A model generated the notes under the pieces. That model did not search any database and was not told where the DNA came from. It saw only the letters and a list, made by a program, of their open reading frames with translations. Source: Melioribacteraceae bacterium (GTDB taxonomy: Bacteria; Bacteroidota; Ignavibacteria; Ignavibacteriales; Melioribacteraceae). From it: a stretch of DNA of 64,000 nt. The translations under genes were made by a program, and so were the position numbers. Position 1 is the stretch's first letter. Each line of letters begins with the position of its first letter. The stretch spans positions 62,001 through 126,000 of the forward strand of contig JAEINS010000003.1 in assembly GCA_016342755.1 (NCBI GenBank), in the 5' to 3' direction. Below, in pieces: positions 1 to 64,000 of this stretch.

Positions 1-153
1 GTTACCATTAGGAATAGCTGCTTTAACAGAAACTACAACAAGATCACCAACACTTGCATATCTGCGGTTACTTCCGCCAAGCACTCTAATGCATCTTACT
101 CTCTTTGCACCTGAGTTATCCGCAACTACTAAATTTGTTTCTTCTTGTACCAT
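1..153 (-). CDS. rplN: 50S ribosomal protein L14 (partial, N-terminal 51 residues)
   Basis: The ATG at 153 opens a frame beginning [20 protein letters not shown], the characteristic start of ribosomal protein L14, and it stays open to the left edge of the window. L14 is a core large-subunit protein that lies at the subunit interface next to L19. It follows rpsQ by 27 bases, as in the usual S10/spc gene order. Only the 5' end of the gene is present; the remainder of the roughly 122-residue protein lies outside the window. Confidence 0.95.
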
Positions 154-180
154 TATATCATACTCCTGCTACAGGTTCAA

Positions 181-438
181 TTACTTAGCTTTTTCAACAA
201 TTTCTACTAATCGCCAGTTCTTACGCGAACTTAGTGGCCTACATTCAACTATTTTAACTACATCACCTTTAGTACATTCATTTTTCTCATCATGAGCCAT
301 TAGTTTTGTAGTTTTCTTAAAATACTTTTTGTATAATGGATGAGCAACTTTTCTTTCGATAGAAACAACTATACTCTTATCCATTTTTACACTTACAACA
401 ACACCAACTCTAGTTTTTCTTAACGCACGTGTTTCCAT
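181..438 (-). CDS. rpsQ: 30S ribosomal protein S17
   Basis: This 85-residue protein has the S17 OB-fold sequence, including [20 protein letters not shown] and a C-terminal [12 protein letters not shown] segment. S17 is a primary 16S rRNA-binding protein that helps fold the 5' domain of the small subunit. The gene sits between rpmC and rplN in the conserved S10 operon order, with short spacers typical of co-transcription. Length agrees with the family norm of about 80-90 residues. Confidence 0.97.
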
Positions 439-448
439 AACTTAACAC

Positions 449-664
449 TTACTCCTTATTTAGTTCAGCTGAGTTTACAGTTTCGCGATTCTTAAGCTCA
501 GATTGCATACGCGCTATATCTCTGCGAATTTCTTTTAACTTAGCTGTGTTTGTTAATTGTTTCAACTCATGCTGGAATTTAAGATCCACGAGGTTGTTTT
601 CTTCCTCATCAATCCTTTTCACTATTTCGTCGCTGCTCATTTCTCTTATTTCATATATCTTCAT
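449..664 (-). CDS. rpmC: 50S ribosomal protein L29
   Basis: The 71-residue, largely helical protein starts MKIYEIREMSSDEIVKRIDE and contains the L29 signature LKFQHELKQLTNTAKLKEIR. L29 lies at the polypeptide exit tunnel next to L23 and contributes to the docking surface for nascent-chain factors. It lies 17 bases after rplP and 10 bases before rpsQ. The length is near the upper end for the family because of a short polar C-terminal tail. Confidence 0.97.
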   Translation of the reverse strand: MKIYEIREMSSDEIVKRIDEEENNLVDLKFQHELKQLTNTAKLKEIRRDIARMQSELKNRETVNSAELNKE

Positions 665-681
665 TTCTATAACCTTACCAA

Positions 682-1098
682 TTATTCGTAATCTGGTCTA
701 GTGACAAATTTAGTTTTAATAGGTAATTTGTGAGAAGCTATTCTAAAAGCATCTTGCGCAACTTCTTTAGAAACACCAGAAACTTCAAACAATATTCTAC
801 CAGCTTTTACTACTGCTACCCAAAACTCAGGAGCACCTTTACCTTTACCCATCCTTGTTTCTAACGGCTTTTTTGTTACAGGTTTATCTGGGAAGATTCT
901 AATCCAAGACTTTCCATCTCTCTTTGTTTTCCTAGATATTGCAACTCTACAAGCCTCAATTTGTCTGCTAGTAATCCATGCAGGCTCTAATGCTTTTAAT
1001 CCGAAATCACCAAATGCAACTGTGCTTCCACGAAAAGCCTTTCCTGTCATTCTTCCGCGATGTATCTTTCTATATTTTACGCGTTTAGGCATTAACAT
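682..1098 (-). CDS. rplP: 50S ribosomal protein L16
   Basis: The 138-residue protein begins [17 protein letters not shown], the standard L16 N-terminus, and carries the conserved [19 protein letters not shown] segment. L16 organises the A-site region of 23S rRNA. A CGGAGTG ribosome-binding site lies about eight bases before the first ATG, so the MLMPKR start is preferred over the methionine two codons later. The arginine before MGKGKG is the residue hydroxylated by YcfD in E. coli; no such enzyme is visible here. Confidence 0.97.
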
Positions 1099-1118
1099 AA
1101 TAATTCACTCCGAAACTT

Positions 1119-1760
1119 TTAATCTGACAACCTTTTACCTAAAATCTCACCACGGCAAATCCAAACTTTTACACCGATAGCGCCATAAATAGTCCTTGCA
1201 GTACCTGTTGCGTAATCTATATCAGCTCTAATAGTATGCAATGGAGTTCTACCATCTTTATATTTTTCCGTACGTGCCATTTCAGCACCACCTAATCTAC
1301 CGCTACATTGCACCTTAATACCTTCAGCACCCATTCTCATTGCTGAAGTTATAGCAGATTTCATAGCTCTTCTAAAAGATATACGACCCTGCAACTGGTT
1401 TGCAATATTTTCTGCTACTAAATACGCATCAAGTTCAGGGCGTTTAATTTCGTTAATCTGAACTTTAACTTCTTTAGTAGTAACTGTTTTTAATTCTTGT
1501 TCTAGTTGTGCTATTTCTTTACCGCTCTTACCAATTACTACACCAGGGCGTGATGTATGAATAGTAACAATTATATTCTTCGATGTACGATCAATAATTA
1601 TACGGGAAATACCAGCTTTTTTCAATCTTTGACGAATATACTGTCTCAACTTCTTATCTTCTAATAATTTTCCAGAGTAACTTTTACTTTCGTACCAGTT
1701 AGATTCCCAACCCCGGATAACACCAACTCTGAATCCTATTGGGTGTGTCTTCTGTCCCAA
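1119..1760 (-). CDS. rpsC: 30S ribosomal protein S3
   Basis: The 213-residue protein begins [20 protein letters not shown] and has an N-terminal KH domain with the [13 protein letters not shown] loop, followed by the C-terminal S3 domain ending near [19 protein letters not shown]3 forms part of the mRNA entry tunnel with S4 and S5 and has helicase activity on incoming mRNA. It lacks the long C-terminal extension seen in some phyla. It sits 15 bases after rplV. Confidence 0.97.
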
Positions 1761-1775
1761 AAAATCCTCCTACGC

Positions 1776-2120
1776 TTAACCTTTGTTAGCAACAACTATT
1801 GTTAAATGATTACTTCTTTTTCTAATTCTAAAAGCTCTACCCATAGGAGCAGGCTGTATTCTTTTAATTGCCGGTCCTCCATCTACAAATGCTTCTTTAA
1901 CAAATAATTCTGAAGTCTCAAATTTTGCTTCTTCATCTTTATTATAAAGATTTGCAACTGCTGACCTTAACACCTTTTCTGCATCTCTTGAAGCATGCTT
2001 AGGATGAAAATGAAGAATTTCAATTGCTTTATCAACCGAAACACCTCTAATCAAATCAATCACTAAGCGCATTTTACGAGGTGAAGAACTGATATGCTTA
2101 TGTTTTGCTCTAGCTTCCAT
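1776..2120 (-). CDS. rplV: 50S ribosomal protein L22
   Basis: The 114-residue protein begins MEARAKHKHISSSPRKMRLV and ends with the conserved RIRKRSNHLTIVV strand. The beta-hairpin segment PAPMGRAFRIRKRSNH is the loop that lines the exit tunnel and, with L4, sets its narrowest point, where macrolides bind. No deletion of the kind linked to macrolide resistance is evident. Its place between rpsS and rpsC is canonical. Confidence 0.97.
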   Translation of the reverse strand: MEARAKHKHISSSPRKMRLVIDLIRGVSVDKAIEILHFHPKHASRDAEKVLRSAVANLYNKDEEAKFETSELFVKEAFVDGGPAIKRIQPAPMGRAFRIRKRSNHLTIVVANKG

Positions 2121-2142
2121 TTATCCAATACCTTAATTAAAC

Positions 2143-2430
2143 TTATCTCATTCTCGCAGCTTTTTCAGCTTTACTCATTGGGTGGCCTCTAAAAATTCTA
2201 GTCGGTGAAAACTCACCTAACTTATGACCTACCATATTTTCGGTAATATAAACAGGAATCATTTTATTACCATTATGGACAGCAATTGTATGTCCTACAA
2301 ATTCAGGTGAAATTGTACTTGCTCTTGACCATGTTTTAACAATTTTTTTCTTGTTAGTATCATTTAACTCTTGAATTTTCTTTGTCAATTTCAAACAAAT
2401 AAAAGGACCTTTTTTTACTGATCTTGGCAT
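2143..2430 (-). CDS. rpsS: 30S ribosomal protein S19
   Basis: The 95-residue protein has the S19 core [15 protein letters not shown] and [20 protein letters not shown], followed by [17 protein letters not shown]19 binds the 16S rRNA head together with S13 and contacts the A-site finger of 23S rRNA. The gene lies 9 bases downstream of rplB. Length and motifs are typical. Confidence 0.97.
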
Positions 2431-2439
2431 ATTATCACT

Positions 2440-3267
<828 letters not shown>

Positions 3268-3290
3268 TTAATCAAATTCCTAATCTTCTC

Positions 3291-3584
3291 TTAAACTTCG
3301 CCAAATAAATCTATAGTTTGATCTTTCTTCAGTGTTATAATCGCTTTTTTGAATTGCGATGTTTTACCACTAAATCTACCTTTTTTAGTAAACTGTGTTT
3401 TAGTTTTACCTTTGTATTTGATAGTATTTACAGAAACTGCATCAACATCAAACTTCGCTTTAACAGCCTTTGCTATTTCAATTTTATTGGCAGTAACATC
3501 AACAATAAAACCATACTTTTGCTGAACTTCAGTAATGTCGTTCATCTTTTCTGATACTAACGGTCTTATAAGTACTTTACGCAT
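3291..3584 (-). CDS. rplW: 50S ribosomal protein L23
   Basis: The 97-residue protein begins MRKVLIRPLVSEKMND and includes the conserved VDVTANKIEIAKAVKAKFDV segment. L23 sits at the exit tunnel and is the main docking site for trigger factor and the signal recognition particle. It overlaps no neighbour and is separated by 23 bases from rplB and 8 bases from rplD. Length is normal. Confidence 0.97.
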   Translation of the reverse strand: MRKVLIRPLVSEKMNDITEVQQKYGFIVDVTANKIEIAKAVKAKFDVDAVSVNTIKYKGKTKTQFTKKGRFSGKTSQFKKAIITLKKDQTIDLFGEV

Positions 3585-3592
3585 TTCTTTAC

Positions 3593-4222
3593 CTACTTAT
3601 TAATTTTTTCTATTGATTCGAGAGCACCTTTCTGAACCAAAATAATTTGATTATTCAACAGATCATAAGCAGAAGCTTTATCAGCCTGTAAGACCCTTAC
3701 TTTATCAATATTTCTTCCAGATTTATAAACATTTTCTCTTAAACCATTTGTAAGAACTAATGCTTTTTTTCCAGTTAACTTCAAAGAATCGAGAATACCT
3801 GTAAACTCTTTTGTTTTAGGTGCATCAAAATTAAAATCTTCAACAACAAATAATTGCTCGGATTTAACTTTATAAGATAATGCAGATTTTCTCGCAAGTT
3901 TATTTACTTTTCTATTCAACTTATTACGGTAGGTTCTTGGTTTAGGACCAAAAATAGTTCCACCGCCAACCCATAAAGGTGATCTTATAGTACCCGCACG
4001 GGCACCGCCACGACCTTTTTGACTAAATGGTTTTCTACCACCGCCTCTTACTTCATTTCTTTCTTTAGCCTTAGATGTACCTTGTCTCTGATTAGCTAAG
4101 TATGATTTAACTGAAAGATAAATCACATGATCATTTGGTTCTATTCCAAATATTTGCTCATTTAACTCAACTTTTTCGCTAGACTTTGTACCATCAATTT
4201 TATACACATCTACGTTCATCAT
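3593..4222 (-). CDS. rplD: 50S ribosomal protein L4
   Basis: The 209-residue protein has the L4 signature GTSKAKERNEVRGGGRKPF followed by QKGRGGARAGTIRSPLWVGG, the extended loop that reaches into the exit tunnel. In E. coli L4 also represses its own operon; whether it does so here cannot be seen. Two adjacent ATG codons (4222 and 4219) could both initiate; no strong ribosome-binding site separates them. The gene lies 12 bases after rplC. Confidence 0.97.
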   Translation of the reverse strand: MMNVDVYKIDGTKSSEKVELNEQIFGIEPNDHVIYLSVKSYLANQRQGTSKAKERNEVRGGGRKPFSQKGRGGARAGTIRSPLWVGGGTIFGPKPRTYRNKLNRKVNKLARKSALSYKVKSEQLFVVEDFNFDAPKTKEFTGILDSLKLTGKKALVLTNGLRENVYKSGRNIDKVRVLQADKASAYDLLNNQIILVQKGALESIEKINK

Positions 4223-4234
4223 TCAACCAAAAGA

Positions 4235-4855
4235 TTACTTATTAATTTCAACTATTGAATTAACAGCGCCAGGAACAGATCCCTTAACTAATATAATATT
4301 TTTTTCAGGTATAACTTTTACAACACTAAGATTCTTTACAGTAACTTGATCTCCACCCATTCTACCAGCCATTCGAGTTCCTTTAAAAACTCTTGAAGGC
4401 CAGGAACTTTGTCCGATTGAACCGGGAGCTCTTAATCTGTCTTTTTGACCATGTGTTGTTCCGCCAACACCGCCGAAGCCGTGACGTTTCATAACACCTT
4501 GAAAACCTTTACCTTTACTTGTACCAGTAACTGATACTACATCTTCTTCTTTAAATAATTCTACTGTAAGATCATCACCCACTTTGTGGTCAGCAGTATC
4601 AAAACCTTTGAACTCTTTTAAGAGTCTAGAGGGTTTTAATCCTTTTTTAACAAACATTCCTAGAAGCGGTTTGTTTACTTTCTTTTCTTTGATCTCACCA
4701 TAGCCAAGTTGCATCGCATCATAACCATCGGTTTCAACACTCTTAATCGCAACCACTTTACAGGGTCCAGCTTCTATAACTGTTACAGGCAATTTTTTAC
4801 CATCCTCTGTAAATACACTTGTCATTCCTAATTTCTTGCCTAATAATCCAGACAT
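4235..4855 (-). CDS. rplC: 50S ribosomal protein L3
   Basis: The 206-residue protein begins [20 protein letters not shown] and carries the conserved loop [20 protein letters not shown], which approaches the peptidyl-transferase centre. L3 is one of the first proteins assembled on 23S rRNA. The gene follows rpsJ by 10 bases, as in nearly all bacteria. The glutamine methylated by PrmB in proteobacteria corresponds to the Q in THGQ. Confidence 0.97.
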
Positions 4856-4865
4856 TTTACAATCC

Positions 4866-5174
4866 TTATAACTTGATCTCTATGTCAACACCCGCCGGAA
4901 TATCTAATTTACTTAGCGAATCGACGGTTTTATTATTTGAGTTATGAATATCTATAATTCGTTTATGTGACCGAATTTCAAACTGTTCTCTACTTTTCTT
5001 ATCAACGTGTGGAGAACGAAGTACGGTATACAAACTTCTTCTTGTAGGTAACGGAACAGGTCCCGAAACTATTGCACCAGTACTTTTCACAGTTTTGATA
5101 ATCTTTTCTGTTGACTTGTCTATTAAAATATGATCGTACGATTTTAACTTTATTCTAATCTTTTGACCAGGCAC
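4866..5174 (-). CDS. rpsJ: 30S ribosomal protein S10 (NusE)
   Basis: The 102-residue protein contains [16 protein letters not shown] and the loop [20 protein letters not shown] typical of S10. S10 is a head protein of the small subunit and, as NusE, links the ribosome to NusG and the transcription complex. It is the first gene of the S10 block, separated from tuf by a spacer that holds an inverted repeat (5199-5221). A GAAGGAG ribosome-binding site precedes its ATG. Confidence 0.97.
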
Positions 5175-5198
5175 TTTCCTAACTCCTTCAATTTCTAA

Positions 5199-5221
5199 AA
5201 GGCGGATTAAAAATCCGCCTT
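5199..5221 (-). terminator. Hairpin between tuf and rpsJ (terminator or attenuator)
   Basis: Downstream of the tuf stop codon a perfect 10-bp inverted repeat (AAGGCGGATT / AATCCGCCTT) with a 3-base loop is followed on the minus strand by TTTT. The short U-run suggests partial termination that would set the tuf to S10-operon expression ratio. There is no other visible promoter between tuf and rpsJ, so complete termination here seems unlikely. Confidence 0.7.
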
Positions 5222-5228
5222 AAACATT

Positions 5229-6437
5229 TTATTGTATAATTTTAGTAACAACACCTGAACCAACTGTTCTACCACCTTCACGGATAGCAAAACGAAGACC
5301 TTCTTCCATTGCAATTTCAGTAATCAATGTAATTGATAATTTTATATTATCACCAGGCATTACCATTTCTGTACCTTCAGGTAATGTAGCAACACCAGTT
5401 ACGTCAGTTGTTCTGAAATAAAACTGAGGTCTGTATCCGTTAAAGAATGGAGTGTGACGTCCACCTTCACTTTTAGATAAGATATAAACTTCACCTTCAA
5501 ATACTGTATGAGGAGTAATTGATCCCGGTTTAGCTAAAACCATACCTCTTTGAATTTCATCTTTGTTAATACCACGCATAAGAATACCGGCATTATCACC
5601 AGCCATTGCAGCATCAAGTTCTTTACGGAACATTTCAATACCGGTAACAACTGTTTTCTTGTGAAGACCTAAACCTATAAGTTCAATTTCTTCACCTAAT
5701 TTTACCTGACCTTTTTCAACTCTACCAGTAGATACTGTACCACGACCTGTAATTGAAAATACATCTTCAACAGGCATTAAGAATGGCTTGTCAGCGTCTC
5801 TTTCCGGCAATGGAATATACTCATCAACAGCATTCATTAATTCCATGATGCAGTTTAATCTTTCATCATCCACTGAAGTTGAATCATCAGATGCAGCTTC
5901 TAAAGCATGTAGAGCAGAACCTTGAATTATTGGAATATCATCACCTGGGAAATCATACTCAGTTAATAATTCTCTTAATTCCATTTCCACTAATTCTAAT
6001 AATTCTTCGTCATCAACTTGGTCAACCTTGTTCATGAAAACAACTATTCTTGGAACACCAACCTGACGTGCTAAAAGAATGTGCTCTCTTGTTTGCGGCA
6101 TAGGACCATCTGTTGCAGCAACTACTAAGATAGCACCATCCATCTGTGCAGCACCAGTAATCATATTTTTAACGTAGTCAGCGTGACCAGGACAGTCAAC
6201 ATGAGCATAATGTCTGCTTTCAGTTGAATATTCAACGTGTGCAGTAGCAATAGTAATACCACGTTCTCTTTCTTCTGGAGCATTGTCAATGCTATCGAAT
6301 GATCTTTTTTCTGATAAGCCTTTTTTGGCTAAGGTCATTGTAATAGCAGCCGTTAAAGTAGTTTTACCATGATCTACGTGACCAATTGTACCAACGTTGA
6401 CGTGAGGTTTACTCCTATCAAATTTTTCTTTTGCCAT
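5229..6437 (-). CDS. tuf: Elongation factor Tu
   Basis: The 402-residue protein carries the GTPase motifs GHVDHGKT (G1), DCPGHADYV (G3) and NKVD (G4), then the two beta-barrel domains ending with [17 protein letters not shown]-Tu delivers aminoacyl-tRNA to the ribosomal A site as a GTP complex. It is about eight residues longer than E. coli EF-Tu; the extra residues lie in the acidic stretch [12 protein letters not shown] between domains 1 and 2. It closes the rpsL-rpsG-fusA-tuf block. Only one tuf copy is present in the window, and none lies in the tRNA-secE cluster where many bacteria carry a second. Confidence 0.98.
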
Positions 6438-6473
6438 TGATTTCTCCTTTATTTAACCTTTAATAAAAACCTT

Positions 6474-8579
6474 TTAGTTCACTGATCCTGTGGAACTTTT
6501 TTGTGTTTTCTCAGATATTTCATCTGCTATACTCTGAGGTACCTGAGAATAATGTGAAAATTGCATTGAATAAATTGCTCTACCTTGAGTTCTAGATCTT
6601 AAAGTAGTTGCATAGCCAAACATTTCGGCTAGAGGCACCGTAGCTTTAATAACCTGAGCATCTCTACGAGCATTAAAACCTTCTATTTTACCACGGCGTG
6701 AGTTTAAATCACCCATTACATCACCAAGGTATTCTTCAGGAGTAGTAACTTCTACATCCATTAATGGTTCTAATAATATAGGTTTTGCTTTTTTAGCACC
6801 ATCCCTAAAGGCCATAGAACCAGCAACTTTAAATGATATTTCATCAGAATCAACATCATGATAGGAACCATCAAATAATTTAACTTTTATATCAACAACC
6901 GGATAACCGGCTATAACACCATTACGCATTGCACCTTGTATACCTTCAGACACTGGTTTTATATATTCTTTTGGAATTGAACCGCCAACAATAGCATCTT
7001 CAAATTCAAAACCTTTACCAGGTTCGTTAGGCGAAATTTCTATCCAAACGTGACCATATTTACCACGACCACCACTCTGCTTAGCAAACTTACCTTCAGA
7101 ATTAACAGTTTTAGATATAGTTTCTCTATATGCAACTTGAGGTTTACCAATATTTGCTTCAACTTTAAATTCTCTTCTCATTCTATCAACAAGTATTTCA
7201 AGATGTAATTCACCCATTCCACTTATTAATGTCTGAGCAGTTTCCTCATCAGTTTTTACTTTGAAGGTTGGATCTTCATCGGATAATTTAACTAATGCAT
7301 CAGATAATTTATCCTGATCAGCTTTTGTCTTAGGCTCAATAGCAATTTGTATAACAGGTTCCGGGAATGCCATTTTCTCTAAAATTACATGATCATCTTC
7401 TGTACAAAGTGTATCACCTGTACGTGTATTTTTTAATCCAACTACAGCAACAATATCACCAACACGTACTGATTGTAAATCTTCTCTAGTATTTGCGTGC
7501 ATCTGTAATATTCTGCCAACTCTTTCCTTTTTACCGGAAATTGAGTTGTAGATATATGAACCAGCATCTAACTGACCAGTATAAACTCTCATATAAGTAA
7601 GCTTACCTACATAAGGGTCTGTCATAATTTTAAATGCAAGCGCAGTAAACTTTTCTTTTACATCAACTTTTCTTATAACTTCATCATTCTTGTTAATGTG
7701 ATGAACAAACAATTCAGGTGAATCTACAGGAGAAGGAAGAAACTCAATAACAGAATCTAACAACTTCTGAACACCTTTATTTTTAAATGAAGAACCACAA
7801 AGTACAGGTGTTATTTTTAACTGTAGTGTGGCTTCACGTAAAGCACCTTTAATTTCTGCCTCTGTAATTTCTTCACCTTCAAGATACTTTTCAAGTAAAG
7901 TATCATCCACATCAGATACAGCTTCAAGCATTAAAGTTCTGTATTTATTAGCAACACCAACCAAATCATGAGGAATATCAGTATCTTCGAATGAAGCTCC
8001 AGTAGGGTCTTCACGATACATACGGGCAGTCATTGTCATAAGATCAATTACGCCAGTAAATAAATCTCCTTCACCAATTGGAAGTGTTATTGGAACAGCA
8101 TTAGCACCTAATCTTTCTTTCATCATATCAACAGCATGATAAAAATCAGCACCAATTCTATCCATCTTGTTCACAAAAGCAATTCTTGGAACTTTATACT
8201 TATCGGCTTGACGCCAAACAGTTTCGGATTGAGGTTCAACACCGCCAACAGCACAAAACAAAGCAACAGCACCATCAAGTATTCTTAATGATCGTTCTAC
8301 TTCTACAGTAAAATCTACGTGCCCGGGTGTATCAATAATATTAATTTGATGACCGTCCCAGAAACAAGTTGTTGCAGCACTAGTAATTGTAATACCGCGC
8401 TCTTTCTCTTGTTCCATCCAATCCATTGTTGCGGCACCATCGTGAACTTCTCCAACACGGTGCACTTTACCAGTATAATATAAAACTCTTTCTGTAGTAG
8501 TAGTTTTTCCCGCATCAATATGCGCCATTATACCAATATTTCTTACCTTACCAATTTCTACTCTTTTCTTTGCCATCAT
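6474..8579 (-). CDS. fusA: Elongation factor G
   Basis: The 701-residue translational GTPase has [19 protein letters not shown] (G1), the switch-I region with [28 protein letters not shown] (G3) and [10 protein letters not shown] (G4), followed by domains II-V ending in a typical EF-G C-terminus. EF-G catalyses translocation of tRNA and mRNA after peptide-bond formation. Two consecutive ATG codons open the frame ([16 protein letters not shown]); the second at 8576 fits the usual EF-G start equally well. Lies 26 bases after rpsG within the str block. Confidence 0.98.
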
Positions 8580-8605
8580 CTAATCTTTTACTTAATAATT
8601 CATCT

Positions 8606-9073
8606 TTACCATCTAAAATGCGCAAATGCCTTATTAGCCTCCGCCATTTTGTGGGTGTCATCTTTTTTCTTAACTGCTGGTCCTTCACCATTAGCAGCAG
8701 CCATTAATTCAGCAGCTAATTTTCCGGACATTGATTTATCGCCTCTTCTAGAAGCAAATAATTTTAACCATCTTAAGGCTAAGGCTGTTCTTCTCTCTGG
8801 TCTTACTTCCATAGGTACTTGGTATGTTGCACCACCAACTCTTCTACTTCTAACTTCAACTACAGGAGAAACATTACTTACAGCTTTTTTGAATATTTCT
8901 AAACCTGGTTTCTTTGTTTTCTTTTCTATTACATCAAAGCTCTCATATAAAACTTTGCTCGCCGCATTTTTCTTGCCGTCAAGCATAATGTAATTAACAA
9001 ATTTTGAAACCAATACGTCGCCAAATTTTGGATCTGGCGATATGAATTTTTTTTCTGCTCTTCTCTTTCTCAT
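8606..9073 (-). CDS. rpsG: 30S ribosomal protein S7
   Basis: The 155-residue protein begins [20 protein letters not shown] and contains the S7 motif [21 protein letters not shown]7 nucleates assembly of the 16S rRNA 3' domain and contacts the E-site tRNA. It lies 9 bases after rpsL and 26 bases before fusA. Length matches the common 155-156-residue form. Confidence 0.97.
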
Positions 9074-9082
9074 ATCTCGCTA

Positions 9083-9457
9083 CTAGCTCTTTGGTTTTTT
9101 TGCACCGTATTTTGATCTACCTTGTTTCCTGTCTTCTACACCACTTGTATCTAGTGTTCCTCTAATAATATGATATCTTACACCTGGCAAGTCTTTAACT
9201 CTACCACCTCTAATCAATACGATCGAGTGCTCTTGTAAGTTATGACCTTCACCCGGGATATATGCTGTTACTTCAAGACCATTAGTTAACCTAACCCTTG
9301 CTACTTTTCTTAAAGCAGAATTTGGTTTTTTAGGTGTTGTTGTATAAACTCTTGTACATACTCCACGCCTTTGCGGGCAAGCATTTAATGCTCTAGATTT
9401 GCTCGCAACAGTTATTGTTTTACGGCCTTTTCTTACTAATTGATTTATTGTTGGCAC
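9083..9457 (-). CDS. rpsL: 30S ribosomal protein S12
   Basis: The 124-residue protein begins [13 protein letters not shown] and has both decoding-centre loops, [18 protein letters not shown] and [17 protein letters not shown]. The two lysines that are altered in streptomycin-resistant mutants (in PKKPNS and RVKDLPG) are wild type, and the aspartate that is methylthiolated by RimO is present. The gene opens a new transcription unit: a strong promoter (9507-9535) and the rpoC terminator (9539-9572) lie directly upstream. A TGGAGG-like ribosome-binding site precedes the ATG. Confidence 0.98.
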
Positions 9458-9506
9458 TTATTTTCCTCCAGTGCGTTTATACAGTTTATCAAAAATTCAG
9501 ACTCTC

Positions 9507-9535
9507 AATATAGAAATTCATTTCTTTATTGTCAA
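9507..9535 (-). promoter_or_regulatory. Sigma-70-type promoter of the rpsL-rpsG-fusA-tuf operon
   Basis: On the minus strand TTGACA (9535-9530) and TATATT (9512-9507) are separated by exactly 17 bases. It starts immediately downstream of the rpoC terminator hairpin and about 50 bases before the rpsL start. Position, spacing and box quality together make this the best classical promoter in the window. The canonical -35/-10 form, rather than the -33 TTTG/-7 TAnnTTTG form known from Bacteroides, is notable. Confidence 0.8.
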
Positions 9536-9538
9536 GAG

Positions 9539-9572
9539 GAAGCGATAATATTTTTTTTCATATTATCGCTTC
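9539..9572 (-). terminator. rpoC terminator
   Basis: A perfect 13-bp inverted repeat (GAAGCGATAATAT and its complement) with an 8-base loop lies 7 bases past the rpoC stop. The T-run lies in the loop rather than after the stem, so it is not a textbook intrinsic terminator, but the placement between rpoC and the next promoter supports a role in 3'-end formation. Confidence 0.65.
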
Positions 9573-9579
9573 ATTATAA

Positions 9580-12500
9580 TTAAACTTCGCTTATTTCTTC
9601 TTTCTCTTCTGCTGCTTCAACTTTGGGTTCAGTAAGAACAATCCTTTTATACTTCTTAAGACCAGTTCCAGCCGGAATTAAATGACCCATTACAACATTT
9701 TCTTTCAGACCATTTAACATATCAACCTTCGCTTCAATAGACGCATTAGTTAATACTTTTGTGGTTTCCTGGAATGATGCGGCCGAAATGAAACTTTCTG
9801 TTGATAATGCAGCCTGTGTAATTCCTAAAAGAATATTATCGAACGTTGCCGGTTCTGCATCACGGGCAACAACCTCAGTTTTTTCTTTTCTTTTAAGATC
9901 GGTATTAATTTCACGTAAATTAGCTTTTGTAATTAATTGACCTTCAGCCAATTTTGACTGACCGGGATCTTCTACTACAACAAGATTCATTACTGTGTTA
10001 TTTTCATTTTTGAATTTAATTTGATTGATCAAATCTTCTTCAATAAATTTAGTATCACCAGAATTAATAACTCTTACTTTTTGAAGCATCTGACGAACAA
10101 TTACTTCAATATGCTTATCATTTATTTTTACACCCTGTAAACGATATACGTCCTGAATTTCATTTACCAAATATTCCTGAACCGCATTAGTTCCTTTTAT
10201 TTTAAGAATATCATGAGGATTAATTGGTCCGTCAGTAATTTTTTCACCTACAGGTATTTCATCACCTTCCTGAACAAGTATATGTTTACCATAAGCAACA
10301 CTGTACGATTTTTCAATTGTTCCATCAAGCGATTCAACTAAAATTGTTCTTGAACCCTTTTTACGCGCACCAAATTTAACAACACCTTCAATTTCTGTAA
10401 CAACAGCAGGATCATTTGGACTACGAGCTTCAAAAAGTTCTGTTACTCTTGGAAGACCACCGGTAATATCTCTAGATTTTGAACTTTGTTTAGAGATTTT
10501 TGCCAAAATTGTACCGGCAGGAATTTTTTCATTTTCATCAACCGAAATATTAGAACCAGTTGGAACGTTAAACGTTTTCTGATTTCCATTTTCATCAGTA
10601 ATCACAATACTAGGTGTTAATGTTTTATCTTTCGATTCAATAACAACTTTTTGAACGTGACCAGTCTGATCGTCAGCTACTTGTTCCAGAGTAACAGAAT
10701 CTACAAGATCCTGGAATGAAACTTTACCAGCAGCATCAGTTAAAATTACAGCATTATAAGGATCATGATTATATAGCGGCTGACGTTTTTTAACTTCTTG
10801 TCCGTCATTAACAAGAATTTCAGCACCATAAGGAATATCATATTTCTTAATCTGTCTGTTATCCCGATCAAAAAGACCAATTGAACCACGTCTTCCTATT
10901 ACAACTTTCACATTTCCAAGGAAGTCAGTTTTTTCAACATAATTTATTTTATCAAATCTAATAATACCTTCAACATTCGATTCAACCATTGATTGAGATG
11001 CAATACGTGAAGATGTACCACCAAGGTGGAAGGTTCTAAGTGTTAACTGTGTACCCGGTTCACCAATTGACTGTGCGGCAATAATACCAACAGCTTCACC
11101 AGATTCAACCAATTGACCGGTAGTTAGATTTCTACCGTAACATTTAGCACACACACCTTTTTCAGCTTCACAGGTAAGTACAGTTCTAATATAAACTGAA
11201 TCCAGGTTTGCTTCATCAATTTGGTCAGCAGCTTCTTCGTTAATCTGGTTACCAGCTTCAACAAAAATTTCATCTGTTCTAGGATCATAAATATCTTCCT
11301 GAGCAACACGACCAATAATTCTTTCTGCTAATGGTTCTCTTTCTAGCTCACCATCTTTAATTGCTGAAACGTAAACACCTCTAATAGTTCCGCAATCATG
11401 ATCAGAAATAATTACATCCTGTGCCACATCACAAAGTCTTCTTGTAAGGTAACCAGCATCAGCAGTTTTTAACGCCGTATCGGCCAAACCTTTACGAGCA
11501 CCATGGGTAGAAATAAAGTATTCTAATACTGATAAACCTTCTTTGAAGTTAGCAATAATAGGATTTTCAATAATTTCACCAGATGAACCCTTCAATGTTT
11601 TTTGAGGTTTCATCATCAATCCACGCATACCTGCCAGCTGACGAACCTGTTCCTGAGAACCCCTGGCACCAGAATCAACCATCATGTGAAGTGAATTAAA
11701 GCCATTTCGATCTGATTTAATTCTTGTCATTAACGATTTAGCAACATTATTTGTGGTATGTGTCCAAACGTCAATAATTTTATTATATCTTTCAGCATCA
11801 GTAATAAGCCCCATTTCGTGCTCATTCATAATACTAGATACTTTAGCATTCGACTCTTTTATTAATTCTTCTTTTTCTTCAGGAACAATCATATCACTGA
11901 AACTAATTGAAATACCGGCAGCTGTAGCATATTTATAACCTAATTCTTTTAGATTATCTAAGAAATTAGCTGTTACTTCATTACCAAGCCTCATAAACAT
12001 TTTATAGATAAATCCGCTAAAAACTTTTTTGATAAGCAACTCGTTGAAATAACCCATTTCATTTGGAACTATTTCGTTAAAGATTACTCTACCAGTTGTA
12101 GTTTCTATCATTTCACCATTAATCTTAACATTAATTTTTGCGTGAAGATCTAGTACTTCATTATCATAAGCAATTATTACTTCTTCAGGATCATTAAATT
12201 TCCATCCTTCACCAGTTGCACCAGGATTTACTTTAGTTAAATAATAACATCCAAGAACTATATCCTGAGTAGGAACCACAATAGGGCTGCCATTCTGAGG
12301 AGAAAGGATATTATGACTACTTAACATCAATAATGATGCTTCTAACTGAGCTTCGTACGATAATGGAACGTGAACAGCCATCTGATCACCGTCAAAATCC
12401 GCATTAAACGCAGTACAAACCATAGGATGTAACTGGATAGCTTTACTATCAATTAATAATGGCTGGAATGCCTGAATTCCTAATCTATGCAAAGTAGGAG

Positions 12501-13809
12501 CACGGTTAAGCATTACCGGATGACCTTTAATGATTTGTTCTAAAATTTCCCAAATCATCGGGTCTTTTCTATCAACTGCTTTTCTAGCACTTTTAACAGT
12601 TTTATAATATCCCCTTTCAATAAGTTTTCTTATTACAAAAGGTTTAAACAACTCAACTGCCATATCTTTTGGAAGACCGCATTGATGAAGTTTTAATTCG
12701 GGACCAACAACAATTACCGAACGCCCAGAATAATCAACACGTTTACCAAGTAAGTTCTGACGGAAACGACCCTGCTTACCTTTAAGTACATCACTTAAAG
12801 ATTTTAATGGTCTGTTGCCATCACTTCTAACTGCGCTTGATCTTCTTGAGTTATCGAAAAGTGCATCAACAGCTTCCTGAAGCATTCTCTTTTCATTTCT
12901 AAGAATAACTTCCGGTGCTTTAATATCAATTAATCTTTTTAATCTATTGTTTCTAATAATTACGCGTCTATAAAGATCGTTAAGATCACTTGTTGCAAAT
13001 CTACCGCCTTCTAACGGTACTAAAGGTCTAAGCTCCGCAGGAATTACCGGCACAACACTTAAAACCATCCATTCCGGCTTATTTGGAACTTTATCTTCTC
13101 TTTCTCTAAAAGCAATAAGAACACGTAATCTTTTTAGAATATCATTTCTTTTTTGCTGGGATGTTTCAGTTTTTAATCTCTCTTTAAGTTCTAAGAAAGT
13201 TCTTTCAACATCAAGTTCTTTAAGAAGAACTTTAACAGCATCACCGCCAATTTTGGCAATAAATTTCTTAGGATCATCATTATCTAAAGCATCATTATCG
13301 TGTGGTAATGAACTTAATATTTCAAAATACTGATCTTCAGAAATTAAATCTTTTTTACTTAATCCGGTTGTACCTGGATTAATAACAACATAAGATTCAT
13401 AATAAATTATTTTTTCTAGTTCTTTTGTTGTAACACCAAGCATATTTCCTATTTTTGAAGGAAGTGCTCTAAAAAACCAAATGTGTACAACAGGAACCGC
13501 TAATGCAAGGTGTCCCATTCTCTCGCGTCTTACACTTTTAAGAGTAACTTCAACACCGCATCTATCGCAAACAATTCCTTTATATCTAATACCTTTGTAT
13601 TTACCGCAGGCACATTCCCAATCTTTTACAGGACCAAATATTTTTTCGCAGAAAAGACCGTCTTTTTCTGGTCTAAACGAACGATAATTAATTGTTTCCG
13701 GCTTGGTCACTTCACCATAAGAACGAGAAAGAATATCGTCAGGACTTGCTAAACTAACAGTTAATTTTTCTATATTTTTAACTTTTGGTTCTTGATTTCT
13801 AAATCTCAT
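9580..13809 (-). CDS. rpoC: DNA-directed RNA polymerase subunit beta'
   Basis: The 1409-residue protein has the N-terminal zinc-ribbon [20 protein letters not shown], the invariant magnesium-binding loop [16 protein letters not shown], the bridge-helix/trigger-loop region [14 protein letters not shown], and the second cysteine cluster [11 protein letters not shown]. With RpoB it forms the active centre of RNA polymerase. It ends in a short acidic tail ([14 protein letters not shown]). It lies 35 bases downstream of rpoB and is followed by a hairpin terminator. A good ribosome-binding site (AAGGAG) precedes the ATG. Confidence 0.98.
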
Positions 13810-13844
13810 AAATTTTCTCCTTAAGCAATGCTAAAATTATAATT

Positions 13845-16800
13845 TTAGTTAATTTTAACATCAAGACCTAAGCCTTGTAATTCCTTAATTAATACGTTAA
13901 ACGCTTCGGGAATATTTGGTTTCGTTAAATTTTCACCTTTTACAATCGCTTCATAAACTTTCGCTCTACCGGCAACGTCATCCGATTTAACCGTCAAAAT
14001 TTCTTGTAGAACGTGAGCAGCACCATAACCTTCAAGTGCCCAGACCTCCATTTCACCAAATCTCTGACCACCAAATTGTGCTTTACCACCAAGCGGCTGT
14101 TGTGTAATTAATGAATATGGGCCAATTGATCTGGCATGAAGTTTATCATCAACCATATGACCAAGTTTGATCATATAAATATATCCGGTTGTAACTTTTT
14201 GATGGAATTTTTCACCAGTTCTTCCATTATAAAGTGTAGTTTTAGAACCTTCAGGAACGTTTCCTATTACTAACCAGTCCTCAACATCTGTGTGTTTAGC
14301 ACCATCAAAGATCGGGGTTTCAAATTTAACACCTAAGTTTTTACCAACCCAGCCAAGAGCTGTTTCATATAACTGTCCAAGGTTCATACGAGATGGTACG
14401 CCAAGGGGATTTAGAACTATATCAACCGGAGTTCCATCTTCATGATATGGCATGTCTTCAGCAGGCACAACTTTGGCAACAACACCTTTGTTACCGTGTC
14501 TACCAGCCATTTTGTCACCAACTGTAAGTTTTCTTTTCTTAGCAATGTAAACTTTTGCCAACTGAACAATTCCGGGAGCAAGTTCATCACCGCTGTGTAT
14601 TTTTAATTTTTCACGTTTGAAATCTTCATCAATATCTTGCTTAATTAAGAAGAAATTTTCAAACAATGTTTTTATCATAACATTTTTATCATCCTGATCG
14701 AACCATGGTAAGGTGTAATCAAGTTTTGTTATATCTTCTAAACTTGAGAATGTATCATTTTTAATAACTGTTGCACTTTTAAGAACAACACTGCCATCAA
14801 GATCTCTAACACCAATAGCCGTTAAACCATCACAAATATTAGTTAATTTAACTACTAATTTGTTATAGTGAGCATTCTGTTTTTGTCTAAAATCATTTTC
14901 GAGTTTATCAATTAGCTTTTTCTCAACCTTTTTAGCTTCAGGATCTTTACGTTTTCTGCTGAATAACCGGGTTTTAATTACTGTGCCTTTTAAGCCGGGC
15001 GAAGCTTTTAGCGATGCATCTTTTACATTACCAGCTTTATCACCAAAAATAGCTTTTAGAAGTTTTTCTTCCGGAGTTGGATCAGTTTCCCCTTTCGGAG
15101 TAATTTTACCAATTAAAATATCACCTTCTTTAATTTCAGCACCTTCACGAATTATTCCTCTTTCGTCAAGATCTTTTGTGGCTTCTTCACTAACATTTGG
15201 AATATCTCTTGTTAGTTCTTCTTCACCACGTTTTGTTTCTCTAACCTGTAATTCAAATTCTTCAATATGAATTGAAGTAAAAATATCTCTTGAAACTATT
15301 TTTTCACTTATGATAATAGCATCTTCAAAGTTATAACCGCGCCATGGCATAAATGCAACTGAGATATTTCTTCCAAGAGCTAATTCACCCTTGTCTATAG
15401 CAGGTCCATCAGCTAAAACCTGACCTTTTTTAACTTTCTCGCCAGTTTTTACAATTGGTCTCTGGTTAACGCATGTTTCCTGGTTAGTACCATTGAATTT
15501 TATTAAATCATATTCAACAACTCTTTCATCATCAAAACCAGTCATTGCTTCAAAACTGTTTAAATCAACATCATATTTTACAATTATTTTCTTAGCATCA
15601 GAATATTTTATAACACCATTATCTTCGGCAACAACAATTGCACGGGAATCAACCGCCGCTTTGGCTTCCATTCCGGTTCCTACAATTGGAGCTTCCGGCT
15701 GTAATAACGGTACTGCCTGACGCTGCATATTCGATCCCATAAGTGCACGGTTAGCATCATCATGTTCCAAGAAAGGAATAAGTGATGCGGCTACACTAAC
15801 AATCTGTGCCGGGGCAACATCCATATATTGAATACCATCAGGAGTAATTACGGGAAATTCACCTTTATTTCTACATTTTACCCGTTCATTAACAAATTTA
15901 CCCTGTTCGCTAATAGGAGCATTTGCCTGAGCAATTGTATACTCATCTTCCTGATCAGCAGAAAGATAATCTACACTTTTTGAAACTACACCTTTTGTAA
16001 CTTTTCTGTATGGTGTTTCTAAAAATCCGTACTCATTAACTCTGGAATAAATAGTTAGTGAAGAGATAAGACCAATATTTGGTCCCTCAGGAGTTTCAAT
16101 CGGGCATAAACGACCATAATGAGAATGGTGAACGTCACGAATCTCAAAACCGGCTCTTTCTCTTGTAAGACCACCGGGTCCTAATGCAGAAACTCTTCTT
16201 TTATGAGTTAATTCTGAAAGAGGATTTGTCTGATCCATAAACTGAGAGAGCTGATTTGTACCAAAAAATGCATTTATTACACTTGAAATTGTCCTTGCGT
16301 TTACAAGATCCTGAGGCTGCATGTTTTCGTTATCGCGCATATTCATTCTTTCACGAATTGTACGGGACATACGGGCTAAACCGACATTAAACTGCTGCAT
16401 TAGCTGTTCACCAACAGTTCTAACTCTTCTGTTTCCTAAGTGATCAATATCATCAACACTTATTTCACCATTTTTCATTTTTATAATATTTTTCATAATA
16501 GATAAAATATCATCAAATGTTAATACGTGAACTTCGTTTGGAATTTTTAAATCAAGCTTATCATTCATTCTAAAACGACCAACTTCACCTAAATCGTAAC
16601 GTTTATCGTTAAAGAATAATTTATCTATTAAACCTTCAGCAGTATCTAAATCCGGTGCTTCACCAGAACGAAGCTGTCTGTAAATTGCAAATAAAGCTTC
16701 TTCTTTTGATTGTGAAGTATCTTTTTTAAGGGTATTTAATATTAAATCCTGCTCAGTAGATGTTTCGGCAGTAATAAGTTTTATTTCATCGGTCGAAGAT

Positions 16801-17612
16801 TTTAAGATTTCCTCAATATCTTCATAATTAAGCTCCTGATCTTTAGTTGCAAAAATCTCGCCGGTTTGCATATCTATAACATCATGAGCAACAATTCTTC
16901 CGGAATGTAATTCAGGATCAAGGTCTTTAGCCTTAACTGTTTCAACTAAATTAAAAAGCTTTAATATTTTTTCGTCACTTTCGTAACCTAGGGCACGTAA
17001 TAAAGTAGTTGAAGGGAATTTTTTTCTTCTATCAATATATACATACATTACGTGGTTTATATCTGTAGCAAATTCTACCCAAGAGCCTCTGAAAGGAATA
17101 ATCCTTGCAGAATAGATTGGTGTTCCATTTGGGTGAACTGTTTGCGCAAAAGCTACGCCTGGAGATCTATGTAGCTGACTAACAATAACTCTTTCTGCAC
17201 CGTTAATTAAGAAAGTACCTTTTTTAGTCATATGAGGTAAATTTCCTAAATAAACTTCTTGCTCCACAGAGTTAACGTACTCACCTGTTTCATCATCCCG
17301 TGTTGATAGTCTCATTTTTGCTTTTAGAGGAACACTATAAGTAAGTCCTCTTTCTTCACATTCCACCATCGAAAAACGCGGTTTTTCAAGATAATATTCA
17401 ACAAAATCTAATCTGTAAAATTCCTTATTATCAAGAATAGGGAAATTGGTATTAAAAACAGATTGTAAACCTTTATCCTCTCGAACTGCAGGAGATATAT
17501 GCTTCTGCATAAAATCTTCGAAGGACTCAAGTTGAATGTTCAATAAATCAGGTGTATCGATAACCGGATTAATTCGCGCAAAAGAAATTCTTTTGTTTGT
17601 GCTATTGTCCAA
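13845..17612 (-). CDS. rpoB: DNA-directed RNA polymerase subunit beta
   Basis: The 1255-residue protein contains the rifampicin-binding cluster SQLSQFMDQTNPLSELTHKR and LGPGGLTRERAGF, the switch region PIETPEGPNIGLISSL and the C-terminal segment GGKAQFGGQRFGEMEVWALE. The residues usually altered in rifampicin resistance (equivalent to Q513, D516, H526 and S531 of E. coli) are wild type, so the enzyme should be rifampicin-sensitive. It follows rplL after a 142-base spacer with a strong hairpin, as in E. coli, where partial termination and RNA processing separate ribosomal-protein and polymerase expression. Confidence 0.98.
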   Translation of the reverse strand: MDNSTNKRISFARINPVIDTPDLLNIQLESFEDFMQKHISPAVREDKGLQSVFNTNFPILDNKEFYRLDFVEYYLEKPRFSMVECEERGLTYSVPLKAKMRLSTRDDETGEYVNSVEQEVYLGNLPHMTKKGTFLINGAERVIVSQLHRSPGVAFAQTVHPNGTPIYSARIIPFRGSWVEFATDINHVMYVYIDRRKKFPSTTLLRALGYESDEKILKLFNLVETVKAKDLDPELHSGRIVAHDVIDMQTGEIFATKDQELNYEDIEEILKSSTDEIKLITAETSTEQDLILNTLKKDTSQSKEEALFAIYRQLRSGEAPDLDTAEGLIDKLFFNDKRYDLGEVGRFRMNDKLDLKIPNEVHVLTFDDILSIMKNIIKMKNGEISVDDIDHLGNRRVRTVGEQLMQQFNVGLARMSRTIRERMNMRDNENMQPQDLVNARTISSVINAFFGTNQLSQFMDQTNPLSELTHKRRVSALGPGGLTRERAGFEIRDVHHSHYGRLCPIETPEGPNIGLISSLTIYSRVNEYGFLETPYRKVTKGVVSKSVDYLSADQEDEYTIAQANAPISEQGKFVNERVKCRNKGEFPVITPDGIQYMDVAPAQIVSVAASLIPFLEHDDANRALMGSNMQRQAVPLLQPEAPIVGTGMEAKAAVDSRAIVVAEDNGVIKYSDAKKIIVKYDVDLNSFEAMTGFDDERVVEYDLIKFNGTNQETCVNQRPIVKTGEKVKKGQVLADGPAIDKGELALGRNISVAFMPWRGYNFEDAIIISEKIVSRDIFTSIHIEEFELQVRETKRGEEELTRDIPNVSEEATKDLDERGIIREGAEIKEGDILIGKITPKGETDPTPEEKLLKAIFGDKAGNVKDASLKASPGLKGTVIKTRLFSRKRKDPEAKKVEKKLIDKLENDFRQKQNAHYNKLVVKLTNICDGLTAIGVRDLDGSVVLKSATVIKNDTFSSLEDITKLDYTLPWFDQDDKNVMIKTLFENFFLIKQDIDEDFKREKLKIHSGDELAPGIVQLAKVYIAKKRKLTVGDKMAGRHGNKGVVAKVVPAEDMPYHEDGTPVDIVLNPLGVPSRMNLGQLYETALGWVGKNLGVKFETPIFDGAKHTDVEDWLVIGNVPEGSKTTLYNGRTGEKFHQKVTTGYIYMIKLGHMVDDKLHARSIGPYSLITQQPLGGKAQFGGQRFGEMEVWALEGYGAAHVLQEILTVKSDDVAGRAKVYEAIVKGENLTKPNIPEAFNVLIKELQGLGLDVKIN

Positions 17613-17673
17613 TCCTGACCTCCTAAAATGTTGTATTTTAAATACACAAAAAGATACCCCGTAAAATCAAATA

Positions 17674-17707
17674 AAGTGGTGAGGCGCAATTATGCACCTC
17701 ACCACTT
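17674..17707 (-). terminator. Attenuator-like hairpin between rplL and rpoB
   Basis: An 11-bp perfect stem (AAGTGGTGAGG / CCTCACCACTT), extended by two more GC pairs after one mismatch, lies 48 bases past the rplL stop and is followed on the minus strand by a T-rich stretch (TTATTTGATTTT). Since no strong promoter is seen before rpoB, it is best read as an attenuator that lets part of transcription continue into rpoBC. Confidence 0.75.
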
Positions 17708-17754
17708 GGATGTATCTTATAATTAAAATCTATATTTACTTACTAAGTAATTTC

Positions 17755-18132
17755 TTACTTTAATTCTACTGAAGCACCAGCTTCTTCTAATTCAGCTTTA
17801 ATTTTATCAGCTTCATCTTTTGATGCACCTTCTTTAACAGCTTTTGGAGCTGTATCAACTAATTCTTTTGCTTCTTTAAGTCCAAGACCTGTATGAGCTC
17901 TTACAACTTTAATTACGTTGATTTTCTTAGCACCAGCAGCAGTTAGCATAACATCAAATTCAGTTTGTTCTTCAGCAACAGGAGCATCTGCAGCTGCTGC
18001 CATTCCGCCCATTACTACTGGAGCCGAAGCAGTTACACCAAATTCTTCTTCTAATGCATTCTTTAATTCTGTAGCTTCAACTAAAGTAAGTTCTTTAATC
18101 TTCTCAACTATTTCAGTTATTTTTTCTGACAT
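17755..18132 (-). CDS. rplL: 50S ribosomal protein L7/L12
   Basis: The 125-residue acidic protein has an N-terminal dimerisation helix, an Ala-rich hinge ([12 protein letters not shown]) and the C-terminal domain [20 protein letters not shown] with [15 protein letters not shown]. Dimers of L7/L12 form the stalk with L10 and recruit translational GTPases such as EF-Tu and EF-G encoded in the same cluster. It lies 40 bases after rplJ and is followed by the rplL-rpoB hairpin. Confidence 0.98.
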
Positions 18133-18172
18133 TTTATACTCCTAATTTACATTTCTCTTTTAATATTAAACT

Positions 18173-18694
18173 TTAAGCAGCTTTTGTTTTGCTAACTTCG
18201 TCAATTACACTTACTAAATCTCTTGCGATTGCGTTTATTGCTCCAACAATTCCTGTAGCAGGATTTGCTATGCTTCCAACAATGCTAGACATAACTTCGT
18301 CTTTAGTTGGCATAGATGCAAGAACATCTAACTTATCAGCACCATAGAAATCTGATTCAATATAACATCCCTTAAGAGAGAATTTTTTAAATTCTTTATT
18401 ATACTTCTGTATAATTTTAGCAGGTGCAACGAAATTTTCACCAGCAAATGCAAAGCCAGTCATTCCAACCATAAGGTTGTTTAATTCGTCGTAGCCTCCA
18501 ACTTCTTCAATGGCTTTCTGAAAAAGTGTGTTCTTAAATACTTTATAAGTAACACCTTCTTTTAGAAAAGCACGGCGTATTTCACTAATTTGTTCAACTG
18601 AAACACCGCTGTAATCAACCAAATATACTGATGTTGATCCATCTAGTAATTCTTTAATCTTTGAGACTACTTCTACCTTTACTGATTTATCCAT
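18173..18694 (-). CDS. rplJ: 50S ribosomal protein L10
   Basis: The protein (173 residues from the chosen ATG) carries the L10 core VYLVDYSGVSVEQISEIRRA and GVTYKVFKNTLFQKAI, and a C-terminal helix that binds L12 dimers. A GTG three bases upstream (18697) is in frame, but the GGAG ribosome-binding site is better spaced for the ATG at 18694. The 71-base spacer after rplA is where an L10 autoregulatory leader is found in other bacteria; I could not draw a convincing structure there. Confidence 0.96.
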   Translation of the reverse strand: MDKSVKVEVVSKIKELLDGSTSVYLVDYSGVSVEQISEIRRAFLKEGVTYKVFKNTLFQKAIEEVGGYDELNNLMVGMTGFAFAGENFVAPAKIIQKYNKEFKKFSLKGCYIESDFYGADKLDVLASMPTKDEVMSSIVGSIANPATGIVGAINAIARDLVSVIDEVSKTKAA

Positions 18695-18765
18695 CACTCT
18701 CCTACGTTATCTAAGTGATTAAAAAATAGAAGCTTTAATTTATTTATAATTATGAGTGCGTAAAC

Positions 18766-19467
18766 TTATTTTATAGCCGCTAATGCTTCGTCTTTATTTA
18801 TTTTTAGTCCCGGACCCATTGTACTTGATAAGAATAAACTCTTAACATATAGTCCTTTTGCTGAAGAAGGCTTTAGCTTTATAATTGTATTGATAAAGGT
18901 TTTAGCATTAGCAAGCAACTGATCTTCATTAAAAGATAATTTTCCTAAAGAAGTATGCACAATACCAGTTTTATCTACACGGAATTCAATTTTACCAGCT
19001 TTTACTTCCTTAACAGCTGTGGCTACATCCATTGTAACAGTTCCGCTTTTTGGATTTGGCATCAGTCCTTTGGGGCCTAAAACTCTACCTAATTTACCAA
19101 GCTCGGCCATTGTATCAGGCGAAGCAATAATAACATCAATATCTGCCCAGCCTGCTTTTATCTTTTCAATATATTCTTCAAATCCAGCATGATCAGCTCC
19201 GGCTGCAATAGCTTCCTCAATTTTAGCACCTTTTGTGATAACTAAAACTTTCACTTCCTTACCTGTTCCATGAGGAAGAGTTACTGTACCTCTAACCATC
19301 TGGTCAGCATGCCTCGGGTCTACACCTAGTCTAATAGCACAATCAAACGACTCTGTAAACTTTACCCTTGACTCGTTCTTAAGAATTTGAATAGCTTCTT
19401 CTAAAGCATATTCTTTCTTTAAGTCAACCTTTTCTTTTAATTTTTTAACTCTTTTGGACAGTTTCAT
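18766..19467 (-). CDS. rplA: 50S ribosomal protein L1
   Basis: The 233-residue two-domain protein contains the L1 signature [18 protein letters not shown] and the N-terminal [21 protein letters not shown]1 binds helix 76-78 of 23S rRNA, moves with E-site tRNA, and represses the rplK-rplA mRNA in many bacteria. It follows rplK by 32 bases. Confidence 0.97.
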
Positions 19468-19499
19468 TTTTATTCCAATGATTTAAATTTCATAAAATC

Positions 19500-19925
19500 T
19501 TACTTTTCTACAGTTATACCCATACTTCTTGCTGTACCAGCTATCATATTAATTGCATGATCAATATCATTTGCATTTAAATCCGGCATTTTTGTTTCAG
19601 CAATCTCTTTTAACTGTTCTCTGGTTACTTTAGCAACTTTAATTTTATTAGGCTCTGATGAAGCCTTATCTAACTTAGCTGTTTTCTTTAAGAGAACAGA
19701 AGCGGGAGGAGTTTTAGTGATAAATGTAAATGATTTATCACTGTATACTGTAATAACTACAGGAATAATTAAACCAGCTTTTTCGGAAGTTTTAGCGTTA
19801 AATTGCTTACAAAACTCCATAATATTAACACCGTGCTGTCCTAATGCAGGACCAACTGGAGGTGACGGATTTGCCTTACCTGCTGGTATCTGTAGCTTAA
19901 TATATCCAGATATCTTCTTAGCCAT
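19500..19925 (-). CDS. rplK: 50S ribosomal protein L11
   Basis: The 141-residue protein begins [20 protein letters not shown] and has [20 protein letters not shown], the proline-rich N-terminal domain that binds thiostrepton and the L11 rRNA region. L11 with L10/L12 forms the GTPase-associated centre. Its spacing of 16 bases from nusG matches the usual nusG-rplK-rplA arrangement. Confidence 0.98.
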
Positions 19926-19941
19926 AGCTCTTACCTAATTT

Positions 19942-20487
19942 TTATTTTTCTAATTCTGCTTGTACGAAATCAATTTCAACTGGTGTTTTTCTACCAAATA
20001 TGGAAACCAGCACCTTTATTTTCATCTTCTCTTCGTTAACTTCCTGAATGACACCTGAGAAATTATTGAACGGACCATCAATAATCTTAACAAAATCTCC
20101 ATTTCTGAAAATTGTATCTGTCCTTTCGGTATCTTCATCCTGCGAAATTCTACCAACAATTCTTTTTACTTCATCTGGCTGCAGCGGATTTGGTTTGTTT
20201 TTAGAACCTAGAAATCCCATAACCGAAACTGTATTTGAGATGAAGTCCAAAACCCTATTATCTAAATCGGCATTTACCAAAATATAACCTGGAAAGAAGT
20301 TTTTAGTTTTTGTACGCTTCTTTCCGTCTTTTACTTCAAATACCTTTTCAGTAGGAACTAATACATCGTGAATTCTAGCTTTCAATGCTTCATTGTCACG
20401 AAGTTCCAAATCAATGATTTGTTTAACTTTATTTTCGTGACCTGAAAAAGTACGAACTACATACCATTTTGCTATAGTATCATCCAC
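19942..20487 (-). CDS. nusG: Transcription termination/antitermination factor NusG
   Basis: The 181-residue protein begins MDDTIAKWYVVRTFSGHENK and has the NGN domain (KTKNFFPGYILVNADL) followed by a KOW domain (GDFVKIIDGPFNNFSGVIQE). NusG couples RNA polymerase to Rho or to ribosomal S10. The start codon is a GTG placed directly after the secE stop, with AAGGAC about nine bases upstream; the nearby ATG at 20483 is out of frame. Length and domain order are standard. Confidence 0.96.
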   Translation of the reverse strand: MDDTIAKWYVVRTFSGHENKVKQIIDLELRDNEALKARIHDVLVPTEKVFEVKDGKKRTKTKNFFPGYILVNADLDNRVLDFISNTVSVMGFLGSKNKPNPLQPDEVKRIVGRISQDEDTERTDTIFRNGDFVKIIDGPFNNFSGVIQEVNEEKMKIKVLVSIFGRKTPVEIDFVQAELEK

Positions 20488-20670
20488 TTAAAATAGTCCT
20501 TTAAATAATAGTGTAATAACCATGTCAATTGCATATGTAAATGCGGCAATAATAAGACATACTGTTATTACGATATTGGTAGATTCTTTTAACTCTGCTT
20601 TAGTTGGCCAAGTAACTTTTTTCATTTCCTTGACTACATCTTCAAAAAACTTAATTATTTTTTCTTTCAT
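20488..20670 (-). CDS. secE: Preprotein translocase subunit SecE
   Basis: The 60-residue form starting at 20670 (MKEKIIKFFEDVVKEMKKVTW) has the SecE amphipathic helix with the VTWPTKAELKEST motif, then one transmembrane helix (IVITVCLIIAAFTYAIDMVI). SecE holds the SecY channel together. The longer frame reaching 20721 runs into tRNA-Trp, so it is rejected. The gene lies 24 bases after the tRNA and abuts nusG, the typical secE-nusG pair. Confidence 0.95.
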   Translation of the reverse strand: MKEKIIKFFEDVVKEMKKVTWPTKAELKESTNIVITVCLIIAAFTYAIDMVITLLFKGLF

Positions 20671-20694
20671 AAAAACATCAATTTTTAGTGATTG

Positions 20695-20767
20695 CACGTG
20701 AGGAGGGACTCGAACCCCCAACCTGCGGTTTTGGAGACCGCTGCTCTACCAATTGAGCCACTCACGT
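20695..20767 (-). tRNA. tRNA-Trp (anticodon CCA)
   Basis: The 73-base cloverleaf has a 7-bp acceptor stem (ACGTGAG / CTCACGT), D-arm GCTCAATTGGTAGAGC, anticodon stem GCGGT/ACCGC around CTCCAAA, and T-arm loop TTCGAGT. Discriminator base is G; the 3' CCA is not encoded. It lies between rpmG and secE, as in many bacteria. Confidence 0.95.
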
Positions 20768-20777
20768 ATTAAAAAAT

Positions 20778-20945
20778 TTATTTAGTTTCCTTAAATACAA
20801 CATGCTTGCGAACAACTGGATCATACTTTTTGAATTCAACTCTTGCCGGATGTTCTCTTTTGTTCTTTTTAGTTGTATATCTGTATCCGGTACCTTCTGT
20901 ACTTTCAAGAATTATCATTTGTCTTATGTTCTTATTCTTTGCCAT
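20778..20945 (-). CDS. rpmG: 50S ribosomal protein L33
   Basis: This 55-residue gene reads [20 protein letters not shown] at its start and ends with [14 protein letters not shown], matching L33. It has no cysteines, so it is the zinc-free (C-minus) form. L33 lies near the E site of the large subunit. The ATG is at 20945 and the TAA at 20778; it sits between tRNA-Thr and tRNA-Trp, a widely conserved position just upstream of secE. Confidence 0.95.
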
Positions 20946-21039
20946 TTTAAATCTCCAAAATCCATTTTATAGGATAATAAATTTCTACTCAAAAAAGCCT
21001 TTTCTAAACTGATCTGAAAAAGGCAATAAACACTCTTCG

Positions 21040-21113
21040 AGCTGACGATCGGACTTGAACCGACGACCTCATCCTTACCAAGGATGTGCTCTACCAAACT
21101 GAGCTACGTCAGC
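21040..21113 (-). tRNA. tRNA-Thr (anticodon GGT)
   Basis: A 74-base cloverleaf with acceptor stem GCTGACG / CGTCAGC, D-arm GCTCAGTTTGGTAGAGC, anticodon stem CATCC/GGATG around TTGGTAA, and T-loop TTCAAGT. No encoded CCA. It forms a tight tRNA cluster with tRNA-Gly, only 5 bases upstream. Confidence 0.95.
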
Positions 21114-21118
21114 AGGTG

Positions 21119-21191
21119 AGCGGGAGACGGGACTCGAACCCGCAACCAACAGCTTGGAAGGCTGTGACTCTACCAATTGAGTTACCCCCGC
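21119..21191 (-). tRNA. tRNA-Gly (anticodon TCC)
   Basis: A 73-base cloverleaf with acceptor stem GCGGGGG pairing with CTCCCGC (one G-T pair), anticodon stem ACAGC/GCTGT around CTTCCAA, and T-loop TTCGAGT. Discriminator is T, usual for glycine tRNAs; CCA is not encoded. Confidence 0.95.
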
Positions 21192-21273
21192 TTATATAAA
21201 CATTCTGCATATTGAAAAAGATCAACGAAGTACGAAATCTTGGGTATCATTCTTCTTCATTAATCTTATTTTG

Positions 21274-21356
21274 TGGGAAGGGAGGGAATCGAACCCCCTC
21301 AGGCTTAGCCAACAGATTTACAGTCTGCCCCAACTCTCCAACTTTGGCGCCTTCCC
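21274..21356 (-). tRNA. tRNA-Tyr (anticodon GTA)
   Basis: An 83-base class II tRNA with acceptor stem GGGAAGG / CCTTCCC, anticodon loop CTGTAAA, a long variable arm and T-loop TTCGATT; discriminator is A. It reads GTA and is substrate for queuosine modification, which fits the queG gene at 59.3-60.2 kb. First gene of the tRNA-rpmG-secE cluster. Confidence 0.95.
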
Positions 21357-21419
21357 ATAAGCATTACAAACGAACTACTAAGCTAAATAAATTTTGTTTT
21401 AATAGCAATTAAGATAACA

Positions 21420-21447
21420 GTTTTATCTTTATAGTTCTGTTTGTCAA
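21420..21447 (-). promoter_or_regulatory. Putative promoter of the tRNA-rpmG-secE cluster
   Basis: On the minus strand a perfect TTGACA (21447-21442) is followed after 16 bases by TAAAAC (21425-21420), about 60 bases before tRNA-Tyr. The -35 box is ideal, the -10 box weak (four of six), so the call rests on the -35 box and on position. Confidence 0.45.
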
Positions 21448-21648
21448 TCATTTTTTCAAAGAGAAAAGAAATATAAGAGTTTATTTTTTTTAGTGCAAAT
21501 GATTTTTCAAAAAAATAATATGATTTTGTTAGGTTTGATTGCTAAATATGAGAAATGAACTAAATTTACATATCTAAAATTTCTTTCCCCATGTTTTAGG
21601 TTTATAATTTAAACAAATTTTAATTTGTTTAATGTCAACTAGTTTGGT

Positions 21649-22122
21649 CTAAGATGTATTTACATTTTCTATTTTAAAGTTCAAATCATATTTTAATGGA
21701 TTTTCTTTAATATAATTTCTGATATTAAAAAATTCTTTTTCATTTCTAATAATTCTATCATGAAATTTTGGCTGCCATTTAAACTGAAGATTCTGTCTAT
21801 TGCATTTTCTTGTTACAGATCCATATAGTTGCTGCCTGCCGTGGCAAGCATTATTATTTTCATTTATTATTATAACCCCATGAAAATGATTTGGCATAAT
21901 CACAAATTCATCCAATTCAACATAATCCCGCAGCAATTCTGTGTTAATCCATTCCTCATTTACAATTGCACCAATTTCTGATAAAATGACTTTACCGTTA
22001 TCAATTTTTCCAAAGTAATTAATTCTGTCACATGTACAAATTGTTATAAAATACCACCAGGGTGTTGAGTAATCCCAAGATTTAAGCCGAATTGATTTAT
22101 TTATGAATTTTTTATATATCAT
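21649..22122 (-). CDS. REP-associated tyrosine transposase (RAYT, Y1/HUH family)
   Basis: From the methionine at 22122 the 157-residue protein reads MIYKKFINKSIRLKSWDYST, then WWYFITICTCDRINYFGKI, the usual RAYT opening. The HUH metal-binding motif is in MPNHFHGVIII, and the C-terminal part has KFHDRIIRNEKEF and NYIKENP, the helix expected to carry the catalytic tyrosine. RAYTs cut single-stranded REP hairpins and are usually domesticated single-copy genes. The frame extends 30 codons further upstream, but that part is encoded by short direct repeats and a palindrome and is probably not native. An in-frame REP-like palindrome also lies inside the gene (21833-21850), giving the aberrant stretch ACHGRQQLYG. 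Activity is uncertain. Confidence 0.8.
   Translation of the reverse strand: MIYKKFINKSIRLKSWDYSTPWWYFITICTCDRINYFGKIDNGKVILSEIGAIVNEEWINTELLRDYVELDEFVIMPNHFHGVIIINENNNACHGRQQLYGSVTRKCNRQNLQFKWQPKFHDRIIRNEKEFFNIRNYIKENPLKYDLNFKIENVNTS
21833..21850. repeat. REP-like imperfect palindrome inside the RAYT gene
   Basis: The 18-base TGCCTGCCGTGGCAAGCA is an imperfect palindrome (seven of nine positions pair, plus one G-T at the centre). Its core CTTGCC-R-CGGCA is shared with the palindrome at 22163-22190 next to the same gene. It is read in frame in the variable loop between the HUH motif and the C-terminal helix. Confidence 0.6.
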
Positions 22123-22162
22123 CAATAAGAAATGTTCAAAATAATAAAAAAACCACCCAACC

Positions 22163-22216
22163 GTAAATTCTTGCCGCGGCAAGAATTTACAAGACAAGAA
22201 TTTACAAGACAAGAAT
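22163..22216. repeat. 28-bp perfect palindrome plus 15-bp tandem repeats upstream of RAYT
   Basis: Bases 22163-22190 form a perfect 28-bp palindrome centred on TTGCCGCGGCAA. Its right arm runs into a tandem 15-base repeat (AAGAATTTACAAGAC at 22181-22195 and 22196-22210, then a partial third copy to 22216). The palindrome resembles a REP element recognised by RAYTs. It also lies just past the comM stop and is followed on the minus strand, after ten bases, by a run of seven Ts, so it could double as the comM terminator. Confidence 0.7.
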
Positions 22217-22239
22217 CCAAAAGCAAGATTTCACAATTA

Positions 22240-23778
22240 TCAATGTTTCCACAACTCTCTATCCAGACTTCTGTATTGTATTGCTTCACTTACATGTGCC
22301 GGTAAAATATTTTCGCAATTTTCTAAATCTGCAATTGTACGGCTGACTTTTAAAATTCTGTCATATGCTCTTGCAGAAAGTCCAAGTTTATTCATTGCCA
22401 TTTTTAACAAATCAGCTCCTGCCGAACTTAATCTGCAATATTCTCTAACTTCTTTAGAACCCATATCAGCATTATTATGAATATATGGAATTTCTTTAAA
22501 CCGTTCTGTCTGGATTCTTCTGGAATCAACAACTCTTTCCCTAATAAACCTGGAACTCTCCCCTTTCGACTCGTCCGACAAATCTTTGTATTTAACTGCC
22601 GGAACTTCAATGTGAATATCAATTCTATCGAGCAGCGGGCCAGAAATTTTTGCCATATATTTATGAATTTGTCCGCTTCCGCAAGTACACTCCTTGTGCG
22701 GATCTGTAAAAAATCCGCACGGACAAGGATTCATTGCCGCAGCCAGCATAAAATTTGCCGGAAATTCCAAAGACATTTTCGATCTGCTTATAATAACCTT
22801 GTAATCCTCCAACGGCTGACGCATAACTTCTAAAACATTTTTCTTAAACTCCGGGAGTTCATCTAAAAATAATACTCCGTGATGAGCAAACGATACTTCG
22901 CCCGGTCTGGGAAATGTTCCGCCGCCAATTAATGCGGCATCCGAAATTGTATGATGCGGACTCCTAAATGGCCGTTCAGTAATTAAAGCTATTTCTTTTG
23001 ATAAAATTCCGGCAACAGAATGAATTTTTGTTGTCTCTAAAGCTTCCTCAAAAGTTAAAGGCGGAAGTATAGAGGGGAATCTTTTTGCTAACATCGTTTT
23101 CCCGGATCCCGGAGGTCCAATCATTAAAATATTGTGTCCGCCGGCTGCCGCAATTTCTAAAGCCCGTTTAACATTTCCCTGTCCCTTAACATCCGAGAAA
23201 TCTAAATGATACGAATTAACATTTGAGAAAATTGAATCAATATCTGATTTTTCAGGTTCAGCTTTATACTCATCATTCAGAAAATCAACAACTTCGGATA
23301 AAGTTTTAAATCCATAAACCTCGATTCCATCAACAATAGAAGCTTCTTTGGTTGAATCCGAAGGAAGCAGTAATTTTGTCTTTCCACTTTTTTTTGCTTC
23401 AACGGCAATTGGCAAAGCTCCTTTAATGGGGCGTAATGTTCCGTCTAAAGAAAGTTCGCCCAGAATAATTGTACTTTCTAAATGTGTGTTTTTTACAATT
23501 TCTATTGATGAAAGAATTCCGATTGCCAAAGGAAGATCAAACGAACTTCCCTCTTTTTTTATATCGGCAGGTGCAAGATTTACTGTAATTTTTTTTAACG
23601 GGAATGTAAAATTACTATTTTTAATTGCGGCAGTAACACGCTCCCTGCTTTCTTTAACAGCATTATCAGGCAGGCCTACAATTGTAAACGAAGGTAAATT
23701 TCTTTCGCAGTTTGTTTCAACTTCAACCAGGTAAGCATCAATACCAAAAGTAGCAGCAGAATATACTTTGGAAAACAT
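22240..23778 (-). CDS. comM: YifB/ComM-family Mg chelatase-like AAA+ ATPase
   Basis: The 512-residue protein has an N-terminal ChlI/Lon-protease-like domain starting MFSKVYSAATFGIDAYLVEV, the AAA+ core with Walker A GPPGSGKTMLAKRF and Walker B VLFLDELPEF, a cysteine motif NPCPCGFFTD...CTCGSG, and the C-terminal Mg_chelatase_C domain. ComM is a bidirectional helicase that promotes branch migration during natural transformation and recombination. Many non-competent bacteria carry it, so it does not by itself prove competence. It precedes the RAYT gene with a REP-like palindrome between. Confidence 0.93.
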   Translation of the reverse strand: MFSKVYSAATFGIDAYLVEVETNCERNLPSFTIVGLPDNAVKESRERVTAAIKNSNFTFPLKKITVNLAPADIKKEGSSFDLPLAIGILSSIEIVKNTHLESTIILGELSLDGTLRPIKGALPIAVEAKKSGKTKLLLPSDSTKEASIVDGIEVYGFKTLSEVVDFLNDEYKAEPEKSDIDSIFSNVNSYHLDFSDVKGQGNVKRALEIAAAGGHNILMIGPPGSGKTMLAKRFPSILPPLTFEEALETTKIHSVAGILSKEIALITERPFRSPHHTISDAALIGGGTFPRPGEVSFAHHGVLFLDELPEFKKNVLEVMRQPLEDYKVIISRSKMSLEFPANFMLAAAMNPCPCGFFTDPHKECTCGSGQIHKYMAKISGPLLDRIDIHIEVPAVKYKDLSDESKGESSRFIRERVVDSRRIQTERFKEIPYIHNNADMGSKEVREYCRLSSAGADLLKMAMNKLGLSARAYDRILKVSRTIADLENCENILPAHVSEAIQYRSLDRELWKH

Positions 23779-23820
23779 AAGCCCTCAAAATTGATTTTAG
23801 ATGATACAAATAATTTATAT

Positions 23821-25476
23821 TTATTTCGCTAATATCATTTTTTTAGCACGAGTAACTTTGTTAGTTTTAACTTCAATAAAATAAATACCTGAAGTTAGAT
23901 TTGCCCCGTCAAAATTAAACTCGTGAATTCCCTCGGCTAAAACTCCTTTATGAAGTTTCTCAATTTTATTTCCTACCAAATTGAAAACAGTAATTTCAAC
24001 CTCGTTTGTTTCAAACATTTCTACATTAATAGTTGTAACCGGATTAAAGGGATTAGGATAGTTCTGCTCCAAGTGAAAAACTTCTTTTTCGCCCTGGCCA
24101 ATTTTTATCTGATTAGAATACACAATGGAACTATCACTGTTTATTTGTTTTATTCTGTAATAAATTAACTCGGAATTAAAAGTTTTTACATCTGCAAAGG
24201 AATAAATTTTGTCCTTTTCTCCACTTCCTTCAACCGAATATATTTTATTAAATCCAACACCATCACCAGATTTTTCCAGAATAAATTCTGAAATATCCGC
24301 TAACTCTTTATTCGACCATTCGAACAAGTAATAATTATTATTTAGCTTAGCATCAAGAACCGGCAGCCTGGAATAAATTGGAACCTCAGATAATTCAAGT
24401 TTATATGAATTTGATTCAACGCCGGATTCAATATCAATAATTTTAAACCCTTCTTTTTTATTGAAATCGAAACTCGAAATTAATTGAGAACTATCAGCAG
24501 AAAAATATGAATAATTTTTATTTGAATGAATTAAATTAATATTATTTCCAAAATCCCAAATCCGCAGATTTTCAAGATAAATCTCGCCACCGCCGCCAAT
24601 TTGAAGTTTAGAACTGTATTCCAAAAGTTCTGACTGCAGAGTAAATACTTTTCGTTCGTTACAATAAATATTAACTATTCTTTCATATTTCAAATATTCA
24701 ACAACTATATGGTTCCATGAATTAGGAGCTATAAAAAAATCATCAAAAATATCGTATAAATTTTCTGTATCTAGCGAAAGAACTTCAAATCTATTTAGCT
24801 CTAATGAAAGTTTCGAATTCCCGACTCCGTCTAAAAATTTTATTACCTCCGAACCAACACCGTTTATTTTTGTCCAAAACTCAATAGCCAGCTTGTTATT
24901 TTTAATTTCGGATGGAAGTTTGTATTCAAGAGCTTCCCTATTATTAAGGAGAAGATTATTGCCTTCAATTAAACTTGGTTTATAAAAAATAGCGTAAATA
25001 GGATCAATCAACTGATCTGTATCAAACTGATCGAACGATGAAATTATATAAACTGGTTCATTATTTAAAAAGAATACAATCTTAATTCCAATCTCTGAAG
25101 TCAAAGCTCCGGATGGCTGAATTTTATATCTGATTTGTACAGGGGAATTTGAATTAAATAGTGTGTCTTGTAAATTAATTACAGACAAATACGATTTATC
25201 TAAATGTTCATTATTATCAACTAACAAAGTTTTAAGTTCAACTTTATTAGTTCTGGTAACTAAGTAGGCTGTATTTACACTTAATTTATTTTCTAAAAAT
25301 AAAGATACTTCACACTTATCGGCATTTAATCCGTTAAAACTGGTAACTGCAGAAATTTCAAACTGACTGTTCACGGGAATATAATCCGGAACATCAAGAT
25401 TAAAATAAATTGGATTAATTTGCGAATATGTAATTGTACAGAAAAATAAAATTAAGATAGTAACAATTTTATGCAT
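23821..25476 (-). CDS. T9SS-sorted secreted protein with LamG-like domain
   Basis: The 551-residue protein has a signal peptide (MHKIVTILILFFCTITYSQ), an N-terminal beta-rich region, a probable concanavalin/LamG-like domain around residues 170-330 (KLAIEFWTKINGVGSEVIKF, NSWNHIVVEYLKYERIVNIY), an FN3-like segment near 380-460, and a C-terminal T9SS type A sorting domain opening with LEQNYPNPFNPVTTINVEM and ending VTRAKKMILAK. It should be exported by Sec, cross the outer membrane through the type IX system and be attached at the surface or released. The ligand is unknown. No T9SS machinery genes are in the window. Confidence 0.8.
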   Translation of the reverse strand: MHKIVTILILFFCTITYSQINPIYFNLDVPDYIPVNSQFEISAVTSFNGLNADKCEVSLFLENKLSVNTAYLVTRTNKVELKTLLVDNNEHLDKSYLSVINLQDTLFNSNSPVQIRYKIQPSGALTSEIGIKIVFFLNNEPVYIISSFDQFDTDQLIDPIYAIFYKPSLIEGNNLLLNNREALEYKLPSEIKNNKLAIEFWTKINGVGSEVIKFLDGVGNSKLSLELNRFEVLSLDTENLYDIFDDFFIAPNSWNHIVVEYLKYERIVNIYCNERKVFTLQSELLEYSSKLQIGGGGEIYLENLRIWDFGNNINLIHSNKNYSYFSADSSQLISSFDFNKKEGFKIIDIESGVESNSYKLELSEVPIYSRLPVLDAKLNNNYYLFEWSNKELADISEFILEKSGDGVGFNKIYSVEGSGEKDKIYSFADVKTFNSELIYYRIKQINSDSSIVYSNQIKIGQGEKEVFHLEQNYPNPFNPVTTINVEMFETNEVEITVFNLVGNKIEKLHKGVLAEGIHEFNFDGANLTSGIYFIEVKTNKVTRAKKMILAK

Positions 25477-25580
25477 TCAGTCTCAAAAATTATTATAAAA
25501 TAATCCTTCTATATTAATAAAGGACATGAAAAGTTGAATTTAGCTAAAGAAATTTTAAAAGTCCAATAACAATTTTAAAA

Positions 25581-26804
25581 TTAGGAACTGATAATTATCT
25601 GACTCATAAGTTTTTCATTAAGAACATCGTTAGAGATATTCAAAATATCTTCAGAAGTAACTTCTTCAATTTCAGAAATTGTTTCTTCAAGAGTTCTAAT
25701 TTTGCCAAAGTATAACTCGGAATTTGCAATCCTTATCATTCTATTTGTTGTACTTTCAAGTCCCATAATTATCTGGCCCTTTAAATACTCTTTGGCTTTT
25801 TTAAGCTCTCTGTCTGATATTTTTTTGTTTTTAAGTTTATCAAATTCTTTATTTATCAGAGAAACCGCTTTATCAATTGATTTCTCATTAGTTGACAGAT
25901 AAACTCCAAATGCGGAAATATCGGAAAAAACGTTGTAAAATGAGTTGATCTGGTAAGCGATTCCATTTTTTTCGCGCACAGTCTGAAACAATCTGGAACT
26001 GCTTCCTTCACCAAGTATATGCGAAAGGAGTGAAATTTTTGTTCTGCGTATATCTTTAATTCCGTAAGTTGGTCTGCCAATTATTAAATGAGATTGTTGA
26101 ATATCTTTTTTAATCCTCAGATCTTTTGCGTCCTTTAGAGAAATCTTTTTTCTCTTCTTCCCTTTCTTTTTGAAAGATGAATTAAAATATTTTTCAGCAA
26201 AGGATACAATTTTATCGTGAGCAACATTACCTGAGTTTACAATAACTATATTAGAGTTAATATAATTTTTATCGATATAGTCTAAAAATGTTTCTCTTTT
26301 AAAACTCTGAATATTTTTTTCAGTACCAATAATTGGATAAGCAATTGAGTTGCCATGAAAAATATTTTCTTCAAAATGATCGAAAATTATTTCTTCAGGC
26401 GAATCTTCAATATCGTATAATTCATCAACAATAACGTTTGCTTCTTTTTCAATTTCCTTTTCATTAAAAACTGAATTCTGAATCATATCGGATAAAACTC
26501 TGAAAGTTTTTTCTAAGTGGACTGTTAAACCTCTTCCGTAATAACAAGTATGTTCTTTAGAAGTGAAAGCATTTAAATATCCGCCAAGAGATTCAATTTC
26601 TTCCGCAATTCTTCTTGGACTTCTGGTTTTAGTTCCTTTAAACATCATATGTTCAATAAAATGAGAAATACCGCTTGTTGATTTGGTCTCATCTATTGAA
26701 CCAACATTAATAAAAAAACCAAGTGAAAATGATTCGATGAATGAAATATCTTCAGTTATTACTGTTATTCCATTAGAAAGAATTGTTTTATTGTATACTT
26801 TCAA
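25581..26804 (-). CDS. M16 family zinc peptidase (pitrilysin/processing-peptidase type)
   Basis: The 407-residue protein has the inverted zinc motif HFIEH at residues 48-52, followed by GTKTRSPRRIAEEIESLGG and the downstream glutamate in the EANVIVDELYDIEDSPEE region. The C-terminal half is the second M16 domain with GEGSSSRLFQTVREKNGIAY, the R/Y pair used in substrate binding. Related proteins are YmxG/PqqL-like peptidases; no signal peptide is seen, so it is probably cytoplasmic. It has its own promoter (26836-26864) and a short leader. The substrate cannot be predicted. Confidence 0.88.
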   Translation of the reverse strand: MKVYNKTILSNGITVITEDISFIESFSLGFFINVGSIDETKSTSGISHFIEHMMFKGTKTRSPRRIAEEIESLGGYLNAFTSKEHTCYYGRGLTVHLEKTFRVLSDMIQNSVFNEKEIEKEANVIVDELYDIEDSPEEIIFDHFEENIFHGNSIAYPIIGTEKNIQSFKRETFLDYIDKNYINSNIVIVNSGNVAHDKIVSFAEKYFNSSFKKKGKKRKKISLKDAKDLRIKKDIQQSHLIIGRPTYGIKDIRRTKISLLSHILGEGSSSRLFQTVREKNGIAYQINSFYNVFSDISAFGVYLSTNEKSIDKAVSLINKEFDKLKNKKISDRELKKAKEYLKGQIIMGLESTTNRMIRIANSELYFGKIRTLEETISEIEEVTSEDILNISNDVLNEKLMSQIIISS

Positions 26805-26835
26805 AATTTACTCAATTGTTTTAAAATGACCCGTG

Positions 26836-26864
26836 AATATAGAGAATGGATTTTTGGTAATCAA
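26836..26864 (-). promoter_or_regulatory. Promoter of the M16 peptidase gene
   Basis: Minus strand TTGATT (26864-26859), 17 bases, TATATT (26841-26836), about 32 bases before the ATG. The 14 bases CCATTCTCTATATT around the -10 box are identical to those of the era promoter at 53765-53793, which supports both calls. Confidence 0.65.
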
Positions 26865-26899
26865 GTTTATTAAAAACTGATACCTTCTTTAAAATAGTT

Positions 26900-26928
26900 A
26901 AACCCGACTTCTTAAAGAAGCCGGGTTT
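26900..26928 (-). terminator. Terminator of the 26.9-31.7 kb secreted-protein operon
   Basis: An inverted repeat (AAACCCG-CTTCTT / AAGAAG-CGGGTTT with one mismatch) lies 17 bases past the stop of the 835-residue T9SS protein; it is followed on the minus strand by TTTAACTATTTT. The GC-rich base of the stem and the position support termination. Confidence 0.7.
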
Positions 26929-26944
26929 ATAAAAATAAGTTAAG

Positions 26945-29452
26945 TTATTTAACAAGAAGCATTTTTTTTGTTTCTCTGAAAACCCTATTATCATTTACCG
27001 AAACAGCTATAACTGTATAAAAATAAATACCGGACGATAATCGTCCGGCATCCCATCTTAATTCGTGTATCCCGGATTCTATTATATCATCGGCTAAAGT
27101 ATTAATTGTTTCGCCTAAAATATTATGAACCAGAACTTTTACACGGGATGTGCTTCTAAGATAAAATTTAATATTTGTACCCGGATTAAAAGGGTTAGGA
27201 TAATTTGCATATACTTTGCTGTCCTGTGGCAACTCCGGTATTGGGTTTTCTTCTATAAATTCTTTTGTACCAACAACTAGTTTATATTCATCAATATTAT
27301 GTTTTTGAAGGACTTTTACTGAACTGCTTTCTTTTAAATTAGTATTCTTGAATTTATTCATATTCAGAAAATAATACTCAAGTTCTTCGTCAGCAAGTTC
27401 ATCAAATTTAAATTCTACAGAATCACCGGGAACAGATTTTACAAACAGGGTAAAAACTTCTCCGTCTTCATTTAACGGACGCACATCAGTTGAAAGATAT
27501 CTGTAATCAGTTTCAAGATTCTGATTGAAGATATAAATTTTATCAGTTTCAAATCCCGACGGCGGTGCAAATTGATCAAAATCATCCAGCTTATAATTTG
27601 CGTTTTCATCTAACGAAATAGTAATTTCAGATCTTTCCTCATCTTCCCTAAACATTTTTACAGTTAATCTGTTCTGAAGAGAATCGTTTTGTGAAGAATT
27701 ATTTTTTGATAAATTATTTTCTGAAGTTGAATAAGGAATTGAAAGTGAATCAAGATTTTTTCTGTTATAAAAATAATATCCTACGTACGGATCTAGCGAA
27801 ATTGAACCTTTTTTAAATGATCCTCTGGTATAAAGAAAAATATTATCGGTAATTTCATTTACTTCTCTCACACTATTCCAATCAGCGCTTCTAATATATG
27901 GCGAAGTTATAATATTCCAGCCTTTATGTAAATCAATATTAAAATTTTTATTCTGCGGTTTAGCGCGTTTAACTTTTAAGGAATCAACAACAAACATATT
28001 ATCACTTAATACCCAGAATGCTCTTCCAAATCCAAAATTAAATATTTGCTCATTTTCTTCTGTGTATGGAACGTATATATCGGAACCATCGTCCCAAAAT
28101 GCAATCCATTCTCCGGAAACATGATTTTTTAAGGGAATATCCTCAGCACCCGGCAAACCAATTAATCTATAACTTGATGTTTCAGTAATTTCATTAAATC
28201 TTATAAAAGCAGTTAAAAAAGCCGACTTTGAGGTATCGATTATTGGCGGCTCTACATTTTCATCATAATAAAGTGAACTAAGAACACTTAATCCATTTGA
28301 TTGAAACAGACTATCGTTTGGCTGAGTATCGCCATAAGTAGCTTTTGCGTTAAAAACCTGGTTATATTTTCTACTCCAAATTTTCCAATTAAATACTTCC
28401 CCGGTGCTAAAACCATCCTTTAATTCAGTTTGGGCATCATCACCCCAGGCAGTAACAGCAATAGCTTTTGTACCATCCCAGATTTCATAACCGGCACAAT
28501 GCTGTTTCCCGTTTTCTATATAAAAAACGCCAATATAATCTCCAAACCTTAACAGCTCACCATTTATGTTTGGTTCGGCATTAACAGGAATTGCTATTGT
28601 ATGATTTACATCGCTGGCTCTATACGTCCAGCCTGGCCCTTTAGGCTCTAAATAACTTAACAGATTAACAACACTTTCTCCGCTTAATGTAAATACTGAC
28701 GGACCACTTTCGTATGTTGCCTCTGCATCTAAAACTATATCACTTTCCGCTAACCAAATTTTCCAGTTAAAGTTTTCCTGAACAGTAAAGCCTTCTTTTT
28801 GAATAGTTCCGGGATCATCTCCATATGCTGTAATAATTGCGTCAAAATCACCATTCCAAAATTGAAATCCGCCGCACACTTCGGTTCCGCTAGAATCATA
28901 AAATACACCAATATAATCTCCGGGCGAAACAGTATTGCTTTCTAATTCAAATACAACATCCGTTAGTACGGTTAATTTATGCTGATAGCCGTTTTCTTCT
29001 ACAACCCATCCGGGTTTAATGTTAGAGATTGCACTCAGCACAGATATTCCATTCGAGGCAAATTTTTGTGGTCCGGTTAAAAATTCTACTTCACCGGTAT
29101 AAACTTTTTTTGTTGAATTTTGCCAGATTCGCCAATTCAAATCTTCGGAACCATCAAATCCATCCTTTAACGGAGTTAAATTATCGTCACCCCAGGCAGT
29201 TAAACTAATATTAACATTTTCCCATTTAGCAAAACCGCCGCAAATTAAAGAATCATTTCTAGTGTAGAATACACCAATATAATCTCCATTTTCCAGAGGA
29301 ATACCTGCAATATTTGGATTAGCAAAAGTGTTGATAGCAATTGAATGTGTTGATCCCGTATTTCTGACGGTCCAGCCGGGATCTTCTTGCGCGGTTATTA
29401 CAGATAACACTAAAATTAAGTTTAGAACAATTACTATTTTTATCTTATCCAT
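26945..29452 (-). CDS. T9SS-sorted protein with three GDYIGVFY/TAWGDD repeats
   Basis: From the ATG at 29452 the protein has 835 residues and a clean signal peptide (MDKIKIVIVLNLILVLSV then ITAQ). Three tandem domains of about 120 residues follow, each with GDYIGVFY, a Cys-Gly/Ala-Gly step (CGGF or CAGY), TAWGDD or TAYGDD, KDGF/KEGF, NWRIW/NWKIW and a closing GxSVLS. A linker region precedes the T9SS sorting domain (YANYPNPFNPGTNIKFYL to the C-terminal KKMLLVK). The 29491 start would overlap the upstream gene and lacks a signal peptide at its N-terminus. Function is unknown; surface display is inferred. The same domain occurs in the lipoprotein at 31213-31698. Confidence 0.8.
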   Translation of the reverse strand: MDKIKIVIVLNLILVLSVITAQEDPGWTVRNTGSTHSIAINTFANPNIAGIPLENGDYIGVFYTRNDSLICGGFAKWENVNISLTAWGDDNLTPLKDGFDGSEDLNWRIWQNSTKKVYTGEVEFLTGPQKFASNGISVLSAISNIKPGWVVEENGYQHKLTVLTDVVFELESNTVSPGDYIGVFYDSSGTEVCGGFQFWNGDFDAIITAYGDDPGTIQKEGFTVQENFNWKIWLAESDIVLDAEATYESGPSVFTLSGESVVNLLSYLEPKGPGWTYRASDVNHTIAIPVNAEPNINGELLRFGDYIGVFYIENGKQHCAGYEIWDGTKAIAVTAWGDDAQTELKDGFSTGEVFNWKIWSRKYNQVFNAKATYGDTQPNDSLFQSNGLSVLSSLYYDENVEPPIIDTSKSAFLTAFIRFNEITETSSYRLIGLPGAEDIPLKNHVSGEWIAFWDDGSDIYVPYTEENEQIFNFGFGRAFWVLSDNMFVVDSLKVKRAKPQNKNFNIDLHKGWNIITSPYIRSADWNSVREVNEITDNIFLYTRGSFKKGSISLDPYVGYYFYNRKNLDSLSIPYSTSENNLSKNNSSQNDSLQNRLTVKMFREDEERSEITISLDENANYKLDDFDQFAPPSGFETDKIYIFNQNLETDYRYLSTDVRPLNEDGEVFTLFVKSVPGDSVEFKFDELADEELEYYFLNMNKFKNTNLKESSSVKVLQKHNIDEYKLVVGTKEFIEENPIPELPQDSKVYANYPNPFNPGTNIKFYLRSTSRVKVLVHNILGETINTLADDIIESGIHELRWDAGRLSSGIYFYTVIAVSVNDNRVFRETKKMLLVK

Positions 29453-29462
29453 CTTAAATTTC

Positions 29463-30266
29463 CTAATCTTTTGTAGAAAACCAAACACCAAACTGCACCT
29501 GAAATTGCGATTCTATCTGATTATTATGATAGAAGAACTTTCGATACGAGGTTTTTAAGAAAATAACTCTATACCTCACATTAATTTCTGCTGAAGCACC
29601 AATTGTATGGTAATCATTAGTTTTTCCATTATAATCGGAAAAAGTGTAATTAAATGTAGTCCCAAAAGCAGGGTAAATATAAAGGGTTGGATTTTTAATA
29701 TCGAAATACAGTGCTGGTTTAAAACTAATCATAAACGGAATCCAGTTAAAACCCCAATACCCTGAAAATATATTTAATGTATGATCTATTACTGTACCGT
29801 CCGGATTTACCGGCGGGAATCCAAATTTACGCGGTTTATTCTCCAAATCTAAAAGCGAATAAGTTCCCCCTAGAGTCAGTTCGAATGGAAGATTAACCAG
29901 ACTTAATTCTAAACCAAAGTTATCGCCGCTAATATCATTAGACCATATTGGAAGATAAGAAGCTTCATCAATAAGTTTTTTTGAATAAGTAGTTTTCTGA
30001 TAGACTGAACTAATTTTTATTCCGTCGGAAACAATTTTTGCATGATCATTGCCAAATGCGGTACCAATAAATTTAATTGTAGAATTATTATTTAATAAAC
30101 TATCAATTTCATCATCCGTAAATACCCTTACTTTTTTTTCATACTTAGAATATGGATCATACTTTTGGACTTTTATTTTCTCATTTTGTCCAAACAATGG
30201 TTTCGAAAATAAACAACCGATAGATATAATCAGCAATAGCAGTATTTTTTTATTTCCCGGCTTCAA
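29463..30266 (-). CDS. Secreted protein, probable outer-membrane beta-barrel
   Basis: I do not recognise a named family. The 267-residue protein has a signal peptide (KKILLLLIISIGCLFSKPLF) and then alternating aromatic/polar strands such as PFELTLGGTYSLLDL, LYIYPAFGTTFNYTF and TIGASAEINVRYRVIFLKTS, ending FQVQFGVWF, which fits an outer-membrane barrel. The start is a TTG at 30266; no ATG gives the signal peptide. It lies between the T9SS repeat protein and the carboxypeptidase-regulatory-domain lipoprotein with short spacers, so it is probably co-transcribed. Confidence 0.6.
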   Translation of the reverse strand: MKPGNKKILLLLIISIGCLFSKPLFGQNEKIKVQKYDPYSKYEKKVRVFTDDEIDSLLNNNSTIKFIGTAFGNDHAKIVSDGIKISSVYQKTTYSKKLIDEASYLPIWSNDISGDNFGLELSLVNLPFELTLGGTYSLLDLENKPRKFGFPPVNPDGTVIDHTLNIFSGYWGFNWIPFMISFKPALYFDIKNPTLYIYPAFGTTFNYTFSDYNGKTNDYHTIGASAEINVRYRVIFLKTSYRKFFYHNNQIESQFQVQFGVWFSTKD

Positions 30267-30285
30267 TACTCTGTCATTATTGTTA

Positions 30286-31152
30286 TTAGTTTTTATACAT
30301 TAGTATGTTTGCTTCAACTGTTTTACCCGGTATTAAATTAACATCAACTGTAGCTTCAGTATATCCTGCTTTGGTTGCAATTATAGTATATTTAGAAGTA
30401 ATGGCCGTAATTCTTGGAACATTTTCTATTTTATATTTTCCATCTGCATCGGTTGTAACAGAACTTGTTGCCGGGCTTGTTGTTATATTAACAACTGTTA
30501 ATGCGCTTCCATTTGTTGCATCGGAAACTTTTCCCTCTATTATTCCAAATATTGGATCTAAAACTATATCTAACTTTAATGTCGAATCGGCTATTGAAGT
30601 AATGGCTATAGTTTTAGATTCAAATCCGGATTTATTGATGATAATATTATATTGAACATCGGCTGGTATATTTGTAAGAGAATAAATTCCAAATGCATCA
30701 GTTGAAACTGATCCGGCATATGGTTCGGTTGATATTACGGCGGCTGGTATTCCAATTCCATCGGCAGAATTAAACACTCTTCCCGCTATTCCCCCGGGAG
30801 TTTTTTCGCGGTACATTACAAAATCCGCCCGTGTTGTATATCCAGTATCTACCGAAATACTTATTTCCGCATCATCAAAACCATCTTTTTTTGCGAATAA
30901 TTTGTATTCTCCAGGTTTAATATTGGGTATCTCATAAAATCCGTCTATTTCAGAAGTTACCGCATGAGAAGAATTTTCTGTAGTAATGAATACCTGCGAT
31001 ATTGATCGGCCGTTTGATGCCTCTGTAGTAAATCCCTCTATACTGCCAACCTTCTTAACTTCTGGTTTTACAGGATTTTCTTCTTTACATGATAATAGAA
31101 AGAGAGTAGAAATTACTAAAAGTGCGATTATATTTTTTATCATCATTTTCAT
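30286..31152 (-). CDS. Lipoprotein with three carboxypeptidase-regulatory-like domains
   Basis: The 288-residue protein has a lipoprotein signal (IALLVISTLFLLSCKEE, lipobox LLSC) and three consecutive prealbumin-like beta-sandwich repeats, each starting G-x-I-x-G-x-V/T and containing the 'DGxYxIxNIxxGxY' pattern (for example EIDGFYEIPNIKPGEYKLFA and DADGKYKIENVPRI). Such domains occur in surface adhesins and TonB-linked proteins of Bacteroidota. It should be anchored to a membrane by lipidation; its partner is not evident. It is co-directional with the 161-residue lipoprotein 60 bases upstream. Confidence 0.8.
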   Translation of the reverse strand: MKMMIKNIIALLVISTLFLLSCKEENPVKPEVKKVGSIEGFTTEASNGRSISQVFITTENSSHAVTSEIDGFYEIPNIKPGEYKLFAKKDGFDDAEISISVDTGYTTRADFVMYREKTPGGIAGRVFNSADGIGIPAAVISTEPYAGSVSTDAFGIYSLTNIPADVQYNIIINKSGFESKTIAITSIADSTLKLDIVLDPIFGIIEGKVSDATNGSALTVVNITTSPATSSVTTDADGKYKIENVPRITAITSKYTIIATKAGYTEATVDVNLIPGKTVEANILMYKN

Positions 31153-31212
31153 AATAATTTAATAATTATTTTTTCTGTTCATATTTAGCCATTAGATAAA
31201 TATTCTTCAATA

Positions 31213-31698
31213 CTATTCTACTTTAAGAGTTTTTAAAACTGTTATTCCATTTGCAATAAAATTTTCCGGTCCACTCTCATATTCTACAGAAGCAGCGTAG
31301 TTTTTCTGATCCGCGGCTCTTTGAATTCTCCAGACAAAAGTTTCATTTGCCGAAAACCCATCTTTTTCTGTAGTTTGACTATCATCGCCCCAGGCCGTAA
31401 CAGCAATATTTTCGGAACCTGTCCATACCGAAAATCCGGCACATACATAATCATTATCAACTTTACAAAATACACCTATTTTATCGCCATTGCTTAAACT
31501 TTCGCCATCAAAAGTAGGATTTATTTTTAATTGAACTGCTATTGTATGATTAATATCTGTATTGTTAACTTCCCAGGAAACAGAGCCGCTTATAGCTTCC
31601 GGACCATTTTCTGTAGTTGAAGGATTATCGTCATCACTGCAAGAAAATGCAAAGACTAAAAACATTAATAAAAAAATACTTCGGGTTAATGATTTCAT
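31213..31698 (-). CDS. Lipoprotein with one GDYIGVFY/TAWGDD domain
   Basis: The 161-residue protein has a lipoprotein signal (SIFLLMFLVFAFSCSDDD, lipobox AFSC) followed by a short acidic linker and a single copy of the domain that is repeated three times in the protein at 26945-29452: GDKIGVFC, VCAGFSVW, AVTAWGDDSQT, KDGFSANETFVWRI and a closing GITVLKTL. Thus the same domain is presented both as a lipid-anchored and as a T9SS-sorted protein in one locus. Ribosome-binding site AAAGGAG precedes the ATG. Function unknown. Confidence 0.75.
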   Translation of the reverse strand: MKSLTRSIFLLMFLVFAFSCSDDDNPSTTENGPEAISGSVSWEVNNTDINHTIAVQLKINPTFDGESLSNGDKIGVFCKVDNDYVCAGFSVWTGSENIAVTAWGDDSQTTEKDGFSANETFVWRIQRAADQKNYAASVEYESGPENFIANGITVLKTLKVE

Positions 31699-31820
31699 TT
31701 TGTTTCTCCTTTATTATAGTGTGAAATTAGTTGCAATTACCGTACCAGCTTTAGAGAAGAGGAATATTTGAAGTGTAAAATTTTGTTTACTTTTGAAGAC
31801 TTTCTGAAGTTTGAGCAAAA

Positions 31821-31851
31821 AAAATCCCCTCCTTTTACAGGAGAGGATTTT
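31821..31851 (-). terminator. Terminator of the giant T9SS gene
   Basis: The inverted repeat AAAATCC-C-CTCC / GGAG-A-GGATTTT with a 7-base loop lies 20 bases past the stop codon and is followed on the minus strand by eight Ts. This is a textbook intrinsic terminator. Confidence 0.88.
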
Positions 31852-31870
31852 ATATAAAATAATATAAAGG

Positions 31871-34800
31871 TTATTTAAGAAGATTCATTTTCTTTGTAAC
31901 CATAAAATCACCAGCGTTAATACGATATAAATAAACACCGCTAGATAACTTAGAAGCATTGAAGTTAATTTTATGATAACCGGCTTCAAATACATCATCA
32001 GCTAATTTTGCTACAACTTCACCTAAAATATTGAAGATAGTTATATTTACTTTAGATGCTTTTGGCAGTGCAAATTTAATTGTAGTAGATGGATTAAACG
32101 GATTTGGATAGTTCTGTAAAACTCCAAATTCTGTTGGAACTGATCCTTGGAATTCATCAACACTTCCAATCATACTCATTCCATTATTTTTATAAAGAGC
32201 ATCACCTTCTATATATTGAAGTCCGTCTAAGATAATTTCTTCTTTACTAGCTTTCTGATAAACACGAACTTCATAGTTTTCGCCAACCTGCATACCAAAA
32301 CTATCATCGTTGCTGCTAACACCCCAGACAGCCATACCCATGTTTCCACCTTCAAATACAGTTGAACCAACTAACTGACCTTTTGTATTAAATACACCAA
32401 CTTCATCACCTTGCTGTAATTTTCCGCTAACTGCTGATTCAAGTATACCTAATACTGAACTGTTATCAGAGTTTCTATTAACTACATAGTGCTCGGTTTC
32501 TAATACTGATGCTGCAGGTTTAGAAGATTTTGTCATTACAGAAGCAGGATAAACTAAATTATCTGCTGAGTTCATATTAACCCAGTATGCATAACTTGGA
32601 GACATATTACCAATAGTGTTAATTGTATATTCCGGCCAGTAAACATTACCAGAACCGTCTTTTGCTAATCTAAAGTTATCTGCTATTGAACTTAAACATG
32701 TACCAATGTCAGTTGCTGTATTTCCAAAGAAAGGTATTAAACTCCAGCCTTGTGTAAGTGAAATTGTTTCTGCTGCAGGTGTTACCGCTGTACCGAATAT
32801 TTCAAATTCTACTACATCATTATTTGCTACCAATAACATATAACCTTTTTTATAATCCCAAGTATTTGAAAGCTGATCAATACCGCCTGTAAAATCAACA
32901 GTTGGACCAACATTCCAATAAACACTTCCGTTACCATCTTTAAGCATAACAAAGTCAGTATTTAAATCATCAGGTGCACCAGCTTCAGTTAGAAAATCAT
33001 TAACCGTTCCATTACTAGCAGTAAATATAGAAGTAGCAGCAGCGCCAGCTTCATCAGTATTATATGTACCACTCCACCCAAGAGTTTTAACAGTAGGATT
33101 CATAAATGTAGAAACATAAGCCCAGTTACCTGCTGTAATTGTTCTAGCACCAGCTAACATATCTTGTGAGTTAACTGCAGCAGCAACTACTATAGCACCT
33201 CTTTCAAAAACAGCTGATAAAACACCATCTGTATTATCGATAATGTCATTGTTTGTAAAAGTGATAGCCTGTGCAGCAGGAGGAGCACCAATATCATGAT
33301 CATTATATACAGAAATAGTTCTATCATTTGGATCATCATTTACAGTGATAGCATCACCGTCAGTATCCTGAGCTGTCCAAGAGTGTCTCCAAACTTTGAA
33401 TATAATTCCAGCACCACTAGGAGCACCGTCAACCGCAGTTGTATTAGGATCATCACCATAAACAATCAGCGTAATATTACCAGTACCAGCACCACCAGGA
33501 TAATCTCTTGCAGTACCATCATCATCTGTATTCCATGAATCAGTAACTCTTACATAACCACAACATCTAACAGTTCCAGCATCATTGTAGAATGCACCTA
33601 ACCAAATTTGTTCATTGTCACCACCAGGATCCTGATCAAAATTAGCATCAGCAACTTCACCTACCATTGTAAGATCTGGATCATCAACTGCAAGAAGGTC
33701 TAAATCCTGGAAGTTTATTGTCATGTTCAAGGAAGTATTTTTCTTATACCATGTACCGCCTGCATTAACATTTGGTCTTGGTTCAATTGTAAATGCCGCA
33801 TCAGATACATCATTAGTTGCAGGAGCTGAAGCATCCGAAACTCTAACTAAAGCAGCAGCAGCAGGAACATTGTAATTTGCAGCACCAGCAGCTAAAGCAT
33901 TAGAAACAACATTTGGAACAACCCAGTTAAATTCGCCTAAAGACGCATCTAATGATGAAGCACCTAATATAGTTGCATATGTTCCATTACCTCTCTGGTA
34001 TTCAAGTTTAACATTTGTAATAGAAGCAGGAGCTATCCATCTAATTTTAACAGTCTCTCTTCCTAAAACAGTTTCACCACCGTTTGGATATTCAAGAGTT
34101 AAGGCACTAGCAATACTTGTTACTGCAATACCACCAGTTGTAGCAGCACCGCCGTTTTCTGTAATTGTTATTGTACCAGCTCCTAATGCATCAGGAGTAA
34201 TTGTATAACTACCTGTATTAGGAACAGTATATGTAGGAGCAGCTGCTATAATATTTGCATGAACTGCTATATCAACATTAGCAATATTACCTTCAGTTGT
34301 CCAGGTAATTGTTAAAGGTTGAGTAGTTAAAATATTCTGTCCAGCATAAGGATAAGTCATTGTAATTGTTTTTGTTGGAGTAAGATCAGGTGTAATATCA
34401 GTATATGCACCTAATAATCTATAACTAGAATAGTCTACTGAACCGCCTGTTACCATACCAACTAAATCGTCAATAGCATAAAGTGTTCCATCATGACCCC
34501 ACCAGTTTTCTCTAAAATTAGCCACGTTTACTGCATCAGCATGATTTTGAACGTTTACTGTTGGATCAGCACCATTATTTTCATTTATATTTGATTTTGT
34601 GAATTTTACCATTGGTTGATCTGTTGCACCAGCAGGAACAACAGCAACATCAGTTGCTAAAGTACCACCAGTAATTTCGAAACCGTAACTTCCGTTACCT
34701 GTTACATTAACACTGGTTGCCACAGTAGAATCGTTACCGGCTGCAACAAAACCGTCTATAGTATTATCAATAATATCAGAGTAAGAAACTTTTAATACAC

Positions 34801-36409
34801 CGCCCGCGTTTACTAAACCGTGGAATGCATTATCATGTATTAAACAGCTTGTAACTGTTAAATCACCGTCTAATACAAAAACACCTGACATTGTATTATT
34901 TTCAATTTCAGTATTTGTCATGGTTACAGAAGAACCTTCGGTGAATACACCGGTTCCGGCTCCATCAATTGTAAGCCAGTCTAATGTAACTCCCTGTGCT
35001 GTAGATGTTAATTCAACAGCGTTTGAAGCAATTGTAGTAAATGAACTGTTAATAATTGTACCAGTTAAATCACTGAATACAACACCTTTATTTGCATTTG
35101 AAACAGTTAAATTATTTAATGTAAGATTTCCGCCGCTACTTACAACAGCAGTTCCTAAAGGAGTATTATCAACTTGTGCATCAGTAATTATTGCGTTAGC
35201 ACCGGTAACAACAATTGCGTTTCCGGCTTCAATAGAATCAGTAACACCAATTACTGGAGTAGAAATTGTTGCGCCTGTTCCTGTAATATTTATAGCATCA
35301 CCATTTGTTACATCGTCTATATTAGGTGTAGTAACAGTTGCATTGTCACCAACTATTATAAGAGCAGTATCTGTAACGCCCGTAAGATTAGGAGTAGTTA
35401 AATCTGCATTATCACCAATAACTTTTAATCCGTTTCCGCCAATAGTAGTCATAACAATTGATGGAGTTGTAAAATCATCACCAACAACAATAAGACCGTC
35501 ACCGGTAACATTTAAAAATACTGGAGCATTAGCAACAGTAGTCATTCCGTCAACTGTCAATTTCATTCCGTATCCGCCTACATTTTGAAAATTAGCTGCT
35601 CCGCCAAAAGTTACATCATCAGCAGTAATATCAACACCATATCCACCAACCTCAAAATATGCCGATACTCCACCAAAAGCCACTGTAGTAGCCGCAACAT
35701 CACCAGCAATTTTTAAACCAAAGCCATTTAAGCTATCTGCCAATGCATTAGTTATTTCTGGACCAGCAGTAAATGTAACATTGCCAGTGGTTGTAATATC
35801 TATACCGTTATTACCGTTTAAGGTAGGAGTATTTATATCTACATTTGCAAATGTTAAATCGCTGCCAAAAGCGTCAACAACAATACCGTTATTACAGTCT
35901 GTTAGTGTTAATACACCAAAAGCAATTGTAGCGTTTGCGTTTGAATCATTAACTCTTAAAGCAACATTTGCGTTTTTAACTTGGAAAGCATTACTTACAA
36001 CCATATTAGTGGTATTATCATCTGTATCGGTTTCAAGTATTATACCTTCCCACCATAAATTCTTAACAGCCGGAGCAACACCCCCGCCTTGGAAAACAGC
36101 AGCCGCACCAATATTAATAGAACCGCCATCTTCTACTCTAATAGAGATATCACCGATTCCGTCCTGATCAACATCCACAAAATGGACATTAACAACAACT
36201 GCTGCACTAATTGTTAAAACACCGCCCGATTTTACAACTACGTTTGTGTTAAGAATCTGATTGGTTGTCCATGATTCAGCACCTGTAATTTCGTAGTCCT
36301 GGGCAAAAAGATTTGAAGAAATAAATAGAAATGTAAAAAGTGTTAAAAAGATTTTCATTGAATTTTTGATTCCAACGAAATGATTGGTATGTAAATGCTT
36401 TGTCTGCAT
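31871..36409 (-). CDS. Giant T9SS-sorted surface protein with right-handed beta-helix region
   Basis: From the ATG at 36409 the protein has 1512 residues. A signal peptide (MKIFLTLFTFLFISSNLFAQ) lies 17 residues in. Roughly the first 650 residues are Asp/Asn/Thr/Val-rich short repeats (such as DNATVTTPNIDDV and GDDFTTPSIV) typical of a pectate-lyase-like beta-helix. Then come two 'YPxxGxxxLxxxxxxxIxW' Ig-like modules, a divergent copy of the GVFY/YGDD domain, and a T9SS sorting domain (NYPNPFNPSTTIKFALPKA). Three in-frame starts are possible: 36484 and 36409 each have a GGAGGT four to five bases upstream, while 36358 gives the shortest signal peptide. It is a candidate adhesin or surface-layer component; no catalytic site was recognised. 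Confidence 0.78.
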   Translation of the reverse strand: MQTKHLHTNHFVGIKNSMKIFLTLFTFLFISSNLFAQDYEITGAESWTTNQILNTNVVVKSGGVLTISAAVVVNVHFVDVDQDGIGDISIRVEDGGSINIGAAAVFQGGGVAPAVKNLWWEGIILETDTDDNTTNMVVSNAFQVKNANVALRVNDSNANATIAFGVLTLTDCNNGIVVDAFGSDLTFANVDINTPTLNGNNGIDITTTGNVTFTAGPEITNALADSLNGFGLKIAGDVAATTVAFGGVSAYFEVGGYGVDITADDVTFGGAANFQNVGGYGMKLTVDGMTTVANAPVFLNVTGDGLIVVGDDFTTPSIVMTTIGGNGLKVIGDNADLTTPNLTGVTDTALIIVGDNATVTTPNIDDVTNGDAINITGTGATISTPVIGVTDSIEAGNAIVVTGANAIITDAQVDNTPLGTAVVSSGGNLTLNNLTVSNANKGVVFSDLTGTIINSSFTTIASNAVELTSTAQGVTLDWLTIDGAGTGVFTEGSSVTMTNTEIENNTMSGVFVLDGDLTVTSCLIHDNAFHGLVNAGGVLKVSYSDIIDNTIDGFVAAGNDSTVATSVNVTGNGSYGFEITGGTLATDVAVVPAGATDQPMVKFTKSNINENNGADPTVNVQNHADAVNVANFRENWWGHDGTLYAIDDLVGMVTGGSVDYSSYRLLGAYTDITPDLTPTKTITMTYPYAGQNILTTQPLTITWTTEGNIANVDIAVHANIIAAAPTYTVPNTGSYTITPDALGAGTITITENGGAATTGGIAVTSIASALTLEYPNGGETVLGRETVKIRWIAPASITNVKLEYQRGNGTYATILGASSLDASLGEFNWVVPNVVSNALAAGAANYNVPAAAALVRVSDASAPATNDVSDAAFTIEPRPNVNAGGTWYKKNTSLNMTINFQDLDLLAVDDPDLTMVGEVADANFDQDPGGDNEQIWLGAFYNDAGTVRCCGYVRVTDSWNTDDDGTARDYPGGAGTGNITLIVYGDDPNTTAVDGAPSGAGIIFKVWRHSWTAQDTDGDAITVNDDPNDRTISVYNDHDIGAPPAAQAITFTNNDIIDNTDGVLSAVFERGAIVVAAAVNSQDMLAGARTITAGNWAYVSTFMNPTVKTLGWSGTYNTDEAGAAATSIFTASNGTVNDFLTEAGAPDDLNTDFVMLKDGNGSVYWNVGPTVDFTGGIDQLSNTWDYKKGYMLLVANNDVVEFEIFGTAVTPAAETISLTQGWSLIPFFGNTATDIGTCLSSIADNFRLAKDGSGNVYWPEYTINTIGNMSPSYAYWVNMNSADNLVYPASVMTKSSKPAASVLETEHYVVNRNSDNSSVLGILESAVSGKLQQGDEVGVFNTKGQLVGSTVFEGGNMGMAVWGVSSNDDSFGMQVGENYEVRVYQKASKEEIILDGLQYIEGDALYKNNGMSMIGSVDEFQGSVPTEFGVLQNYPNPFNPSTTIKFALPKASKVNITIFNILGEVVAKLADDVFEAGYHKINFNASKLSSGVYLYRINAGDFMVTKKMNLLK

Positions 36410-36507
36410 TTGTAACCTCCTTGTATTGTTTAGTTGCACATCCATGTGATTTTTTGTTACTTTTTCTAGTAGACCTAGTAACATTATAACCTCCTAAGAG
36501 TATGTTT

Positions 36508-36639
36508 AAAAAATCCGATTTCAATCGATCCATCGAATAACAGGCCTCCTAAATGGTCCAGCCTGTACAATAAATGTGCAACTCCAATTGCACTTTTGAA
36601 CTCCTGAATCTGGATGTTCACAACCACACTATCGGTTGT
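36508..36639 (-). promoter_or_regulatory. Candidate structured mRNA leader with a run of small hairpins
   Basis: On the minus strand, upstream of the giant T9SS gene, consecutive inverted repeats occur: ACAACC/GGTTGT (36639-36620), GAAC-TCC/GGA-GTTC with one bulged base (36619-36598), GTGCAA/TTGCAC with a TTGGAG loop (36593-36576), ACAGGC/GCCTGT (36566-36540), and a small CGAT/ATCG hairpin followed by six Ts (36527-36508). GGA or GGAG sequences fall in or next to most of these. No known riboswitch class was recognised. The rest of the 36410-36868 gap is AT-rich, with the terminator of the next gene at 36822-36848. Confidence 0.5.
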
Positions 36640-36821
36640 TTAGGTAAATGCTTTAGCAACTTTTTTAAAAAAATTTACAACTAATGTTAAAAGTTCAAAG
36701 TTTACTTAAGAATTTTGTTTAGATAAGATTTGTAAGGATATATATATAAATATATTAAGCGTGTGTAAATTTATTTTGTGGCAGTATTAAATTAATTTAA
36801 GAATTATTTACTCTTTGTAAA

Positions 36822-36848
36822 AAAGCCCAATTCAATTTATTGGGCTTT
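36822..36848 (-). terminator. Terminator of the aminotransferase gene
   Basis: A perfect 10-bp stem (AAAGCCCAAT / ATTGGGCTTT) with a 7-base loop lies 20 bases past the stop and is followed on the minus strand by TTTTTT (overlapping the stem end). Clear intrinsic terminator. Confidence 0.9.
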
Positions 36849-36868
36849 AAAAAAAACTTCATGAATTT

Positions 36869-38077
36869 TTATTTTTCATATTTTTCAACATAATCAGCAA
36901 AGAAATTACCAATTCTTTCATAAGCATTTTTAAGCTTATCGTCCTGAGGCAGAAAAACTGCTCTGAAGTGTCTTGTTCCCGGCAACTGTCCAAATCCCGT
37001 TCCGGGTACAACAACAACACCGGTTGCCCTAATTAATTCGGAGACAAAATGATTATCATCATTTTTAATCTCTAATTTTGGAAACGCATAAAAAGCGCCT
37101 TCAGGTTTTACACAGGAAATTCCCGGAACGGCATTCAGCATTTCCACAGTAATATCTCTTCGTTTTGTCAACTTATTCATGGCTTCTATAAGATGAAAAT
37201 TATCGCTATCCAATGCAGCCGGAATTGCATATTGCTCGGGATGATTTGCTGATAAACGTGATCTTAAAATTTTATTGATCGCGGCTAAATAATCTTTAAG
37301 AACTTCTTTATTTCCACTAACAATTCCCCATCCAATTCTAAAACCGGGCACCATATAATTTTTAGATAAACCGCCAAAAGTAATTATAGGAACTTCAGAA
37401 TTTAACGATGCAATTGAAATATGTTTTTCTTCATCAAACATCAATTTGTCGTAAATTTCATCAGCAAAAATTACAAGATTATTTTCAAGAGCTATGTCAA
37501 CAATTTTTTGCAATGTTTCGGCATTACAGTTAGAGCCGGTTGGATTGTTTGGATTAATTAAAACTATTGCTTTTGTTTTATCATTTATTTTACTTTTTAT
37601 ATCTTCAATATCAGGCTGCCATCCGTTATTTTCATCTAAGTAATAAGGATTTTCCATCATTTGTAATTTACTTGAAATTGCTGTGTAAAGAGGATAGCCG
37701 GGAGTAGGGGTTAGAACATTTTCGCCCTGATTAACTAATGCAGTAAGGCAGATATCAATTGCTTCACTTGCTCCTGTTGTAATAAACATATCCTGAATGC
37801 TTTTAATTCCCTTTCTATCAGCATCTCTTTCAATAGCATTAAGGGCAAGTTTAATTCCGGATGAAGGCGAATATCCATTCTGATTTTCGAGCATTGCTTT
37901 ATAAGTTGCTTCTATCATTGCTCTTGGCGGTTCAAAATCATAAATATTAGGATCACCAATGTTAAGATATAACATTTCTTTACCGGCAGCTTTAGCTTCA
38001 TCGGCAATCATAAGTACATCACGAACAGCATATTTAATATTATTTGTACGAACGGCATGTTTAATAGTTGTCGCCAT
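36869..38077 (-). CDS. PLP-dependent class I aminotransferase (AlaA-like)
   Basis: The 402-residue protein has the fold-type I aminotransferase landmarks: TTGASEAIDICLTALV, INPNNPTGSNCNAET, FADEIYDKLMFD, the PLP-binding lysine in FGGLSKNYMVPGFRIGWG, and the substrate-carboxylate arginine in GTRHFRAVFLP. The pattern is closest to the alanine transaminase AlaA (YfbQ) branch, which makes alanine from pyruvate and glutamate. The nearby glutamate dehydrogenase would regenerate the glutamate donor. Substrate assignment is inferred; other class I aminotransferases are possible. It is a single-gene unit with its own terminator. Confidence 0.85.
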   Translation of the reverse strand: MATTIKHAVRTNNIKYAVRDVLMIADEAKAAGKEMLYLNIGDPNIYDFEPPRAMIEATYKAMLENQNGYSPSSGIKLALNAIERDADRKGIKSIQDMFITTGASEAIDICLTALVNQGENVLTPTPGYPLYTAISSKLQMMENPYYLDENNGWQPDIEDIKSKINDKTKAIVLINPNNPTGSNCNAETLQKIVDIALENNLVIFADEIYDKLMFDEEKHISIASLNSEVPIITFGGLSKNYMVPGFRIGWGIVSGNKEVLKDYLAAINKILRSRLSANHPEQYAIPAALDSDNFHLIEAMNKLTKRRDITVEMLNAVPGISCVKPEGAFYAFPKLEIKNDDNHFVSELIRATGVVVVPGTGFGQLPGTRHFRAVFLPQDDKLKNAYERIGNFFADYVEKYEK

Positions 38078-38235
38078 AAAATTCCCCAGTTAAAATTTAG
38101 TTTCTAAAATTTAATATTGCGAAAATTAAGTTTTTTGGATTTGATTATCAATTGATATTTCTGATAAAAATAAATATTAAAAGTACTTTATAGTTTTAAA
38201 TAAGATCACAAATATTTTAAATTAATATCTACTTC

Positions 38236-41226
38236 TTATTTATCCGGTTTTAAGATTATACCTTTATTCTCACGACCATTAATTTTAACCGTTATTGGAT
38301 TTTCTAATCGTACATGTTTTGTGTACTTTTTTTCCTGATAAGGTTTTAAACTGTGCAGCCAGTCCCAGTCAATAAAAGATTCATCAGAATCGCCATTAAT
38401 AGTAAAATATCCAATTTTAAATGAAGTTAAATTTTGAAAAAAATGTGATCCTTGTGAAGGTGTTACATTTATATCTCTAAAATTTGTCTCAACTATTGTT
38501 CTGGCTCCTGAGATTTGTTCCCAGGTTACCGGAATTCCCAGCCAGGGATCAAGTGTTCCCCATCTTCCTAATCCTATCAATAAATAAGGGCGTTTTTCCG
38601 CAACCAGTTTTCCGTTTATATTGGCAATTTCTAAAACCACTTCGTTTGATTTTGCTCTGCTAAAATTATTCTGATCAACATAAACAATATCATAAATATC
38701 ATCAATAACACCATTTCCTAAAACAATGTTGCTAGAGCAGAGTTTTCTTTTTTTTATATGACCGCTTATGTCTAAAACTTCTAATTCAGAACTTTTTACA
38801 AGCGGGCGCATTTGAAGCAGAGCAAACTGCTTTGGAGTTCCGGGCGGAGTTGAAAGATTTACAGCAAATTCAATCTCAATAGGAGAACCCATTCCTTTAC
38901 TTCCAACTATTAATAACAAATCTATAATTTCGGCTAAAGGAAAAAGATTAAATTTAAGAATTGGCGCCAAAGTAAAAACTCTTACTCCCGGTCTCGAAAC
39001 GCCATCATACAAAGCACTGTTATCAGGAGAATATGTTGAACAAATTTCAGTTAATGTGCCATCTATTTCAGCTTCACTAATGTTAATACTTTTCATTATA
39101 ATATCTTCTGTTAAACGGGTATTTTCATCCCATTCATCAAGTTTTAAAGCAAAAAATTCCTTTTGCCCATATTCCAAAACATCTTCTATTGTTGAGAACT
39201 GAATTATGTGTGTCGGATATCGCGGACAAAATCTTACTCCGCTTCCCCCGTCTGTAATGGTTTTTCCTTGTCCCATTGCCACAGAAGCAATTCCGTCTGA
39301 GGAATGTAATGGTTCTATTGGATAATAATTAAAAGACTTTGCAACCCCCGAAAGTTCAGGATAAAAAACATCGCCATGTTTTGCGCCAATCATTTCCTGA
39401 ACAATCACCGCCATTTTTTCTTCCTCTAAACGGTAAGAAGTCATTTTAATATAAGTTTTTGATTTTTGAAGATATATTGAGGCAAAGATTCTTTTCACGG
39501 CACTTAATAATTGTAAAAGTCTTATTTCAGAATTTTGATGAGAGTTTGGAAGCATTAAAGTATCGTAAACACCTGCAAACGGATAACCTTGTGAATCTTC
39601 GAGCAAACTGGATGAACGAACGGCAATAGGAGTAGTCATTATCTCTAAAAATTCATTCAGCGATTTTATTACTTCAAAAGGAAATTTTTCGGCATGACAG
39701 AACCGTTCAATTATTTCATTATCATCATCACAATTAAGAGCAAAATCGTAAAGATCATTTTCTTCAATAAACTGATCAAAAATATCTGTTGCTAAAATTA
39801 CTGAAGGAGGAACAAAAATCTGGGCATCTTTAAATTTATCTCTAATTTCATAATCAGCAAGCATATAATTTACAAAACCCAATCCCCTGGCCTTTCCGCC
39901 AAGAGAACCGCCTCCAATTCGGGAAAGTGCCGAATATTGTCTAAAACCTTTTTTATCAAAATCCGTGATTAATCTTCTATGGCGCACTCTCCTAAAATTC
40001 CCGACAACATCAATTAAAGCTTGTCGCATTTCCTCAATATTATTAAAATCCGATACTCTCTGCGGTCTTAATTCGTGAGCAAGCCAAAACTCGGTTCTGG
40101 CTTTAAGCCAGTTAGAAAAATGATTTTTTTCAGCATGATAAATTATACTTTCGGCAGGAATATTATGAAGCTGGGTTTCAAGTTCACCTAAATTCCTGGC
40201 TCTTCCAACTTCCTCGCCTTTCGAGTTTCTAAAAATAAAATCGCCAAAACTGAAATAATTCTGCATAAAGGTTCTTAAATCCTGGTGTAAAGTTCGCGAT
40301 TCTTTTAGCAAAAACGCCGCATTCATGTTACTTGCAGCCTCTCTGTTTTTTTCATCATTCGATTGTAATAATACGGGAATGTCTTCTATATTTTCTTTTA
40401 CATATTTACAAAATTTTAATCCGGCTTTTGGATCCTGTACACCTTTATGTTTGAAATCAATATCAGAAATAACTCCAAGAATTGTATCTTTATATCTATC
40501 AAAATATCTTTTTGCTTCTTCATAAGTTGAGCATAATAAAATTTTTGGTCTTGCACGCATCCTTAAGAATTTTTGGGAAAGGTTAACTCCATCCGAAATA
40601 AGATAACGGGATTGTTTTAACAATTCGGTATAAATAAGCGGTACATACGATGAATAAAATTTTATGTTATCTTCAATTAAAATTATGGACTGAACACCAA
40701 TGGAATCGGAATCATGCTGAAGATTATATTTGTCTTCCAAATATTTTATTATACCAATTATTACTCTAAAATCGCCCTGCCAAATAAATATCCGTTCAAA
40801 CAAAGAAATATCGTAATGCGTGTAAAGTTCATGAAGTTTTTTATTTTCATAGGCTAAAAGAATAATTGGAATTTTTAATCCGGAGAAAACTACTTTTCTT
40901 GCAAACTCAACTGTCTGCATTCCTTCAATATGCAAAGTAACTAAAATCATGTCGTATCTTGAATCGGATTTTAATTCCTCTAACGCTTCATCGCCCCGTG
41001 AAATATGTGTAAACTCCGGTGCGTGACTCAAATTCAAATCTTTGTATTCATTCCTCAAAAGTTCATAAAGTCTGCCATCCTCTTCAAATATGTAGTAATC
41101 ATAATCAGATGAAACAACCAGAATATTACTTATTCTGAATTTCATCAAATTTCTGAATTCCAGAGTTTTGGTATAATAACTTGTTTGTGTAATGATTTTA
41201 TCAGATTTGTTTGAAGAATCGGGCAT
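38236..41226 (-). CDS. Receiver-receiver-PEP-synthase ATP-binding-domain fusion protein
   Basis: The 996-residue protein has an N-terminal receiver-like domain (NILVVSSDYDYYIFEEDG; the usual phospho-aspartate position reads DMILVTLHIEG, so it looks degenerate). A second receiver-like domain follows with acidic pocket IEDN, candidate phospho-acceptor in GVISDIDFKHKG and lysine in AFLLKES. From about residue 430 it has the pyruvate-phosphate-dikinase N-terminal ATP-binding domain: GGGSLGGKARGLGFVN, TPIAVRSSSLLEDSQGYPFA, MAVIVQEMIG and a closing LLQMRPL. The phosphohistidine swivelling domain and the PEP/pyruvate TIM barrel are absent. It is therefore probably a regulated phosphotransfer enzyme, not a PEP synthase; the acceptor is unknown. 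Confidence 0.8.
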   Translation of the reverse strand: MPDSSNKSDKIITQTSYYTKTLEFRNLMKFRISNILVVSSDYDYYIFEEDGRLYELLRNEYKDLNLSHAPEFTHISRGDEALEELKSDSRYDMILVTLHIEGMQTVEFARKVVFSGLKIPIILLAYENKKLHELYTHYDISLFERIFIWQGDFRVIIGIIKYLEDKYNLQHDSDSIGVQSIILIEDNIKFYSSYVPLIYTELLKQSRYLISDGVNLSQKFLRMRARPKILLCSTYEEAKRYFDRYKDTILGVISDIDFKHKGVQDPKAGLKFCKYVKENIEDIPVLLQSNDEKNREAASNMNAAFLLKESRTLHQDLRTFMQNYFSFGDFIFRNSKGEEVGRARNLGELETQLHNIPAESIIYHAEKNHFSNWLKARTEFWLAHELRPQRVSDFNNIEEMRQALIDVVGNFRRVRHRRLITDFDKKGFRQYSALSRIGGGSLGGKARGLGFVNYMLADYEIRDKFKDAQIFVPPSVILATDIFDQFIEENDLYDFALNCDDDNEIIERFCHAEKFPFEVIKSLNEFLEIMTTPIAVRSSSLLEDSQGYPFAGVYDTLMLPNSHQNSEIRLLQLLSAVKRIFASIYLQKSKTYIKMTSYRLEEEKMAVIVQEMIGAKHGDVFYPELSGVAKSFNYYPIEPLHSSDGIASVAMGQGKTITDGGSGVRFCPRYPTHIIQFSTIEDVLEYGQKEFFALKLDEWDENTRLTEDIIMKSINISEAEIDGTLTEICSTYSPDNSALYDGVSRPGVRVFTLAPILKFNLFPLAEIIDLLLIVGSKGMGSPIEIEFAVNLSTPPGTPKQFALLQMRPLVKSSELEVLDISGHIKKRKLCSSNIVLGNGVIDDIYDIVYVDQNNFSRAKSNEVVLEIANINGKLVAEKRPYLLIGLGRWGTLDPWLGIPVTWEQISGARTIVETNFRDINVTPSQGSHFFQNLTSFKIGYFTINGDSDESFIDWDWLHSLKPYQEKKYTKHVRLENPITVKINGRENKGIILKPDK

Positions 41227-41268
41227 AATGTTTTCTTACTTCTTTATTGGAAAGCAAATTTATTGAAC

Positions 41269-41297
41269 ATAATAAATTATATTTTGGAAAATATCAA
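41269..41297 (-). promoter_or_regulatory. Promoter of the receiver-PEP-synthase-like gene
   Basis: Minus strand TTGATA (41297-41292), 17 bases, TATTAT (41274-41269), about 43 bases before the ATG. Each box differs from consensus at one base. It begins directly at the end of the gdhA terminator. Confidence 0.6.
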
Positions 41298-41325
41298 ACC
41301 TCCGGGGATAAAAGTCCCCAGAGGT
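41298..41325 (-). terminator. gdhA terminator
   Basis: Inverted repeat ACCTC-x-GGGGA / TCCCC-x-GAGGT (one C-A mismatch) 29 bases past the gdhA stop, followed on the minus strand by TTTGATATTTT, a U-rich tail that also supplies the next gene's -35 box. Confidence 0.8.
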
Positions 41326-41354
41326 CTTTATTTTTTTAAAACCAAAAACAGAGT

Positions 41355-42716
41355 CTAAACAACACCCTGATCCATCATTGCATCAGCAACTTTTAAAAAT
41401 CCGCCAATGTTTGCTCCGTTAACGTAGTTTCCGGGAGTATCAAAACGCTCAGCAGTTTCAACACAAGTCTGATGAATGCTTTTCATAATCAGGCGTAATC
41501 TGTTATCAACTTCTTCACGGGTCCATGGGTATCTCATACTGTTTTGAGACATTTCCAATCCGGAGACAGCAACACCGCCGGCATTTGCAGCTTTACCCGG
41601 ACCATAAAGTATTTTTTCATCAATAAATAATCTTACACCTTCAATAACAGTTGGCATATTTGCGCCTTCACTTACAACATAAATGCCATTTTTAATTAAG
41701 TTTTTAGCGTCTTCAAGATTAATTTCATTTTGAGTAGCACTTGGGAAAGCACAATCAGCTTTATGATCCCATAACGGATTATAATCCATTGTAGCATCAA
41801 GCGGAGTATAAACAGAATTTAGATATTTTTCAGCGTATTCTTTAATTCTGCCTCTTCTAACATTTTTAAGATCCATTATAAACTGAAGTTTTTCTCTATT
41901 AATTCCGGCTTCGTCATAAATATAGCCTGTTGAATCTGAAAGAGTTACAACTTTTCCGCCAAGGTCTAATATTTTTTCTGTTGTAAACTGAGCCACGTTA
42001 CCGCTTCCGGAAACCAGGCAGGTTTTTCCTTCTAAAGTTTCACTTCTTGTTCCAAGCATTTCTGCCGCAAAATAAACCGCGCCGTAACCAGTTGCTTCCG
42101 GACGAATTAGAGATCCGCCCCAGTTAAGTCCTTTACCGGTTAAAACTCCTGTAAATTCATTTCTAATTCTTTTATACTGTCCAAATAAAAATCCTATTTC
42201 CCGACCTCCAACTCCAATATCACCTGCAGGAACATCGGTATTTGGTCCAATATGACGCTGTAATTCAGTCATGAAACTTTGACAGAAACTCATTACTTCG
42301 GTATCACTTTTTCCTTTAGGATCAAAATCTGATCCGCCTTTACCGCCGCCCATTGGCAAAGTTGTTAAACTGTTCTTAAATACCTGCTCAAAAGCTAAAA
42401 ATTTTAGAATACCAAGATTTACTGATGGATGAAATCTTAAACCGCCTTTGTAAGGTCCAATAGCACTGTTCATTTCAATTCTAAAACCGCGATTAATTTG
42501 TACATTTCCCTGATCATCAACCCATGGAACTCTAAATAGGATTACACGCTCAGGTTCAATAATTCTTTCTAAGATTTTTGCTGAGCGATATTCGGGATGA
42601 CGGTCTAAAACTAATTCGAGAGACTCAATAACTTCATGCACAGCCTGATGAAATTCAGGTTCACTGGGGTTTTTCGCCTTTACATCGTTCATTAATGAAT
42701 CAACAAAATTACTCAT
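41355..42716 (-). CDS. gdhA: NADP-type glutamate dehydrogenase
   Basis: The 453-residue protein matches hexameric bacterial glutamate dehydrogenase: GGLRFHPSVNLGILKFLAFE, the catalytic lysine in LPMGGGKGGSDFDPKGKSD, PAGDIGVGGREIGFLFGQYK and the dinucleotide-binding loop GSGNVAQFTTEKI. It interconverts 2-oxoglutarate plus ammonium and glutamate. The long-hexamer subgroup is usually NADPH-dependent and biosynthetic; the cofactor is inferred from similarity. AGAGGAG precedes the ATG. A weak promoter-like pair (TTGTCT-N17-TATGAA) ends about 30 bases before the ATG. It stands as a single-gene unit between two terminators. Confidence 0.95.
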   Translation of the reverse strand: MSNFVDSLMNDVKAKNPSEPEFHQAVHEVIESLELVLDRHPEYRSAKILERIIEPERVILFRVPWVDDQGNVQINRGFRIEMNSAIGPYKGGLRFHPSVNLGILKFLAFEQVFKNSLTTLPMGGGKGGSDFDPKGKSDTEVMSFCQSFMTELQRHIGPNTDVPAGDIGVGGREIGFLFGQYKRIRNEFTGVLTGKGLNWGGSLIRPEATGYGAVYFAAEMLGTRSETLEGKTCLVSGSGNVAQFTTEKILDLGGKVVTLSDSTGYIYDEAGINREKLQFIMDLKNVRRGRIKEYAEKYLNSVYTPLDATMDYNPLWDHKADCAFPSATQNEINLEDAKNLIKNGIYVVSEGANMPTVIEGVRLFIDEKILYGPGKAANAGGVAVSGLEMSQNSMRYPWTREEVDNRLRLIMKSIHQTCVETAERFDTPGNYVNGANIGGFLKVADAMMDQGVV

Positions 42717-42961
42717 AACTTCTCCTCTTTTATTGAGAATAATAGTTCATAATTTGGATTTGGTAATTAGACAAAAATGGTCGAAATAGTGAAGTCGGCA
42801 GAATAAAACTATTAGAATACAAACGCCGGATTTGGAATTTATTAAAGCATAGGATTTTATTTTTTAAGAGAATTAAACGGCTCAACATTTGCACGGCATA
42901 AAATTATTTGCGTTATAAAAAAATAGGCTAAATAATAAATTATAGCAAGTATATTTTAAAA
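42717..42961. other. Intergenic stretch upstream of gdhA
   Basis: AT-rich spacer. Apart from the gdhA ribosome-binding site and a weak promoter-like pair on the minus strand near 42740-42770, I see no gene, repeat or structured element in it. It ends at the hairpin that terminates the small gene at 43043-43279. Confidence 0.5.
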
Positions 42962-43000
42962 ATATCATGCTCCAAATCAATGAAAATTGGAGCATGATAT
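42962..43000 (-). terminator. Terminator downstream of the 78-residue gene
   Basis: A perfect 14-bp inverted repeat (ATATCATGCTCCAA / TTGGAGCATGATAT) with an 11-base loop, followed on the minus strand by TTTTT. It lies 43 bases past the stop of the small frame at 43043-43279 and argues that this frame is transcribed. Confidence 0.88.
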
Positions 43001-43042
43001 AACTTAGTAGTGAAGGATGTGTTATAGATTATAACGAAGTGT

Positions 43043-43279
43043 TTAAAACAAAAACTTTGACGACACCATTAATGAGCCAAAGAATAAAACTATTTTTAAT
43101 AAGAGAATTACATTCGATTTCATTTTTGCCTTTTTCTGAACCGAAACGTAACCTTCTGTATCTGACTTATAGTCGCCCATTTTAATTGTCCAGTTAAATG
43201 AATTTCTGCATTCCATAAATTTTTCCATTTTAGTATATCTGTTTCTTTCTGCTTTCACTGCTTCATATATTGGCACCAT
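43043..43279 (-). CDS. Small hypothetical protein with C-terminal membrane helix
   Basis: I recognise no family. The 78-residue frame starts with ATG at 43279 and ends with one hydrophobic segment (SNVILLLKIVLFFGSLMVSS) preceded by a basic stretch (VQKKAKMK), suggesting a tail-anchored membrane peptide. There is no clear ribosome-binding site. Support comes from its position between two intrinsic terminators (42962-43000 downstream and 43450-43486 upstream), which isolate it as its own unit. It could still be a chance frame in a transcribed small RNA. Confidence 0.4.
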   Translation of the reverse strand: MVPIYEAVKAERNRYTKMEKFMECRNSFNWTIKMGDYKSDTEGYVSVQKKAKMKSNVILLLKIVLFFGSLMVSSKFLF

Positions 43280-43449
43280 ATATTACTTCGGAAAAACAGA
43301 AAATTTTAAGTAATATTTTTTTTTAGAATTCCGGGATTTTGCTGAATTTTATTCTATTCAGCGTCTAAATTGTATCCTTTTTAAAAAGATTACAATGTTA
43401 TCTTTATTTAATTATTGGATGTAAACGGAAGGTACAATTCTATAATAAC

Positions 43450-43486
43450 AAAAATGGCTCTTACAATAACTGTAAAAGCCATTTTT
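43450..43486 (-). terminator. Terminator downstream of the PPi-PEPCK-like gene
   Basis: Inverted repeat AAAAATGGCT-x-TTACA / TGTAA-x-AGCCATTTTT (one mismatch), 21 bases past the stop, with TTTTT GTTATT following on the minus strand. Strong intrinsic terminator. Confidence 0.88.
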
Positions 43487-43506
43487 AATCTTAGTATTTT
43501 TTATTT

Positions 43507-46500
43507 CTATCTATGCAGCAGATCTAAACCTATTGTTCCAATCAGACTTTTTAGATAAAATGGAGATTTTGTAACTTTTAATGTTTCATTAGCAGTTGCA
43601 AGTTTTTCCTTTATCTCAAGCTTAACAGATTTATCTGTATCAACATTAATTTGCAAGAAATTTTCTAAATATTTAATATGTTTTTGCCACAAAGCAATAT
43701 CACTTAATTGTTTTGCCATTAAGCGGTCTTTATACCAGTCACTTTCAAGAACATAATCTCTTTCGAACATTTTTCTAATTTCCGGATCATCAATTGTCAT
43801 TCCCTCATATTTGCCATTAACCATAATATGAAGCAGTGCTTTTAAAGGAGGAATTGCCGCGTTTATGCTTCCATCGTTAAAGTAAGATTTAGCAACTCGT
43901 TCCTGGGCTTCAACAATATTGTTAATTCCATCAACAAAAACTTCTTTACTCTGCGATTCGGGCTGAAGAATTTCATCACTAAATACAGCAGTCGGGTTTT
44001 CAAAAACTCTTCCAAAAAAGGTCTTAACAAAATTATGAGTTATTCTGTAACCCAAACGGCTTGCATAAACTGTTTTTCCTTCATGCTCAAAATCTTCCAG
44101 TTTTTCTAAATGGCCTTCTTTAATCATGTATTCCGGATCACGTTCATCAACACTTAAACGGCACCAGATCTCAGGAATAAGTAAACTAATATCATGATCT
44201 ATTCTAATGTTTTTACCAATGTAACCGGCAGCAGTCGAAAATCCGCTATATCCCGTTAAAATAAAAGAAACAAGTGCATTATTCAAATCGGTTACCGGAC
44301 TTAAAGCGTTAAACGGAGCTTTAGTTAACGCGCCTTCAGAACCTACGCCGGTTGTTGATGGAGATTTTCCAGTCAGACTGCAAATAAATTCCATAAACAA
44401 TTCTGGCAATTCCTGATAATGAATAGGATTATAAACGGCTAACGGACGAATTCCCGGTTCAGGCGGATTATTTCTTCTTCCCGGCAATACAGCATTTACA
44501 GGCTGATAAACCGGCTTATCCATAGGAATTTTTCTAAATAATCTTGTTCCAATTTCTCCCAAATATTTGTTGAACGGATCTACAATATCCGGTCTGTTTT
44601 GCAGATAACGAACATTTTTAGTCAGTTTACCATCAACAATTCTTGGATGGGCAGATGAAACAAAATATTTGCATTCCTTGCTCTCAACAAAATCTTTAAT
44701 CAGATTTTTCATCGGATCGGTAAATTGATCGAAGCCAATCGCGTCTTCCATCATGTTAATAGCATCATGCTCGTCCAAAGGTTCAAAATTTGAGATAAAA
44801 GAATTTTGAGATGAAAGATCAATCTCAGCTTGTTTATCATAACCTCTGTTAATAGCTTCATCAGGTCTTTGGAAAAATCTATATTCACAGTTTTTAACAA
44901 ACTTCAGACTTTTGTTTTTATAATCAGGGTTTATATATTCAAGGTTTTGAGCCGGTACAACAACAGAAGCAGTAATATCATCTTCCATTTGAATTTTTTC
45001 AGCGGCAACATAATCCTGGCGAAGTTTGTAAGTTCTCCAGGAACCGTCTTTTTCTAACCCGACTCTTAAATAAGTAGCGATTAATTTTCTAGAATTAAAC
45101 TTTAATTCGTTTCCAAGTTTACCGTCAACAACATCAACGGTAAAATGTTCTCTCCAGTTATCGCCCCATTCGGGTTTGTAAAATCTTTTAATAATTAATA
45201 CAAGTCCCTTTACATATTGAGGAATTCCTTCGAGCCATTCGTTATATTTATCAGTATATTCACCAGGTGACGGAGTTAATAATTTGATTGCTGAACCAAC
45301 TGACCGGCGATTACTTAAAAATCCCCGCGGCGGAACATCCGGAGAGTAATCAACCGGAACAATAAATCTACAGCTATAATCCCTTTGAATCACTTCATCT
45401 ACAAGTGAAAAATCTTTATTAATATCAGCAACAAAAAACGGTCCCGAAATAATAGCGTCCGAGATGGATTTAGAGATTTCCGATTTTCCGCCGCCCGAAA
45501 CTGTACATGGTTTATGACAGAATGTTCCTTCGGCAACAGTTCCTATAAGTCGCCACGAAGGAGCATTTTCATTCTTGGCCATCTTAACTTTGTAGCCTTC
45601 GGGAAGCACATATACTTTATCTTTCAGAAGTTTTAAACTAACTTCTTCCCCATTTCTATCCCACCAGACTTTCTGTTCGCTAAGATCAATTTGTGTATCT
45701 TCCGGAACATAAATTATATTGTCAAAGTTTTTATCAATTCCATATCCTTCAGGCTGTATGTGCATTAAATCCGGGTACATTGCCAATACCTGATCGAACT
45801 TATGATTATTCTTGAGAACCAGACTATCATTATAGAACGAATCGCCAAGATTATAAGAAGGAAATGCTAAAGCACCGCCTGCATGTTCTTCCTCGCAGTT
45901 TCCATAAAGATTTGCCGAATAACCTATCTGGGTTTTAATTTCTTTTTTAGAGTAACCGTAATAATTATCAGCTATAACAGTTACAATAACACCTTCTTCT
46001 GTTCTAACGGTTAATTTAAACGCACCGCCGTCATTATATTTTTCATCTTCATTTTCCCAGAACATTCCGTCTCTAATTTGCCGTTCGGAGGCTTCAGATT
46101 TATGCGGAAGACCAAGTTCCTTTTTAGTAACTTTTATTAAATGAGGAGCCAGAATTACGCAGCCGGTATGACCAGTCCAATGCTCAATATCTAAAGCCGC
46201 ATCATTTTTAGGAAGATAAGGATCGCCTGCATTTCCAAAGATTGACTCAACAAAATCGAGATTACTAACTAAATTGCCAGGCGCAAAAAATCTTATTTCT
46301 AAAGATTTTTCGGCACTAATACCCAAAACCTCAGGAACAACTTTTGGTCTTAATAAAAGAGATACAAAAAGTTCAGCCTTTTTTTCCTGACTTGATGTAT
46401 AAGGAAGTTCCATTAATTCTTTTGGCGAATTAAAAGCTATAGAAATTAATCTTTCCGCAGTAGCTTTGGGTACAGCCTTTTTATCATCCGGAATCGGCAA

Positions 46501-46965
46501 ACCGCCTTCAGCAATATGGAAAACGCCTTTGGTAGTTCTTCTGTCATTTTTAGGATTATGAAGAATACCTTGTTTTAACCTGTAAGATTTTATGATTGAA
46601 GATGAGAACTCATCATTATCCGGAGGAATTGAAAGTACTCTGGCAATTCCATGTCTGTCTAAAACTAAGGAACTTGATGGAAGTCTTATTCCTGCTTTAT
46701 TTTCTACATCTTTAAAATATTTATCAAGAAAATCCTGAATCCTTTTATCTGCCGGACAAAGATATTGTGATAACAGTCTGTCTTTTTCCAGGCTGCTTAA
46801 AATTAGATCCTCAGCAATTTCTAAAAATTTATTATCTTCTTCTTTTCCAAAATATGGATAACCTTTTGCAGCCAGTTTAAGATTAATATACTGGAGCAAT
46901 CTTTTTTTATTACCAATTACAGTTTTACCTTTTTCATTAAAACCTAATTCTCTCCGTAAACTCAT
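43507..46965 (-). CDS. Probable pyrophosphate-type phosphoenolpyruvate carboxykinase
   Basis: The 1152-residue cytoplasmic protein has the unusual length of the PPi-dependent PEP carboxykinases described from Propionibacterium and Entamoeba (about 1150 residues, roughly twice ATP/GTP-PEPCK). It contains a PEPCK-like phosphate-binding loop, TVSGGGKSEISKSI, followed 12 residues later by the acidic stretch VADINKDF, and conserved-looking blocks TTGVGSEGALTKAPFNALSP and IRIDHDISLLIPEIWCRLS. Such enzymes convert PEP, CO2 and phosphate to oxaloacetate and pyrophosphate. The call rests on length and on motif resemblance from memory; no alignment was run. It is followed by a terminator and preceded by the exonuclease gene. 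Confidence 0.6.
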   Translation of the reverse strand: MSLRRELGFNEKGKTVIGNKKRLLQYINLKLAAKGYPYFGKEEDNKFLEIAEDLILSSLEKDRLLSQYLCPADKRIQDFLDKYFKDVENKAGIRLPSSSLVLDRHGIARVLSIPPDNDEFSSSIIKSYRLKQGILHNPKNDRRTTKGVFHIAEGGLPIPDDKKAVPKATAERLISIAFNSPKELMELPYTSSQEKKAELFVSLLLRPKVVPEVLGISAEKSLEIRFFAPGNLVSNLDFVESIFGNAGDPYLPKNDAALDIEHWTGHTGCVILAPHLIKVTKKELGLPHKSEASERQIRDGMFWENEDEKYNDGGAFKLTVRTEEGVIVTVIADNYYGYSKKEIKTQIGYSANLYGNCEEEHAGGALAFPSYNLGDSFYNDSLVLKNNHKFDQVLAMYPDLMHIQPEGYGIDKNFDNIIYVPEDTQIDLSEQKVWWDRNGEEVSLKLLKDKVYVLPEGYKVKMAKNENAPSWRLIGTVAEGTFCHKPCTVSGGGKSEISKSISDAIISGPFFVADINKDFSLVDEVIQRDYSCRFIVPVDYSPDVPPRGFLSNRRSVGSAIKLLTPSPGEYTDKYNEWLEGIPQYVKGLVLIIKRFYKPEWGDNWREHFTVDVVDGKLGNELKFNSRKLIATYLRVGLEKDGSWRTYKLRQDYVAAEKIQMEDDITASVVVPAQNLEYINPDYKNKSLKFVKNCEYRFFQRPDEAINRGYDKQAEIDLSSQNSFISNFEPLDEHDAINMMEDAIGFDQFTDPMKNLIKDFVESKECKYFVSSAHPRIVDGKLTKNVRYLQNRPDIVDPFNKYLGEIGTRLFRKIPMDKPVYQPVNAVLPGRRNNPPEPGIRPLAVYNPIHYQELPELFMEFICSLTGKSPSTTGVGSEGALTKAPFNALSPVTDLNNALVSFILTGYSGFSTAAGYIGKNIRIDHDISLLIPEIWCRLSVDERDPEYMIKEGHLEKLEDFEHEGKTVYASRLGYRITHNFVKTFFGRVFENPTAVFSDEILQPESQSKEVFVDGINNIVEAQERVAKSYFNDGSINAAIPPLKALLHIMVNGKYEGMTIDDPEIRKMFERDYVLESDWYKDRLMAKQLSDIALWQKHIKYLENFLQINVDTDKSVKLEIKEKLATANETLKVTKSPFYLKSLIGTIGLDLLHR

Positions 46966-47099
46966 TCAGACCTCCCTTTAGTACTAATTTACCAATGTAT
47001 AATTTTTATATATTGTGGGATTAATAACTAACTCAGTAAAAAAAATATCAAGCACAAATTTAATAAATTTTAACTAAAGAAAATTGCGCTGCCTCACTG

Positions 47100-47789
47100 T
47101 TAATTAACCATTAAATAATCGGAATATATTTTGAAAAGTTTATACGTAGCTAAAACATCTTCTCCGCAGTAAACTGCAATATCTTTTACTCTTCCGGCAT
47201 TAAATAATTCTTTAACATCCATGCCCGAAATTCCTTTACTCTTGGGAGATTCAATTCCAAACGACTGGCAATAAAAATCGAGATTAAACTTTTTAACTGA
47301 GCCAAAGTATGTTAATTTATCCAGCAGATCTAGATGTGTATTCGAATTATATCTATTTTTAAGTAAATCTCTGGTAGGTTTAATTTTCAAGATCGCGGAA
47401 CGCAGCATTAAAAAAGGGATATCAAAATGTTTCCCGTTAAAAGTTATAACCTGATCGCATTTAGATATATAATTCCAAAAGTTGGCTAACATTTCTGCTT
47501 CGGTGTAAGCAACATATTTAATATTTTTTTCTTCACAAACCCATTCTTCTGAAACTTCACTATTGTACATAACAAGTGATTTTTCAGTTTTAACATTTAA
47601 CATTCCAATAGATGCAATCTGAGCAGTAAATGGATAAAGACTTAAATATCTTTCAGCCTCTTCAATTTTTTCTTCACGAATAACTTCATCTTTCTCTTTT
47701 TCAGCGTAGCGAAAAATATACTCTCTTTGTGATTCTGAAAGTGAACTTATATCTTTTCCAACAGTTTCAATATCAAATACCATCTTCAT
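47100..47789 (-). CDS. DEDDy-type 3'-5' exonuclease (PolB-exonuclease-like)
   Basis: The 229-residue protein has the three exonuclease motifs of the DEDDy group: VFDIETVG (ExoI), VITFNGKHFDIPFLMLRS (ExoII) and YCGEDVLATYKLF (ExoIII, with the Y four residues before D). This matches the stand-alone 'predicted 3'-5' exonuclease related to the PolB exonuclease domain' family. Likely acts on DNA or RNA 3' ends in repair or processing; the substrate is not known. The short spacer (46 bases) after the threonine aldolase gene suggests it belongs to the era-ltaA operon. Confidence 0.85.
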   Translation of the reverse strand: MKMVFDIETVGKDISSLSESQREYIFRYAEKEKDEVIREEKIEEAERYLSLYPFTAQIASIGMLNVKTEKSLVMYNSEVSEEWVCEEKNIKYVAYTEAEMLANFWNYISKCDQVITFNGKHFDIPFLMLRSAILKIKPTRDLLKNRYNSNTHLDLLDKLTYFGSVKKFNLDFYCQSFGIESPKSKGISGMDVKELFNAGRVKDIAVYCGEDVLATYKLFKIYSDYLMVN

Positions 47790-47835
47790 AATGCCCTCAT
47801 AAAATTATGTAAGGAAATAATATTTAACTACTCAA

Positions 47836-48867
47836 TTAATTGAATACTTCCTCTAGGATGTTTATAATGCCTAATACATCATCATTAGAAATATCAAGAT
47901 GAGTAACGGCTCTTAATGTACCAACTTTCCCGACAGAAATCAACAGCCCTTTATCATTGCACTTTTGTATAGCTTCTTCACAACTAATACCAATTGGCTG
48001 AAACATAATTATATTAGTCTGAACAAGCTCCATATCTATATTAAGATTCTCAACTTCATTTATTTTTTCAGCAATCCGATAAGCTTTTTCATGATCATTT
48101 TTAAGTAATGGAAAATTATTTTCAATTGCGTACAATCCGGCCGCTGCAAGAATCCCGACTTGTCGCATTCCCCCGCCCCACGATTTTCTTTTGCGGTGTG
48201 CTTCTTTAATAAACTCTTTTGATCCGGCTATAATTGAACCAACCGGCGCGCCTAATCCTTTTGATAAACAGCATGAAACAGAATCAAAATGCGATACGTA
48301 TTCTTCTACAGATATATCAGTCGCTGCCGAAGCATTCCACAGTCTTGCACCGTCCAAATGGTACTTTAATCCATATTTCTTTGCAAGCTCTTTAAGTTCA
48401 ATAATATTTTCAATGGGATTTATTGTACCGCCTGCAACATTATGAGTATTCTCAACTTCAATAACTCTTGTTCTTGCCATGTAATAAGCACTTTCCGGAC
48501 GTATCAATGGTTCAACCTGTTCAGCAGTAAAAACACCGTTTGTTCCCTGAACCAGTCTCAACTGAGTTCCGCTTAATGCGGCAACAGAACCATTTTCATA
48601 ATGGAATATGTGCGCATCCTGTTCACAGATAATTTCATCACCCGGCTGTGTATGAACATTCAGACATAACTGATTTCCCATTACTCCGCTTGGTACAAAC
48701 AAGGCTTTTTCCTTTCCAAACAATTCCGCACAATATTCTTCAAGTTTATTTACGGTTGGATCTTCGCCGTAAACATCGTCACCAACAGGCGCGTTAAACA
48801 TTGCGTTTCTCATTTCTTTGGATGGTTTTGTTACTGTATCGCTTCTTAAATCAAATATTTTATTCAT
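47836..48867 (-). CDS. ltaE: Low-specificity L-threonine aldolase
   Basis: The 343-residue PLP enzyme begins FDLRSDTVTKPSKEMRNAMF, then AELFGKEKALFVPSGVMGNQ, the aspartate in YHLDGARLWNA and the PLP lysine in SCCLSKGLGAPVGSIIAGS. It cleaves L-threonine or L-allo-threonine to glycine and acetaldehyde, feeding glycine and one-carbon metabolism. Its first codons overlap the end of lnt by 8 bases, so it is translationally linked to the operon. Stereospecificity cannot be told from sequence. Confidence 0.92.
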   Translation of the reverse strand: MNKIFDLRSDTVTKPSKEMRNAMFNAPVGDDVYGEDPTVNKLEEYCAELFGKEKALFVPSGVMGNQLCLNVHTQPGDEIICEQDAHIFHYENGSVAALSGTQLRLVQGTNGVFTAEQVEPLIRPESAYYMARTRVIEVENTHNVAGGTINPIENIIELKELAKKYGLKYHLDGARLWNASAATDISVEEYVSHFDSVSCCLSKGLGAPVGSIIAGSKEFIKEAHRKRKSWGGGMRQVGILAAAGLYAIENNFPLLKNDHEKAYRIAEKINEVENLNIDMELVQTNIIMFQPIGISCEEAIQKCNDKGLLISVGKVGTLRAVTHLDISNDDVLGIINILEEVFN

Positions 48868-50512
48868 TTTCTTTCCGTAAAAATTTAGTTTTAATTTGAG
48901 AAATTACTATAAGAAATATTATTAACAAAGTAATTATTGATGATAAATATTGGATCAATAAAGGATTTTCTGTGTAGAATGTTTTTTCATTATTTAATTC
49001 TACATCGCCAACCAAAAAATCTCTTGTATACATTTTAGTTTCCGATACAACAAAGCCTATTGGATTAATAATTGCGCTGATACCGCCATTTGCCGCCCGT
49101 ACAACACTTCTTCTATTTTCAATTGCGCGAAGTACACTTATTTCTTTATGCTGATAAGGTCCGCTTGAGTTTCCGTACCAGCTATCGTTTGTTGCAACGG
49201 CTAACATCTCAGCACCACGATCTACAAACTGCGCAATAAAATCCGGATAGATTGATTCTATACAAACAACTCCGCCAATCTTAACACTTTCAGAACCACT
49301 CTTTTTATAATTAAATACTAAAGTATCTTTACCAATATTCCAGCTCGAAATTCCTACATTCCATTTTATAAAATCACCTATAAACGGAATATGTTCAACA
49401 AACGGAGCATGTTCTCCAAACGGAACTAATTTTATCTTCCCATACTTTTCAACTTTTCGTTCGTTTGGTGTAAAACCTAAAATTGAATTGTATGAAGTAT
49501 AATGCAAGTCACTCGATTTTGCTTTTTTTGCGTCTTCCGGCGCCTTATCTTTTTCTCTGTAAAAAGTTGCATCCGGCATTCCCGTCATCAGATATACATT
49601 ATTGGAATCAACAAAATTTCTTATACGTTTTACAACTCCCGGATAAGAACCGGACATAATATAACGGGGCAAAGCAGTTTCAGGCCAGATAATAATTTCA
49701 GCATTTTCTTGTACTGCCTTGTTAGATAAAGTTAAATAAATATCTAGCAGGTCATCAAGCGAGCCCAGTTCCCATTTATTCCAAGGGTTTAAATCAGGCT
49801 GAATTAACCCGACTTTAACACTTCTTTCTGAGCCGTTATAACTGCTTACTTTAATACTTCCATAGATTATAGGCAGTAATATCATAACAAAAGTAAGGAC
49901 AGCAATTTTCAGATCTATTTTCCTGCTAATAAAATATGTTTTCAGAAGAAAGAATAAACTAACGTTTATAAATAAAACTAAAAGTGATATTCCCAAAGCA
50001 CCTATTGTATCAGCAATTTGGATAAAACTTTTGAAGTACGCTAATCCGTGTCCTAATACTAGCCATGGGAACCTAAGATCGGTTAAACCGTAGATATACT
50101 CGTAGAAAACCCAGAAGAAAGGGAATAATACAAACGCAATTTTATCTGTAAATATTTTTCGTGTGTAATGAAACAATGTTGACGGGATTAAAAATAGAAC
50201 CGGATTAAATAGTACTAATGCAACTCCGCTTGTCATTAAAAACGGATCAGCTTCCGGCATCCAGCTTCCAACCCAATACAGAGTAATAATACTAAAAATA
50301 AAAAATGTGAAGAAAGTAATTCTATTAACTTCGGCTAATGTTTTACGTTTTTCTATAACAAAGAAATAAGGGATTAAAGCTGTAAACATTAGATATGGAA
50401 GCGGAATTGGAGGGAACGATAATCCTAAAAGAGTTCCGCTTAATAATCCCAGTAATAACTGTTTATTTCTAATTTTCTTCTCATCGAACGTGAGAGTGCT
50501 TTTGAACCACAT
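48860..50512 (-). CDS. lnt: Apolipoprotein N-acyltransferase
   Basis: The protein (about 550 residues) has a multi-spanning N-terminal half and a nitrilase-like periplasmic domain with the Glu-Lys-Cys triad in IIWPETALPRY, GKIKLVPFGEHAPF and GGVVCIESIYPDF. Lnt adds the third acyl chain to lipoproteins at the inner-membrane surface, the last step before export by Lol; the lipoproteins seen elsewhere in this window would be substrates. The ATG at 50512 directly follows the dedA stop; a GTG at 50527 would overlap dedA and is less likely. Two overlaps tie it into the operon. Confidence 0.93.
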   Translation of the reverse strand: MWFKSTLTFDEKKIRNKQLLLGLLSGTLLGLSFPPIPLPYLMFTALIPYFFVIEKRKTLAEVNRITFFTFFIFSIITLYWVGSWMPEADPFLMTSGVALVLFNPVLFLIPSTLFHYTRKIFTDKIAFVLFPFFWVFYEYIYGLTDLRFPWLVLGHGLAYFKSFIQIADTIGALGISLLVLFINVSLFFLLKTYFISRKIDLKIAVLTFVMILLPIIYGSIKVSSYNGSERSVKVGLIQPDLNPWNKWELGSLDDLLDIYLTLSNKAVQENAEIIIWPETALPRYIMSGSYPGVVKRIRNFVDSNNVYLMTGMPDATFYREKDKAPEDAKKAKSSDLHYTSYNSILGFTPNERKVEKYGKIKLVPFGEHAPFVEHIPFIGDFIKWNVGISSWNIGKDTLVFNYKKSGSESVKIGGVVCIESIYPDFIAQFVDRGAEMLAVATNDSWYGNSSGPYQHKEISVLRAIENRRSVVRAANGGISAIINPIGFVVSETKMYTRDFLVGDVELNNEKTFYTENPLLIQYLSSIITLLIIFLIVISQIKTKFLRKENE

Positions 50513-50516
50513 TAAT

Positions 50517-51131
50517 TTATTTTCCACTTTTTCTATTTTTTATTATAAAAAACCTGATCAGCCAAATGGCCAGTATTATTCCGGTAATAATTAGGGCTAT
50601 GTTAGAATAAGTCGATAAATAATAATCAATCAATTCTATATTATTACCGACTGACATTCCCAGATATACCAATAAAATATTCCATACAAACGCACTTATA
50701 GTTGCGTATACAAATGTTTTTATTTTGTCTAATTCCGAAACACCGGAAAAGAAGCTTATAACAGATCTTGTTCCAGGCATAAAACGATTTGCGATTATAA
50801 GTTTGTAACCATATTTAGTAAACCATTTATCAGTTTTATCAATTGAGTTCTGACTTATAAACTTTAGTTTCCCGCTTCGCAGAACATGTTCACTAAGGTA
50901 CATTCCTAAATAATACATTAGCATAAACCCAAGAGAACTTCCTATACTTGTAATAAATAAAACCGGAATAAATCCTAAAGAAGTGGATGCGATTAGTGAA
51001 GCACCCGCTACAACTACAACATCACTTGGTGATGGTGGAAAAATATTTTCGATGAACGCAAAAAAGAATAAAATACAATAGAGCCAAACTACATCAACGG
51101 AACTTATATAAAGGATTATTTCTTCTAACAT
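50517..51131 (-). CDS. DedA family membrane protein
   Basis: The 204-residue integral membrane protein has the DedA/SNARE-associated motifs FFAFIENIFPPSPSDVVVVA and ANRFMPGTRSVISFFSGVSE, with the glutamate and F/R-x-x-P-G-x-R needed for function, and a C-terminal helix. DedA proteins are undecaprenyl-phosphate or phospholipid flippases linked to membrane energetics. Its start overlaps the ispF stop by one base (TAATG), giving tight coupling. An isoprenoid enzyme next to a possible undecaprenyl-phosphate carrier may be meaningful, but that is speculation. Confidence 0.88.
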   Translation of the reverse strand: MLEEIILYISSVDVVWLYCILFFFAFIENIFPPSPSDVVVVAGASLIASTSLGFIPVLFITSIGSSLGFMLMYYLGMYLSEHVLRSGKLKFISQNSIDKTDKWFTKYGYKLIIANRFMPGTRSVISFFSGVSELDKIKTFVYATISAFVWNILLVYLGMSVGNNIELIDYYLSTYSNIALIITGIILAIWLIRFFIIKNRKSGK

Positions 51132-51619
51132 TAATTGTCTTTTTTAATTAGCAGTACATTTGCAAAAGCTTCAACACCTTCTTCCTTTCCTACAAACCCA
51201 AGTTTTTCAGAAGTTGTTGCTTTCACTCCAATTTGATCAATTTCTGATTCTAATATTTCTGAAATTGTTTTTCTCATCTCATCAATATGAGGACGAAGTT
51301 TTGGTTTCTCCATTACAACTGTTGAATCAAGATTACTTAAAACGTATCCTTTTTCTTTGATGATTACATAAACATTCTTTAGCAGAATTTTACTGTCTAT
51401 GTTTTTATATAAATCATTGTCATCCGGAAAGTGTGAACCAATATCGCCCAATGCCAGAGCACCTAAAAGCGCATCGCAAATAGCGTGGAGCAAAACATCC
51501 GCATCCGAATGACCTAACAATCCTCTATCAAATGGGATTTCAATTCCGCCTAAAATTAATTTTCTATCTGCCGCAAGCTGATGTACATCATATCCAAAAC
51601 CGGTTCTAAACTGCTGCAT
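51131..51619 (-). CDS. ispF: 2-C-methyl-D-erythritol 2,4-cyclodiphosphate synthase
   Basis: The 162-residue protein begins MQQFRTGFGYDVHQL, with the zinc ligands in DVH and in LLGHSDADVLLHAICDALLG, and GDIGSHFPDDND. IspF makes MEcPP in the non-mevalonate isoprenoid pathway, so the organism uses the MEP route. It overlaps acyP and dedA by one base at each end. Length is standard. Confidence 0.96.
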   Translation of the reverse strand: MQQFRTGFGYDVHQLAADRKLILGGIEIPFDRGLLGHSDADVLLHAICDALLGALALGDIGSHFPDDNDLYKNIDSKILLKNVYVIIKEKGYVLSNLDSTVVMEKPKLRPHIDEMRKTISEILESEIDQIGVKATTSEKLGFVGKEEGVEAFANVLLIKKDN

Positions 51620-51900
51620 TAGTGCCTTATATCAAAGTTTGTAAATTCGCATTTATATTCAGTCCATTCTATCTTAGCATTTTTAACATGCGAGTGTGAC
51701 GGACCAATTTTTATAAGCGTAAATAATTCATCTATCAAATATTTTTCTCCTTCAGCAACCGTTAAAACTTCGCCGGAGAATAAATTTTTTGTGTAGCCTT
51801 TTAATCCAAGAGAAGCTGCTTTATTATAAACAAAATATCTAAATCCAACTCCCTGAACTAATCCGTTTACAATTATTTCGGCTCTGCAATTATTTGCCAT
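51619..51900 (-). CDS. acyP: Acylphosphatase
   Basis: The 93-residue protein has the family signature VQGVGFRYFVYNKAASLGLK and GYTKNLFSGEVLTVAEG, with the catalytic arginine (in GVGFR) and asparagine (in TKN). It hydrolyses acyl phosphates such as acetyl phosphate and carbamoyl phosphate. It overlaps the preceding transporter gene by 11 bases and ispF by one base. Confidence 0.93.
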   Translation of the reverse strand: MANNCRAEIIVNGLVQGVGFRYFVYNKAASLGLKGYTKNLFSGEVLTVAEGEKYLIDELFTLIKIGPSHSHVKNAKIEWTEYKCEFTNFDIRH

Positions 51901-52828
51901 TTGCTTTCACCAGGTTTTCATAAAGTTCTGAAATTAATAATCCGGAGAAAATAAGAGTACAGCCTATGAAACCCAAATTAGTAATTTTTTCACTTAATAA
52001 AAAGAAAGCGAAAATTGCGGCAAAAATAGGTTCGAATGAGAATATAATTCCGGCCTTTGTTGGTGTTACATTTTTTTGATATTTTGTTTGCAGCATTGTA
52101 GCCATTACAGAAGCAAAAATTGCGGTATATAATAACCCGAAAATTAAATTACCGGTAACGTTTATTTCTATAGCTTCTATGTTTGTTACATCAAATAGAA
52201 ATGTTATAACAAAAGCTAAACCCGCGGTAACCGCAACTTGCAAAAATGTTAAAATTTTAAAATCATGTTTATAACTGTATATATCCAGAAAAACTATATA
52301 CAGCGCAAATGCGACAGCACAGAATAATGAAAGTAAATCGCCAATATTAAAATTTGCTCCAAGTTCTTCAAAAATCGCAAAAAACGAATTTCCTCCGCTC
52401 GATAAAAATACAATTCCAACAAACACAAAAACTGTCCCAAATATTGCTCCTAATGTTGGCGGTCTTTTTTCTATTACCGTTTGGAATATAGGAATCATAA
52501 CAACGAGAGAGCCCGTTATAAAACCGGATTTTGTTGCTGTTGTAAATTTCAATCCGGCTGTCTGCAGCGCAAATCCGAGAAAGAGAAAAACACCGAGAAT
52601 AAATCCATGTTTAAGAGATTCTTTATCAATATTTTTAATTTGCCTATAGAACAGAATAAGCAGAATTAAAGCAGCTATAGAGAACCTAATAGCAATAAAC
52701 ATAAGCGCGGAAGCGTCATTAAGCGATTCCTTTACAATAGCAAACGTTCCTCCCCAGAAAAGTGTTATAGAAAGGAGAATTATTTCACTTAAAAATTTTA
52801 GCTTTTTAGGATTTACAGAATCACTCAT
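51890..52828 (-). CDS. EamA/DMT family transporter
   Basis: The 312-residue protein has about ten hydrophobic segments arranged as two EamA repeats (FWGGTFAIVKESLNDASALM in the first, AGIIFSFEPIFAAIFAFFLL in the second). This family exports or imports small metabolites, often amino acids or their derivatives; the substrate cannot be deduced. It overlaps era by 8 bases and acyP by 11 bases. Confidence 0.9.
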   Translation of the reverse strand: MSDSVNPKKLKFLSEIILLSITLFWGGTFAIVKESLNDASALMFIAIRFSIAALILLILFYRQIKNIDKESLKHGFILGVFLFLGFALQTAGLKFTTATKSGFITGSLVVMIPIFQTVIEKRPPTLGAIFGTVFVFVGIVFLSSGGNSFFAIFEELGANFNIGDLLSLFCAVAFALYIVFLDIYSYKHDFKILTFLQVAVTAGLAFVITFLFDVTNIEAIEINVTGNLIFGLLYTAIFASVMATMLQTKYQKNVTPTKAGIIFSFEPIFAAIFAFFLLSEKITNLGFIGCTLIFSGLLISELYENLVKANGK

Positions 52829-53729
52829 TTTCTATATCGTAGCCAAACTGACGAAGCATATGTTTATCGGAACGCCATTGTCCTTTTACCTTTACGCGCA
52901 ATTCTAAATAAACCGGTCTTCCAAGAAATCTGTCAATTGCATTTCTGGCAAGTTCGCCAAGGTTTTTTATTGCCTCGCCTTTTTTTCCAATAAGAATAGG
53001 TTTTTGAGATTCTTTTTCAATTATAATTGAAACAAGAATGTAATCCTTCCCTTTTTTACGTTCTTTAAATTCCTCAATAACAACTTCAGTACTGTAAGGC
53101 ACTTCATCTCTGTATTGCTCAAGTATTTTTTCTCTTACAATTTCCGAAACAAAAAATCTTTCAGTCTCATCAGTTATCTGATCATCAGGATAATACTTTG
53201 GATGTTCAGGAAGATGAGATTGAATAATATCCTTTACCAGATCTACATTAAAATGAGTTATGGCAGAAACGCCAAGTATATCAGCGAAAATCTGTTTCTC
53301 TTTAATTGCAAGAGCTAATTCCTTCACCTCATCCGGTTTTACTTTATCAATTTTATTAATGATCAGTATTTTTTTTGCACTGCTCTTTTCCAAAAGTTTT
53401 GCAACAGTTTCATCTTCCAAAGTTTTTACACCATGCGGATCGTCTTTTATATCTATCATACAAACAAGAACATCAGCATCGTGAACAGACTTTGTAACAT
53501 GATCCATCATTTTTTCCTGCAAAAGATATTTTGGCGATAAGATTCCGGGTGTATCCAGAAAAATTATCTGATGGTTTTCATCAGACAAAATTCCCAAAAC
53601 TCTTTTTCTTGTAGTCTGGGGTTTACTTGTTGCAATCGATATTTTCTCACCTAACAAAGCGTTCATCAGGGTAGATTTACCAACATTTGGTTTCCCAATT
53701 ATTGTAACATAACCGGTTTTGGTCTGCAT
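52821..53729 (-). CDS. era: GTPase Era
   Basis: The 302-residue protein has the GTPase motifs GKPNVGKST (G1), LDTPGIL (G3) and NKID (G4) and a C-terminal KH domain (PILIGKKGEAIKNLGELARN). Era binds the 3' end of 16S rRNA and helps mature the small subunit. The ATG at 53729 (MQTKTGYVTIIG) is chosen; the longer frame beginning at 53765 would start within the -10 box of the promoter at 53765-53793. First gene of the era-eamA-acyP-ispF-dedA-lnt-ltaA operon. Confidence 0.95.
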   Translation of the reverse strand: MQTKTGYVTIIGKPNVGKSTLMNALLGEKISIATSKPQTTRKRVLGILSDENHQIIFLDTPGILSPKYLLQEKMMDHVTKSVHDADVLVCMIDIKDDPHGVKTLEDETVAKLLEKSSAKKILIINKIDKVKPDEVKELALAIKEKQIFADILGVSAITHFNVDLVKDIIQSHLPEHPKYYPDDQITDETERFFVSEIVREKILEQYRDEVPYSTEVVIEEFKERKKGKDYILVSIIIEKESQKPILIGKKGEAIKNLGELARNAIDRFLGRPVYLELRVKVKGQWRSDKHMLRQFGYDIENE

Positions 53730-53764
53730 AGTTAACTCTTTTATTTTTATTATTTTAACTGCCA

Positions 53765-53793
53765 AATATAGAGAATGGGCGGCTGAAAGGCAA
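53765..53793 (-). promoter_or_regulatory. Promoter of the era operon
   Basis: Minus strand TTGCCT (53793-53788), 17 bases, TATATT (53770-53765), about 36 bases before the era ATG. The stretch CCATTCTCTATATT is identical to that of the M16 peptidase promoter (26836-26864). It also settles the era start at 53729. Confidence 0.6.
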
Positions 53794-53873
53794 TTTGGTT
53801 GGAAATTGGGAAATTGATTTGTATGTTTTACACTTAAAAAGATTTTAAATTTTGTACCTAACAGGATTGTATT

Positions 53874-54767
53874 ATGAATAAACCCAAATTAGAAGATTAT
53901 ATGCTTCCTTTACTTAAATCATTCAACAAGAATCAAAATTTATCCTACAAAGAAATTATTGAATTCATTACCGAGAATTTTGATTTACTTCAAAATGATG
54001 AATTAAAAAGATCGAGGATGATGATCAATCAGTGTATAGGTTATTTTTTAAAGTCTAACATCATTGAAAGAATTGATAAAGGACATTTCAAGATAATTGA
54101 TAGAGGAGTTGAATTATTAAATAAAAAGTTATTAAAAATAGATTTTCCAACTCTAAGAGAATATCCAGAATTTGAACAATTTGTTCAAAAGAGAAATAAA
54201 AAGCCAATTGAAGACTATACACCTATATTAAGTGAAAAAGAAATTGAGACAATTTCCATTATTCCTGAAGATAGTATTGATTCTTTGTATGAACTTTATA
54301 AAAATAATCTCTCGGATGAAATATTGGAAAAAGTACAAAATTGCACATGGCAATTTTTTGAAATTTTAGTTAAAGACTTACTAGTTGGAATGGGTTATGG
54401 TGATCCATATGATGAGGCAAGAATTACTCAAGGTTCTGGTGATGGTGGAATTGATGGAGTAATTAAAGCAGATGTTCTTGGTTTAGAAATCATTTGTATA
54501 CAGGCAAAAAATTGGGGAAATACAATTGGAAGACCAGAAATTCAAAAATTTGCAGGTAGTTTAGAAAGTAAAAAAGCAAAAAAGGGTGTTTTTCTGACGA
54601 CGGCAACATTTACGAAAGAAGCAAAGGAATACGTTAAAATGATTGAAAAGAAAATCATTTTAATTGATGGTATAAAATTAGCAGAATTAATGATTGATTA
54701 TGATATAGGAGTAAGTGTTCATAAAAAAGTAATTTTGAAAAAGATTGATACAGACTATTTTGAATAA
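53874..54767 (+). CDS. Mrr-like restriction endonuclease (type IV candidate)
   Basis: The 297-residue protein has an N-terminal winged-helix half (LEDYMLPLLKSFNKNQNLSY ... RMMINQCIGYFLKSNI) and a C-terminal PD-(D/E)XK Mrr nuclease domain: WQFFEILVKDLLVGMGYG, GSGDGGIDGVI with the metal aspartate, and EIICIQAKNW with the Q-A-K variant of the catalytic motif, then GVFLTTATFTKEAKEYV. Mrr enzymes cut DNA carrying foreign methylation. It stands alone, with no methylase or other restriction gene beside it, on the opposite strand from its neighbours. An AGGA lies about seven bases before the ATG. Confidence 0.88.
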   Translation: MNKPKLEDYMLPLLKSFNKNQNLSYKEIIEFITENFDLLQNDELKRSRMMINQCIGYFLKSNIIERIDKGHFKIIDRGVELLNKKLLKIDFPTLREYPEFEQFVQKRNKKPIEDYTPILSEKEIETISIIPEDSIDSLYELYKNNLSDEILEKVQNCTWQFFEILVKDLLVGMGYGDPYDEARITQGSGDGGIDGVIKADVLGLEIICIQAKNWGNTIGRPEIQKFAGSLESKKAKKGVFLTTATFTKEAKEYVKMIEKKIILIDGIKLAELMIDYDIGVSVHKKVILKKIDTDYFE

Positions 54768-55011
54768 AAGATTAAATGGAGTGGAACTAAACTAAGATAT
54801 TATTAATAAGCATAAGTTTTTGTAGAAATTGGCTTGAAAAGGAGAATTAAAAACTAAATCTGCATAAAAGCTTTTATTAAAAGGACAATCTCAAATTATC
54901 ATTTGGATAAGGTATTAATTTAAAAATGTTAGAATTTAGTTTTTTTGAATCAATTATTTTGGTCTGGTTATTGAACAATATATAGTAATTAACTAGGCAA
55001 CGGAGTACTTT

Positions 55012-55908
55012 ATGTTTTCAAGACAAATTATAAAATTAGCTGTTTTAATTGGTATAATATTTTTTTCATGCGGTAAAGACGAATCAAATCCAACAGAATT
55101 GAATAATGATACAAATGAAATAAATAAAAGTAATAAACGAGGAATAGCATATAATTTAACTGATCCATTAGATTTAGATTCCTTAAAAAACGGTGTTTCC
55201 TGGTGGTATAACTGGCACTTTAGAACAAATGCCCCATCTAATTATTACGAAGATTATCAGATGGAATATATTCCAATGCTTTGGGGCGGCAACAAAGAAA
55301 ATGACTTTACGGAAGTAAAACAATTAATCCTTGGTCATCCCGAAATAAAATACTTATTAGTTTTAAACGAACCCAATCTAACTGATCAGGCAAATCAGAC
55401 TCCTTTTGAAGCTGCAACTAATTGGGTTAAATACGAATCTTTAGTAGAACAATTAGAAAAAGAAGGCCGTGAAATATATTTGGTTGGACCGGCAATGAAT
55501 TGGGGAACAATGACTAATTATTGGGATCCGGTTGAATGGCTTGATACTTTTTACGATTCATATAGATATATAAATGATAATGAAGATCCAAGAATTGATT
55601 ATTTAGCATTCCACTGGTATGATTACGGACTTGAAGCACAATTAGACAGGTTGCAGAAATACGGCAAGCAGATATGGATAACAGAACTTGCTAATTGGAA
55701 TCAGCAAATAAATTCTTATGCTAAACAGGCGGAACAAATGAAAGAAATGGTTTCGGTTTGTGAATCGCGTGAGGATGTATTTAGATATGCGTGGTTTATT
55801 GGCCGCGGTAATTTACCGGATAATAAATATACTTATTTGTTTGAACCAAATCCCGGTCAGTTAAACGACTTAGGCCGATTGTATTTAAGTTTACCCTTTA
55901 AAAATTAG
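55012..55908 (+). CDS. Lipoprotein glycoside hydrolase, GH128-like
   Basis: The 298-residue protein has a lipoprotein signal (LAVLIGIIFFSCGKDE, lipobox FFSC) and a catalytic TIM-barrel resembling Asl1/GH128: KRGIAYNL, LKNGVSWWYNWHF, LLVLNEPN with the likely acid/base glutamate, YLAFHWYDYG and IWITELANW with the likely nucleophile. GH128 enzymes act on beta-1,3-glucans such as laminarin. It should be tethered to a membrane by lipidation. CGGAG precedes the ATG. It converges with the anti-sigma gene. Confidence 0.82.
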   Translation: MFSRQIIKLAVLIGIIFFSCGKDESNPTELNNDTNEINKSNKRGIAYNLTDPLDLDSLKNGVSWWYNWHFRTNAPSNYYEDYQMEYIPMLWGGNKENDFTEVKQLILGHPEIKYLLVLNEPNLTDQANQTPFEAATNWVKYESLVEQLEKEGREIYLVGPAMNWGTMTNYWDPVEWLDTFYDSYRYINDNEDPRIDYLAFHWYDYGLEAQLDRLQKYGKQIWITELANWNQQINSYAKQAEQMKEMVSVCESREDVFRYAWFIGRGNLPDNKYTYLFEPNPGQLNDLGRLYLSLPFKN

Positions 55909-55928
55909 TATTAAACAAAATAGAATAA

Positions 55929-56456
55929 TCACCCAAAACCATTAATTTTCTTTTTAAAGTTTTTGTGAGAATCGTAGATAAAAATTCCGAATACAATTAA
56001 CACACATGCAAAAATTGCTGAAATCATTAAACCGTTATCAGTTAAAACACTTAAATTTAGCGAAGGTATTTTTGACGGTAGAAATTCATGCATTTTTTCT
56101 GATAAAGAGAAATTTTCTAATTCAATTTTAGACGGTGACAGAAACAGCATTGAAGCTCCAAATCCGGCAAAAAGCATTATAATAAAGCTTGATAGTATAA
56201 TAAAAAATGATTTGTTATTTGCCACTTTAATTGATGGAACCGTTTCACTTATTTTAGCCATCACTTTTGCCGTAAAACCGTCAGGGGCTTTTGTAACTTC
56301 CATTTTATGAAGAGTATTATCAACAACTTCAAGAGCCTTTAATTTATTCAAAATTTCGGAATCAGATTCCATTAAACTTTTAAATTCTTTTAGTTCCGAT
56401 GAACTCAGATCGTTATCAATATATCTATTTAATAAATCATCAATGTGCTGTTTCAT
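55929..56456 (-). CDS. Anti-sigma factor (membrane, zinc-less)
   Basis: The 175-residue protein begins with a helical cytoplasmic domain (MKQHIDDLLNRYIDNDLSSS ELK-type) like the N-terminal part of ECF anti-sigma factors, lacks the HxxxCxxC zinc motif, and has two membrane helices (FFIILSSFIIMLFAGFGAS and LMISAIFACVLIVFGIFIY). Its ATG overlaps the sigma stop by four bases (ATGA), so the pair is translationally coupled. It should hold the sigma factor at the membrane until a signal releases it. Family assignment rests mostly on context. Confidence 0.75.
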   Translation of the reverse strand: MKQHIDDLLNRYIDNDLSSSELKEFKSLMESDSEILNKLKALEVVDNTLHKMEVTKAPDGFTAKVMAKISETVPSIKVANNKSFFIILSSFIIMLFAGFGASMLFLSPSKIELENFSLSEKMHEFLPSKIPSLNLSVLTDNGLMISAIFACVLIVFGIFIYDSHKNFKKKINGFG

Positions 56457-57019
56457 AACATTTCCTCATGATAATTATGCTTAAGTAAAAGATCTTTTAA
56501 AGCATTTCTCGATCGGTGCAAAATAACTTTTGTATTAACTAACGACAATCCCATAACATTTCCAATTTCGCTAAGTGAAAGTCCGTCTAAATAATATAAG
56601 ATAATAACAAGCGCTGACTTAATAGGCAACTGATCGATCATTTTCATAATATATTCTTTGGCATTATCGGTCTCGGCATAAATTTTATTGTCCTTATCTT
56701 CAAGATCATAATGATCTTCAATAGACGACATTTGTTTTTCGGTCTGACGTTTTTTTGCTCCGACTACTGTTAATGCGGTATTGTAAACAATTCTGTAAAA
56801 CCATGTTGAAAACTTTGCATCTTGTCTAAAATTATTGAGTGAACTATAAGCTTTTAAGAAACAATCTTGCAGAACTTCCTCCGCATCCATCTCATTTTTC
56901 AGTATTCTTGATAGAAGAGAAAACGCCTTGTCTTTGTATCTATCTATTAATAAAGAGAAATCCGCTTCGTTTCCCCGTTTAATCGATTCAATAATTTCTA
57001 TGTCAGTCAAATTTTTCAT
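56453..57019 (-). CDS. ECF-type RNA polymerase sigma factor
   Basis: The 188-residue protein has sigma region 2 (DAEEVLQDCFLKAYSSLNNF, FSTWFYRIVYNTAL) and region 4 (ALVIILYYLDGLSLSEIGNV then GLSLVNTKVILHRSRNAL). Region 3 is absent, as in ECF sigmas. The start is the ATG at 57019. A promoter matching GTAACC-N17-GTC lies so close upstream (57027-57055) that transcription would begin at or within a few bases of the ATG, pointing to a leaderless mRNA. The same promoter pattern occurs twice facing the opposite genes, so it is probably autoregulated. Confidence 0.93.
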   Translation of the reverse strand: MKNLTDIEIIESIKRGNEADFSLLIDRYKDKAFSLLSRILKNEMDAEEVLQDCFLKAYSSLNNFRQDAKFSTWFYRIVYNTALTVVGAKKRQTEKQMSSIEDHYDLEDKDNKIYAETDNAKEYIMKMIDQLPIKSALVIILYYLDGLSLSEIGNVMGLSLVNTKVILHRSRNALKDLLLKHNYHEEML

Positions 57020-57026
57020 TCGTTAA

Positions 57027-57055
57027 TTAGACTTGTTTCTTTTTTAAAAGGTTAC
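57027..57055 (-). promoter_or_regulatory. ECF-type promoter of the sigma/anti-sigma operon
   Basis: Minus strand GTAACC (57055-57050), 17 bases, GTCTAA (57032-57027). It has the AAC/GTC pattern typical of ECF-dependent promoters and the same boxes and spacing as the two plus-strand copies. The -10 box ends 8 bases before the ATG. Confidence 0.7.
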
Positions 57056-57208
57056 AGAATGCAAAAAATAATTAAACTCCGAATAACAAACCTCAAACAA
57101 AACACAAAGTTCAAAATACAATTTCAAAATTAATGTTTGTTATTTGTTTTTGGGAGTTGGTGTTTATTTGTAATATAGAATTTAAATTTTAGAATTGCCT
57201 TAACAACT

Positions 57209-57237
57209 GTAACCATTTAAGAACAACATTTGTCATA
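57209..57237 (+). promoter_or_regulatory. ECF-type promoter copy 1 facing the tandem membrane genes
   Basis: Plus strand GTAACC (57209-57214), 17 bases, GTCATA (57232-57237). The motif context TGTAACCATT and GTCATAAG is identical in copy 2, 59 bases downstream. Distance to the first ATG is about 90 bases. Confidence 0.65.
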
Positions 57238-57267
57238 AGCTGTGAGTTCAATAAAAATAAATTTATT

Positions 57268-57296
57268 GTAACCATTAGAAAAAAAATTGAGTCATA
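57268..57296 (+). promoter_or_regulatory. ECF-type promoter copy 2 facing the tandem membrane genes
   Basis: Plus strand GTAACC (57268-57273), 17 bases, GTCATA (57291-57296), ending 31 bases before the first ATG at 57328. This is the best placed of the two plus-strand copies for a short leader with the GAGG ribosome-binding site. Confidence 0.7.
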
Positions 57297-57327
57297 AGTT
57301 ATAAATTTCAAAATAGTGAGGTATAAA

Positions 57328-57678
57328 ATGGAAGCTGTATTAGGAATAATTTTTGGAATAGGAATACCGGGCGCAGTTATAATAACCTGGATATTTTTCC
57401 GTTCAAAAGAGAGACAAATGTTAATACAAAAAGGATTTACAAACGATCAGATTATCTCTTTATATTCTTCAAAGAAAAATCCATACATCTGGTTAAAATT
57501 GGGAATAATTGTTGTTTTCTTTGGAATAGGATTGGGAGTAGGCGGATTACTTGAGAACTTAACTAATGTAGAAATGTTTCTTCCATTTGGATTTATAACC
57601 TTCACTGGGCTTGGATTTGTAGTTGGTTATTATGTTTCAAGAAAATTTGAAAAAGAAGATCAAGAAAACGAGGTATAA
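57328..57678 (+). CDS. Small membrane protein (DUF6249-like), copy 1
   Basis: The 116-residue protein starts MEAVLGIIFGIGIPGAVIIT and has three membrane segments (residues about 4-24, 55-75 and 82-104) with a cytoplasmic loop containing FRSKERQMLIQKGFTNDQII and KKNPYIWLK. This layout resembles the DUF6249 family seen beside ECF sigma genes in Bacteroidota; the name is from memory. The ATG at 57328 is chosen over the GTG at 57316 because the GAGG ribosome-binding site lies between them. It is followed one base later by its paralogue. Confidence 0.78.
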   Translation: MEAVLGIIFGIGIPGAVIITWIFFRSKERQMLIQKGFTNDQIISLYSSKKNPYIWLKLGIIVVFFGIGLGVGGLLENLTNVEMFLPFGFITFTGLGFVVGYYVSRKFEKEDQENEV

Positions 57679-57679
57679 A

Positions 57680-58036
57680 ATGGAAGGCACTTTAGGAATA
57701 TTGTTTGGAATTGGAATACCTGCCCTAATTGTATTTTCCTGGATCTTTTTTAATTCCAAAGAAAGACTGCTTATGATAAAAGAAAATTTGACATCTGAAC
57801 AAATTATTGATATCTACAAACAGAAGAAAAATCCTTATTTATCTTTACAAGTTGGATTAGTAATTATTTTTGTAGGTATTGGAATGTCTTTAGGATTTTT
57901 AGTTGATCAATATAGTTTTAACCAGTTTTTAGCTCCATTCTGTTTTATTACTTTCATCGGATTTGGATTAATAGTTGCACATTTTGCGGCCAGGAAGTAT
58001 GAAAAAGAAGATAGATTAGGAAATTCGGTTAATTAA
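57680..58036 (+). CDS. Small membrane protein (DUF6249-like), copy 2
   Basis: The 118-residue protein begins MEGTLGILFGIGIPALIVFS and aligns along its whole length with copy 1 (FNSKERLLMIKENLTSEQII, KKNPYLSLQVGLVIIF), so the two arose by tandem duplication. The ATG at 57680 lies one base after the copy 1 stop; the ribosome-binding block GAGGTATAAAATG is identical in both genes, and in copy 2 it sits inside the last codons of copy 1. The longer frame from 57623 overlaps copy 1 and is rejected. Function unknown. Confidence 0.78.
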   Translation: MEGTLGILFGIGIPALIVFSWIFFNSKERLLMIKENLTSEQIIDIYKQKKNPYLSLQVGLVIIFVGIGMSLGFLVDQYSFNQFLAPFCFITFIGFGLIVAHFAARKYEKEDRLGNSVN

Positions 58037-58047
58037 TTTTATAAAAA

Positions 58048-58069
58048 AGGATCAGGTAAACCTGATCCT
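58048..58069 (-). terminator. trxB terminator
   Basis: A perfect 9-bp stem (AGGATCAGG / CCTGATCCT) with a 4-base loop, 11 bases past the trxB stop and followed on the minus strand by TTTTTTAT. The plus-strand side has no T-run, so termination is for trxB; the membrane genes converge on it. Confidence 0.9.
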
Positions 58070-58080
58070 GCCATAATAAT

Positions 58081-59025
58081 TTATTCTTGTTCAATCAGCC
58101 ATCTTTCAGCATCTAAAGCAGCTTTACAACCACTTCCGGCAGCAGTAATAGCCTGGCGGTAAGAATCATCAGAAACATCACCCGCAGCAAAAACACCTTC
58201 AATATTTGTAGCAGTTAAAGGATCTTTAACAGTAAGATAACCAACTTCATTCATATCTAACTGACCCTTAAAAATATCGGTATTTGGTTTATGGCCAATT
58301 CCCATAAAGATTCCATCACACGAAACTTCTTTTGTACTGCCGTCTTTTGTACTTTCCAAGACAGCACCGGTAACTCTTTTTTGTCCGTTTTCTTCAAGAC
58401 CAAGAACTTCTTTTAAAGTATAACTTAACTCTAAAGAAACATTAGGAGTATTTCTAACTCTATCTTCCATAATTTTAGAAGCTCTAAATTCATCTCGCCT
58501 GTGAACAACTACAACTTCCTTAGCAAATTTTGTTAGGTGATGAGCTTCTTCCATTGCTGTATCACCACCGCCAATTACCAGCACTTTTAAGCCTCTGTAA
58601 AAGAAAGCATCGCATGTTGCACATGCCGAAACGCCATAACCTTTGTATTCTTCAATTCCCTTTGCGTCCATATATTTTGCTGACGCGCCAGTAGCAATAA
58701 TTACACTGTCGGATGTATGAACTTCATCACCAACGCTAATTGTAAAAGGTCTTTTAGAAAGATCAGCTTTTGTAACTTCTTTAAAGTATGTTTCAGCACC
58801 AAATCTTTGAGCTTGTTTTCTAAGAACATCCATTAACTCAGGACCAGTAATTCCGTCAACAAATCCGGGATAATTTTCAACTTCATTTGTTGTTGTCAAT
58901 TGTCCGCCCGGCTGCATTCCTTCAAATACAACTGGCTTTAAGTCAGCTCTGGCAGCATAAATTGCCGCTGTTAATCCGGCAGGGCCAGAACCAATAATTA
59001 AAACTTTATGATGATTATCTGCCAT
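58081..59025 (-). CDS. trxB: Thioredoxin-disulfide reductase
   Basis: The 314-residue flavoprotein has the FAD motif IIGSGPAGLTAAIYAAR, the redox-active CATC in SACATCDAFFYRG, the NADPH motif VIGGGDTAMEEAHHL and the second FAD motif VFAAGDVSDD. It reduces thioredoxin with NADPH in the cytoplasm. AAGGAG precedes the ATG. It is a single-gene unit with its own terminator; no thioredoxin gene is nearby. Confidence 0.96.
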   Translation of the reverse strand: MADNHHKVLIIGSGPAGLTAAIYAARADLKPVVFEGMQPGGQLTTTNEVENYPGFVDGITGPELMDVLRKQAQRFGAETYFKEVTKADLSKRPFTISVGDEVHTSDSVIIATGASAKYMDAKGIEEYKGYGVSACATCDAFFYRGLKVLVIGGGDTAMEEAHHLTKFAKEVVVVHRRDEFRASKIMEDRVRNTPNVSLELSYTLKEVLGLEENGQKRVTGAVLESTKDGSTKEVSCDGIFMGIGHKPNTDIFKGQLDMNEVGYLTVKDPLTATNIEGVFAAGDVSDDSYRQAITAAGSGCKAALDAERWLIEQE

Positions 59026-59249
59026 AATAATTTCTCCTTTTCAAAATAATCCACAAATAACTTTCAGATTTATATTTCGTAAAATTAAACTTTTCTTAGA
59101 TAAAATGTGTACACTTTTGTATTTACAAACTTATATGACGCAATTTTATTTATAAGGATTCATTGGAAGTGATTTGTAACACAAATCCATATATGTTAAT
59201 CTGAATGGGGCTGGGAGGTGTTAATGGTTTTATCCGGTTTGGGAACTAT

Positions 59250-60179
59250 CTACTTTTTATCCGATAAAAACCGGGCATTTCTTTTAAGTCCTTTTGCCTT
59301 TGCTCTAAAAATCGGACTGTTTTTATACTTATTCTTAAAAGTTGAATTTGTTAATTCCAAAATTTCTTCAAAATTAAGTTCTTTATTGGAAGAATCCTTA
59401 AACTCATTTATATCGGTTTCAGTCTCAAGTTTTTTGTTCCATGGACAAACGTCCTGGCAAACATCACAGCCAAAAAGCCAGTTATCAAAGCTTGAGGAAA
59501 ACTCTGATGAAATTTCGCCTTTATTTTCAATAGTTAAATATGAAATACATTTATTTGCGTCTATAACTCTTCCCTCTTTAATAGCATTGGTAGGACATGC
59601 ATCAATACAGGCTTTGCACGAACCGCAATGGTCTGTAACCGGTTCTGAATTATCAAATTCAATATTAGTAATTATATTAGCTATAAAAAACCAGCTTCCT
59701 ATTTGTTTATTTATCACATTTGAGTTTTTCCCTATCCAGCCTAATCCAGATCTTGATGCCCATGCTTTATCCATTACAGGACCGGTATCAACATAAGATT
59801 TACATTCAACTTGTGGATTAATAATTTTTAATTCAGTTTCCAGAATTTCAAGTTTATCCCATATAATGTAGTGATAATCAGTTCCCCAGGCATACTTGCT
59901 TACTTTGCCGCTTCCGGGCTGGTTTTCAAATTGTTCAGCTTTGTAGTAGTTTAATCCAACAGAAATTACACTCTTAGCAGATGGTAAGATTTTTCTAACA
60001 TCTTTTCTTTTTTCAATATTTCTTTCCATGTACTCCATTCCGGCATTATATCCCTTATGAAGCCATTTGTCTAAAATCTCAGTTTCATTTTCTAACAGAT
60101 CATAGTTAGAAAATCCTACAAGATTAAATCCTAGTTTTTTTACCAGTGAAATAACTATTTCGTTTTCAATTTTTAACAA
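59250..60179 (-). CDS. queG: Epoxyqueuosine reductase
   Basis: The 309-residue iron-sulfur protein has the QueG domain (MEYMERNIEKRKDVRKILPS, YVDTGPVMDKAWASRSGLGW) and two 4Fe-4S motifs, CGSCKACIDACPTNAI and CDVCQDVCPWN. It makes queuosine from epoxyqueuosine in tRNAs with GUN anticodons, including the tRNA-Tyr in this window. It uses B12 in known members. The start is a TTG at 60179 directly after the Rieske stop; no ATG fits. It ends earlier than forms with a HEAT-repeat C-terminus. Confidence 0.93.
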   Translation of the reverse strand: MLKIENEIVISLVKKLGFNLVGFSNYDLLENETEILDKWLHKGYNAGMEYMERNIEKRKDVRKILPSAKSVISVGLNYYKAEQFENQPGSGKVSKYAWGTDYHYIIWDKLEILETELKIINPQVECKSYVDTGPVMDKAWASRSGLGWIGKNSNVINKQIGSWFFIANIITNIEFDNSEPVTDHCGSCKACIDACPTNAIKEGRVIDANKCISYLTIENKGEISSEFSSSFDNWLFGCDVCQDVCPWNKKLETETDINEFKDSSNKELNFEEILELTNSTFKNKYKNSPIFRAKAKGLKRNARFLSDKK

Positions 60180-60509
60180 TTAAAAATCCCAATTAGGTTC
60201 TTTAGCTTCCGCTTTTACATAAACTTCATCGTCTATAATTTTCACTTCAAATACATCAATCCCTTTTCTGCCGTTAATTTTTCCATCTTTCAAGTTGAAA
60301 CTCCATCCGTGAACCGGGCAAGAAACATGTCCGCCATAAACATATCCATCATGCATAACAGCAACATGCTGATGAGGACAAATGTTATTTAATGCATATA
60401 CTTTGTTTTCTAATTTGAACAGTGCTAAATCAACATCATTAACCATTACCCGCTTACCAACTTTTTCTTCCAGGTCATTAATGTGACAAACTTTTTCAAA
60501 ACCTTCCAA
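60180..60509 (-). CDS. Rieske [2Fe-2S] ferredoxin (NirD/biphenyl-dioxygenase ferredoxin-like)
   Basis: The 109-residue protein has the Rieske ligands in CPHQH and CPVHGWSF, with the flanking strand MVNDVDLALFKLENKVYALN. It is a small soluble electron carrier. The start is TTG at 60509, preceded by a strong GGAAGGAGAT ribosome-binding site. It directly precedes queG (stop and start adjacent), so it may supply electrons to QueG, though that is only inferred from the gene order. Confidence 0.88.
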   Translation of the reverse strand: MEGFEKVCHINDLEEKVGKRVMVNDVDLALFKLENKVYALNNICPHQHVAVMHDGYVYGGHVSCPVHGWSFNLKDGKINGRKGIDVFEVKIIDDEVYVKAEAKEPNWDF

Positions 60510-60534
60510 CTTTTATCTCCTTCCATATATAAAA

Positions 60535-60564
60535 AAACCGCGAAAGCTATTGCAACCGCGGTTT
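60535..60564 (-). terminator. Ferredoxin gene terminator
   Basis: Stem AAACCGCG / CGCGGTTT, 22 bases past the ferredoxin stop and followed on the minus strand by seven Ts. Separates the YfhL-like ferredoxin unit from the Rieske-queG pair. Confidence 0.88.
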
Positions 60565-60586
60565 AGTAAAACTTAATTCTCTTATA

Positions 60587-60874
<288 letters not shown>

Positions 60875-61005
60875 TTATTATTAAAAAACTACAGTAATTA
60901 TTTATTTATAACCTGAATATTCTTTTTTCGAACACCGCGATAATATAAATAAAATGAAAATTTTTATCCAATAAAAATGACTACATGTCTTAATTTATAC
61001 ATAGT

Positions 61006-62367
61006 CTAATTAGTTAAGCTTCTTGTCGGAGCCGGAATTCTACCGCCGCGCCCTACAAACACAGAGCTTCCTATATCACGGACACTCATAATAGGAGCTT
61101 TACCTAACAGACCGCCATAATCTACAGACTCACCAACTGTTTTTCCGTACACAGGAATCATTCTTACAGCCGTAGTTTTATTATTTATAAATCCTATCGC
61201 ACATTCATCGGCAATAATACCGGCAATTGTTGAAACAGAAATATCACCGGGAACCGCTATCATATCAAGTCCAACCGAACAAACTGCAGTCATTGCTTCC
61301 AGTCTTTCTATACAAAGATTACCATTCTCAACGGCTCTTATCATTCCCTGATCTTCACTTACAGGAATAAATGCGCCACTCATACCTCCAACAGATGTCG
61401 ACGCCATTAAACCGCCTTTTTTAACATTGTCGTTAAGCATTGCAAGAGCAGCAGTTGTTCCGGGCGCACCAACATCAGCAAGTCCCATAGCCATAAGAAT
61501 ATCAGCTATACTGTCTCCTTCGGCAGGAGTCGGAGCAAGAGAAACATCAACAATCCCAAATGGAATTCCATGTTTTTTTGCAACCATTCTGCCCATTAGC
61601 TCGCCAGCACGTGTAATTTTAAAAGTGGTTTTTTTTATCACTTCCGCAAGCTGCTGAAGATCAACATTACCGGCAGCCTTAATTGCTTCAAAAACAACTC
61701 CCGGACCGCTTATACCAACGTTTAAGACAACTTCTGGTTCACTAATACCGTGAAATGCCCCCGCTACAAAAGGATTATCTTCCGGTACATTACAATAAAC
61801 AACTAATTTTGCACAGCCAATGGAACCGTCGTCTTTTGTTTTTTCGGCGGTATCTTTAATAACCTGCGCCATCATGTTAATTGCGTCCATGTTAATTCCC
61901 GCATTAGTAGAGGCTACATTAACGCTTGAACAAACACGTTTTGTCTCGGCTAACGCATAAGGAATAGATTTAATCAGCTCACGGTCACCGTTTGTAAATC
62001 CTTTTTGAACTAATGCTGAATAACCGGCCAGAAAATCGATTCCGATTTCAGCGGCAGCTTTATCAAGAACTTTTGCAACTTCAACAAATTCATCAGCTTT
62101 TAACGCATCAAACGGAATTGCGGCAGGCGTAATTGATACACGTTTATTGGCGATTGAAACTCCATATTGAGCTTCAACTTCTTCCGCGTACTTAACATGA
62201 TTTTTACCATACTTAAGAATCTTCTCATATATCTTTTGTTTGGTCACTTCTATATTTCTATCAAAACAATCACGGAGACTGATACCAAGCGTAACAGTAC
62301 GAATATCGAAATGTTCGATCTCCGTCATTTTTATCGTTTCAAGAATTTCTTCAAATTCGTATTGCAT
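61006..62367 (-). CDS. UPF0210 (PFL-like, DUF711) family protein
   Basis: The 453-residue protein begins [20 protein letters not shown] and has the UPF0210 blocks [34 protein letters not shown] and [20 protein letters not shown]. The family resembles pyruvate-formate-lyase-like barrels, but its role is unknown. It is usually next to an ACT-domain (UPF0237) gene, as here (62394-62819). GAGGAAAAA precedes the ATG. Confidence 0.9.
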
Positions 62368-62393
62368 TTTTTCCTCGTTTAGTAAACTTCAGA

Positions 62394-62819
62394 TTAAATT
62401 CTGTGCATCGATCTAAAAAGATCTTCATGCTGCAGATAAACCTTAACATGTAATTCTGCGGCAACATTATTTAGTTTCTCTTGAATTTCTTTAAGACTTT
62501 TTGGCGAACTTGTAATATCAAGAATCATTATCATTGTATAAAATTCACTCATAATTTTTTGACTAATATCTTTGATATCACATTTTGTTTCGCTTAAAGC
62601 AGAAGTAATACCAGCAACAATTCCCGGATGATTTAGACCAAACGATGTTAGTATAACTTTACCGGAATCTGAAATAACATCTGGTATTGAAGTTGAGGAT
62701 TCTAAATTTGCAACGGTCTTTGAAACAACCTCTTTTACTATTCCCGGATTAGCTCTGTCGCCAAGTTCAGCAATAGCATTTAAGGTTATTTTTCTAATTT
62801 CTTCTTCTGTAATTCTCAC
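62394..62819 (-). CDS. ACT-domain protein (UPF0237-like)
   Basis: The 141-residue protein has an N-terminal helical segment (MRITEEEIRKITLNAIAELG) and an ACT-type domain (KVILTSFGLNHPGIVAGITS, then MIMILDITSSPKSLKEIQEK). UPF0237 proteins are thought to sense small molecules such as amino acids. The start is a GTG overlapping the upstream stop by four bases (GTGA), with AGGTGA ahead of it. It is the standard partner of UPF0210. Confidence 0.85.
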   Translation of the reverse strand: MRITEEEIRKITLNAIAELGDRANPGIVKEVVSKTVANLESSTSIPDVISDSGKVILTSFGLNHPGIVAGITSALSETKCDIKDISQKIMSEFYTMIMILDITSSPKSLKEIQEKLNNVAAELHVKVYLQHEDLFRSMHRI

Positions 62820-63622
62820 GGCTTATCACCTATAAAGTTTTTTTGCAAATATTCTAATTGCTTGTTATATAATTTATTGTTTTTATTTTTAGCAAATTTT
62901 TCGGCGTTCTGATAATTTCCACGGTAAAATCTAAACCAAAGTAAGTTGGAAATTACAATTCCATCAAACACTCTTTCTTCAACAAAGGCATTTATAGAAT
63001 AATAGCCCAATAGAAAATTCCACGCTAAAGACATGGTTCCGGATAAATATTCACCGGTATAAAATTGTCCTGAGCCGGGTAAAATATAAGAAATAAGTTT
63101 TGCAAATAACACCGAATATTTTTCACCTTCAACAAATTCACATATATTAATTAACTCTTTACAGTTATCTAGTTTTTGAAATTCTATTGATGCTAAAGCC
63201 CATTCATTCTGAAAAATATAAGTCCATCCCTTCCAGTATGTTATTTTATTTCTCTTTTCTGTTGTCCGGAAACTACTCTCTAAATCCTTTAATAATTCAA
63301 AAGCTCTTAAAGTTGTTCTCCGTAAAATATTAACTTTTATAATTTCAATCTTAGTATTAAACTCAAGTTCTCTTTCATTACTGTTTTGTAAGGCTATTGA
63401 AAAATATTTTATTGATTCATCAAGTTTGGCACCGGCTTTATAACTTTGCCCAATCTTAAAGTTTGCTTCATAAGAATATTTTTTTTCTGAATCAAAAAAG
63501 ATTAAACGCTTATATTCTGTAATTGCATCATAATAATCGCCAGCCGTAAAAAGCCTTTCGGCAAGATTGTACTGATATTCCAAATTATACTGGGCTGAAA
63601 TTGAACTGATCAATAAAAACAA
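62816..63622 (-). CDS. Secreted or membrane protein with TPR repeats
   Basis: The protein has two to three TPR-like repeats in the first half (LAERLFTAGDYYDAITEYKR, FKIGQSYKAGAKLDESIKYF) and a C-terminal hydrophobic part with SYILPGSGQFYTGEYLSG. The annotated start at 63622 is TTG and leaves a cut-short signal peptide (FLLISSISAQ). In frame upstream lies KKIIIILFLLISSISAQ behind an ATA codon at 63643, which overlaps the neighbour's stop, so translation probably starts there or at another non-ATG codon. Function unknown. Confidence 0.7.
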   Translation of the reverse strand: MFLLISSISAQYNLEYQYNLAERLFTAGDYYDAITEYKRLIFFDSEKKYSYEANFKIGQSYKAGAKLDESIKYFSIALQNSNERELEFNTKIEIIKVNILRRTTLRAFELLKDLESSFRTTEKRNKITYWKGWTYIFQNEWALASIEFQKLDNCKELINICEFVEGEKYSVLFAKLISYILPGSGQFYTGEYLSGTMSLAWNFLLGYYSINAFVEERVFDGIVISNLLWFRFYRGNYQNAEKFAKNKNNKLYNKQLEYLQKNFIGDKP

Positions 63623-63639
63623 TATGATTATAATTTTTT

Positions 63640-64000
63640 TTATTTCAAAAACCCAAATTCTGGCAGAAAATAATTTACACTATTTAAGAATTGTTCCAGA
63701 TCGGATTTATATGTAAAATTAACATCAGCGTTATAAATATGAGCAGATGCAGCTGAGCCATAAATATTTCCCGCGTAAAAATAACCCGCTAAACCGGTGA
63801 ATACCCATGCTCTTGTTTTATGATCATTATCAAAGTTTGTATATGATAAATAAGAAAGTACTCCGGTAAACAGTAATGATGTAATACCATCGCCAATATT
63901 TCCAGTATAAATTTTTCCGGCTCCGGGAATTATTGCTGATAAAATGGACGCATACACGGGTGATTTATATTCGGGATGTAACTTTCTGTTATAGAAATTT
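63640..64000 (-). CDS. Membrane protein with IPGAGKIYTG motif (partial)
   Basis: The frame is open to the right edge of the window, so the N-terminus is missing; the visible 120 residues include HPEYKSPVYASILSAIIPGA and GKIYTGNIGDGITSLLFTGV with two membrane segments. The motif IPGxGxxYTGxxxxGxxS is shared with the C-terminal part of the protein directly downstream, so the two are probably related parts of one envelope system. The GTG at 63957 that would give a 105-residue protein is unlikely to be the true start. Confidence 0.7.
   Translation of the reverse strand, partial: NFYNRKLHPEYKSPVYASILSAIIPGAGKIYTGNIGDGITSLLFTGVLSYLSYTNFDNDHKTRAWVFTGLAGYFYAGNIYGSAASAHIYNADVNFTYKSDLEQFLNSVNYFLPEFGFLK

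What the first reader, a model, noticed from the sequence alone, without database searches (positions are those of the whole stretch)
56453..58036. Self-contained ECF sigma regulon with three matching promoters in one intergenic region
Three sites with identical -35 (GTAACC), identical 17-base spacing and GTC-starting -10 boxes lie between the divergent sigma and membrane-protein genes: one facing the sigma gene (57055-57027) and two facing the tandem membrane genes (57209-57237, 57268-57296). No other site of this type turned up when I looked through the window. The boxes follow the known AAC/GTC pattern of ECF promoters. The inference is that this sigma factor drives its own operon and the paired membrane proteins, with the zinc-less anti-sigma as the sensor.
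Basis: partly seen in the sequence, partly recalled or inferred. Interest (0 to 1): 0.78.

Follow-up and report, generated by a model that had tools for sequence, protein, structure and literature searches.

The report
Private sigma-factor circuit for DUF6249 proteins
A stress-type transcription switch (sigma factor plus membrane-bound inhibitor) carries its own DNA address in front of itself and of two small membrane proteins and almost nowhere else in the genome, and the same private circuit recurs across a bacterial phylum.

Summary
Three GTAACC-N17-GTC sites lie where stated. A profile of the motif ranks these three first in the whole 4.7 Mb genome (E 3e-5 to 7e-4; next best 0.36). In 47 of 47 orthologous loci the motif faces the sigma gene, and in 43 of 47 the divergent gene (107 sites, 0.36 in shuffles). 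The divergent genes encode DUF6249 membrane proteins, which co-occur with the sigma across 58 genomes. Outside the order, 64 of 67 DUF6249 loci read also carry an ECF sigma. Where the -35 box differs (GTAAC, GAAAC, GCAAC), both promoters differ together (38 of 39), and a recognition-helix residue of the sigma differs with them, though on few independent changes. The sigma's own promoter ends 9-12 nt before its start codon in 43 of 47 loci, predicting a leaderless or nearly leaderless mRNA. A few relatives may add toastrack (DUF4097) or serine-hydrolase genes. Most likely a SigW/RsiW-like membrane-signalled switch dedicated to DUF6249. The signal and the function of DUF6249 remain unknown.

The parts
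56453..57019 (-). ECF sigma factor, 188 aa (sigma70 regions 2 and 4)
   Evidence: Pfam Sigma70_r2 4.4e-14, r4_2 5.4e-10; closest solved relatives SigW 5wuq 1.6e-23 and E. coli sigma-E 1or7 4.8e-23
55929..56456 (-). Membrane anti-sigma factor, 175 aa, 4-nt overlap with sigma; predicted cytoplasmic anti-sigma domain about 1-72, membrane helices about 81-109 and 135-165; no zinc motif
   Evidence: profile of 52 relatives matches RsiW 5wuq_C, E 2.5e-6; model pLDDT 80; hydropathy and Cys count; HxxxCxxC in 8 of 77 relatives
57030..57055 (-). Sigma-facing promoter GTAACC-N17-GTC; GTC ends 10 nt before the sigma ATG
   Evidence: profile E 5.9e-4; such a site in 47 of 47 loci
57209..57234 (+). Distal DUF6249-facing promoter, 93 nt before ATG 57328
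   Evidence: profile E 7.1e-4
57268..57293 (+). Proximal DUF6249-facing promoter, 34 nt before ATG 57328
   Evidence: profile E 3.2e-5, best in the genome
57328..57678 (+). DUF6249 membrane protein, copy 1, 116 aa, three predicted membrane helices
   Evidence: PF19762 2.7e-12; AlphaFold2 pLDDT 91, helices 2-34, 39-48, 54-79, 84-113
57680..58036 (+). DUF6249 membrane protein, copy 2, 118 aa (tandem duplicate; same GAGGTATAAAATGGA start context)
   Evidence: PF19762 1.5e-12; start contexts printed

Best explanation
An autoregulated, nearly private ECF sigma circuit. The membrane anti-sigma holds the sigma through an RsiW-like cytoplasmic domain. An envelope signal releases the sigma (inferred). 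RNA polymerase with this sigma then reads GTAACC-N16..18-GTC promoters followed by an A-rich stretch: one in front of the sigma/anti-sigma operon, which amplifies and then re-represses the system, and one or two in front of the DUF6249 genes. The sigma's own promoter abuts its start codon, so its induced mRNA should be leaderless or carry only a few nucleotides before AUG (predicted, not measured). DUF6249 proteins are the dedicated output, acting either in the envelope or as feedback on the anti-sigma (inferred). The -35 second base is probably read through sigma residue 165 in region 4.2 (supported by covariation only).
For: The three window sites are the three best profile hits genome-wide, about 500-fold in E from the next (they were among the 67 training sites). 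47/47 orthologous loci have a sigma-facing site and 43/47 a site facing the divergent gene; 107 sites against 0.36 in shuffles. Strict-motif hits: 62 of 80 at the module, 18 elsewhere, against 20 for the reversed pattern (my tally). Profile hits with E<0.01 in 57 family genomes: 48 of 51 at a sigma/DUF6249 locus (my tally). Sigma and DUF6249 co-occur: 48 of 48 with the sigma, 0 of 10 without (Fisher 1.9e-11). In G020 and G021, where DUF6249 lies away from the sigma, it has its own site. Sigma in 64 of 67 DUF6249 loci outside the order. Paired -35 agreement 38/39, permutation mean 25.8, maximum 34 of 20,000. Residue 165 is V/I in 86 of 88 GTAAC sigmas, T/A in 15 of 15 GAAAC, S in both GCAAC sigmas in the tree.
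Against: No transcript, binding or mutant data. The -35/residue covariation rests on about three changes on the tree, and positions 149 and 161 separate the two classes almost as well, so part of it is clade signal. Three of 67 phylum loci lack a sigma in the stretch read (L208, L234, L241); L177 and L178 have only low-scoring ECFs; some modules show no site by my patterns. In L018 and L021 the sigma-facing site lies 70 and 84 nt upstream; L086 (22) and L087 (4, or 10 from a GTG start) also depart from 9-12 nt. Some relatives may have extra targets.
Confidence: 0.88

Rival explanations
1. DUF6249 is not an effector but a third component of the switch: a co-sensor or second membrane regulator that binds the anti-sigma (feedback loop), so the circuit mainly regulates itself.
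For: It is the one target found throughout the order and is absent where the sigma is absent; mostly single-copy; E28, I33 and G36 in the stretch between helices 1 and 2 are nearly invariant.
Against: It can lie away from the sigma (G020, G021) and be duplicated (window, G044, G051); no interaction evidence; possible DUF4097 and serine-hydrolase targets in some relatives point to an outward envelope response.
Confidence: 0.35
2. The sites are read by a different ECF sigma of the same genome, or bound by a repressor, and the adjacent sigma has another regulon.
For: The genome encodes many ECF sigmas (15 matches to this sigma in G000); -35 AAC boxes are shared by many ECFs (recalled).
Against: Sigma and DUF6249 are present or absent together; both promoters covary with residue 165 of this very sigma; the sites keep promoter geometry and a fixed position before the sigma start.
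Confidence: 0.06
3. The 9-12 nt placement does not mean leaderless translation: the true sigma start codon lies further downstream, or a second upstream promoter gives a leadered mRNA.
For: L018 and L021 have the site 70 and 84 nt upstream; basal expression must come from somewhere.
Against: Most orthologues align from residue 1 at this ATG.
Confidence: 0.2

Closest known systems
Bacillus SigW-RsiW
   Same: Closest solved sigma (5wuq, 1.6e-23) and anti-sigma domain (2.5e-6) by sequence; membrane anti-sigma and autoregulation (recalled)
   Different: -35 GTAACC and -10 GTC here; SigW reads TGAAAC/CGTA (recalled), which would fit its Thr at the residue-165 position; SigW controls a large regulon (recalled), this one a private one; SigW NCBIfam score 116, under the 209 cut-off
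Caulobacter sigma-F / Brucella BcrS systems
   Same: GTAACC -35 box; small set of targets with a site before the sigma's own operon (passages of PMC3511200 and PMC8315932)
   Different: -10 is CGAA; the Caulobacter negative regulator is a six-TM DUF1109 protein and its targets are DUF692, DUF2282 and others, not DUF6249
Bacteroidota EcfO-Reo and Das-Dma (ECF21)
   Same: Bacteroidota ECF/anti-sigma pairs, EcfO-Reo linked to envelope stress (passages of PMC13114119, PMC9308784, PMC13088901)
   Different: Their anti-sigmas are large and reach the outer membrane with a beta-barrel; this one is 175 aa with two predicted membrane helices; targets there include NigD lipoproteins (EcfO, Das1)
P. gingivalis PG0985-PG0987 operon
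   Same: Three-gene operon that includes an ECF sigma; the PG0985 mutant survives H2O2 less well (passages of PMC9045371 and of the review PMC9862357)
   Different: Orthology to this module was not tested; a lead only

Membership tests
ECF sigma factor | sigma2 and sigma4 domains, no sigma3 | tested here: met
   NCBIfam sigma70-ECF 89.7 bits over cut-off 42.9
Class I anti-sigma domain | N-terminal helical domain related to RsiW/RseA/ChrR | tested here: met
   profile vs 5wuq_C RsiW 2.5e-6; RsrA 0.025 and ChrR 0.06 only weakly
Zinc anti-sigma (ZAS) | HxxxCxxC | tested here: not met
   window protein lacks it; 8 of 77 relatives have it; zf-HC2 over cut-off in same-class L221
SigW equivalog | NCBIfam cut-off; TGAAAC/CGTA promoter (recalled) | tested here: not met
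   116 bits vs 209; promoter is GTAACC/GTC
ECF21 / Dma pair | dual-membrane-spanning anti-sigma with beta-barrel | tested here: not met
   175 aa, two predicted membrane helices
DUF6249 (PF19762) | Pfam gathering cut-off 33 bits | tested here: met
   47.0 and 47.8 bits
ECF group of the 2021 re-classification | group HMM | not testable with these tools
   paper not held; no group models at hand

The most novel reading that the evidence does not exclude
A phylum-wide ECF sigma lineage in Bacteroidota whose ancestral and sometimes only regulon is one membrane-protein family (DUF6249) plus itself: effectively a one-target sigma whose induced mRNA is leaderless by design, so that induction changes not only how much sigma mRNA is made but also how it is translated, and whose -35 specificity is tuned by one residue (V/I, T/A, S at position 165 for GTAAC, GAAAC, GCAAC).
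Probability: 0.5. Interest if true: 0.7.

Novelty: new member of a known kind. Interest (0 to 1): 0.52.

Why it matters
It gives a regulatory context to DUF6249, a membrane family of unknown function found in 89 of 296 phylum genomes sampled. It offers a minimal, testable sigma circuit (one regulator, one inhibitor, one output). It also supplies a natural series for -35 recognition by one sigma residue. The abutting promoter/start-codon geometry makes leaderless translation in Bacteroidota directly testable.

Tried and rejected
Bare GTAACC-N15..18-GTC genome search: not specific (53 hits vs 91 for the reversed control), so I moved to an extended pattern and a profile. DUF6249 profile and model against solved structures: no significant match. 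Own-genome hits G000:C14:28844 (E 0.69, 30 nt before a 392-aa protein without a Pfam match) and C5:4940 (E 0.36, inside an ORF): not counted as targets. In 18 genomes of family f28, 8 of 41 pattern hits lie away from the module; six of these are near-identical GTAACCTACNGCAGA-type sequences; the reversed control gives 23 (my tallies). Genes between DUF6249 and sigma in L187 and L196 looked DUF4097-like to me, but Pfam did not confirm it. Other profile hits looked at without a pattern emerging: before an ABC-transporter ATPase (L298), an alpha/beta hydrolase (L311), an unassigned protein (L301), and L312, L313.

Literature (open-licence library only): DUF6249 in one unrelated paper (listing only); GTAACC with sigma factor, promoter and Bacteroidetes: none; listings; passages only of the papers cited by call. 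PMC3616915 passages report leaderless mRNAs in Sinorhizobium, with no match to this case seen; PMC3817407 held none of the terms sought and PMC3498285 neither box sequence sought. The ECF re-classification paper is not held, so an earlier listing of this group there is not excluded.

Full report
Observation. The intergenic region between the sigma gene (57019-56453, -) and the divergent membrane genes (57328-57678 and 57680-58036, +) holds three GTAACC-N17-GTC sites: 57055-57030 (-), 57209-57234 (+) and 57268-57293 (+). GTC ends 10 nt before the sigma ATG, and 93 and 34 nt before the first DUF6249 ATG. One further loose match at 43148 has N18 spacing and lies inside a 78-aa ORF on the other strand. 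The bare pattern is common in the genome (53 hits; reversed control 91) and proves nothing alone.

Parts. The sigma has Sigma70 regions 2 and 4 and is closest, among solved proteins, to SigW and E. coli sigma-E. The next gene overlaps it by 4 nt and encodes a 175-aa membrane protein. A profile of 52 relatives matches the anti-sigma domain of RsiW at 2.5e-6. The model (pLDDT 80) has four helices within residues 2-72 and later helices at 82-105, 118-137 and 140-174; hydropathy marks 81-109 and 135-165. It has no zinc motif, and HxxxCxxC occurs in 8 of 77 relatives. Both divergent proteins are DUF6249 (47.0 and 47.8 bits, cut-off 33). The AlphaFold2 model (pLDDT 91) has three long, presumably membrane, helices and a short helix between the first two. 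Neither the profile nor the model gave a significant match among solved structures.

Conservation within the order. The sigma search covered 58 genomes. I examined 47 orthologous loci; L013 (gene cut by the contig start), L094 (paralogue) and L096 (no sigma) were left out. All 47 have a GTAACN-N16..18-GTC site facing the sigma, and 43 one facing the divergent ORF: 107 sites, against a mean of 0.36 and maximum of 2 in 100 dinucleotide shuffles. The four misses: in L022 and L090 the script picked a start codon too far upstream and the site overlaps the added stretch; L092 ends at the contig edge; in L023 (G021) the divergent gene is not DUF6249, which lies on another contig with its own site. 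Seventeen of 47 loci have two DUF6249-facing sites: 23-34 and 87-127 nt before the ATG in 16, 56 and 176 in one, the former as in the window.

Specificity. The strict pattern GTAACCWWT-N13..15-GTCWHAA gives 80 hits in 58 genomes. By my tally 62 lie at the sigma or DUF6249 gene and 18 elsewhere, while the reversed pattern gives 20, so there is no excess outside the module. A sequence profile of 67 sites, which include the three of the window, finds these three first in the own genome (3.2e-5, 5.9e-4, 7.1e-4) and nothing else under 0.36. In 57 family genomes (listing cut; stricter filters) 48 of the 51 hits with E<0.01 lie at a sigma or DUF6249 locus (my tally). The three others are a site 21 nt before a DUF4097 'toastrack' gene in G347 and G172, same genus (4.6e-4, 6.7e-4), and one 22 nt before a PF00144 serine hydrolase in G010 (0.0084). 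I also looked at weaker hits: a DUF4097 gene in G342 (0.018, 22 nt) and serine hydrolases in G007 (0.014, 235 nt) and G008 (0.035, 20 nt). In L209 and L240 a PF00144 gene follows the anti-sigma gene. E-values are per genome, so hits of 0.01-0.04 are expected by chance among 57 genomes; only the recurrence of the two families makes them interesting. These may be lineage-specific additions with an envelope flavour (inference).

Co-occurrence. In some searches, on the same 58 genomes, the orthologous sigma is present in 48 (counting a 57%-identical fragment at a contig end in G043) and DUF6249 in the same 48 (46 over cut-off; G044 and G051 below it but at the locus). In the 10 genomes without the sigma none has DUF6249 over cut-off (G050 has a 24-bit match in a 402-aa frame). 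Fisher 1.9e-11, without correction for relatedness. One caution: G033 lacks the sigma and DUF6249 but has the anti-sigma and a strict site near a contig end, so its absence may be an assembly gap. In G021 and G020 DUF6249 lies inside another contig with no sigma in the stretch read, and has its own site upstream. In G029 it lies on a short contig, also with a site, but there a contig break is the likely cause.

Beyond the order. DUF6249 was found in 89 of 296 phylum genomes. I read all 67 places outside the order that passed the cut-off there (28 loci with 1.5 kb and 39 with about 2 kb on each side, 62 genomes). An ECF sigma lies in 64 of 67 (not in L208, L234, L241; L177 and L178 are low-scoring). 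By my tally 33 of the 67 have a GTAAC-type site before the sigma and/or DUF6249. Many of the rest have variants such as GAAACC or GCAACA, or ATC at -10, and some show no site by these patterns. In three Brumimicrobium records and a Prevotella MAG DUF6249 and the sigma lie in tandem, and the only module site precedes DUF6249.

Does this sigma read these sites? In 39 loci outside the order with both sites, the second base of the -35 is the same in the sigma-facing and DUF6249-facing site in 38 (T/T 31, A/A 6, C/C 1, A/C 1). Permutation gives a mean of 25.8 and a maximum of 34 in 20,000. The first base of the -10 agrees in 38 of 39 (p 0.004). Residue 165 in the region-4.2 recognition helix is the aligned sigma position that separates GTAAC from GAAAC loci best, without overlap; positions 149 and 161 come close. 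It is V or I in 86 of 88 GTAAC sigmas (one T, one gap), T or A in 15 of 15 GAAAC sigmas, and S in the two GCAAC sigmas of the tree, including sister pair L239 (S, GCAAC) and L240 (V, GTAAC). In the alignments SigW has Thr there and E. coli sigma-E Ser. The tree needs only three changes of the -35 label, and the GAAAC sigmas form one clade, so this is suggestive of direct recognition and not a statistical proof.

Leaderless prediction. In 43 of 47 order loci GTC ends 9-12 nt before the sigma start codon. In the wider scan 89 of 122 loci had a site within 3-24 nt of a sigma start, and 77 of these 89 had 9-12 nt. With a start point some 6-10 nt after the -10 (recalled for ECF promoters) the mRNA would begin at or within a few nt of AUG. 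Exceptions in the order: L018, L021, L086, L087.

How it most likely works. Shown by sequence: module, promoters, their private distribution and joint variation. Inferred: membrane signal, release of the sigma, positive feedback, re-capture by new anti-sigma, DUF6249 as output. Unknown: the signal, and whether DUF6249 protects the envelope or feeds back on the anti-sigma.

Known relatives. GTAACC -35 boxes are known from Caulobacter sigma-F (GTAACC-N16-CGAA; passages of PMC3511200) and Brucella BcrS (passage of PMC8315932), with a different -10 and, for sigma-F, different partners. Bacteroidota EcfO-Reo and Das-Dma use outer-membrane-reaching anti-sigmas (passages). This is an ECF/anti-sigma system of a known kind with a private target family. 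In the one search for DUF6249 no paper linked it to a sigma factor.

Noticed in passing
window 52821-53765 and 53874-55908: An Era-like GTPase gene follows the sigma/anti-sigma pair on the same strand in 55 of 72 relatives with over 900 nt after the sigma. In the window an Mrr-type restriction endonuclease (PF04471) and a PF11790 glycosyl-hydrolase-core protein lie between them and had no match in those relatives' loci.
   Followed up: partly
window 58081-59025: A trxB-like gene lies beyond DUF6249 in 57 of 66 relatives with over 1500 nt before the sigma: synteny trxB - DUF6249 / sigma - anti-sigma - era.
   Followed up: partly
L209 1-771 (-), L240 3407-4294 (+), L296, L297, L307: PF00144 serine hydrolases recur beside the module or behind a motif-like site in different relatives.
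   Followed up: partly
L294, L295, L310: DUF4097 toastrack genes (Pfam run on L294 and L310) carry a motif-like site 21-22 nt before their start codon, a possible link to envelope-stress proteins.
   Followed up: partly
L221, L205, L193: Same-class anti-sigmas contain CxxC-type motifs (zf-HC2 over cut-off in L221 only; starts of the sequences), so the zinc motif may have been lost in this order.
   Followed up: partly
window 57645-57700: The two DUF6249 genes share the same start context (GAGGTATAAAATGGA) and lie one base apart: a tandem duplication.
   Followed up: no
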